This document shows positions 1-30,887 of a stretch of 30,887 nt of DNA, in pieces. This stretch comes from a virus: the IMG/VR virus record IMGVR_UViG_3300043466_000307, positions 1 to 30,887 of that record; one strand, written 5' to 3'. Numbering within the stretch: the stretch's first letter is position 1; each line of letters begins with the position of its first letter. The position numbers and the translations under genes are program-made. The notes below the pieces were generated by a model. It worked only from the letters and a program-made list of their open reading frames with translations, searched no databases and was not told the origin of the DNA.

Positions 1-54
1 CCAGCATTCGAATATTTTTGCCTTTTCTTCGTCACTTATTTTGCGCCTCTTCAT
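1..54 (-). CDS. Small HTH-like protein, N-terminal fragment at contig edge
   Basis: This is the first 18 codons of the 49-residue gene that is complete at 30343-30492. It begins MKRRKISDEEKAKIFECW and runs off the left edge. The only difference from the complete copy is a silent AAG/AAA lysine codon. It is cut by the assembly boundary and is not a pseudogene. Confidence 0.75.
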   Translation of the reverse strand, partial: MKRRKISDEEKAKIFECW

Positions 55-397
55 GGTCCTTTAAAATTTGGTCTATTGCTGCCAAGCAATCGTGAAACAC
101 CAAGCCGCCCTGGTCGATTGAATTGTGCAAGCGTTCAAACAATGTTACAAATTCGTGAAACTGTTTAATTGTCACCTCGCCGCCGTCGTAATTTTCCAAA
201 AATCTAAATGCCTCGGTCGACTTACGCTTTAGCGCGTTAATCATGTTTTTGTGTTTGGTCTTTAGATCACCGTCAAAGGCTTTCAGCATTGTCACGTCTT
301 CGTAATAATCCAGCATTATTTCTTGGAGCGCCAAGTATACCAAATACTTTTGGGTTGCCCTGTGGTTTAATTCCAAAATAATTTCCTCGCGTGTCAT
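32..397 (-). CDS. Hypothetical early protein, 121 aa (left copy)
   Basis: I do not recognise a family. The protein is mostly helical by composition, with a basic middle (KTKHKNMINALKRKS) and a charged C terminus, and has no membrane segment or signal peptide. It lies in the early leftward operon: its start overlaps the stop of the HTH gene at 394-603 by four bases, and its end overlaps the next small HTH gene by 23 bases, so the three are probably translated together. The same gene appears at 30470-30835 with T/S and E/K changes as the only protein differences against many silent changes, so the protein is under purifying selection and really made. Its function is unknown. Confidence 0.75.
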   Translation of the reverse strand: MTREEIILELNHRATQKYLVYLALQEIMLDYYEDVTMLKAFDGDLKTKHKNMINALKRKSTEAFRFLENYDGGEVTIKQFHEFVTLFERLHNSIDQGGLVFHDCLAAIDQILKDHEEAQNK

Positions 398-603
398 TTC
401 TTTAAAATATAGCGTGCAACTCGTTTCCCATTTTCCAAAGTGACCATATCGGTCACAATGTTTAAACCTTTGTCTTTAAGGTTTGCAATCCTGGCGGCAA
501 GCCTAAAACATCCAAACTGCGTAAGTGCCTCCTGTTGAGTTAAGGAATAGCCATTTAATAGCCATCCCTTGATAAGCGCGTTTTGTGAGTCGGTAGATTC
601 CAT
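394..603 (-). CDS. Winged-helix/HTH protein (HTH_39-like), 69 aa
   Basis: This small protein looks like the phage HTH_39 type (PF14090). The pattern LTQQEALTQFGCFRLAARIA (residues 21-40) is the typical helix-turn-helix, followed by a short beta wing around residues 41-66 with NGKRVARY near the end. Proteins of this type are presumed DNA binders in phages and prophages, but few have been studied. Its ATG overlaps the stop of the upstream gene (TAATG), and its stop overlaps the next start, so it is tightly coupled inside the early operon. A role in early gene control is inferred from fold and position. The C-terminal part is repeated at 30832-30887. Confidence 0.8.
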   Translation of the reverse strand: MESTDSQNALIKGWLLNGYSLTQQEALTQFGCFRLAARIANLKDKGLNIVTDMVTLENGKRVARYILKK

Positions 604-896
604 TAGTTAAGAAAATTTAAAAGTAAAACATTGGCTTTTGTATACTCGTCTTTAAATTCTTGCTCGCTAATTGCGATTAAATCCTGGCTTTTAACGTATT
701 GCAACCAACGGCTTGCAAATGCCTCAATTTTGCCAATTGATATTTCGGGATAAAAAAACTCGTCCAAGTTAGATTTTACAAACAAGTAATTGTTGTCGTC
801 TAAAATCATGTAGAAATGATGAGCGATTTTGAAATATTTAGGAATTTCAAACTCGTTTTCTGTGTAAGTGCGCGCTTTAATTTTAATCGTTTCCAT
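603..896 (-). CDS. Hypothetical early protein, 97 aa
   Basis: I do not recognise a family. The protein is rich in aromatic and acidic residues, starts with a beta-like METIKIKARTYTENEFEIP and ends in a hydrophobic helix (ANVLLLNFLN), with no convincing membrane span. The start at 894-896 is supported by the leader AAACACCTATG, which also precedes other early genes of this phage. Its stop shares a base with the start of the HTH gene at 394-603. Its function is unknown; the operon context suggests an early host-interaction or regulatory role. Confidence 0.65.
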   Translation of the reverse strand: METIKIKARTYTENEFEIPKYFKIAHHFYMILDDNNYLFVKSNLDEFFYPEISIGKIEAFASRWLQYVKSQDLIAISEQEFKDEYTKANVLLLNFLN

Positions 897-918
897 AGGT
901 GTTTGGTTTAAAGGTTTA
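897..918 (-). promoter_or_regulatory. Recurring early-gene leader, copy 1
   Basis: Read on the minus strand, the bases before the start at 896 are AACCTTTAAACCAAACACC, then TATG. Close relatives precede the starts at 1017 and 2679, and the core AAACACCTATG also precedes the gene starting at 2960. It is not a Shine-Dalgarno sequence. It is either an A/C-rich translation-start context or a binding site for a protein. Confidence 0.5.
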
Positions 919-1017
919 CAATAATTTAAGTCCTAGCAAATAGCCAAGCGCAAATATTGGCGCAAAGGCAAAAATAATGTAAAGGATTTTTCCGATTACT
1001 TTGGTTGCTTTTTTCAT
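916..1017 (-). CDS. Single-span membrane peptide, 33 aa
   Basis: This short reading frame begins MKKATKVIGKILYIIF and continues with a hydrophobic stretch (about residues 8-30) to LLGLKLL. A basic N terminus followed by one membrane helix predicts an inner-membrane peptide with its N terminus in the cytoplasm. The same leader (TTTAAACCAAAACACCAATG) precedes it as precedes its neighbours, which supports translation. Its stop lies inside the leader of the next gene. The function is unknown; superinfection exclusion or a host-envelope effect is only a guess. Confidence 0.55.
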   Translation of the reverse strand: MKKATKVIGKILYIIFAFAPIFALGYLLGLKLL

Positions 1018-1041
1018 TGGTGTTTTGGTTTAAAGTTTAGC
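1018..1041 (-). promoter_or_regulatory. Recurring early-gene leader, copy 2
   Basis: On the minus strand this reads AAACTTTAAACCAAAACACC before the start codon at 1017. It differs from the copy at 897-918 by one extra A and a C/T change, and shares the TTTAAACC-AAACACC core. Confidence 0.45.
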
Positions 1042-1075
1042 AATGTTAAAAAGAATCTAAGAAATAAAAAAGATT

Positions 1076-1408
1076 TTATACTTTTTTTTCAATCATATTT
1101 TTTGACTGGGCCACGTCCAGCAACTTTTTGACCTTGCGAAATTCCAGTTGTTGATCCTCAGCAATTTCGCTGCAATTGTAACCGTAGGTAGCAAGAGTTA
1201 GAATTCGGCTAATTTGGTGGTCGGTCAAAATGTTAAAAATGTTTTCGTCCATCAACTTTCGCGGGTAAATTTCATGCAACTTTAGTTTTGTGTAAAGTAG
1301 GTAGCCAACTTTTTCAGCATCCAGTCCAACCTTTGCCGCAATCTTTTTGCGTGTAAATCCCTCAATATACAAGCGCTTTATTTCGTCGATTATTTCCTGA
1401 GTCTCCAT
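1076..1408 (-). CDS. Two-HTH DNA-binding protein, 110 aa
   Basis: Two helix-turn-helix-like segments are visible: residues about 18-42 (TRKKIAAKVGLDAEKVGYLL) and about 77-100 (YNCSEIAEDQQLEFRKVKKL). Both resemble the sigma-70 region 4 / Myb-like tri-helical pattern of small phage regulators, so sequence-specific DNA binding is likely. The start overlaps the stop of the 45-residue upstream gene by 19 bases. No enzymatic motif is seen. It is probably a transcription regulator of the early region, or a terminase-like HTH scaffold; the exact role cannot be read from sequence. Confidence 0.65.
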   Translation of the reverse strand: METQEIIDEIKRLYIEGFTRKKIAAKVGLDAEKVGYLLYTKLKLHEIYPRKLMDENIFNILTDHQISRILTLATYGYNCSEIAEDQQLEFRKVKKLLDVAQSKNMIEKKV

Positions 1409-1527
1409 AGCCTTTCAAATGTTTGATTAAATGGTAATTTTTCGGTTTGATAAGTTGAACGGATGCCTTTTGGCGCCAAGTCTCCTGGGCGTTCGATTAC
1501 TTTGTTTAAATAGGTGTGCTTTTTCAT
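1390..1527 (-). CDS. Small hypothetical protein, 45 aa
   Basis: This reading frame starts MKKHTYLNKVIERPGDLAPK and ends TFERLWRLRK. A longer in-frame start at 1575 exists, but the ATG at 1525-1527 leaves 11 bases after the stop of the preceding small gene (1539) and fits the packing of the operon. The overlap of its end with the next start (19 bases) resembles the other gene junctions here. The protein is basic and soluble, and I do not recognise it. Moderate confidence that it is translated. Confidence 0.45.
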   Translation of the reverse strand: MKKHTYLNKVIERPGDLAPKGIRSTYQTEKLPFNQTFERLWRLRK

Positions 1528-1538
1528 TTTTGTTTTAT

Positions 1539-1655
1539 TTAATCCATCCATTTGCCGTGCTTTCTCAGGTGCCAAAATCTATGTTTTAACACCTCAATAA
1601 TTAACTGCCAAAGCGTGTCCGCCTCATAACTGCCATTTTTTACAATTAATTTCAT
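1539..1655 (-). CDS. Small basic/aromatic protein, 38 aa
   Basis: The reading frame starts MKLIVKNGSYEADTLWQL and ends RFWHLRKHGKWMD. Its ATG overlaps the TGA stop of the Gp157-like gene (ATGA), the standard translational-coupling arrangement in this genome, which is the best evidence that it is real. The protein is small, basic and rich in tryptophan and histidine, with no membrane segment. I do not know its function. Confidence 0.5.
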   Translation of the reverse strand: MKLIVKNGSYEADTLWQLIIEVLKHRFWHLRKHGKWMD

Positions 1656-2137
1656 TTTATTTGTAGGTTAAAGTTTTCGATTAGACGAGCGCCAAAGACA
1701 TTCTCGCCGCGTTTAATAGCGTCCTTAATTGCGACCTTGTCCGCGGTTACTACGTTTTTAACGTTTAAAAATTGGCCTGGTAAAGCCTCCACAATATCAA
1801 CTTCGACCGCTTCGCTGCGACGTGTTGAAAGTTTAAACAGAGGACTTTCTATTTTTTCGATGCCACTTACCAGCATTGCGTTTTTAACCGCGTCCTTTAG
1901 CCTTGTAATGGCTCGGTCCTTGCTTTCTTTCATTGCTTTTAAACGCTTTATTTCGTTGTCTATTGCGTCAACATCGCTTTGGATGTTTGCAATTACCTTG
2001 GCATAATTGCCAGCCTTGGCTTGTAATTGATCCTGATTGATAATTAGCATTTGCTCCAACTCAGGTGTCAATTCTTCGGTTTCCAATAGGGACGCTAATT
2101 CGAGCGCGTCCCTTGTTATTTCGTATAAACTTGCCAT
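1652..2137 (-). CDS. Siphovirus Gp157-like protein
   Basis: The protein matches the Gp157 family (PF05565) along its length: an N-terminal MASLYEITRDALELASLL, an NYAKVIANIQSDVDAIDNEI coiled-coil (about residues 43-85) that continues into an RLKDAVKNAML helix, and a C-terminal part with IESPLFKLSTRRSEAVEVD and VAIKDAIKRGENVFGARL. The family is common next to recombination genes in phages; Gp157 of Streptococcus thermophilus phages was linked to phage resistance, but its biochemical role is unclear. Here it directly follows the ERF gene with a one-base overlap (TAATG), so it is likely a partner in early recombination or replication. Confidence 0.85.
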   Translation of the reverse strand: MASLYEITRDALELASLLETEELTPELEQMLIINQDQLQAKAGNYAKVIANIQSDVDAIDNEIKRLKAMKESKDRAITRLKDAVKNAMLVSGIEKIESPLFKLSTRRSEAVEVDIVEALPGQFLNVKNVVTADKVAIKDAIKRGENVFGARLIENFNLQIK

Positions 2138-2679
2138 TAAAGTAGTCCGTCTAAAGTGTCCAATTGTTCCTGGGTTAATTCGTATTTTACCAAAGCCTCT
2201 TTGGCTTGCTTGCGTTGCGCGTCGGTTCCGTTTAGGTATCTGACCAAATAAGCAAATTGCTCGTCGGTTGGCTTGGTTTTAATAACCGTTGGCCCTTTGC
2301 CGTGGTCGTTTGTCGAGTCAGGGTCTTTCGTGTCATCTATAAGAAAAAGACCGTTAAGCGCGTACTTTCGAGCGTAACTAGACGACGAGCCGAACGACTG
2401 CGCTACGTCCATTCCTTTTCTGTTTATGTCGATGCCAGCCTGGGCAGTTACCGCTCGGCCCTCCATGTCTTTTTGAATGCTTGCAGTTGACTCAATAAAA
2501 ACAATTCCGCCGACCTCTTTTACCTCGTCCTCAATTATTAAGGTGCAGCCGTATTTTAGCAGCAAAGGTTTTACGGCTTCCAAAATGTCCTCAACAGATC
2601 GGTACTTGTATTTACCAAAGGCATTGTACTGGTTTTTTGGAGCCTTTAACTCCGATTGAATAGCAATTAATTCTTTCAT
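2137..2679 (-). CDS. erf: ERF-family single-strand annealing protein
   Basis: This resembles the ERF superfamily (PF04404) of phage recombinases: N-terminal ELIAIQSELKAPKNQYNAFG with KYKYRSVEDILEAVKPLL (about 26-40), the central beta strands with AGIDINRKGMDVAQSFGSSS, then SYARKYALNGLFLIDD (about 101-115), the family's hallmark block. It would anneal complementary single strands during recombination and genome circularisation or concatemer formation in the host cytoplasm. The C-terminal third (from about 135) is a variable, charged helical region. It is the second gene of the early operon. No exonuclease partner is apparent. Confidence 0.9.
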   Translation of the reverse strand: MKELIAIQSELKAPKNQYNAFGKYKYRSVEDILEAVKPLLLKYGCTLIIEDEVKEVGGIVFIESTASIQKDMEGRAVTAQAGIDINRKGMDVAQSFGSSSSYARKYALNGLFLIDDTKDPDSTNDHGKGPTVIKTKPTDEQFAYLVRYLNGTDAQRKQAKEALVKYELTQEQLDTLDGLL

Positions 2680-2704
2680 AGGTGTTTGTTTGTTTAAAGG
2701 TTTC
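2680..2704 (-). promoter_or_regulatory. Recurring early-gene leader, copy 3
   Basis: On the minus strand, AACCTTTAAACAAACAAACACC precedes the ERF start codon; the TAA inside it is the stop of the previous gene. It is a near match to the leaders at 897-918 and 1018-1041, so the motif was kept even where it overlaps coding sequence. Confidence 0.45.
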
Positions 2705-2960
2705 GTTCAATTTCAATTTCTAATTCTGCCAAAATGCTTGGTGTTGGTTTGACCTCAATTACCTCGTCGGTTTTCTCGTCGTTATAAGATAGACTCGCCG
2801 TGTAATCAATTGTAATTTCTACTTCGCCGTAGGCTGGCGCCCAATCGCTTTCGTCTTCGCCCCAGTTTGCAACTGTGTAGTCGCCTTGCCAATAATAGGT
2901 TTTGCCCTCATAGGTAAACTCAATTTCCTGGTCGTAATAACTTTCTTGTTCGTAATTCAT
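2694..2960 (-). CDS. First early gene: acidic hypothetical protein, 88 aa
   Basis: This is the promoter-proximal gene of the leftward early operon. It is very acidic and tyrosine/tryptophan rich (NYEQESYYDQEIEFTYEGK, then YYWQGDYTVANWGEDESDW), probably a small beta-rich soluble domain, with an acidic C-terminal helix. I do not recognise a family. The start is preceded by AAACACCTATG, and a promoter lies 26-55 bases upstream. Strong acidity and first position are common for phage proteins that bind host proteins or mimic DNA; that role is conjecture. Confidence 0.65.
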   Translation of the reverse strand: MNYEQESYYDQEIEFTYEGKTYYWQGDYTVANWGEDESDWAPAYGEVEITIDYTASLSYNDEKTDEVIEVKPTPSILAELEIEIERNL

Positions 2961-2985
2961 AGGTGTTTAGAGTTAAATGAATACA

Positions 2986-3015
2986 CAAAATTAAATAAAT
3001 AAATTAGATTCCAAA
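2986..3015 (-). promoter_or_regulatory. Early leftward promoter (Bacteroidetes type)
   Basis: On the minus strand a TTTG (3015-3012) is followed after 18 bases by TAATTTTG (2993-2986), an exact fit to the Bacteroidetes consensus TTTG/TAnnTTTG. The start of transcription would lie near 2980, giving a leader of about 20 bases before the gene starting at 2960. The intergenic region 2961-3083 around it is very AT-rich and holds no gene. Confidence 0.7.
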
Positions 3016-3089
3016 AAATATGTAAGTTTTTTTTTCAACAAAAGCCAGCATTTTTTTTCCGTGTCGTTTTTATTGCTTTTATCTTGCGT

Positions 3090-3395
3090 ATGGAACAAGC
3101 GGAAATTTTAAACCCATTTGGTTACTTGGTTGCATCCAAGGTATTGGACGAAAACAGAAAGCCATCCGATTGGTGGTTGCAATATTTAGAGTTCAACGAG
3201 GCTGCTGCTGAAAACGAATTTTACGTTCTATTTGCTGACGGCTTGCTAGTCAAAAAAGGCAAATCAAAATTTAAATCCAGCCAATATGTTAAAGGCGAAA
3301 AATACTTGGACTTTAAGACGTTTTACAACCAAGCGAAACTTGAAAAAGATGCCAACGATGTTTGGATTGATTATGGTATTAATTTGCCTTATTAA
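3090..3395 (+). CDS. Rightward hypothetical protein, 101 aa
   Basis: This is one of only two plus-strand genes. The frame is open from a TTG at 3084, but the ATG at 3090 (MEQAEILNPFGYLVASKVLD) is the likelier start. The protein has a central YVLFADGLLVKKGKSKFKSS strand-turn region and a C terminus DVWIDYGINLPY; I do not recognise a family. A weak -7-like TATCTTG ends at 3086, which would make the mRNA nearly leaderless; the real promoter is unclear. It is followed after 11 bases by a nucleotide-metabolism-like gene, so the two form a small operon divergent from the early genes. Confidence 0.65.
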   Translation: MEQAEILNPFGYLVASKVLDENRKPSDWWLQYLEFNEAAAENEFYVLFADGLLVKKGKSKFKSSQYVKGEKYLDFKTFYNQAKLEKDANDVWIDYGINLPY

Positions 3396-3406
3396 AATTT
3401 TTGTAA

Positions 3407-3667
3407 ATGCATAACACCTTTTTTGCCGTTCAAGTTGGGCAAGCGCTTGACGAAATACGCGACTTGCTAATTTCTAAAAATCTTAAATACGGTAACTCTG
3501 CACTTGAGCCGCTCGGCGTATTTAGTCAGTTGTCCGCAAAAGAGGGCCTACTTGTAAGGATTGACGACAAACTAAAGAGAATTAAAAACGGATCATTGGA
3601 CCGAGACGACGAGGACGTTGTTAATGATCTAATCGGTTACCTTATTTTGCTTAAGATTTGCGGATAA
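3407..3667 (+). CDS. MazG/Nmad1-like small phage protein
   Basis: The pattern LISKNLKYGNSALEPLGVFS (residues 22-41), then GLLVRIDDKLKRIKNG and a C-terminal EDVVNDLIGYLILLKI is that of the phage family related to DUF1599 / nucleotide modification associated domain 1 (PF07659), an all-alpha fold linked to MazG-type NTP pyrophosphohydrolases. Acidic residues in RIDDKL and DEDVVNDLIGY are plausible metal ligands. Such proteins are thought to act on nucleotides or support base modification, but activity is mostly untested. It is the last gene of the two-gene rightward unit and converges on the lysis genes. Confidence 0.6.
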   Translation: MHNTFFAVQVGQALDEIRDLLISKNLKYGNSALEPLGVFSQLSAKEGLLVRIDDKLKRIKNGSLDRDDEDVVNDLIGYLILLKICG

Positions 3668-3691
3668 CTCGGATAAAAACCGAATAACAAA

Positions 3692-3714
3692 GGTAAATTT
3701 TACAATTTTTTACC
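3692..3714. terminator. Weak hairpin between convergent genes
   Basis: GGTAAA and TTTACC form a six-bp stem around an AT-rich 11-base loop, between the end of the rightward operon (3667) and the end of the leftward lysis region (3716). It could act in both directions, but the stem is short and no long T-run follows, so support is weak. Confidence 0.3.
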
Positions 3715-3715
3715 C

Positions 3716-4264
3716 TCAAAAAATCTTTTTAGCCACGCCGATTTGATGCACGCCTTGCAATGGCTGGAATTGGTAGGTAAATAAATACTTGTTGTCTAAA
3801 TAGGCAACCTTTGCATTTGGCTGGAGTAATGAATTGACTCCAGCGCCTAAATAAAATCCTTTAGGTTTTACAACAATTGTCTCGGTTTTTGTCTCTGTAA
3901 TTGTATTCGTAACGACTGGCAATTTATAATCGTTCGTAGCGGTCATTTTTAGCACCTCTCCAAGGACTTCGCCGCTCACGATTGTACTTCCATGTTCAAA
4001 AGGAAAAGACGCGTTAAAATGGCTAATTTGTGGCTTAAAATCGATTAGCACCGTATCGCGTAAAACCTGGGTTTTAATCCTAGTTTTTGGGATGTAAACC
4101 GTATCGGTTGACGTAATGTAAAGCGTATCGGTCAAGCGCTCAGTTTTGGTTTTGTAAACCGTTTCAAACTCAGGCTTGGGATAAATAATAAACGTTAAAA
4201 CAACGCCGATTAAAAACGAAACAATTGCAATGCGAATGCGCTCGTCGTCTAGTAAATCTTTCAT
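3716..4264 (-). CDS. Membrane-anchored protein with beta-rich C terminus (possible spanin)
   Basis: After a short charged start, residues about 10-28 (RIAIVSFLIGVVLTFIIYP) form a membrane helix. A threonine/valine-rich stretch of about 100 residues follows (YKTKTERLTDTLYITSTDT, repeated TDT-VY patterns), and the C terminus is strand-like and ends in phenylalanine (HQIGVAKKIF), as outer-membrane barrel proteins often do. It is the last gene of the lysis region, after the endolysin. A protein tied to the inner membrane that reaches the outer membrane would fit a one-protein spanin, but I cannot assign a spanin family. The gene overlaps the previous one by four bases. Confidence 0.65.
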   Translation of the reverse strand: MKDLLDDERIRIAIVSFLIGVVLTFIIYPKPEFETVYKTKTERLTDTLYITSTDTVYIPKTRIKTQVLRDTVLIDFKPQISHFNASFPFEHGSTIVSGEVLGEVLKMTATNDYKLPVVTNTITETKTETIVVKPKGFYLGAGVNSLLQPNAKVAYLDNKYLFTYQFQPLQGVHQIGVAKKIF

Positions 4265-4404
4265 TTTTTGCCTTTAAATTGAACGTAACAAACTACCAAG
4301 CGCTGATCCATACGGGGAAATTCGCGCTCCATTACTGGGTCGGCTACACATCTAGCAACAAAATCGCTTTGGCTTTCGGCTGGTTTTGGCTTAGGTAATG
4401 GCAT
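4261..4404 (-). CDS. Small phage protein with SDFVARCVADPVM motif, 47 aa
   Basis: The likely start is the ATG at 4402-4404 (MPLPKPKPAESQSDFVARCV), leaving five bases after the upstream stop; an in-frame start at 4461 would overlap that gene by 52 bases. The motif pattern ESQSDFVARCVADPVMEREF followed by Q-R-VVCY is one that recurs in phage head and prophage proteins as a short module, often at ends of larger proteins. Its role is not established. Here it stands alone in the lysis region. Confidence 0.6.
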   Translation of the reverse strand: MPLPKPKPAESQSDFVARCVADPVMEREFPRMDQRLVVCYVQFKGKK

Positions 4405-4409
4405 TATTG

Positions 4410-4625
4410 TTAGATAAATAAGTTGTCCTCTGATAATATTTTTCTTAACTCCTCGCGGCAAAACTTATAAGCCTGGTAAGTATCTTCAGAAAGTTCTTTG
4501 TACTTCATCTCAGAACGCAGACGCTGGTCAAATTCCCAATGGGCTCTTTTATATTTATGCCCATTTAATGCGGCTTCAAAGTCCTCATTTTCCTCAGGCA
4601 AGTTAAATTCTAATATTCCGTTCAT
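4410..4625 (-). CDS. Conserved phage hypothetical protein, 71 aa
   Basis: The pattern FNLPEENEDFEAALNGHKYK, then W-FDQ-LRS-MK and a C-terminal YQAYKFCREELRKILSEDNL is one I recognise from many phages, where a protein of this size lies near lysis or tail genes. It is helical and soluble. Its function is unknown to me. Its start overlaps the stop of the M15 peptidase gene (ATGA), so its synthesis is coupled to the endolysin. Confidence 0.75.
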   Translation of the reverse strand: MNGILEFNLPEENEDFEAALNGHKYKRAHWEFDQRLRSEMKYKELSEDTYQAYKFCREELRKILSEDNLFI

Positions 4626-4999
4626 TTTTTCCAGCGTGCTTTTACGTTTCTGTGGTCATAGTGCGTCCACGTTTTATAAATACCAATTCCACCCTCTTTC
4701 ATTTTGCCCTCTTTTATCAATAACTCAATCGCCTTTGCCACGTCCTCAGGTTTTACCTTTGCAACTTGTATGTCGGCCGCCATTCCAAAAACATGGAAAC
4801 TATTTAAAGCGCCGCCGATTTTAGCGTTGTGTTCCTTGCTTCTAAAGCCTGACGTTATGCGAATAGGCTGGCCCAAATGTTTACGCAATACCTCCAAGTT
4901 TTTGGCCAATTCGGTCAAGTTTTTAAGCACCTCACCGCTTGGCGCCGTTCCGTCAGCGCTGGCAAATTCGTCGAGGCTAAAGTTGGTCGATAGTTTCAT
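4622..4999 (-). CDS. M15-family peptidase, probable endolysin
   Basis: This is a single-domain zinc peptidase of the M15_3 type (PF08291). Visible landmarks are ITSGFRSKEHNAKIGG (residues 48-63), the zinc motif SFHVFGMAAD with H69 and D76, and THYDHR with H113 as the likely third ligand. At 125 residues it has the usual length of the catalytic domain with no cell-wall-binding domain or signal peptide, so a holin is needed for access to peptidoglycan. It would cut peptide bonds in the peptidoglycan stem or cross-bridge. It lies after the metallophosphatase with a four-base overlap. Confidence 0.88.
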   Translation of the reverse strand: MKLSTNFSLDEFASADGTAPSGEVLKNLTELAKNLEVLRKHLGQPIRITSGFRSKEHNAKIGGALNSFHVFGMAADIQVAKVKPEDVAKAIELLIKEGKMKEGGIGIYKTWTHYDHRNVKARWKK

Positions 5000-5877
5000 A
5001 TCGGAAATTTACAAGAATCAACCAGCATTTCCCAATAGTCATTTTGTTGACTTCTTATTCTGCTTGCGTCTAAGGTTAAGATTCGGCCGCCAGTTGGTTT
5101 AACAGGCGCCCCACGTTCAACGTGCCAGCCTCCAAAGCCGTCCTCGTATTCTTCTTTGTAAGCGCCAGTTATTGCTAAATGGATTTGCTTTTGGATTATC
5201 TCGTGCGTGTGTCGCCCTGGGTTGTATTGTATTGCATCCCTAACGTCATTTCTGCTTGCGTTTTCGTGAATGTGGCCCATTATAAAAATGTCCATATTTT
5301 CATAAATTTCTAACGCTCTAGTCAAGTTTATTGCTCCGCGTGTAACAATGCCGCCGCCTGCACTCCCATGAAAATATTTTAGCATCTTAGAAATATAGGT
5401 GTTGCCCTCAACTTGGCTTTTAATAACAAGCCAGCCTCCATAACCGCCAGTAAATACGCTCGTTTTATTCGTGTAGTTTAGCAAGTCAACAAAGCGCTGC
5501 AAAGGATCAGTTTCTAAATTTTTAATAATTGCCGTCTCGTGGTTCCCGTAACCGATAACCGTTAATAAATGCGCGTAAGGTGTCCACCAATCCACGGCGT
5601 CTTCAATTACTGCGTCAATATAATTCGCTTTGTTGTGTTCGGGCAAAACGTCCTTTTTGCTTCGCCTTGGGTCGTACTTGCCTTGCATTAAGCAAAAGAA
5701 ATCGCCGTTGATAAAGATAGGAATGGCTTGCTCTTTGCAATAGTCCAAATGGCGCTTTAATTTTTCGCGGTCGCATTTAGGATTGTCCCAATGGATGTCC
5801 GATAATAAAGCAATTTTGGACTCAGTTTGGTCGAGGTTGATTTGGTGTAAATTTCTCGAAATTCTTTTTACTTCCAT
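4996..5877 (-). CDS. Calcineurin-like metallophosphatase
   Basis: The metallophosphoesterase motifs appear in order: D27-I-H29 in LLSDIHWD, GD at 58-59 (INGDFF), GNHE at 111-114, H170 in KYFHG and GHIH at 201-204. Together they make a two-metal active site for phosphoester cleavage, so the gene should be catalytically intact. The substrate cannot be told; phage members of this family are variously suggested to act on nucleic acids or nucleotides. The location between small membrane proteins and the endolysin is unusual for a nucleic-acid enzyme. It starts right after the stop of the membrane protein at 5878. Confidence 0.85.
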   Translation of the reverse strand: MEVKRISRNLHQINLDQTESKIALLSDIHWDNPKCDREKLKRHLDYCKEQAIPIFINGDFFCLMQGKYDPRRSKKDVLPEHNKANYIDAVIEDAVDWWTPYAHLLTVIGYGNHETAIIKNLETDPLQRFVDLLNYTNKTSVFTGGYGGWLVIKSQVEGNTYISKMLKYFHGSAGGGIVTRGAINLTRALEIYENMDIFIMGHIHENASRNDVRDAIQYNPGRHTHEIIQKQIHLAITGAYKEEYEDGFGGWHVERGAPVKPTGGRILTLDASRIRSQQNDYWEMLVDSCKFPI

Positions 5878-6090
5878 TTATAGGATTAGGCTGGTTATGA
5901 TTGTTTTGAGTAGGTCAAAAAACGACGCTACAGAATGCTCAGGTAGAAAGAAAGCGGCAACACCACTCACCACAATTAAAAAAACCGCCCAAATGCTTAG
6001 GCGGATAATCTTTGATTTATTAACGTCCTTGTCCACGATATTTCTTTGGCTTGTTTTGGCTCTTTGAATAGGCTTTTTTTGGTTTGCCAT
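5878..6090 (-). CDS. Small membrane protein, holin candidate
   Basis: The basic N-terminal 28 residues precede a strong membrane helix (about 31-49, LSIWAVFLIVVSGVAAFFLP) and a second amphipathic or membrane segment at the end (SFFDLLKTIITSLIL). Its 70-residue length and place before the endolysin fit a class II-like holin, though a pinholin or accessory role is as likely. The first 71 bases overlap the basic protein gene at 6020-6142 in another frame; a GTG codon further in (residue 19) could shorten the overlap. Confidence 0.6.
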   Translation of the reverse strand: MANQKKPIQRAKTSQRNIVDKDVNKSKIIRLSIWAVFLIVVSGVAAFFLPEHSVASFFDLLKTIITSLIL

Positions 6091-6142
6091 TTCTTCGCTT
6101 GCCGAACGACGATGCTTTTTGTACGCTTACCGCTTTTGCCAT
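6020..6142 (-). CDS. Small basic protein, 40 aa
   Basis: The frame begins MAKAVSVQKASSFGKRRNGK and ends KPKKYRGQGR. About one third of the residues are lysine or arginine. Lys/Arg-rich proteins of this size ending in KPKKYRGQGR seem familiar from Bacteroidetes phages. Its ATG overlaps the upstream stop as TAATG, the junction used repeatedly in this genome, so translation is likely. The 3' half is overlapped out of frame by the membrane protein gene starting at 6090. Basicity suggests binding to nucleic acid, but no function is known. Confidence 0.6.
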   Translation of the reverse strand: MAKAVSVQKASSFGKRRNGKPKKAYSKSQNKPKKYRGQGR

Positions 6143-6351
6143 TACTTTTTAAAGATTTTTTTCCAAATGCCTTGGATGTCCTTTAGAAAAAATTCGCTTT
6201 TTTTAATTTGTTCCCACAACTTCACAACCAAACCGACAAAAGTTAAAAGCAAAATAAGAAATTTTAGGCTTTCGTTCATATCAATAACAGAGGCAAGCGT
6301 TCCAATTATGCCGAGGCCTAAGACTTGTTCAAATGGCGGGACGTGGTGCAT
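6142..6351 (-). CDS. Two-span membrane protein, probable holin
   Basis: A first hydrophobic segment (about 11-24, LGLGIIGTLASVI) and a second (about 28-46, LKFLILLLTFVGLVVKLW) are followed by a lysine-rich C-terminal tail (IWKKIFKK). This layout, the 69-residue size and the place at the head of the lysis region after a terminator fit a small two-span holin. I cannot match it to a named holin family. It is the first gene after the terminator at 6397-6420, so the lysis genes may have their own promoter. Confidence 0.6.
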   Translation of the reverse strand: MHHVPPFEQVLGLGIIGTLASVIDMNESLKFLILLLTFVGLVVKLWEQIKKSEFFLKDIQGIWKKIFKK

Positions 6352-6371
6352 TACATTTAAGATTCGTTTAC

Positions 6372-6396
6372 CAAAAATAAAGTATTTTAAACCAAA
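6372..6396 (-). promoter_or_regulatory. Possible promoter of the lysis region
   Basis: On the minus strand TATTTTTG (6379-6372) matches the Bacteroidetes -7 consensus exactly and lies between the terminator and the first lysis gene. A TTTG lies only 13 bases upstream (6396-6393), shorter than the usual 17-23, so the assignment is weak. The site before terS (26217-26242) has the same odd geometry. Confidence 0.3.
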
Positions 6397-6420
6397 TAAA
6401 AAAGGGCTATTTCTAGCCCT
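6397..6420 (-). terminator. Intrinsic terminator after tail genes
   Basis: On the minus strand AGGGCTA-GAAA-TAGCCCT forms a perfect seven-bp stem with a GAAA loop, followed by TTTTTT and ATTT. It lies 26 bases after the stop of the gene at 6446 and separates the tail genes from the lysis genes. Confidence 0.85.
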
Positions 6421-6445
6421 CTAAATTGTTGGTGGTGGTTTACCA

Positions 6446-6733
6446 TTACTTTTCCTTTAAAGCCTCGTAAAGCGGACCTAAAACAAGCACGGTAAAGCCT
6501 TTGGCCTTGACCTTTTCCTTGATTAAATCGGCGTCGCTTTTGCTTAGTTCAATGTCGCCCTCAGAATAGTAAATTTTCTTAGCCAATTCGTAAAGTCGAA
6601 TCGGGTCGTCTTTTTCTTCAGCGCTAAACAAAGCATTTCCGACCATTTTGCTCAATAGCATTTGGTCGCCGTTTTCGTTCGTAATTTTGTTGCCCTCAAT
6701 GTCTTGTAAGGCGATTGCTAGGTTGACAATCAT
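6446..6733 (-). CDS. Hypothetical protein after the tail fibre, 95 aa
   Basis: The pattern (NLAIALQDIEGNKI, then a KMVGNALFSAEEKDDPIRLY helix, LAKKIYYSEGDIELSKSDAD and a helical end GPLYEALKEK) is like small phage proteins found next to tail genes, sometimes annotated as assembly proteins. I cannot name the family with confidence. It is soluble, acidic, and the last gene before the terminator. A role as a tail or fibre assembly factor is inferred from position. Confidence 0.6.
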   Translation of the reverse strand: MIVNLAIALQDIEGNKITNENGDQMLLSKMVGNALFSAEEKDDPIRLYELAKKIYYSEGDIELSKSDADLIKEKVKAKGFTVLVLGPLYEALKEK

Positions 6734-6737
6734 AAAT

Positions 6738-7019
6738 TTAAATTAGGGTTAGGTTTAATTTTTCGGCAATATAGGAAAACGCGTAATCGTTTGATCCGTC
6801 CCAAGCCAAATAATTCTCGCCGTCTAGCGGAATATTTCCCTCTGTTAATACTTGACCCATGACAATAGGCATTTCTTCGGTGCCTTGTCCGCCAGCGTTT
6901 AGGGAATAATAAAACGAACAAGCGCTTTGCAAGTTGTCGTTTACGATTGTTGCGTTTAGGTAAATGGCTTCGAATTGCTGGCCATCTTTCCAAATTTGGA
7001 TTGGTTCAATTTGTCTCAT
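6738..7019 (-). CDS. Hypothetical tail-associated protein, 93 aa
   Basis: This small beta-rich protein begins MRQIEPIQIWKDGQQFEAIY and ends SYIAEKLNLTLI. I have no firm family, but a protein with the same overall pattern (KQIEP, WV-GQ start, NLT-I end) seems usual next to Bacteroidetes phage fibres. It lies between the fibre gene (18 bases upstream) and the 95-residue gene (four bases downstream). A structural or accessory tail role is inferred from position only. Confidence 0.6.
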   Translation of the reverse strand: MRQIEPIQIWKDGQQFEAIYLNATIVNDNLQSACSFYYSLNAGGQGTEEMPIVMGQVLTEGNIPLDGENYLAWDGSNDYAFSYIAEKLNLTLI

Positions 7020-7037
7020 TTTTTTTATAGTTTAATT

Positions 7038-10000
7038 TTATACATATCTCGCGTCCAAATCTACTAAAACGCCGCCTATTTCAACTCGAACAATTGCGTT
7101 TGGCGTAATTGTTCCGCCTCTAGCCGTTCCTAGTCTCCAATCAACTGCGCTGCCACCGCTTGGCGCGCCTGTTCTGATTGCGCCATTAACGTGTAGTCTT
7201 GCGCCAACGTCCGTTGTCGTTCCAATCAGTACGTTGCCGCTTGAATTTAAAAACAATGATGTTGTGCCATCATTAACAAAAAAACGATGTCCAATACCTG
7301 ATTCCCCGTAATATGCTAAGTTTCTGTCTGAATTACCCAAAGCACTACCAACAACGCCTATAAATCCACTATTTACCCCATTTTGGCGAATAATAAAAGC
7401 GCCTCCTCCAGTTGTTGTACCATTATCGACTGAAATAACCCCGTCATAATTTGATGCACCTTTTACGCTTAGTTTATGCGCTGGAGTCGTTGTCCCAATC
7501 CCAACGTTTCCGTTATCTAGTAAAATAACTTTTGGGTTTGTACCATAAGCAGTTCCATTTGCAGCAAAAGTGCCAAAGTTTAAGAAATTATTTGAATCAT
7601 TATTTATTCCCCAATAATAGTCATTTGCACTTCTATAAAATCTCGCACTATTCCCCGCATTTGCGTGTAATCCATTAGCCGTCACGCTACTTGAAAAGGT
7701 AGCCGCGCCTCCATCTACACTAAATGTTCCACCGCTTCCTCCTAACTGATTTAATCTAACTTTAAAACCTGAAAAGTTGTCAATATTTAAACCATTGACT
7801 TCCATACCAGAGGCTCCATTACCTCTTGCTAATCTACTAATAATAGTTCCTCCAGCTGAAAAATTTATATAATTTTGTGGACTACCACTAGAATTTTCAA
7901 TAGTTAACCCTGTAGTTGTTCCACTCCCACTAAACCTCCCTGTTCCGTTAACGTCTAGTTTAAAGCCAGCGTCCGTTGTCGTTCCGACAAGTAGGTTGCC
8001 TCCGCTGGTTAGGGTCATTCGGTCATTGTCACCATTTGTGGCAAATCTTAAAGCCATTCCAGTAGATGCTTGCAATTGAGCGTGAGTATCTGCTCCTCCG
8101 TAATTTGGATTAACTACAATCCATTTTGTTCCTCTTGTAAAATATGAAACCCCAACAACATCTAAAACACCTTGAGGAGTTGTTGTTTTGATGCCAATAT
8201 TTCCAGCATTTGTAATGCTAAAAGATTTTCCACCTCCAGCAGTTGCAGTTTGAAACACAAAAAAATCATTTGCTGAGCCATTATTTTCCAAAAGTAAATT
8301 TGTTACATTACTTATTGTTTGACCGCTTGAGTTTGATTGTATATGTAATAAACTTAATGGGCTTGCGGTATTAATACCAAGATTTGTCCCATTATCAAAA
8401 ACTAGACTATTCCCAATCGTTGTACTTCCTGTAAATTTGGGTAAGTAGTTAGTCGTGCCTGTTCCGCCAACTGGATTGGCTGGAATGTCGCTTGTAAACG
8501 CTAAAGTTCCGCTCGCGTCTTTTAAAGTGTAGGTACGCGTTGCCGAGTTACTAAATGCTATAATTCCTCCGTTAGCAGTTGTTCCCTTGTTAAAATAAAT
8601 ATTATTTGAACTATTAAATCCAAACGAATTGTGACCAGTTAAAGCCGCAATACTTACTTGAGTATTAGATAAACTTGTAGGCTGTGCAGTTCCTTCGCCA
8701 GCCATTAAAAGTCTGTTTGGGTCAAATATTTTAGTGCCAGTTACCGCTTGGTAAGTATTTAACAACATATCACCAACGTTGTAAGTCCTATTAGCACTTA
8801 GGTCTTGAGTTGTGCCGTTAATGGTAATAGTTCTAGTTTCTGGAACTGGCGTATAACCTAAAGCGTTTTGCTTTCCGTTAAACGTAGACCAATCCGCAGA
8901 ACTTAAAGCGCCGCGATTCGTTGCGCTTGCCGTTGGTAAATTAAACGTATGCGTATCGGTTGCGCTATAAATGTTAAAATCACTTCCGCTAGTTCCAACC
9001 GCAAAGAATTGCACTTGCGTAGTCAATCCATTTAAAGCGGTTAAACCCGTGGTAAACGTGGTAATTACCTGGCATAAATGGTCGTTTTCAGTATGCAAAG
9101 TAATTGTGCGTCCTGAGGTATTTACATAGAATCTAAGCGCCAGCCTATCTGTTAAAGCCAGCGTTGTTTGTGGCACCGCTAACGTGCTGAAATATGGGTT
9201 TAGGTTAGTTCCAAATGCAATTAATTCAGGCGACGTTGCGCTGGATGCAATTAAGGTAAACGTTGAGCCATTGTATTTGTACAATTCAACATAAAAAGAC
9301 GGATTACCGCCACCACTTGAAGCGCTGAAATAGGTTTCTAAATTCCAATTTCCAGCGGGAATTTCTAGTTTATTTGGGTCGCCAGCATCGGTTATAAAGT
9401 TGGCAATGTAGCCGTCTGAACTTATGCTTATGTCTGTTCCAGCCCCAAAAACTGGGTTTCTGTTTACCTCGCGATAAGCAACGCCGCCTATTGTGCCTTG
9501 GCTTACTGATCCGTTTAAATAATAACTAACTGACGCACCGCCTCCCGTAGTTGCTGGGAAATCTGCCAAAGAGCCGTCGCCTCTAATATACTGCGCAACA
9601 GTTCCCGCGCCAGTAACTGCCAAAGTTCCGTTGGTTGTTACTGGACTATTTGCAACGTTAAAAGCGCTTGGCATAGTTAAACCGACTGAGGTAACCGAAC
9701 CAGTCCCGTAGGCCGTGGAATCAACCGAGCCGTCCGCCTTTAAAAATTGTGCAGACGTTCCGCCAGCCTTTACAAATGTGCCAGCCAAAATGGATTGGGC
9801 ACCAAGGTTAACCGTAGTAACGGCGCCAGTATAAGGGACATATCCGCCGCTGGAATTTTCCCATTTAGACGTGGACGAATTATAAACCAAGACTTGTCCA
9901 TTGGTTGGCGCCACAATCGTGACGTCTCCCAATTCGCTTAAATTTATGTCGGTCCTATCTACGTTCTCCCATTTACCCAAGGTGCTATTGTATTGCAAAA

Positions 10001-10181
10001 TCTGCCCATTGGTTAGGCCAGCAATGTCAACGTCTGTTAATCCAGCCAAACTTTGTGGCGATCCTTGCAAAAGCGTTGCCTTGGTCGTCTGTTTGTTTAG
10101 TCCGTCTTGCCAAATTAAAACAATATCATTGTCGCCAACACTTGCCGCAATGGGAAAATCTATAAACCGTCTATTTGCCAT
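7038..10181 (-). CDS. Long tail fibre protein, 1047 aa
   Basis: The N terminus (MANRRFIDFPIAASVGDNDI) is a likely virion-attachment domain, followed by two repeats with the pattern TNGQxLxYNSxxxKWEN (about residues 57-110). The C-terminal half carries at least five copies of a GNVxIGTTTxxxxxLxVxG module (near 7211, 7500, 7981, 8188 and 8368 on the map) which is typical of Bacteroidetes phage fibres and surface adhesins. No S74-type chaperone domain is seen; it ends VRVEIGGVLVDLDARYV. It should mediate host recognition at the tail tip. It starts one base after the stop codon of the tail-tip gene. Confidence 0.85.
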   Translation of the reverse strand: MANRRFIDFPIAASVGDNDIVLIWQDGLNKQTTKATLLQGSPQSLAGLTDVDIAGLTNGQILQYNSTLGKWENVDRTDINLSELGDVTIVAPTNGQVLVYNSSTSKWENSSGGYVPYTGAVTTVNLGAQSILAGTFVKAGGTSAQFLKADGSVDSTAYGTGSVTSVGLTMPSAFNVANSPVTTNGTLAVTGAGTVAQYIRGDGSLADFPATTGGGASVSYYLNGSVSQGTIGGVAYREVNRNPVFGAGTDISISSDGYIANFITDAGDPNKLEIPAGNWNLETYFSASSGGGNPSFYVELYKYNGSTFTLIASSATSPELIAFGTNLNPYFSTLAVPQTTLALTDRLALRFYVNTSGRTITLHTENDHLCQVITTFTTGLTALNGLTTQVQFFAVGTSGSDFNIYSATDTHTFNLPTASATNRGALSSADWSTFNGKQNALGYTPVPETRTITINGTTQDLSANRTYNVGDMLLNTYQAVTGTKIFDPNRLLMAGEGTAQPTSLSNTQVSIAALTGHNSFGFNSSNNIYFNKGTTANGGIIAFSNSATRTYTLKDASGTLAFTSDIPANPVGGTGTTNYLPKFTGSTTIGNSLVFDNGTNLGINTASPLSLLHIQSNSSGQTISNVTNLLLENNGSANDFFVFQTATAGGGKSFSITNAGNIGIKTTTPQGVLDVVGVSYFTRGTKWIVVNPNYGGADTHAQLQASTGMALRFATNGDNDRMTLTSGGNLLVGTTTDAGFKLDVNGTGRFSGSGTTTGLTIENSSGSPQNYINFSAGGTIISRLARGNGASGMEVNGLNIDNFSGFKVRLNQLGGSGGTFSVDGGAATFSSSVTANGLHANAGNSARFYRSANDYYWGINNDSNNFLNFGTFAANGTAYGTNPKVILLDNGNVGIGTTTPAHKLSVKGASNYDGVISVDNGTTTGGGAFIIRQNGVNSGFIGVVGSALGNSDRNLAYYGESGIGHRFFVNDGTTSLFLNSSGNVLIGTTTDVGARLHVNGAIRTGAPSGGSAVDWRLGTARGGTITPNAIVRVEIGGVLVDLDARYV

Positions 10182-10182
10182 A

Positions 10183-13100
10183 TTAATTTATTGGGTAAAC
10201 GTACGCAGTCGGTACTTGTCCAAAGGTAATTCTTGCCACGCGACTTGCCAAGTCGTATTCCCAGCCAATGACTTGCAAACGGACCGTTGAATAGCCAGTA
10301 TAAAGCAATTGATTGGTAATATATCCAGTCCCAAAAGTCTCGCCTTTGCGTCTAAATGACCCCTCCAAGCGGTAACTTAAAGCGTTGTATATACTTAACA
10401 CATTTCGCGCGTAACAATCGCGCAAACGTGGCGAATAACCCCCCAAAAGCGCTTGGTTTTCAAACGAAATGTTTGTTTGCGTGTAGGTAATGGTCCCGTT
10501 TGCATTGACTTGCAACAAAAACGTCGAGGTTTGGTAATCGTTGCCGTTAGAATCTTTTAAAAAGACCTGAATTTGAACGTTAGCCTCGCCTGTGTAATCG
10601 TAACCGTTAAAGGTAATTGTTACATTTCTTTGCGTGCTGCTAATTGTTGTAACCGACACGTTCAATTGAGCGCTTGGCGGCGGTGGATTGCCCGACAAAC
10701 TGCTAACTAAAATAAAAACAGAATCAATTGTAAACGTGCTGGCTGCCACAAATTGGCGCTGGTATTGACCCGTAACTGTTCCGCCTGAGAAATTAAGCGT
10801 ATTGGCGCCCAAGGTGTCAGTCAATCGGTTAACCTGGGTAACTGCACCGCTTGGAACCTGAATAATTCCTGGCGTATCGGCCAAAGACTTTTCGACAAAA
10901 ACAATTGCTGGCAATTCTCCAATTCTAAGCCAGTTTTTTGAAGCAGTAATACAAAGGTCGCTAAACGTTAAAGTATCGTCGCGCAAACTCGTGTAAGCCC
11001 TAGCCGTTTCGTAAACCTTTTTTACTTCGCTTGGGTTTTTCTTGCCCTCAAAGGTTGGAATTATCTTTGCCGCCGTCACGGTTGCGCTGCCAGTTGCTCC
11101 AAAATACTTTAATTCGATTGACAAAAAGCCAGCCGTTGGCAACACAAAACTTGAAAGTTTAAACTTGCGCGTGTCGTCGTCTTTTGTTGAGTAAAAAACG
11201 AACGTATAATAAGTCTCATCCCAAGCCAATAAATTTAAACTGCCAACGATTGTGGTCCCTAAATACCTGGTAGTTCCGCTAGAATCGACGTGCTTTACTG
11301 CAATAGCCATGCCGCTTGCAGCGGTCAAGTAGTTAATATCAACCTCCAAGTCCAAACTTAATCCAGCAAAATCCAAGAAAATAGGCTTGGAAATAATTGG
11401 CTCGTCCGTCTCTTCGCCGTTTGGCATGAATCGAATGTCCCAAGAAACGCCTTGCTCGTTATCGTACCCCGTTTGCGCTGGTATATTATTAGGGAAAATT
11501 TGAATTACTGGCGTGTCAGGATCAGGCGTTATTGTCCAATCGTAGGGTTTATAAGGCCCCTCCAAAAACCAACTAGACTCGTTGAATGATTCGCCGTTGG
11601 TAATAATTGACTGCCCTAAATCGCCTTGCGTTAGCGTTAATTTTTTAATTGGTCGTTGATATTGTAGCAACTGGTCGCCGCCAACTGGAATCCAATTTGT
11701 TTCCGCGTTTGTTTGATCCGCAATTGTTTGGATTTGTTCCGATTCGTTAGAATAACTAAGCATCGAGCGGTTGGTTCCTGAGTTAGCCAAAGCGATAAAC
11801 TTGGAATCGCCGTAGGTAATACAAGTCCATTGGTTTAATTCGGGAGACGCAACTAAAGTCCAATTAATAGCGTCCTCACTTATTCCAATTCTGTTATCTC
11901 CACCTTGGCCAACAAAAACAAAAACTCCATTCGCATAAGTAATGCCTCGAATTTGTAAAAACGAAAATCCAATTGATAAGGAATTTGTCGCAAGAGTCCA
12001 ATTTATTCCGTCTGTTGAATAATAACTGCCAGTAGTAAATTTCCCTTCTGCAAATGTTATAGCGTTTGAAACTAAATTAACATTTACTGCAGTCCAATTT
12101 ATTCCGTCCGTTGAATACATTACGCGGTCAGTTCCGTTGCTAGAAATAGCCACAAATTTATTATTGCCATAAGCAACCGATTGCCAGTCGTTATTCGCGC
12201 TTGGTGTGCGTTGTGTCCAGTTAATGCCGTCGGGTGAGGTCATTACCCTATTGCCTGGCCCACCAAAAGCAACCGCAACAAAAAGGCCATTGCCGTAGGT
12301 AATCGATTTCGCTTGTATTTGAAATGCTGGATTATACCTTGTCCAACTTATTCCGTCAGTTGAAACTTGGACGTTTGTTACAAATGTACTGCCCGACAAT
12401 TCACCGCCAACGGCTACAAATTTGCCATTCGCGTAAACAATACCTGACAAGCCTGAGGACCCAATTGTTACGCTTGTCCATGTAATGCCGTCAGTTGAAT
12501 GCCGCAAGGTTGTGGACCCATTAGAAACGGCTACAAATCGACCATTCCCGTAGGCTATGCCGCTGAATGGAAAAGACCCAGCGCCATTTGTATACCATTG
12601 TTTAGCAGAGTCGAAAGCGTTATTTACAAAACTAGAAATAACTGAGCCGTCCACATGGCTATGGACGTAAATAGTTGTCCCCTCAATGTTTCTTGCAATT
12701 GGTCGCTGAATTAACCAACGGCCGTTTTTTTGTAGCAAAATCCAGCCAAAAGTTCGGCAAATTTCCAAAAGAAAATCGTAAGCATTTAGCCCTAACTCGT
12801 CAAAAGTAAACTCTTGGATTAGCAATTGTTCGCCAACCGCCTGGTCGAAAATTGACTTTGTGTTGTCCATTACTAGGCCCTCGTAAAGGTCATTACAAAC
12901 CTCAATATCTAGGTCTAATTCCAAGCGGTTTAATTGCTCAAATATTAGGCTGCCAAGTTCGGTATCTACACTTGGGCCAACCAAAGCAACCTCTTTAAGT
13001 TGTGCCAATCCGTCGGTTGCGGTAACGACAACAGGGTAAGGAGGGTCTTGGAATGGCTCGCCAGTAATGTCGTTAAGCAAGTAGCCTTTAAATACAACGT

Positions 13101-13383
13101 CGCCCTCAAATTTATGCACAACTAAAAACTCACGATCTGAATAACTAAAAAAATTACGAAAATCCGTTGTTTCAGTTGAATAAAAACTAATTGTAAACGT
13201 GGTCGACATAATTGGTGTCGTGAGGTCCTCGTTGTCCTCGCGTTCGTATTTATGCACCGCTGGCACGTCTGTTGCAATCAACTCGGTTGATGTTCCAACA
13301 AATCCGTCCTGGTAAATTTCAACGACGTTTGAATAATTGTCGACGTCTTTAAATGGAATTGTATACTTTAGACCGTATGCCAT
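10183..13383 (-). CDS. Tail-tip/baseplate protein with inserted seven-repeat domain
   Basis: The 1066-residue product begins MAYGLKYTIPFKDVDNYSNV, like Bacteroidetes phage tail-tip proteins encoded between tape measure and fibre, with a FGWILLQKNGRWLIQRP segment near 213-228. Residues about 262-547 are seven repeats with the pattern YGNGKFVAV...STDGINWT. The rest (about 560-1066) is beta-rich with fibronectin-like stretches and ends RITFGQVPTAYVYPIN. It probably combines the distal-tail hub function with receptor or carbohydrate binding. The hub role is inferred from gene order and not from a catalytic motif. Confidence 0.75.
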   Translation of the reverse strand: MAYGLKYTIPFKDVDNYSNVVEIYQDGFVGTSTELIATDVPAVHKYEREDNEDLTTPIMSTTFTISFYSTETTDFRNFFSYSDREFLVVHKFEGDVVFKGYLLNDITGEPFQDPPYPVVVTATDGLAQLKEVALVGPSVDTELGSLIFEQLNRLELDLDIEVCNDLYEGLVMDNTKSIFDQAVGEQLLIQEFTFDELGLNAYDFLLEICRTFGWILLQKNGRWLIQRPIARNIEGTTIYVHSHVDGSVISSFVNNAFDSAKQWYTNGAGSFPFSGIAYGNGRFVAVSNGSTTLRHSTDGITWTSVTIGSSGLSGIVYANGKFVAVGGELSGSTFVTNVQVSTDGISWTRYNPAFQIQAKSITYGNGLFVAVAFGGPGNRVMTSPDGINWTQRTPSANNDWQSVAYGNNKFVAISSNGTDRVMYSTDGINWTAVNVNLVSNAITFAEGKFTTGSYYSTDGINWTLATNSLSIGFSFLQIRGITYANGVFVFVGQGGDNRIGISEDAINWTLVASPELNQWTCITYGDSKFIALANSGTNRSMLSYSNESEQIQTIADQTNAETNWIPVGGDQLLQYQRPIKKLTLTQGDLGQSIITNGESFNESSWFLEGPYKPYDWTITPDPDTPVIQIFPNNIPAQTGYDNEQGVSWDIRFMPNGEETDEPIISKPIFLDFAGLSLDLEVDINYLTAASGMAIAVKHVDSSGTTRYLGTTIVGSLNLLAWDETYYTFVFYSTKDDDTRKFKLSSFVLPTAGFLSIELKYFGATGSATVTAAKIIPTFEGKKNPSEVKKVYETARAYTSLRDDTLTFSDLCITASKNWLRIGELPAIVFVEKSLADTPGIIQVPSGAVTQVNRLTDTLGANTLNFSGGTVTGQYQRQFVAASTFTIDSVFILVSSLSGNPPPPSAQLNVSVTTISSTQRNVTITFNGYDYTGEANVQIQVFLKDSNGNDYQTSTFLLQVNANGTITYTQTNISFENQALLGGYSPRLRDCYARNVLSIYNALSYRLEGSFRRKGETFGTGYITNQLLYTGYSTVRLQVIGWEYDLASRVARITFGQVPTAYVYPIN
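11743..12600 (-). repeat. Seven propeller-like repeats in the tail-tip gene
   Basis: Seven units of about 33-46 residues share a hydrophobic strand, [YF]GNGKFVAV, and STDGINWT near the end. The fifth unit lacks the middle strand and the seventh ends SYSNES, a degenerate form. Adjacent units share near-identical DNA such as TTTATTCCGTCTGTTGAAT around 12003, a sign of unit duplication. The pattern and number fit a seven-bladed beta-propeller of the BNR/sialidase or Kelch-like kind. Confidence 0.7.
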
Positions 13384-13386
13384 TAT

Positions 13387-15339
13387 TTAGAATTTTCTTG
13401 CCCGTGTTTTATTTGCTCGGTTTAGGGTGCCAACTAGGTTGTCGCCGCTGATTGTAAAGGTAACATTTCCGCCAATCATATTTTGCAATTTAGACAAAGG
13501 TGCGATGACTTCGGGATTAGTTCGCGCGCCTGTATATTCACCAACAAGCGCTGGCGTTGGTCCCGACACTATACCTCCATTGGCAAATGGAATAAGACCC
13601 CCAAGCGGACCGCCTCCACCCATGCCACCAAGCAACTTTTTAAAGCCTCCAGCGCCTTTACCAAAACCAGCAACACCAATACCGCCAAGCAAAATATTTA
13701 AAGCAAATGCAGCGGCAACAGTTGCGGCCAATTGAATAGCCATTTTTTTAAGCCCATCAAATATGGATGCAAAAGAGAGTTTACCACTTTCGGCCATTGT
13801 GATAAAGGATTGAGTTAACAAATCCCCAAAAGGTAATGCAAGCGCCAAAGATTGTTCTGTTTTTAATGTTTCCGCAGCCAATGTTGATTGGGCCAAAGCC
13901 GCCGCGTTTATTCTGTCGATTGCCTCTTGCGGTATAATAATGCCTGGCATCGTTGCAGAAATTTGCTTATTCATGGCCAAAATACTTGCAGACGCGTTTT
14001 GAACCATCATTAAACGCTCAGGACTCATTTGTTTAGTTACGTCAGTTTGCTGACCGCTAAACGCATCTCTTGGGCCTACGTTTTTAAGAGTTGCGTTTTG
14101 TGTTTTTAAGAATTCCGCCGCCTCTTGTCTTAGTTGTTTTATTCTTTGTTCGTGCGCTTTTTGTCTTGCAGCCGCTTGCTTTTCGACTTCGGCCGTGTTT
14201 TCTTTAGTTGCAGCCGTTGTTGTGGCAGTTGCGCCAGCCAATTCCTTTTCTGAGGCGGCTTGCTCTTTTCTTAATTTAACATAGGTAGTATAAAGGGCTT
14301 TCGAGTCTTCAACAGTATTGCCTAAACGAATCATTTCGTTTAAGAATTTAGTTTGGCCCTCACCACTTATTAAAAACGAAAGGCTTAAATTGTCAAATTC
14401 AGCGGCTGCGTCCTTGATTGTTCGCGTTAAATCGTCAGTAGAATCGTTTACTTTTAACAAATACGTCCTTGCCTCGTCGCTAGATTCTGCCAAAGTTTTA
14501 AATGGATTCATTAACTCCATAATTTCGCCCATATTTCTAAGGGACGAAACAACGTTGTTTAAGTCTTTGACAAACCAGTTTATAAAGCCGCTAGACGAGT
14601 CGCCAATGTTTTTAAATAGTTGGGTAATGTTGTCCTCCAAATTAGATATTACGCCGCCTGTAGTCTTGGAAATAGCCTCCATTGAACCAGCAACCCCCTC
14701 TAAATCACCAAGGCCCAACAAGTAGGCTTGTATTGCCTTATCGGATTTCTCAACCTCAGTTGTTATACCTTTAAAAGTAAACTGGACAACGTCTCCTTGC
14801 TGGCTGGCCTTTATACCAAACTCTTTTAATCGTTCAAATTCACCGCTTTGCGCGTCCAAAATGGCTTCTGTTAACTGGTCAAATGACTTTCCAACAGACG
14901 AGGCAAGGTCGCCCAATTGTCTCATTTGGTCCATGGTCGGAATAAAACCGCGGTTGGCTAGTTTTACAAAAGCGTCTGTTAATTCGTTTACTTGAAAAGG
15001 TGTCGACGATGCAAAATTTACAATTTGATTCATTGCCGACTGCGCCGCTGAATTACTACCAAGCGCGGTTGTTAAAACCGCCTCCATTTTTTGGAATTCA
15101 ACGGTCGTATCGAGTATTTTTTTACCCAAATTAATGAGTTGATCCGCAGCAAAAACGCCAGCCAAAGTTTTACCAACCTCAGAAAAAGCGCCCGACATTT
15201 TTTTAGTCGACTCAATAGAATTTTTATTGCTTTTTTCAATGGTCGAACCCATCTCATTAACCTGAGATTTAAGGTCTCCCATTGCTTTATTAAAGTCTTT
15301 TAATTGGGCGACAATGTCGACGTTTAATTTTGCGCTCAT
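13387..15339 (-). CDS. Tape measure protein, 650 aa
   Basis: The N-terminal half is helical (KLNVDIVAQLKDFNKAMGDL onward) and carries the phage tape-measure block FASSTPFQVNELTDAFVKLA with FDQLTEAILDAQSGEFERLK. A charged coiled-coil lies around 355-420 (KAHEQRIKQLRQEAAEFLK). Hydrophobic helices (QLAATVAAAFALNILLGGIG, about 535-555) and a glycine-rich end follow. It sets tail length and is expected to be expelled at DNA ejection; at about 0.15 nm per residue the tail would be near 100 nm. Its start overlaps the stop of the chaperone frame (ATGA). It is short for the family but intact. Confidence 0.9.
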   Translation of the reverse strand: MSAKLNVDIVAQLKDFNKAMGDLKSQVNEMGSTIEKSNKNSIESTKKMSGAFSEVGKTLAGVFAADQLINLGKKILDTTVEFQKMEAVLTTALGSNSAAQSAMNQIVNFASSTPFQVNELTDAFVKLANRGFIPTMDQMRQLGDLASSVGKSFDQLTEAILDAQSGEFERLKEFGIKASQQGDVVQFTFKGITTEVEKSDKAIQAYLLGLGDLEGVAGSMEAISKTTGGVISNLEDNITQLFKNIGDSSSGFINWFVKDLNNVVSSLRNMGEIMELMNPFKTLAESSDEARTYLLKVNDSTDDLTRTIKDAAAEFDNLSLSFLISGEGQTKFLNEMIRLGNTVEDSKALYTTYVKLRKEQAASEKELAGATATTTAATKENTAEVEKQAAARQKAHEQRIKQLRQEAAEFLKTQNATLKNVGPRDAFSGQQTDVTKQMSPERLMMVQNASASILAMNKQISATMPGIIIPQEAIDRINAAALAQSTLAAETLKTEQSLALALPFGDLLTQSFITMAESGKLSFASIFDGLKKMAIQLAATVAAAFALNILLGGIGVAGFGKGAGGFKKLLGGMGGGGPLGGLIPFANGGIVSGPTPALVGEYTGARTNPEVIAPLSKLQNMIGGNVTFTISGDNLVGTLNRANKTRARKF

Positions 15340-15698
15340 TTTATGGTCTTTGTTATCGTATCAAAATTGGCTTCTTCTTCAAATTTAAGGTTTTGCCATT
15401 GTTTGCCAATTTCGTAAGCCTTGGCTTTTTCCTCAGCGGTCGGAATAACAATAGGTTTTGCGTCTAATAAAGGAATGCGCCAATATTTATCAGGCTTTTT
15501 GATTAGGTCCGATTTTTTGGTAACGTTTACGTTGTTTAATTGAACCCAAAGCGTTCTAAATAGATTTTCCTCTTTGCTTTGTCGCATTTGGTAACCGTAA
15601 GCGACCGACTGATACTCGGCAAAAGACATAAAATAAAAGGAGTCAGGCGCAATACCCAACTCCCCAATGGCATAATGGCAAACGTCTCTAAATGTTAT
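15336..15698 (-). CDS. Tail assembly chaperone, -1 frame part (GT-like)
   Basis: This frame has no good ATG at its head. It is open from the A10 run at 15698-15707 and reads ITFRDVCHYAIGELGIAPDS, then FYFMSFAEYQSVAYGY. That is the usual look of the T part of a G/GT chaperone pair. A -1 slip on the A-run would join it to the 122-residue upstream frame, making a protein of about 242 residues. The pair would hold the tape measure during tail assembly in the cytoplasm, as lambda gpG/gpGT do. A TTG at 15659 could start a separate protein, but would discard conserved-looking sequence. Confidence 0.75.
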   Translation of the reverse strand: MTFRDVCHYAIGELGIAPDSFYFMSFAEYQSVAYGYQMRQSKEENLFRTLWVQLNNVNVTKKSDLIKKPDKYWRIPLLDAKPIVIPTAEEKAKAYEIGKQWQNLKFEEEANFDTITKTIK

Positions 15699-16063
15699 TT
15701 TTTTTTTGACTTACCAGCGTCTTCGCTTGGGTAATCCAACTTTGTAATTGAGGTAATACCTTGCATGATTACAAGCATTACATTGCTAACCTGGTCAGTT
15801 GGATTTGAATCCACCCAATCAATTACATCTAAAAAATCCAAGTTAAATTCTTTTTCGTGGTAAAGCGCATCGACGTACAAAGCAGAGTAAATAAACTTTG
15901 CGATTGCTTTAATTTGACCAACGCCTGGCGTTGTCAGTTGCTCAATGGTTTGCTGCACGTCGTTTCCTTGCGTTTCGCTAAAATGCAATAAAGCACCCAT
16001 CCCGAATTTTACGGAATAGGTGCTGCCATTGATTGTTATTATGGTTCGGCCTGTGTGATTCAT
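15695..16063 (-). CDS. Tail assembly chaperone, G-like, 122 aa
   Basis: A helical protein with the start MNHTGRTIITINGSTYSVKF, then GALLHFSETQ, FIYSALYVDALYHEKEFNLD and a lysine-rich end (AGKSKKK) encoded partly by the A10 run. Size, position between tail tube and tape measure and the frameshift at its end point to the gpG-type tail assembly chaperone. Most ribosomes should stop at the TAA after the A-run; a minority would go on in the -1 frame. Similar proteins are often annotated only as hypothetical. Confidence 0.75.
   Translation of the reverse strand: MNHTGRTIITINGSTYSVKFGMGALLHFSETQGNDVQQTIEQLTTPGVGQIKAIAKFIYSALYVDALYHEKEFNLDFLDVIDWVDSNPTDQVSNVMLVIMQGITSITKLDYPSEDAGKSKKK
15698..15707 (-). 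other. A10 slippery site for probable -1 frameshift
   Basis: Ten A residues on the minus strand lie directly before the TAA stop of the upstream chaperone frame. Moving back one base joins that frame to the open -1 frame below without a stop. Programmed frameshifts at this exact place between major tail protein and tape measure are conserved in many long-tailed phages. Confidence 0.7.
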
Positions 16064-16082
16064 GGGCCTAATATAATAGAAA

Positions 16083-16505
16083 TTAAGTAGATGCTGGTAC
16101 TACGGTGGCTTTTAGTAAAGGCCCTTTGCCAGTAAATTCAACGGAATAAGTAACCGCGGCTTCCATTTCAGCGGAAACGCTGATTGAAGCAACAGATGCA
16201 TTGCCGTAAAATACCAAGTCGCCAGCCACATTTGTAGTAAATTTCAACGCCACAACAGTTCTGCCGCTCAATAGCGTGTAAATGTCGCCAACGTTGTTTG
16301 TGTCGTCAAATGCAACCAATCCGTCGGTTGAAATAGACCAATCGCGAAGACCAGCAATGTGGTCGGCCCATCCGCCGTCGTCTTTGCAAGTTGCATCCGC
16401 AAGGTCAACGTTCACAGATAGTTCAGATGAGGTGGCGCAGCCAATCATTACGTTATTGAGGTAAACGTTTAGAAGCGTGCCGTTAAATTTGCCAAGTGTA
16501 GCCAT
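16083..16505 (-). CDS. Major tail tube protein, paralogue 2
   Basis: The 140-residue product resembles TP901-1-type tail tube proteins (PF06199 class): start MATLGKFNGTLLNVYLNN, a central WADHIAGLRDWSISTDGL and VGDIYTLLSGRTVVALKF, and the end SAEMEAAVTYSVEFTGKGPL. It shares its framework with the gene immediately upstream (16576-17040), so the two arose by duplication. The shorter and simpler form suggests this is the main tube subunit that polymerises into the tail, but either copy could be. Between them lies a possible promoter, which would allow high expression. Confidence 0.8.
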   Translation of the reverse strand: MATLGKFNGTLLNVYLNNVMIGCATSSELSVNVDLADATCKDDGGWADHIAGLRDWSISTDGLVAFDDTNNVGDIYTLLSGRTVVALKFTTNVAGDLVFYGNASVASISVSAEMEAAVTYSVEFTGKGPLLKATVVPAST

Positions 16506-16534
16506 ATTTTTAGAGAGTTAATTCTATTTTTTTT

Positions 16535-16564
16535 TAAAAATAAAAGGACTTGCAAAAAATGCAA
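16535..16564 (-). promoter_or_regulatory. Possible late promoter before tail tube gene
   Basis: On the minus strand TTG (16564-16562) is followed after 19 bases by TATTTTTA (16542-16535), one base from the TAnnTTTG consensus. The same -7 variant with TTTG at the same 19-base spacing precedes the protease gene (21847-21877). The start codon at 16505 is about 30 bases downstream. Confidence 0.4.
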
Positions 16565-16575
16565 TACAATAAAAT

Positions 16576-17040
16576 TTAAGTATAAACCAAAAAGTTTCCG
16601 TCTTGGTCTATAATTATTTCAAATAGTTCGTCAATAATAAAGCGCTCGGCTGGCAAAATGGTTGGATAAAGTCCGCCAACGCCTTTAAAGGTAGCCGTAA
16701 TGCTTGCGGCTTGCTCCATTGGCGCCGATTGGCTCAACGATTCAATCGTTGCTAATCCAATAAAAGTTAAATTGTCTTCTTGTCCAGCCGATAAATAAAT
16801 GCGCTCGCGGTTAATGTAAGCGTTGTATAAATCGCCAAAAGAAAAGCCGTCTTGAATGTAAAGGGAATCGCTAGACAATGACCAAGACCCAAGACGCGAA
16901 ACGTGATCCGTAAAAAAGCCCGATTCGTTGCTGGTTTTATCCAATTGGCTCATTTCCGCGGATAAATTGTAAGCCGTAGACTTAGCCACGCGGTCAAGTC
17001 CAACAGTTACAAATAAAGCGGAGCCGTTAACCTTAGCCAT
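16576..17040 (-). CDS. Tail tube-like protein, paralogue 1
   Basis: The start at 17040 (MAKVNGSALFVTVGLDRVAK) is preferred over an ATG at 17055, because it overlaps the upstream stop by eight bases and aligns with the start of the sister gene. The shared framework is DH--RLGSWSLSSDSL, FGDLYNAYINRERIYLSA, LTFIGLATIESLSQSAPMEQA and FKGVGGL. It has an extra acidic C-terminal tail of about 30 residues (FIIDELFEIIIDQDGNFLVY) which the sister lacks. It may be a minor tube protein, a tail-head or tail-tip adaptor, or the true tube. Which copy makes the bulk of the tail cannot be told from sequence. Confidence 0.78.
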   Translation of the reverse strand: MAKVNGSALFVTVGLDRVAKSTAYNLSAEMSQLDKTSNESGFFTDHVSRLGSWSLSSDSLYIQDGFSFGDLYNAYINRERIYLSAGQEDNLTFIGLATIESLSQSAPMEQAASITATFKGVGGLYPTILPAERFIIDELFEIIIDQDGNFLVYT

Positions 17041-17458
17041 CAATCCAATTTTCAATCGTTAAAATTTCACGATGCACAATGTTTGTGTCGGTAATACTTG
17101 AAAGGCTACTTTGCTGAACAAGTTTTGCAGTCACAATTTTGCCAAAGTCTAGCGGTAGGTAGTTTTCAGGATAACGGCAAACAATTTGTAAAATTCCGTC
17201 GGCTATTGTGTCGGCGTCGATTCGTCCAAATGGGGCAATTCCGCCCGTTACAACGTCCAAAGTTATTGTGGTTATATAGTTAAACTCCTGGTTGTCTTTG
17301 TCGTCTTCTTGCGTTTGATTTCCTATTAAAATGTAGGGAAATGCCGCCTCGTCAGGTGCAAACGTGTCGTAACATGGAATTTGTCCGCCTTTATAGGTTA
17401 TTGTATTATTTAAAGCCGTCCAGTAAGCCTTGCGCACAAATAGTTTAATATTTCTCAT
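17033..17458 (-). CDS. Tail terminator-like protein (DUF3168 type)
   Basis: The 141-residue product has the pattern of DUF3168/gpU-like tail-completion proteins: a helical start (VRKAYWTALNN), ending in strands with FPYILIGNQTQEDD, TTITLDVVTGG, then ADTIADGILQIV and a final IVHREILTIENW. Such proteins cap the tail tube and join it to the head. It lies between the HK97 gp10-like gene and the tube genes, the expected position. Its start overlaps the previous stop by four bases. Confidence 0.78.
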   Translation of the reverse strand: MRNIKLFVRKAYWTALNNTITYKGGQIPCYDTFAPDEAAFPYILIGNQTQEDDKDNQEFNYITTITLDVVTGGIAPFGRIDADTIADGILQIVCRYPENYLPLDFGKIVTAKLVQQSSLSSITDTNIVHREILTIENWIDG

Positions 17459-17904
17459 TGTTTTTTGTTCATTAATGTCGTTAACGTGCGCTCAATTTTC
17501 TTTGGCAATTCGGTGCGTTGCTTATAAACCTCAGGATAAAAAAACGGCCTTGCTGGCAAGTTTACTTTTTTAATTCCAGCGCCTTTGTATTGCTGGGCAA
17601 AATTGCTCAACTCGCTAGGGACCTTTACTTTGGTACCTGTTCCAAACTCAACGTAAGGAGCATAAGATGCACCAACCTCAACGCCTCCAGTTATTTGGTT
17701 TTTGCTTACTTTTATTGGCGTTGATTGAATGCTATTTTTTAGGGCGCCAGTATCAACCGCCACATTGCTTGCCGCTTCGCTTTCAATTGCAAGCATAGAG
17801 TCCTCTATTTCCGCGCGCACATAGTCGGAAACTTTGCCCTCTAAGTCTTTAAGATACTTAAAAAAGGCGTTTAGGCTTTGCTTGTTGAATTCAATACTTA
17901 GCAT
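17455..17904 (-). CDS. HK97 gp10-like head-tail connector
   Basis: The motif VDTGALKNSIQ (residues about 50-60) followed by YAPYVEFGTGTKVKVP and the C-terminal LPARPFFYPEV is diagnostic of HK97 gp10-like proteins (PF04883). These act at the neck or tail completion stage. A helical N-terminal half (FFKYLKDLEGKVSDYVRAEI) is typical. It ends with a four-base overlap into the tail-terminator gene, and follows the joining protein directly. Confidence 0.85.
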   Translation of the reverse strand: MLSIEFNKQSLNAFFKYLKDLEGKVSDYVRAEIEDSMLAIESEAASNVAVDTGALKNSIQSTPIKVSKNQITGGVEVGASYAPYVEFGTGTKVKVPSELSNFAQQYKGAGIKKVNLPARPFFYPEVYKQRTELPKKIERTLTTLMNKKQ

Positions 17905-18246
17905 TTAGTCGCGTTCTATTGCAATAAATTTAATCATTCGGTCGTATTCCAAAACGTCAATTATTTCGCTAATTACAAGCGTTCTGCCAGCGTAGTTTAT
18001 ATGCATTGACTTTGTAATTGTAACCAGCGGATTGTCTCTAATAATTACCTCCCATTGGTTTTTAATTACCATTTGATCCTCGCTATTTTGACGCTGACCG
18101 CTTAGGTTTGTAACCTTTGCCCAGCAAGTATAAGTAAGCGTTTGTTGCGAATAAAAGCCGCCGTAACCATCGCCAAAAAGGCTTGGATTAAAAAACGAAA
18201 TTCGTTCGCGTAGGTCGCCCGCTTTAAGTTCGTTATTGGTCCTCAT
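17905..18246 (-). CDS. Head-tail joining (head closure) protein
   Basis: The N terminus AGDLRERISFFNPS, then YGGFYSQQTLTYTCWAKV, RQNSEDQMVIKNQWEVIIR and MHINYAGRTLVISEIIDV is the typical pattern of the phage head-tail joining family (PF05521, SPP1 gp16 type). This 113-residue protein would close the portal channel after packaging and provide the docking site for the tail. Start overlaps the gp6-like stop by four bases. Confidence 0.85.
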   Translation of the reverse strand: MRTNNELKAGDLRERISFFNPSLFGDGYGGFYSQQTLTYTCWAKVTNLSGQRQNSEDQMVIKNQWEVIIRDNPLVTITKSMHINYAGRTLVISEIIDVLEYDRMIKFIAIERD

Positions 18247-18833
18247 GCGCCAAACCAGTTGTAAGTCTTATAAGGCATTAACAAGGCTTTAACGCCCAAT
18301 GGAAAATCGGCCACAATTGTTCCAACAACCACGTCTTCGCGGCGTTCGTAAAGCGTGTTTACCATCATTTTAACCGCCAATTTAATGTCCTCAGGAACGG
18401 TGGTAAATCCAGCCGTGTAAACCAGTTTAAATTTATAGGACTGAGCGCCACCAAGAATAAATAATTTAGGGTATAAGCCAGCATTTACGCGGTATTGTAA
18501 AGGCGTCTCAACGTTATTTTCGTCTATTGTCACGCATTTGCTAATATTTGCCTCGTTTGTTAGCGGTCCGTATGGCATTTGGAATTGATAAGGAAACGTA
18601 AACGAGTCAATCGTTACGGTCTTTAAAACAATGCTTTTGCCCATGTACGACTCGCAATGGACGCGCGCCATTTTTATAAGGCTGGTAATTAGCGCATCCT
18701 CAGAAAATCCGTCAATTCTTGCGTATTCCTTTGCCTCTGCCAAAGTAATTGGCTCGGTTACGGTTCCAGTGCTTAGTTGTACCGCGTAGCCTGTAAAACT
18801 GCCATTGCTTGGCGTATATAGTAAATCACTCAT
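18243..18833 (-). CDS. gp6-like head-tail connector (adaptor)
   Basis: Residues following ITLAEAKEYARIDGFSEDAL and LITSLIKMARVHCESYMGK are the helical start of the phage gp6-like connector family (PF05135); a middle strand region (YGPLTNEANI, YKFKLVYTAGF) and the helix VPEDIKLAVKMMVNTLYERR follow. It binds below the portal as the first connector ring. The ATG at 18833 is chosen as it overlaps the glycosyltransferase stop by eight bases; an upstream in-frame ATG at 18857 adds eight residues inside that gene. It is the first connector gene after the embedded glycosyltransferase. Confidence 0.8.
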   Translation of the reverse strand: MSDLLYTPSNGSFTGYAVQLSTGTVTEPITLAEAKEYARIDGFSEDALITSLIKMARVHCESYMGKSIVLKTVTIDSFTFPYQFQMPYGPLTNEANISKCVTIDENNVETPLQYRVNAGLYPKLFILGGAQSYKFKLVYTAGFTTVPEDIKLAVKMMVNTLYERREDVVVGTIVADFPLGVKALLMPYKTYNWFGA

Positions 18834-19812
18834 TGTATTGTCTCTTTGCTTTGTCAACGATAAAATTAAAGAATCTTTCTAGTTCTTGTTCTTGGTATTT
18901 GAGGCGTTCCTCTGCAAGGTTTCTCATTATGTTTTGGTGGAAATCGTACAAAATCTCGTCATTCATCAACTCTTCAATCTTTGCAGCCATTCCGTCCAAG
19001 TCGTTGCGGTCAAAATAAAGGCCAGCGGCGCCAAGACATTCCTTTAAGCCGTCTGTTGGCGTGCAAATAACTGGCAGTCGATTAATAGCCGCCTCTAAAC
19101 CTACACGTCCATAAGATTCGTAAAAGGATGGGACAAGCACAATGTTTGTTTTGCCATAGATTAAATGCACGTCAGGCGTTTGCGCAACGTACTTTAAATT
19201 TTTTAGCGTGTCGTCCATAATTTGCTCGCCATAACTACCAAGCACGCCAAGAAATTTACGCTTTGGCAATCGTTTTGCCAGTTCGATTAATATTTGGCCG
19301 CCCTTATTTTCGTTGCAATTAATTAGGGTAATATATTGCCCATGCTTGCGGTTATATTTTACGTCCTCGGGAAAAATTGGAGGCTTGCAAACGATTGACT
19401 GGTTAGGGTAAGGTCCGTTTTGTACATTCTTTTCGTTTGCCTTGTTGTTATAAACAACGTGAATGTTTTGCGCTTTAAATCTGACGTTTCTATAATCGGA
19501 GTCGTTGTGGCTTAAAAAAATAAGTTGCTTTTTGAATTGTTTGGCCCAATTAATTGCAACGCCAGTATTATCTAAATGGGTAAATATTACGCTTGCATTT
19601 TGTAAGGCCAAAAAAAAGTCGTTTGAATAATATCCAGTAATAAACTTTATAAAACTAAACTTTTCGCCGTCGGGATAAATTTGGCTTTCGGGTAAAATAA
19701 CCTCAATATTGCAACCTTTTTGGTGGAAATATTTGGCGTAATGCTGAACGGTCCACTCGGCGCCCGAGTTATGAGTTCCAGCCCAAGCGTGTACAAAAAA
19801 AACGATATTCAT
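18826..19812 (-). CDS. Glycosyltransferase family 4-like (GT-B)
   Basis: The 328-residue product has the GT-B form. An N-terminal AGTHNSGAEWTVQHYAKYF (residues 11-29) is the acceptor-side loop. ITLINCNENKGGQILIELAK (161-180) starts the second domain. VPSFYESYGRVGLEAA carries the EX7E motif with E232 and E240 that binds the nucleotide sugar. It should transfer a sugar from an activated donor and be active. The acceptor is unknown: capsid or tail protein, or host surface glycan. It sits between the capsid and connector genes, right after a terminator, which is not its usual location in phage genomes. Confidence 0.85.
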   Translation of the reverse strand: MNIVFFVHAWAGTHNSGAEWTVQHYAKYFHQKGCNIEVILPESQIYPDGEKFSFIKFITGYYSNDFFLALQNASVIFTHLDNTGVAINWAKQFKKQLIFLSHNDSDYRNVRFKAQNIHVVYNNKANEKNVQNGPYPNQSIVCKPPIFPEDVKYNRKHGQYITLINCNENKGGQILIELAKRLPKRKFLGVLGSYGEQIMDDTLKNLKYVAQTPDVHLIYGKTNIVLVPSFYESYGRVGLEAAINRLPVICTPTDGLKECLGAAGLYFDRNDLDGMAAKIEELMNDEILYDFHQNIMRNLAEERLKYQEQELERFFNFIVDKAKRQYNE

Positions 19813-19860
19813 TTGTTTATTTTTTGATTTCGTTTAAAGGTATTGATTTATAGATAAATA

Positions 19861-19888
19861 AAAAAAAGCCCCGACGATTTGTCGGGGC
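19861..19888 (-). terminator. Strong intrinsic terminator after capsid gene
   Basis: On the minus strand GCCCCGAC-AAATC-GTCGGGGC forms a perfect eight-bp GC-rich stem followed by eight T residues and ATTT. It lies 27 bases beyond the capsid stop, so the abundant capsid message would end here and the glycosyltransferase would need read-through or its own promoter. I see no good promoter in 19813-19860. Confidence 0.9.
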
Positions 19889-19915
19889 CTTAATCAAACT
19901 AAACACCTATTTTAC

Positions 19916-21118
19916 TTATACTGCGGAACCGTTAGCCAAAGCGGCTGCGAATGATCCGTAAACGATAGACTGAGTAGTGTAAACCGCCAAAGCAATTCTC
20001 TCTTCAACGCGTACAGTTACAAAGTTTTTGGTTACGTTGTCAGCGTCTTGCTCGAAGAATTCAAGGGTAATGCCCTGACGAACGAACAACTGAGAACCAA
20101 GCGCAAAGTCTCCAACAAAGAAATCGCCAGCAACAACGCCATTAATTGCGTAAACTGGAACACCAAGGATAAACATTTGCCCGCCAGTCATTGAAACGTA
20201 AGACGGCAAAATGTATGCGCCGCTAGTTTCTTTAACAGATACCAAAGCAAGGTAATCGCTTGGGTTAATCATGATTGCATTTGGCGCGTATTCGTTTTTA
20301 GTTGTTTGAACAACCGCTGCAGCAAGTACGTCAAATCTGTTAATTAGAGTTCCAAATTTAACAGTTGTCCAAGCGGAACCGTCAGTTGCAAAACCGTTCA
20401 AGTTTTGACCAATACCGCTTCCGTACAAAAGTTGGGTATCTTCTACGTTCAACAATTTGCTAGGCGCACGGCTAGAAAGGTAAGCGATAAGTCCTGGGGT
20501 ATCGTCCAACATTTCTTTAGTCAATCTCATGAAAGTAGGGATTGTACGGATGCTACGATCTACTGCAGTCAAATCAAAATCTGACTGAGGCTTAGGTGAA
20601 CCTTGTGCAGTTGGTGCAGCAGCGTTGTCGTAAGCAGACTCGCGAACGAAACGGATTAGGTTGCTAGAGGTTTGTCCAACTGGCAACAATTGACGAACGT
20701 TAACCTTTCTATTTGGAGTAAACTTCAAATCAGGAACTCTCTCCGCTGGGATAACTTCGCCAGTATAGGAGTTACCAATTGTCATGTCGCCACCTTTCAA
20801 TTCAAGGTCCAACTTTACTTTGTTAGCGTTTCCGCTTTTGTAGTTTCCGAATGCGTCAGATGCAAAAGCCTTTTCTAGTTCGCTAGAAAAAGAGTAACCT
20901 TTTGCAGCGCTAGCGAAACCAGCCTGGGTGCGTGCATCCACGCCGTCAAGTTGAGCCTGTAGGGCGTCAGCCTTTTCGTTTAGTTTTGCGGTTTCAGCGC
21001 TTAGAGATTTTCTAAACTCTTCGCCCGCTTCTTTCATTGCCTTAACGTCGGAAATTAACGCTTCGTTGCTTTCCAATTTGGCAAGTACTGAATCCAATTG
21101 AGATTTAATTGCTTCCAT
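19916..21118 (-). CDS. Major capsid protein, HK97 fold
   Basis: The 400-residue product begins with a coiled-coil of about 60-75 residues (delta domain; SQLDSVLAKLESNEALISD, then LNEKADALQAQLDG), which acts as scaffold and is removed by the protease. It is followed by the HK97 core with VRQLLPVGQTSSNLIRFVRE, DRSIRTIPTFMRLTKEMLDD, LLNVEDTQLLYGSGIGQNLN and the P-domain end VGDFALGSQLFVRQGITLEF. The likely cleavage site is near residues 70-110, but cannot be set. The family is PF05065. It follows the protease by six bases and precedes a strong terminator. Confidence 0.95.
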   Translation of the reverse strand: MEAIKSQLDSVLAKLESNEALISDVKAMKEAGEEFRKSLSAETAKLNEKADALQAQLDGVDARTQAGFASAAKGYSFSSELEKAFASDAFGNYKSGNANKVKLDLELKGGDMTIGNSYTGEVIPAERVPDLKFTPNRKVNVRQLLPVGQTSSNLIRFVRESAYDNAAAPTAQGSPKPQSDFDLTAVDRSIRTIPTFMRLTKEMLDDTPGLIAYLSSRAPSKLLNVEDTQLLYGSGIGQNLNGFATDGSAWTTVKFGTLINRFDVLAAAVVQTTKNEYAPNAIMINPSDYLALVSVKETSGAYILPSYVSMTGGQMFILGVPVYAINGVVAGDFFVGDFALGSQLFVRQGITLEFFEQDADNVTKNFVTVRVEERIALAVYTTQSIVYGSFAAALANGSAV

Positions 21119-21124
21119 TTTGTT

Positions 21125-21832
21125 TTAAATAAATTTTTTAAGTTTTTGGTAATATTCAAATTCCAAAGCCATTGCAATGGACGGGTCTTCGTTGCTTTTG
21201 AATTGTGTTGCCACGGATTCCGCAATTTCGACTGCTTGCAATGCCTTAAGATGGTTTTCAAGTTGTTTTAATCCTATTTCCAACTGAATCATTGACTCGT
21301 CTGAAAGGTCGCCATTGCGCAAAATGTTGCAAAACTTAGCCAACATTTCTTCGCTTTTTGGCTTGTCCCATGATTTCATCGACTCAATTGGCGTATTTGG
21401 ATTGGCTCCCCAAGTTACTGTTGAACCCTCCCAAAGTTTAATCTCTCTAATCTCTCTATACCCAGCCTTGTTGTCGGCCTTTATAATTTCAAATCCAACT
21501 GAATGCTCGTTAAAAACGCCCTCTGCATAAAGTTTAATTACGTCTTTTCCGTAACTGGTCTCGGTAATCTTAGAGGTAAAGCGCAATCCTTTTGCGTCTT
21601 CCATTAATTCCGTAGGCTTACCCAATGGCATTAAAGGGTTGTGCTGCAAAAGGTGCATGATTCTGTTGCGCCCTTGCGGTCCATTCTCGGCAACAGTTTT
21701 TTTGTAGGCGCCCGAAACGATTACGTCGCCGTCAGAATCTATGTTATTGAACGCCGAAAAATAACCAGTTACGATGCCTTTTACATCGTCAACGTCTTCG
21801 ATTATTCCTTGGCTTATATTCTTGTAAATCAT
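21125..21832 (-). CDS. Prohead protease, HK97 gp4 family (S78)
   Basis: Landmarks are GIVTGYFSAFNNIDSDGD (19-36), MHLLQHNPLMPLG with catalytic H64 (H60 nearby), and VFNEHSVGFEI with S111 as nucleophile. Residues about 1-160 form the peptidase; the C-terminal 75 residues are helical and may be a targeting or scaffold part. It would cut the capsid delta domain in the procapsid. It ends six bases before the capsid gene. A possible promoter and a terminator of the previous gene lie just upstream. Confidence 0.92.
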   Translation of the reverse strand: MIYKNISQGIIEDVDDVKGIVTGYFSAFNNIDSDGDVIVSGAYKKTVAENGPQGRNRIMHLLQHNPLMPLGKPTELMEDAKGLRFTSKITETSYGKDVIKLYAEGVFNEHSVGFEIIKADNKAGYREIREIKLWEGSTVTWGANPNTPIESMKSWDKPKSEEMLAKFCNILRNGDLSDESMIQLEIGLKQLENHLKALQAVEIAESVATQFKSNEDPSIAMALEFEYYQKLKKFI

Positions 21833-21846
21833 TGTCGGTTTTTTTG

Positions 21847-21877
21847 TAAAAATAAAAGGCTATAAAAAAAAAGCAAA
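21847..21877 (-). promoter_or_regulatory. Possible late promoter before protease and capsid
   Basis: On the minus strand TTTG (21877-21874) and TATTTTTA (21854-21847) are 19 bases apart, one base off the TAnnTTTG consensus. The site lies directly after a terminator and 15 bases before the protease start, so it could drive protease and capsid expression. Confidence 0.4.
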
Positions 21878-21895
21878 CCAATAAATTACTGGTTT
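21864..21895 (-). terminator. Terminator overlapping the end of the GT25-like gene
   Basis: On the minus strand AAACCAGTA-ATT-TATTGGTTT forms a nine-bp stem with one G-T pair, followed by GC and nine T residues. The TAA stop codon of the glycosyltransferase lies inside the hairpin, an arrangement also found for the methyltransferase at 26244. Confidence 0.75.
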
Positions 21896-22464
21896 ACAAA
21901 AAAGGCAACTCTTTGCTCAGATTCATAAAATAAAGATGTATAATCTTTAAAGCCGCCCTCAATGTCGGAATCGCTTGGGCGCTGGTAACTTAGAAAAGGG
22001 TAAACAATATAACTGTTGCCCCTTGGATGGACTTTTGTCCTAAAGTATTCGTCAATTGGCACGTCCAAATCTAGTTTTGCCATTTCCTTTGCAAATCGAT
22101 GCGAGTAAATAATTGCGTGCGTAGTCCAAGCGCCGTAGGTCCTAACCAATCGCTTGTTTATTCGGTCAATTCTTGGGTCTTTTATATTACCCCCAAGCAT
22201 CAACATATCCCAGTCGGCGGGCAAATCATTGATTGCGTCTTGTAAATTAGTCGCCCAACCTCTAAACGTTGCGTCGTCTTCAAATATCAAAACGTCGCCC
22301 TCGCATTCTTGAAATATTTTTTTAAATGTTTGTGCTAATCCAAGCCAACCCCATTCGTGCTGAATTGCGCTTACTCGTTCCAAATTAAAATGAGGTGACA
22401 ACTCATTTATTGACGAACGCCATTTGTCTTTGCGGTGATCTAAGTTAATAACGTGTGCAATCAT
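21886..22464 (-). CDS. Glycosyltransferase, family 25-like
   Basis: The 192-residue product begins MIAHVINLDHRKDKWRSSIN, the typical GT25 (LPS glycosyltransferase) N terminus, with an EDD metal-binding motif at 62-64 (LIFEDDATF) and DWDMLMLGGN near 84-93. A late YGAWTTHAIIYSHRFAKEM is also usual in the family. It should use a nucleotide-sugar donor to add a sugar; the acceptor is unknown. It lies inside the head genes between the Mu-F-like gene (start overlaps its stop by four bases) and the protease. A terminator covers its stop codon. With the GT4-like gene it forms a pair of capsid-side sugar-transfer genes. Confidence 0.85.
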   Translation of the reverse strand: MIAHVINLDHRKDKWRSSINELSPHFNLERVSAIQHEWGWLGLAQTFKKIFQECEGDVLIFEDDATFRGWATNLQDAINDLPADWDMLMLGGNIKDPRIDRINKRLVRTYGAWTTHAIIYSHRFAKEMAKLDLDVPIDEYFRTKVHPRGNSYIVYPFLSYQRPSDSDIEGGFKDYTSLFYESEQRVAFFVNQ

Positions 22465-23252
22465 TTGCGCATTGGTAAGCCGTCAACGTCTCGCATTATT
22501 CTAAACACAACCTTGCAGCGACAATTACATATTTGGTCGGCGCCAGCACCTTTTGAGGCGTCACCTGGTTGGCCCATTTCAACGCCGCCAACAATAAAGT
22601 TTTGGTCAAATGGAATCCAAGGCTTTGACCTCATTTCTGCATGGTCGGGACGCGTGCGCGTGTCTGTCGCTGGAATCCATTTTTTTTCGTACATGAAATC
22701 CGACGATTTAGACGACTCCATTGCGGCCACATTGGTTGCGGTTACCATTTCCGTTCGTGCAATTAATTTGGCTCTATTTCTAAATATTACCGCAACAGAT
22801 TGCTCAATATTTCGGGCAATTTCTAACGCGCCAAGGCCCTCGTTTAATCCGCCTAAAACAATGTTTCGGATTATCTTTTGGCTTGTTCTGTTAATTTCTA
22901 TTAAGGTTTGCGGCAAGTTTCTGACTGCAAATAGGCGCATAAAGTCACGCCAGCCAGCGCGTAACGCTTCTTTTGTCGCTTTTGTTGGTGGTTGTATTGC
23001 ATTATACATGGCGTCGGCGTATGCCGTGCCAGCCACAACGTAAAGATTCTCCAAAGTATCGGCCAACGGCGCTGGACTAATTAGGTCGAACTCGTTTAAA
23101 TTACCTGGCGCCTCTTTAATAGCGTCCAAATAAGGCTGCATTTGCTTTTTTAAAGCCGTGTAAATTTGCTTTTCGTACCGCTTTTCATAACGTCTTTGCA
23201 ATGCATCCAATTGCTTTGCAAGCGCTAAATCTTTTTTAGTTGGATTGGGCAT
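22461..23252 (-). CDS. Mu gpF / SPP1 gp7-like minor head protein
   Basis: The C-terminal half has the signature of phage head morphogenesis proteins (PF04233): IARTEMVTATNVAAMESSKS, KKWIPATDTRTRPDHAEMRS and the final cysteine- and histidine-bearing ADQICNCRCKVVFRI (residues about 240-254). The N-terminal half is helical and may contact the portal. The protein is thought to enter the prohead with the portal and may be ejected with DNA. It overlaps the portal gene end by 17 bases and precedes the GT25-like gene. Confidence 0.88.
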   Translation of the reverse strand: MPNPTKKDLALAKQLDALQRRYEKRYEKQIYTALKKQMQPYLDAIKEAPGNLNEFDLISPAPLADTLENLYVVAGTAYADAMYNAIQPPTKATKEALRAGWRDFMRLFAVRNLPQTLIEINRTSQKIIRNIVLGGLNEGLGALEIARNIEQSVAVIFRNRAKLIARTEMVTATNVAAMESSKSSDFMYEKKWIPATDTRTRPDHAEMRSKPWIPFDQNFIVGGVEMGQPGDASKGAGADQICNCRCKVVFRIMRDVDGLPMRK

Positions 23253-24612
23253 AATCTCCCAAGTTGTCTACGTCGTCAATAGGTTGCTCGGAAAACTCAG
23301 ACAAGGTCATTAAACCTTGCGGAATAAATGGCTGCTCCATTAAAGTATTTTCGTAAAGTCCGTAATTCATAGCAGCGCGCTTTTCGTTTGGTGTCAACCA
23401 CCAAGCCTGTGACAATTGGCCAACCAACTTATCCATGTCGTCTTGCATTTCAGGATAGGCCATGTAATCAAAATCCAAGAATAGATTTTTGTTGCCATAC
23501 GAAGACAAAAGCCAGTTGTTTAGCACGTCCCTAATTTCAATATGCAACGGTCGGACAACGTTATTAATTAGAGCCTTGTAAGCCGTTTCGGTATTGTTAA
23601 ACGTGCTGGCCTCAGTATCTCCAAGTAATTTAGCATCGACTCCGTAAACGCGGCATAATGACCTTAAAATGACTTTCTGCGTGTCAATTATTGACATATC
23701 AACCGCGTTCATTCCCATTTGCACCCAAGACAATTTCGCTGGCGTAATGATTACGTCGCCCGCTCTGTTTGCGCCCTGGTAATTGCTTGCATAATCTTCT
23801 TTAAGACCTTGCGCTTGCTCGCGTGTAATGTTAACCGTTCCGTCCCCTGTTAAGATACCGCGCGCACCCATGTTTTGAAGCATACTTAAAAGCGCTTGCT
23901 TACCATCGTTAGACGTGGTTAAATCGCGAACCGCGGACCGCAAAGGTGAGGCGCCATAAAGATGGTTAGCAGTTCCAGCCGTATAACTTAAATTAATATT
24001 TTTTAGGTGTCCAACGTTATTTGCATTTATGCGCTCGTAACCGTTATAGGTTAATCGATATTCCTTAATCGGTTGGTTTAATCCACCGCTGATTATTTCC
24101 ATGTATTGCGCTGGCAAAGAATACAACGCAATAATTGGCGCGTTTGGTTGCTCCCCACGTCTAGCGCCGTAGATGTAAGCGTTGCCAGTAATTAGACGGA
24201 ATGCAGCAATTTCCTTTAAAAGGTTGTCCCAAGTTTGGAACTCGTTTGGCTTTTTAAATAGTTTCTCAAGTTCGGGAATGTGGACCTCTTCCAATGCTTT
24301 AGTCTTAAGTCGCTCGGCCTGGAATTTAGCGCCTGAGTTTTCAAAGTTGCGCGACATTGATTTGTAGTAATTCAATGCCTTTTGATCCTTTACTTCATAA
24401 ACAACAATTGGCGCGGTGCTTACCTTGTTAATGATTAAGTTGATAATTGCGTAAAGGTCAGAGTTAAGGTAAAGACCTTTTTCGATAAAATTTTGCGTTG
24501 TTGGTGCGGTCCAAATAACGTTGTTTCCTAAATAGGGGAAAACCGCGTTTAAATATGTGGAATCTTTTTGGTTAAAGCCTAGCGCTGCTTTAATTCTATC
24601 AATGTAATTCAT
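23236..24612 (-). CDS. Portal protein, HK97 gp3 family
   Basis: At 458 residues it has the normal size. Clear landmarks are GLYLNSDLYAIINLIINKVS near residues 46-65, YGARRGEQPN, HLKNINLSYTAGTANHLYGA with SPLRSAVRDLTTS, the VDMSIIDTQKVILRSLCRVY stretch and DDMDKLVGQLSQAWWLTPNE close to the end (PF04860). It forms the twelve-subunit ring for DNA entry and terminase docking. It follows terL after a gap of 56 bases that includes T-rich sequence (24613-24668) and the leader TATTTTTACAAAAAAA, also present before the protease. Confidence 0.92.
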   Translation of the reverse strand: MNYIDRIKAALGFNQKDSTYLNAVFPYLGNNVIWTAPTTQNFIEKGLYLNSDLYAIINLIINKVSTAPIVVYEVKDQKALNYYKSMSRNFENSGAKFQAERLKTKALEEVHIPELEKLFKKPNEFQTWDNLLKEIAAFRLITGNAYIYGARRGEQPNAPIIALYSLPAQYMEIISGGLNQPIKEYRLTYNGYERINANNVGHLKNINLSYTAGTANHLYGASPLRSAVRDLTTSNDGKQALLSMLQNMGARGILTGDGTVNITREQAQGLKEDYASNYQGANRAGDVIITPAKLSWVQMGMNAVDMSIIDTQKVILRSLCRVYGVDAKLLGDTEASTFNNTETAYKALINNVVRPLHIEIRDVLNNWLLSSYGNKNLFLDFDYMAYPEMQDDMDKLVGQLSQAWWLTPNEKRAAMNYGLYENTLMEQPFIPQGLMTLSEFSEQPIDDVDNLGDYAQSN

Positions 24613-24668
24613 TCCGTTTGCTTTTTTTGTAAAAATAGGGTAATAAAATAAAAAAATGATTCAATATT

Positions 24669-25880
24669 CTAAACGTGCCAAAATTTAGTAACTGACAACT
24701 TATCGAACGCATAACGTATGGCGTCAATTGTGTGGTTAAAATCATCAATTGGCGTGTCCGACCGCTTGTCATTCCAAACGTAATTGTTTAACTCCTTTAT
24801 AATTGTCTTGGATTCCTGAGTTACTACAATTTGGTAGTCTTGCATTTTCTTAATCCCGTACCTAACAGAGTCGGGGCCTTTAGTGCATGGTATAATATTA
24901 AATCCCATGTTGTAAACCTCATTAATTAGCCTTGGCTCTGCCGAGTCGGCAACAATCATGTCGTTAGGCTGGCAATGTTTGCCAATCTTTTTGGCAATAT
25001 CGTTGGTCGTTAGTCCAGTTTCCGCAAAGCATTCATGGCAATAAATTAATCCTTTGTCCTCATCGACGGCAACTTTTATTAATGTTGTTGGGTCAACGCT
25101 AAAACCAAAGTCCATCCCAAAGCCAAATGGCAATGAGGTGTCAAAATCTGAAATTTTCCAGTTGTCAAATATTGCGCCATCGGCTTTGTCCATCCAATTT
25201 CCCATAACAATATGGTTAAACTTGGTCGGGTTTCGCTCTTTTATTGCCTCAAATCGACTGATTACCGTTGAATTTAAATTTATAATGTTGTCCAAGTAGG
25301 TCGTATGAATGTAAGTGCAGTCGTTTTTTGTCCCTGTAAAGCCCGAATTAACCATGTAATCCTCGAAAAAACGCTTGTAAACCCAATGCTCTTTGGTTGC
25401 TGGGTTCATTATTAGCAAAACGCGGTTTGGTTTATCAACTGCACGCACGGATAAATCGATACGGTCGAAAATATCCTCATCGACTAATTCCTCGGCCTCG
25501 TCCATTACCCAAGTAGTTACGCCAGCAATTGATTTCAAGTTAGCCGTTGCGGTCCCTTGGCTGGTCTTGATACCACGAAATAAAATCTTTGATCCTGTGG
25601 CCTTGTTAATAATCTCGCTTTGGGTAATTTCAAAGTCATCGGCCTTATTCATCAACTCAATTTTGTCGATAAACTCAGGAATAATCGAAATAAACGCACT
25701 CGTAAGCGTCCAACGGGTAAAAAGGATGACGTGGCCCTCCTCGTAAGTTAAGTTTAACAGAAACATTGACAAGGTCCACGATTTGCCCGAGCCACGACCG
25801 CCAGTAATAAGATAATAACGCGTTTTAGGCGTCTCTAAAAAAAGCGGTTTGTATTTATCTATTATTCGGATGCTATCCAC
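24669..25880 (-). CDS. terL: Terminase large subunit, PBSX type
   Basis: ATPase motifs: Walker A GGRGSGKS at 27-34, Walker B WVMDEAEE at 124-131. Nuclease acidic residues: D257 in FGMDFGFSVDPTT, D312 in VADSAEPR and D386 in HTIDAIRY. All key residues are in place, so ATPase and nuclease should work. It packs DNA at the portal; the cutting mode (cos or pac) cannot be read from this sequence, though the permuted contig ends fit headful packaging. Its start overlaps the terS end by 19 bases. Confidence 0.93.
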   Translation of the reverse strand: MDSIRIIDKYKPLFLETPKTRYYLITGGRGSGKSWTLSMFLLNLTYEEGHVILFTRWTLTSAFISIIPEFIDKIELMNKADDFEITQSEIINKATGSKILFRGIKTSQGTATANLKSIAGVTTWVMDEAEELVDEDIFDRIDLSVRAVDKPNRVLLIMNPATKEHWVYKRFFEDYMVNSGFTGTKNDCTYIHTTYLDNIINLNSTVISRFEAIKERNPTKFNHIVMGNWMDKADGAIFDNWKISDFDTSLPFGFGMDFGFSVDPTTLIKVAVDEDKGLIYCHECFAETGLTTNDIAKKIGKHCQPNDMIVADSAEPRLINEVYNMGFNIIPCTKGPDSVRYGIKKMQDYQIVVTQESKTIIKELNNYVWNDKRSDTPIDDFNHTIDAIRYAFDKLSVTKFWHV

Positions 25881-26212
25881 TCAATTGGTGGCGTAATTTT
25901 GTCGCCTTTAGTTGTATGATCGTGGTCAAATTTATCGCGCTGGCCTAGCCTTTGTTTACCTAGCCAAATAAGCATACCTCGGTCTTTATCTTTTAAAGCA
26001 GCCTCATATTGCTTAGCAAGTAGCAACGCATCGCCCTTGCTTCTATTTTGTCGCAAAAACTCGGTAAAACCCATTTCGAGGTCTTCTTTGCATCGGTTGT
26101 AAAATGTTTCCTCGTCAATGCCTAAAAAAGCAGCGCATTGAACGCCTGTGCATCCAGCCTGAACGAGTCGCCCCATTTCTATCCAGTCAATTGGTGATTT
26201 TGGTCTTGCCAT
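25862..26212 (-). CDS. terS: Terminase small subunit
   Basis: The 116-residue protein starts MARPKSPIDWIEMGRLVQAG and has an HTH (CTGVQCAAFLGIDEETFYNR, about 20-39), then helices with RSKGDALLLAKQYEAALKDK and GMLIWLGKQRLGQRDKFD, the usual look of DNA-recognising small subunits next to PBSX-type terL. It binds the packaging start site. It is the first gene of the late region, just after the terminator at 26223-26249. Confidence 0.88.
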   Translation of the reverse strand: MARPKSPIDWIEMGRLVQAGCTGVQCAAFLGIDEETFYNRCKEDLEMGFTEFLRQNRSKGDALLLAKQYEAALKDKDRGMLIWLGKQRLGQRDKFDHDHTTKGDKITPPIEWIASE

Positions 26213-26216
26213 GTTA

Positions 26217-26242
26217 CAAAAATAAAAAAAAGTCTAACCAAA
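26217..26242 (-). promoter_or_regulatory. Possible promoter before terS
   Basis: TATTTTTG on the minus strand (26224-26217) matches the -7 consensus but lies only four bases before the terS ATG, which would make a leaderless message. TTTG lies 14 bases upstream in the loop of the terminator (26242-26239), less than the usual spacing. The site is in a T-rich tract, so it may be chance. Confidence 0.3.
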
Positions 26243-26249
26243 GTTAGAC
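26223..26249 (-). terminator. Terminator after the methyltransferase gene
   Basis: GTCTAAC-TTTG-GTTAGAC on the minus strand is a perfect seven-bp stem, followed by eight T residues. The stop codon of the methyltransferase is inside the stem. It separates that gene from the late operon starting at terS. Confidence 0.85.
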
Positions 26250-26804
26250 CTTATCAAATACCATAATCGTGTAACCAAACCACGACGCATTTGTTGCCGC
26301 GTTCCTAATCGTTTGGGAATCCTTTGGATTGTGCTTAAATCCACGATCCTCAATTTGGCCAATAATGTAGTCATTGTTTTTGCAGTTAACGTGACCGCTT
26401 CCACCTTGGCCCTCGACTGCCCAACTTATAACCAAATGCTTTTTGGCGTGCTTGGTTATGTTGTCAATAAATTGGTCCTCAAATTCTGCTGGGATATGCT
26501 CGCCAACTTCTAAAGACAAAACAACATCAAATTTTTTACCCAAATAAAATTGTTTAGATAGGTCCAGCACCTTTGCAATTCCTCCGCTTAGCGTTTCCGT
26601 GTTTGGATTCCCATCGTATGCCTCCACCTTGTAACCGTCCGCTTTAAAAGCCTTTGCGTAGTCACCTAAACCACATCCAAAGTCGACAACTGTCTTGGCT
26701 TGTTTATCGGCTAAATATTGACACAATGCCGCGCAAATGCTGCGGTCGTGAATGTGTCCTGTTTCGTCTGTGGTTTCCCAAAATCCCAAATCGTTGATCT
26801 GCAT
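26244..26804 (-). CDS. Class I SAM-dependent methyltransferase
   Basis: Motif I VVDFGCGLGDY (residues 39-49) binds AdoMet; later D58 (EAYDGNP) is the acidic residue after the second strand, and FDVVLSLEVGEHIPAEFEDQ (about 92-111) is motif IV and V. The 186-residue form without added domain resembles small-molecule or sugar methyltransferases and not DNA methyltransferases (no DPPY or PC motif). Target unknown; O-methylation of a sugar or lipid glycan is the best guess, given the two glycosyltransferases downstream. It is flanked by a terminator on each side, so it is likely a moron-like stand-alone unit. Confidence 0.82.
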   Translation of the reverse strand: MQINDLGFWETTDETGHIHDRSICAALCQYLADKQAKTVVDFGCGLGDYAKAFKADGYKVEAYDGNPNTETLSGGIAKVLDLSKQFYLGKKFDVVLSLEVGEHIPAEFEDQFIDNITKHAKKHLVISWAVEGQGGSGHVNCKNNDYIIGQIEDRGFKHNPKDSQTIRNAATNASWFGYTIMVFDKV

Positions 26805-26827
26805 TTTTATTTTTTTTTTAAAGTTAG

Positions 26828-26855
26828 AAAAAAAACCTTGACTGATTAGCCAAGG
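26828..26855 (-). terminator. Terminator before the methyltransferase gene
   Basis: CCTTGGCT-AATC-AGTCAAGG on the minus strand forms an eight-bp stem with one G-T pair and is followed by eight T residues. It lies 27 bases after the stop of the 83-residue gene. It ends the XRE-containing unit. Confidence 0.8.
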
Positions 26856-26882
26856 CTTTAAACAAACATAAACCCAAAATAA

Positions 26883-27134
26883 CTACATTAATAATATTGT
26901 TTGGCCTGTTGGCTCACCTACAAAGTTGCAAAGTTTGCCGTTCCATTCAAATCTAACTTCTTTTTCGCGTCCCTGGTAAGCGGCTGCCAATGTCCTGATT
27001 TGACGTTGCACAAGTTCAATGCACTCAAATTTCCCTTTGCCTTTATTTGACCATGGGGACCAACTACCGTCCCGTAATCGGTAACGAATTTCTAACGAAT
27101 AATCAGGCTTAGTGACTGGCAAACCTTTAGGCAT
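26883..27134 (-). CDS. Hypothetical protein, 83 aa
   Basis: A small basic, beta-rich protein (SLEIRYRLRDGSWSPWSNK, then ELVQRQIRTLAAAYQGREKE, VRFEWNGKLCNF). The WSPWSNKGKG and RQIR-LAA patterns appear in small phage proteins that I cannot name. Its start overlaps the XRE stop by eight bases, so both are probably one unit with the promoter at 27347. Its end is followed by a terminator. Confidence 0.65.
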   Translation of the reverse strand: MPKGLPVTKPDYSLEIRYRLRDGSWSPWSNKGKGKFECIELVQRQIRTLAAAYQGREKEVRFEWNGKLCNFVGEPTGQTILLM

Positions 27135-27330
27135 CTTTTCGCTTTATTACTACCTCCAAACCAATCTCGTCGCAAATCTTTCGCAAGTTCAAAAGACTAA
27201 TCGACTCCAAGCCATTTTCGACGTGGTTAATTGGCGCGTGACTCAATCCAATTTTTTTGCACAAATCTAGTTGGTTGTAGCCAGCGGCTTTGCGTGCTTT
27301 CTTAATTAGTAAACCCTCGTGAATGCTCAT
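27127..27330 (-). CDS. XRE/Cro-type transcriptional regulator, 67 aa
   Basis: Residues about 5-60 are a standard Cro/C1-type HTH (PF01381): LIKKARKAAGYNQLDLCKKI followed by GLSHAPINHVENGLES, with the recognition helix in SHAPINHVENG. A short LRKICDEIGLEVVIKRK tail is also common in HipB-like and phage regulators. With no partner repressor or integrase in sight, it looks like a small control protein for the middle or late switch and not a lysogeny repressor. It likely starts its own transcript from the -7 site at 27347-27354. Confidence 0.85.
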   Translation of the reverse strand: MSIHEGLLIKKARKAAGYNQLDLCKKIGLSHAPINHVENGLESISLLNLRKICDEIGLEVVIKRKDA

Positions 27331-27346
27331 TTGCTTAATCTTTACG

Positions 27347-27354
27347 CAAATATA
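27347..27354 (-). promoter_or_regulatory. Possible -7 promoter element of the XRE gene
   Basis: TATATTTG on the minus strand fits TAnnTTTG exactly, with a leader of about 15 bases before the ATG at 27330. No TTG is found at the normal distance upstream, so activation by a phage factor or chance are both possible. Nothing else is seen in 27331-27394. Confidence 0.4.
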
Positions 27355-27394
27355 AGGTTGCGATTTAATTCTAGGTTATAAAGGTGATTTTTGT

Positions 27395-27736
27395 TTAAAA
27401 CGGCAATAAATTATAAATCCCCATTTGTATGAACTCCTCGCCTTTCTTTACAATGCATTTGCGAACGTTTAATTCGAAAACTTTTGAATCATTAAAGCCG
27501 TATTTTTTCTGCGCAATGTCCATTAACAACTTAACTGGATTGTCCAAGTCACTCGCCTGGTTGCTAAAGCCAAAGAAAAACTCGACTCTAAGCATTTGGT
27601 CAGGATCAATCTTTTTTGGCGGCATTTGCACAAGCATTGCCTTTTCGTAGTCTTTGTAGGATGGCGTTTTAAAACGTTTCCCTTGCCAAGCCAAATTAAC
27701 GCTCAAAGGCTTTTCGTTTATCTTAAAAACAATCAT
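27395..27736 (-). CDS. rusA: RusA-like Holliday junction resolvase
   Basis: The start INEKPLSVNLAWQGKRFKTP matches the RusA N terminus; D63 and D65 (ASDLDNPVKLLMDIA) and D83 (YGFNDSKV) have the spacing of the three catalytic aspartates of RusA (PF05866). The end KCIVKKGEEFIQMGI is also typical. It would cut four-way junctions from replication and recombination before packaging. Length 113 is normal. Its start overlaps the end of a membrane peptide gene by four bases. Confidence 0.88.
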   Translation of the reverse strand: MIVFKINEKPLSVNLAWQGKRFKTPSYKDYEKAMLVQMPPKKIDPDQMLRVEFFFGFSNQASDLDNPVKLLMDIAQKKYGFNDSKVFELNVRKCIVKKGEEFIQMGIYNLLPF

Positions 27737-27882
27737 TTACAACGCTCGTAAATCCAAGACCAAGCCAATGTCCACAATGCCAGCAAAACTATAAAAAGCA
27801 AAAGGCTGGCAATTTTTAGCAGCGTTAGCAAGCAAATACCCACTAACGCCACAAAGATTGCGTATAAATCGTTTTTTTTCAT
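27733..27882 (-). CDS. Small membrane protein, 49 aa
   Basis: The frame starts MKKNDLYAIFVALVGICLLT and ends LAWSWIYERCK. It has two hydrophobic segments (about 7-22 and 24-42) split by a lysine at 23, so it is either a hairpin or one long membrane span. The ATG directly follows the stop of the upstream gene (TAAATG), and its stop overlaps the rusA start (ATGA), so it is very likely translated. I do not know its function. Confidence 0.65.
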   Translation of the reverse strand: MKKNDLYAIFVALVGICLLTLLKIASLLLFIVLLALWTLAWSWIYERCK

Positions 27883-28203
27883 TTAAAATGGTAAGGCATC
27901 ATTTTCAACTATTCGCTTTTCTGTAAAGTTTACTTTTACAGATTTTAACTTTTCCAAAAGTTCCTGTTGTGTCGGTTGGTTTGCAACTTGCAATCCATCT
28001 TTTTGGTATACCTCCAAATAATGTGTTGGCTTGCCCTCGATAATTTCTTTTTTTTCCTTAATGTCAAGGTTGACCCATTCAGCGTCGTTGTCGTTAAGGT
28101 ATTTTAAAAGGTTTTCTAAGTCTTTTCTTGACTGGCTTACTTTCCACATTTCGCCAAATTTGGTTTGGATTTTCTTTGCGTTACCGCCGTAAATTTTTGA
28201 CAT
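27883..28203 (-). CDS. Hypothetical protein with SSB-like C-terminal tip, 106 aa
   Basis: The N-terminal part reads SKIYGGNAKKIQTKFGEMWK and has a pattern (strand, KVSQSRKDLENLLKYL helix, strand VNLDIKEKKE) that is small and alpha/beta. After a polar linker the protein ends ENDALPF, similar to the DDIPF tip of bacterial SSB, which binds replication partners. No OB-fold match can be verified by eye. It could be a phage single-strand-binding protein or a decoy of the host SSB tip. It lies among replication and recombination genes and overlaps the previous gene by 23 bases. Confidence 0.6.
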   Translation of the reverse strand: MSKIYGGNAKKIQTKFGEMWKVSQSRKDLENLLKYLNDNDAEWVNLDIKEKKEIIEGKPTHYLEVYQKDGLQVANQPTQQELLEKLKSVKVNFTEKRIVENDALPF

Positions 28204-28849
28204 CGTCGTTTTGTTTTAGTTGTTTAATTAAATATTGTCGCCATTGTTCTGCCATTGCTTTGGCTATTCCTGGAAAAGTCTTAGACCTAATTTTTGCCCT
28301 ATTTTCTGACGGCGGTAAATTATACCATTTAGGCAAAGTTTTGCCGCCTTTTGTAATATGAAATTCTCCTTTGTCTAAAGTTTCTCCAAATAATGGCGCG
28401 TCTCCATAATTGGTCGATTTTAATTTAGGTAAATTTTTAAGCCATAAACAAGTTGGTTTTCTTGCTGGGTCTCCAAAATCAAATGGGTTAATTATTTGGT
28501 CAGGCTTTCTGTAAAAACTTGACATTACACCAATCGGATTTTCTATTGCTATAAAATAAATTGGCGCGTTAACTAATTGCATAAAAAACTCAATGCTTTT
28601 TTGCTGGCGTCCGTCATTTCTTTTTTGTTCAAAGTGTTTTGCGCCTGACATTGCTAAATCGGTGCAAGGTGGAAAAGCAACCATACAATCCCAACCTTTA
28701 TTTAAAACATCTAAAACGTCGCCTTTAATATGCCATTCTAAATGCCCGCCTGATTGCTCTAAAATGTCACAGGAGTAAGCCTCAATACCTAGTTTTCTAA
28801 ATTCAATAGTTACGGCCTGGCTTTCTTCACAAGCGATTAATACTCTCAT
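28181..28849 (-). CDS. Compact cytosine-C5 methyltransferase-like protein
   Basis: The 222-residue product begins MRVLIACEESQAVTIEFRKL, has FPPCTDLAMSG near 59-69 with the Pro-Cys pair of motif IV, and IENPIG near 102-107 where C5-MTases have ENV. Motif I is diverged and the target-recognition region is short, so activity and sequence specificity are unclear. Proteins of this type are often annotated as phage DNA cytosine methyltransferases without proof. If active, it would protect phage DNA from host restriction. It is in the replication unit, with four bases of overlap to the gene upstream. Confidence 0.65.
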   Translation of the reverse strand: MRVLIACEESQAVTIEFRKLGIEAYSCDILEQSGGHLEWHIKGDVLDVLNKGWDCMVAFPPCTDLAMSGAKHFEQKRNDGRQQKSIEFFMQLVNAPIYFIAIENPIGVMSSFYRKPDQIINPFDFGDPARKPTCLWLKNLPKLKSTNYGDAPLFGETLDKGEFHITKGGKTLPKWYNLPPSENRAKIRSKTFPGIAKAMAEQWRQYLIKQLKQNDDVKNLRR

Positions 28850-29475
28850 ATTAACTGATCCAAGTTTTTTCCGTCCTTAATCGCCTGTAAAATAAACAAT
28901 TTCCAAATCTTATTCTTGGTTTTGGCGCCAACTGTTGATTCTTCAACGTATCGCGTCGTTAAACGCAATTCTCGGCGCACGTCGCTTTCTAATTCTTCAA
29001 CGTTAAAGTCCCAAGGCTTTAAAATTCCTTTTTCTTGGAATCTGTTAAACCAATAAACGCCCCATTCAGCAATGTGTCGAACCGTTCCTGTTTCTTTGGC
29101 GTGCTGGTAATTATCGCGAAACGTTTGGCGTCCAATTTCCTTCCAATGTTCAATTTCCTCGTTGCTATATTCGCGCTCTTTGTTGTTTAGCGCTTGGACT
29201 TCTTGCACAATTTGGCTTTGGTGGTGCGCATAGTATTGATTTATCCAAACGCTCACCGTCTTTTCGTTAACGTGGTAAAAATCTCCGTATTGGCCACGCA
29301 TTCCAGCGTGTAAAATGTAGTCAACTCGCTGGTCAGTCATCCAGCCAAAACTACCAAACAACTTGCTAAGGCATCCAAGCAATTCGTTGGCCTCTTCTTT
29401 TTTGTATTCTTTAAATTGTTTAAGTCCGCAAACAAACTCCATTTTGCGTAGGTGCGTTAAAATTATCTCATTCAT
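28846..29475 (-). CDS. Hypothetical replication-region protein in lambda-P position
   Basis: A 209-residue, mostly helical protein (FVCGLKQFKEYKKEEANELL, then FGWMTDQRVDYILHAGMRGQ, YHVNEKTVSVWINQYYAHHQ). It follows the replication initiator gene with an eight-base overlap, as lambda P follows O, and the helical start resembles the domain of helicase loaders, but I find no ATP-binding site and no firm family. A role as a loader for the host DnaB helicase is inferred from position alone. The start is preceded by AAAAACACCTAAAAAATG. Confidence 0.6.
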   Translation of the reverse strand: MNEIILTHLRKMEFVCGLKQFKEYKKEEANELLGCLSKLFGSFGWMTDQRVDYILHAGMRGQYGDFYHVNEKTVSVWINQYYAHHQSQIVQEVQALNNKEREYSNEEIEHWKEIGRQTFRDNYQHAKETGTVRHIAEWGVYWFNRFQEKGILKPWDFNVEELESDVRRELRLTTRYVEESTVGAKTKNKIWKLFILQAIKDGKNLDQLI

Positions 29476-30220
29476 TTTTTAGGTGTTTTTCTCGTTGCAA
29501 ATCTTCATAAATTTCGTCAAAAACGTTTCGACTTTTTTCTTGTTTAATTTCAATTGGGTTGCCTCTTTTTATCCAATTAAAAAAATGCTCTTTTGCATCC
29601 TTTTCGCTTACCTTAAATTCGGCCTTTAAAATACATTCTTGCCGAAACTCATTTAAATGATTCCTAACCTGGTCAATTGTTGCCTTATGCTTCATTGCCA
29701 TACTTTCCAGCCAAATCTTATTATTCCATAAATCGCGGAAAATTTGATTGTGTGAGTCCTCATTTAATTTGTTTTCATTTCCTTTATTTTCTTTAATTTC
29801 TTTTACTTTACTTTCCTTTAATTGCATTGCATTCGCATTGCGTTCGCTATGCGTTCGCATTGCGTTCGCATCAATATCTCGATTCCAGCGTTTCTTGGCC
29901 GATTCTCTAGCCTTTTCAGATCGTTCCTCTTTTAATTCCATACGTTTTAAAAGGCTTTCCGACCAAAAATATTGCTCATCTACTTCGAATAAATCAAAGT
30001 CGTTAATCAGTCTTTTGATGCTATCTTCATGCGTTTGCAATGCGAATGCAATGCCTTTGTAATGCGTTCGCATACGAAAGTCGCTCTCGTTCCTAAGCAT
30101 CTCAATAATTGCCCAAAAAAGACCGTAACCCTCCCAACCCATTTCCATTCGTAATTGTAAAATCTTTGGGTCTTCTTTGGCGTTCGCGTCGTGCGAAAAG
30201 TAATAAGCCTCTTTTTTCAT
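29468..30220 (-). CDS. DUF4373-type replication initiator, carries origin-like repeats
   Basis: The N terminus MKKEAYYFSHDANAKEDPKI and LRMEMGWEGYGLFWAIIEML are typical of DUF4373 (Lin1244/Lin1753 N-terminal) proteins, which occur in phage replication modules. Residues about 1-105 form this winged-helix-type domain; residues 118-154 are a low-complexity charged linker coded by iteron-like repeats and an AT-rich tract; residues about 158-250 form a helical DnaD-like end (FRDLWNNKIWLESMAMKHKA). The ATG at 30220 is chosen because the longer in-frame start at 30274 would be translated from the terminator hairpin and adds 18 residues unlike the family. It should bind the origin and recruit host replication proteins. 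Confidence 0.8.
   Translation of the reverse strand: MKKEAYYFSHDANAKEDPKILQLRMEMGWEGYGLFWAIIEMLRNESDFRMRTHYKGIAFALQTHEDSIKRLINDFDLFEVDEQYFWSESLLKRMELKEERSEKARESAKKRWNRDIDANAMRTHSERNANAMQLKESKVKEIKENKGNENKLNEDSHNQIFRDLWNNKIWLESMAMKHKATIDQVRNHLNEFRQECILKAEFKVSEKDAKEHFFNWIKRGNPIEIKQEKSRNVFDEIYEDLQREKHLKNE
29761..29820. other. AT-rich strand-asymmetric tract, possible unwinding element
   Basis: This 60-bp stretch in the initiator gene has about 82 percent A+T, with ten C but a single G on the plus strand. It directly flanks the 11-bp repeats. In lambda ori, a similar purine/pyrimidine-biased AT-rich tract lies next to the iterons inside gene O and melts first. Confidence 0.55.
29826..29869 (+). 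repeat. Four tandem 11-bp iteron-like repeats (origin candidate)
   Basis: Units: ATTGCATTCGC, ATTGCGTTCGC, TATGCGTTCGC, ATTGCGTTCGC, consensus ATTGCGTTCGC with no spacer. Eleven is not a multiple of three, so each unit is read in a different frame and the repeat cannot be explained by a protein repeat. About one helical turn per unit puts all on one face of the DNA. Further copies: CATGCGTTTGC (30028), the inverse of the first unit at 30042-30052, and AATGCGTTCGC at 30061-30071. Confidence 0.7.
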
Positions 30221-30316
30221 AGAAATAAAAAAGCCCCAATCGGGTCGGAGACGATGGGGCTGGTTGGTTTTCACCTATGAAACATTTAAGGCTCCGACCT
30301 CTTAAATGTGTCATTC
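30221..30316 (-). ncRNA. Structured leader RNA with kissing hairpins and terminator
   Basis: The predicted transcript from the promoter at 30323-30350 would start near 30316. It contains hairpin A (ACATTTAAG / CTTAAATGT, loop AGGTCGGAGC, 30309-30282), a small hairpin B (TTTCA-TAGG-TGAAA, about 30282-30269) and terminator hairpin T (30261-30232), whose loop holds CTCCGACC. The loops of A and T are perfectly complementary over eight bases (GGTCGGAG with CTCCGACC). The initiator ATG is at 30220. It may be an attenuator, a riboregulator, or a free small RNA of about 85-95 bases. No matching known class comes to mind. Confidence 0.65.
30227..30261 (-). terminator. Terminator/attenuator before the replication initiator
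   Basis: On the minus strand AGCCCCA-TCG pairs with CGA-(A/T bulge)-TGGGGCT across a nine-base loop and is followed by TTTTTT then ATTTCT and the ATG. The stem has ten pairs with one bulged base. It would end transcripts from both the early operon and the local promoter. Confidence 0.8.
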
Positions 30317-30322
30317 AATAAA

Positions 30323-30350
30323 CAAATATAACAATTTTTAATTTATCCAA
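30323..30350 (-). promoter_or_regulatory. Promoter of the replication unit
   Basis: On the minus strand TTG (30350-30348), a spacer of 17 bases, and TATATTTG (30330-30323) fit the Flavobacterium-type promoter. The -33 part lies in the last codons of the small HTH gene. The start would be near 30316, just before hairpin A. Confidence 0.65.
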
Positions 30351-30492
30351 CTAAATACCTACGTTTTAGTTCGGTATAAATTGTGCCATAACATCGGTCC
30401 ATCTCTATTGCAATTACTTTAATTGGCTTTCTGTCTTGCCAGCATTCGAATATTTTTGCCTTTTCTTCGTCACTTATTTTGCGCCTTTTCAT
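30343..30492 (-). CDS. Small HTH protein, 49 aa (complete copy)
   Basis: The frame begins MKRRKISDEEKAKIFECWQD and ends YTELKRRYLVG. Residues about 7-45 form a homeodomain-like tri-helical pattern (SDEEKAKIFECW, then IKVIAIEMDRCYGTIYTELK), as in transposase-like and Hin-type HTH. It overlaps the 121-residue gene upstream by 23 bases. It is the last gene of the early operon, before the promoter and terminator of the replication unit, so it is well placed to control that switch. The N-terminal part is also present at 1-54. Confidence 0.65.
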   Translation of the reverse strand: MKRRKISDEEKAKIFECWQDRKPIKVIAIEMDRCYGTIYTELKRRYLVG

Positions 30493-30835
30493 GGTCCTTT
30501 AAAATTTGGTCTATTGCTGCCAAGCAATCGTGAAACACCAAGCCTCCCTGGTCGATTGAATTGTGCAAGCGCTCAAATAAACTGACGAATTCGTGAAATT
30601 GTTTTATAGTCACCTCGCCGCCGTCGTAATTTTCCAAAAATCTAAATGCCTCGGTTGACTTACGCTTTAGCGCGTTAATCATGTTTTTGTGCTTTGTCTT
30701 TAGATCACCGTCAAAGGCTTTCAGCATTGTCACGTCCTCGTAATAATCCAGCATTATTTCCTGGAGGGCTAGGTAAACCAAATACTTTTGGGTTGCCCTG
30801 TGGTTTAATTCCAAAATAATTTCCTCGCGTGTCAT
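30470..30835 (-). CDS. Hypothetical early protein, 121 aa (right copy)
   Basis: This is the allele of the gene at 32-397. Only two residues differ (FVSLFE in place of FVTLFE, and DHEKAQ in place of DHEEAQ), while about 20 bases differ. In a circular map, both entries are the same locus. It ends with a 23-base overlap into the small HTH gene and begins with a four-base overlap to the HTH_39-like gene. Confidence 0.75.
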   Translation of the reverse strand: MTREEIILELNHRATQKYLVYLALQEIMLDYYEDVTMLKAFDGDLKTKHKNMINALKRKSTEAFRFLENYDGGEVTIKQFHEFVSLFERLHNSIDQGGLVFHDCLAAIDQILKDHEKAQNK

Positions 30836-30887
30836 TTCTTTAAAATATAGCGTGCAACTCGTTTCCCATTTTCCAAAGTGACCATAT
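30832..30887 (-). CDS. HTH_39-like protein, C-terminal fragment at contig edge
   Basis: This is the C-terminal end of the gene complete at 394-603, cut by the right edge of the contig. It codes the last residues, including NGKRVARYILKK, and is identical to the left copy in this part. Confidence 0.75.
   Translation of the reverse strand, partial: MVTLENGKRVARYILKK

Follow-up and report, generated by a model that had tools for sequence, protein, structure and literature searches.

A leader with two mutually complementary hairpin loops lies directly before the replication initiator gene of the phage described here. The same layout recurs in about 120 distinct phage leaders, which apparently constitute a large, undescribed RNA family. 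Covariation among relatives shows that the loop of the first hairpin (A) kisses that of the terminator hairpin (T) over 7 bp or more. In the reading that we prefer, with a probability of about one half, the leader is a terminated RNA of about 90 nt that uses loop kissing to meter the expression of the replication gene; the kiss would act on the nascent RNA in cis and, probably, between RNA copies in trans.

The window, that is the whole 30,887-bp virus record that was analysed, carries the entire leader element on its minus strand. The element begins with a Bacteroidetes-type promoter (30323..30350), consisting of TTG at 30350-30348, a 17-nt spacer and TATATTTG at 30330-30323. The RNA is predicted to start a few bases past the promoter box, at the foot of hairpin A. 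This hairpin (30277..30314) forms the 5' end of the RNA; its stem has nine perfect base pairs, 30309-30301 with 30290-30282, and four further ones beneath one mismatch. Its 10-nt loop contains the kissing sequence GGTCGGAG (30292..30299) with the core GTCGGAG (30298-30292). The small hairpin B (GGT-GAAA-ACC, 30266..30275) and the terminator hairpin T (GCCCCATCG ... CGATTGGGGC, with one bulge, 30233..30260) follow. The loop of T presents the kissing sequence CTCCGACC (30243..30250), the exact 8-nt complement of that in loop A. A run of six T (30227..30232) marks the predicted 3' end of the RNA, and six bases separate it from the ATG (30220) of the initiator gene (29468..30220, minus strand), whose product matches Lin1244_N, DUF7833 and the replication initiation protein family phrog_2562. 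An earlier sequence-only reading of the window had named the promoter, hairpins A and B, the terminator, the complementary loops and the spacing to the ATG, and all of them are where it puts them. The initiator gene also contains iteron-like direct repeats of TGCGTTCGCAT with an 11-nt period (window 29817-29893 and 30019-30073), which are possibly the replication origin. The sequence GCGAACGCA, with at most one mismatch, occurs in 3-8 copies in most Lin1244-type relatives and in 0-1 copies in relatives of the DnaD-loader type.

The A/T fold is backed by covariation and not by the energy of the single sequence (z ~ -2.8); the minimum-energy fold of a longer stretch is a different and longer structure. 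An initiator-based scan yielded 72 loci. All close relatives with upstream sequence have the same layout, with compensatory changes in the stems of A and T and a T-run kept in every aligned relative. The sequence-only reading depended on relatives retaining the stems and the loop complementarity, and both are kept while the loop letters change. The versions of loop A in the window-type leaders are GGTCGGAG, GGTGAGAG, GGTAGGAG, GTGGTAG and GTGGAAG, each with its exact complement in loop T, and the 7-nt loop core is Watson-Crick paired at 7/7 positions in all 37 distinct window-type leaders (37/37). In L252 and L254-L256 the kissing helix has a natural G-U variant, GTGGGAG/CTTCCAC, where L253 has GTGGAAG/CTTCCAC. 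The longest exact complementarity between the A part and the T part is 7-9 nt and is centred on the loops, which points to a loop-loop contact and makes a classical antiterminator less probable. Between A and T the linker varies in sequence but little in length, 15-19 and 18-22 nt. Hairpin B has the counterpart AGGTT..AACCT in relatives and is absent from the other subfamilies; it is particular to the window's subfamily and no general part of the class. Sequestration of the start codon was considered and rejected, the pairing of UUUCAUAG with CUAUGAAA seen in the window being lost in relatives.

A strict scan for the promoter, A, T and the loop match found 69 distinct places on both strands of 5.17 Mb, made up of loci mostly fetched for their initiators, and 3 in shuffled copies, in agreement with the earlier claim that an exact complement between the two loops is unlikely to arise by chance. 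Lin1244 initiators follow 65 of these modules, other replication-region genes follow three and an HNH gene follows one.

More distant initiators share the architecture, with unrelated sequence. A hairpin, a T-run hairpin and loop complementarity of at least 6 nt were found in 100 of 221 distinct upstream regions, 97 of them with at least 7 nt; the corresponding numbers for 1,105 shuffled regions were 24 and 8. Among the upstream regions without a leader are those of Clostridia and Bacillota relatives. Most of L368-L445, which form a clade of Bacteroidetes-phage-like initiators, also have no leader; apparent coding sequence lies upstream of these genes, and the clade serves as a natural negative control. 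The best sampled of the other groups, a second subfamily, is represented by 35 distinct leaders (alignment A5), in which 99.1% of the cells of the whole 20-pair structure are paired. For the 7-bp kissing helix all 245 of 245 cells are Watson-Crick, a perfect percentage that comes partly from selection, because these leaders were admitted when the detector saw a loop match. Five of the seven kissing pairs show two-sided change and none purely one-sided change; the two-sided cells number 68, against a shuffled mean of 22.6. When the partner was slid by 1-3 columns, pairing fell to 14-45%. Both loops are exactly seven nucleotides long in this subfamily, and among all members with enough sequence to be read only L347 has no recognised code. 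The start taken for L347 may be the wrong one, since its record has a model match elsewhere. The pooled total is 123 distinct leaders with a loop match of at least 7 nt, a few singletons among which may be chance.

About 20 loop codes occur, mostly of the form xUNNNAx. Of nineteen 7-nt loop-A sequences from all subfamilies, 18 fit this form, and 15 central triplets occur; because the set was put together manually, a formal probability can be read only as "far from random". The form holds for loop T as well, since it is the complement of loop A. Positions U2 and A6 are fixed and the middle three are highly variable. U-turn loops are known in anticodons and in antisense RNAs. The U at position 2 of a 7-nt loop is alike here, which is a resemblance only. 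The calculated duplex energy, which leaves out loop geometry, averages -8.5 kcal/mol for cognate and -1.4 kcal/mol for non-cognate loops, and 2% of the non-cognate pairs come within 1.5 kcal of the cognate.

Of 113 distinct leaders, 108 have the promoter box TAnnTT[TC]G (background rate, 3.8% per 40 nt), usually with the stem of hairpin A 0-8 nt behind it. Together with the conserved T-run, this bears out the suggestion of a discrete leader RNA of about 90 nt ending at an intrinsic terminator. The RNA is predicted to be about 85-95 nt long, beginning with hairpin A and ending at T. No conserved antisense promoter was found across the 113 loci, which have five scattered -7 boxes on that strand, and control by an opposite-strand antisense RNA was rejected for want of a conserved promoter there. 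In the stems, G-U exceeds A-C on the leader strand by 35:3 and 52:20, 19 of these 20 coming from one column. It is therefore the transcript, and not the DNA, that has been selected. The same one-strand bias and the conservation of promoter and T-run make it hardly credible that the module is a DNA element, such as origin hairpins, even though it adjoins the initiator gene and that gene contains iteron-like repeats.

The leader stands directly before three non-homologous types of replication gene, namely Lin1244, a DnaD-like helicase loader and DUF6291, and in all three T ends a few bases before the start codon. In three syntenic relatives the code is the same as in the window but the gene behind it differs: it is that of a DnaD-like helicase loader in L124 (phrog_2514) and of a DUF6291/phrog_19415 protein in L153, and L129 has an HSDR_N_2-like nuclease ORF with a DnaD-like loader behind it. 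These three were found by a loop-only pattern search, whose matches were mostly chance. A scan with the L124 protein yielded 63 loci. The covariance model R1, which was built only on Lin1244-type leaders, matches 36 of these 63 as well as L124, L129 and L153, nearly always directly before the gene, and the matched DnaD-loader leaders carry the same five codes as the Lin1244-type leaders. More distant loaders (L485-L498) have a further version of the leader, for example GTTGCAG/CTGCAAC. Standing before non-homologous replication genes, the leader is therefore not tuned to one initiator. The nuclease ORF between leader and replication gene (L129:5988-6431, 147 aa) recurs in L481 (leader 2465-2563); being inserted behind the leader, it would therefore be the first gene that the leader governs. 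A second kissing-loop leader precedes a NUMOD4/HNH homing-type endonuclease gene in L297 (2848-2946; the L299 record is alike). The two codes within phage L297 differ, GTACGAG at the initiator and GTGAGAT at the HNH gene.

This gene context bears on three other explanations. Replication proteins are known to be under autogenous control, and the position of the leader would suit binding of the initiator protein to it, with the kissing fold as the binding site. However, the same code in a near-identical leader occurs before non-homologous proteins, and near-identical proteins have different leaders; autogenous binding is largely refuted by this and very improbable. A stable small RNA might instead have a separate task in trans on a host or phage mRNA, the A-T kiss only stabilising it and the leader position being incidental. 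It would begin with a hairpin and end with a terminator, as typical small RNAs do. We regard such a task as decidedly unlikely, because the leader stands directly before the gene in all three replication-gene types with T near the start codon, and because the loops change freely, which makes a fixed outside target unlikely. Finally, two mutually complementary loops per RNA would allow closed dimers or rings, formed by A1-T2 and T1-A2 contacts for a structural task, or the RNA might be an origin primer. Two such loops in one RNA are present in the phi29 pRNA, the packaging RNA of a protein-primed phage. The window phage, in contrast, has the TerL/portal/tape-measure gene set of a siphovirus, and the position of the terminator at the start codon speaks for control of the gene, so that multimers or a primer seem very improbable. 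A layout of RNA, terminator and gene is also found in type III toxin-antitoxin systems; this candidate was rejected, the genes here being replication proteins and the RNA having no repeats.

Mapping the five codes onto a tree of 51 window-type initiator genes takes 19 changes (minimum 4; 26.1 with shuffled labels); for the eight codes on a tree of 69 second-subfamily genes the number is 18 (minimum 7; shuffled 34.3). L043 and L047 are 98% identical in the gene, 97% in the promoter and 71% in the leader, the divergence being confined to the RNA in the alignment. The initiators of L296 and L300 are 100% identical over 390 nt, their leaders are 65% identical and their codes are different. The codes of the window and of its closest gene relative, L002 (96% over 700 columns), differ as well. 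Near-identical initiators thus have leaders of different code, and the RNA has therefore been exchanged as a cassette. The swapping of a variable loop code between relatives was overlooked by the sequence-only reading, as were the occurrence of the leader before non-homologous replication genes and a reading in trans, as self-recognition. Selection for code diversity is the natural reading of these comparisons, although the exchange could be neutral phage mosaicism with weak selection.

The kiss might also act within one RNA alone, tuning the timing or level of the terminator, with the codes reflecting drift and mosaic exchange. The two loops always occur in one RNA, and the narrow linker would, by a rough length estimate, be long enough to span the kissed rod. 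We consider this restriction to cis somewhat unlikely, since it leaves unexplained both the near-identical genes with leaders of different codes and the variable middle three loop positions beside the fixed U2 and A6. A real contact in cis is favoured by the narrow linker length, a role in trans by the code exchange. The earlier proposal of a switch for replication onset stands in so far as the leader is tied to phage replication genes; action in trans is as natural a reading of it as action in cis.

The carriers of the leader are phages, many of whose records are near 30 kb. A phage integrase was found in 0 of 42 phage records and ParA in 0 of 29. Bacterial genomes (299 + 395) were scanned with two leader models. 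R2 found only the Chitinophagaceae MAG already known, with matches on 33- and 19-kb contigs that may be phage contigs. R1, run on the 395 genomes of the class, gave weak matches to ordinary terminators without a loop match (ten judged by eye). The module is therefore a phage element, and from the promoter type and the MAG we infer that the hosts are of Bacteroidetes type. Prophage immunity as a function was rejected in view of the missing integrase and ParA and the near-empty scans of bacterial genomes. A search of INPHARED by initiator protein found no closely related cultured phage, the listed records being below 60% identity. The sequence-only reading knew of no described class with this layout, and none came to light: Rfam gave no family at the gathering score and chance-level matches only at a relaxed threshold, and such a leader RNA is not described in the literature searched, which lay outside subscription journals.

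In our preferred model of metering by loop kissing, the RNA started at its own promoter would end at T directly before the replication gene. T would stop most transcripts, and only read-through past T would yield replication-gene mRNA. The A-T contact would set how often RNA polymerase passes T. Early in infection, the nascent A loop would catch the emerging T loop and hinder or delay the terminator, so that the gene is read. The accumulating short RNAs would then bind new transcripts in trans at A, at T or at both, allowing T to fold and expression to stop. The outcome would be a copy-dependent negative feedback. The opposite sign is possible, and whether the A-T contact favours or hinders termination is a guess. 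RNA copies would recognise each other by the loop code, and only those of the same code would do so. The code would then double as a tag for incompatibility or superinfection, and this would account for the exchange of the leader as a cassette among close relatives. Against this model, loops kissing in cis may be unavailable in trans, and without integrase or ParA classic prophage or plasmid immunity has no obvious setting; a role in self-recognition would exist only under lytic co-infection or in a carrier state. More tentatively, the leader might be an RNA barcode, with xUNNNAx loops offering up to about 64 central codes, that is placed before whichever replication gene a phage has and senses copies of its own kind. 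Non-integrating phages would use it to regulate replication and to exclude or tolerate co-infecting relatives by code, and cassette exchange would diversify it.

RNA-controlled termination before a replication gene is already known; the RNA family that would realise it here appears to be new. By analogy, the leader would work most like the P4 CI RNA and the pIP501 and pT181 attenuators, with a ColE1-like loop specificity, and is built differently from all of them. In satellite phage P4, a leader-derived RNA terminates replication-gene transcription: the CI RNA is a small RNA complementary to other parts of its untranslated leader (the seqA and seqC targets), and premature termination keeps the replication genes off (PMC4825925). 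What the two share is a leader, lying ahead of replication genes, that yields an RNA complementary to a different part of that leader. The complementary segment here, however, is the terminator's own loop, with about 20 interchangeable codes, and the RNA of about 90 nt has its own promoter and terminator, with no evident processing and no lysogeny genes found. In plasmids pIP501 and pT181, whether transcription ends prematurely ahead of the initiator gene is settled by loop-loop pairing in the rep leader (PMC4981023, PMC3753616). An intrinsic terminator lies between promoter and initiator there as here, but the partner is an opposite-strand antisense RNA, whereas both loops of the phage leader are in one sense RNA. 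Loop changes in ColE1 RNAI/RNAII can make origins compatible (PMC9458437). The contact between the loops of complementary hairpins is alike, although RNAI and RNAII are a sense-antisense pair acting on a primer RNA and the phage leader has no conserved antisense promoter. The c4 RNA of phages P1 and P7, an antisense RNA with complementarity probably in the loops, sets heteroimmunity (PMC12197685). It differs in targeting an antirepressor mRNA, and the present leader scores with no Rfam family.

This structured RNA is widespread, and its tertiary loop-loop contact covaries unusually strongly. For such phages, the literature searched seems to contain no description of RNA control of replication. 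Were the trans reading true, the codes would amount to a natural set of orthogonal kissing-loop regulators, ready for use, and incompatibility between non-lysogenic phages would be directly testable by a seven-base exchange.

Two smaller features deserve mention. Among the terminator hairpins of L274-L353, part of the second subfamily has a recurrent internal loop between the outer and inner stems of T, with GATGAA or GCTGAA opposite GGATT or a similar sequence; this may be a protein- or metal-binding motif. The DUF6291-type gene of L153 (1018-1710) and the window initiator gene (29468-30220) differ in their N-terminal replication domain and have nearly identical C-terminal tails (NVFDEIYEDLQRQKHLKNE), which suggests domain swapping at the initiator locus.
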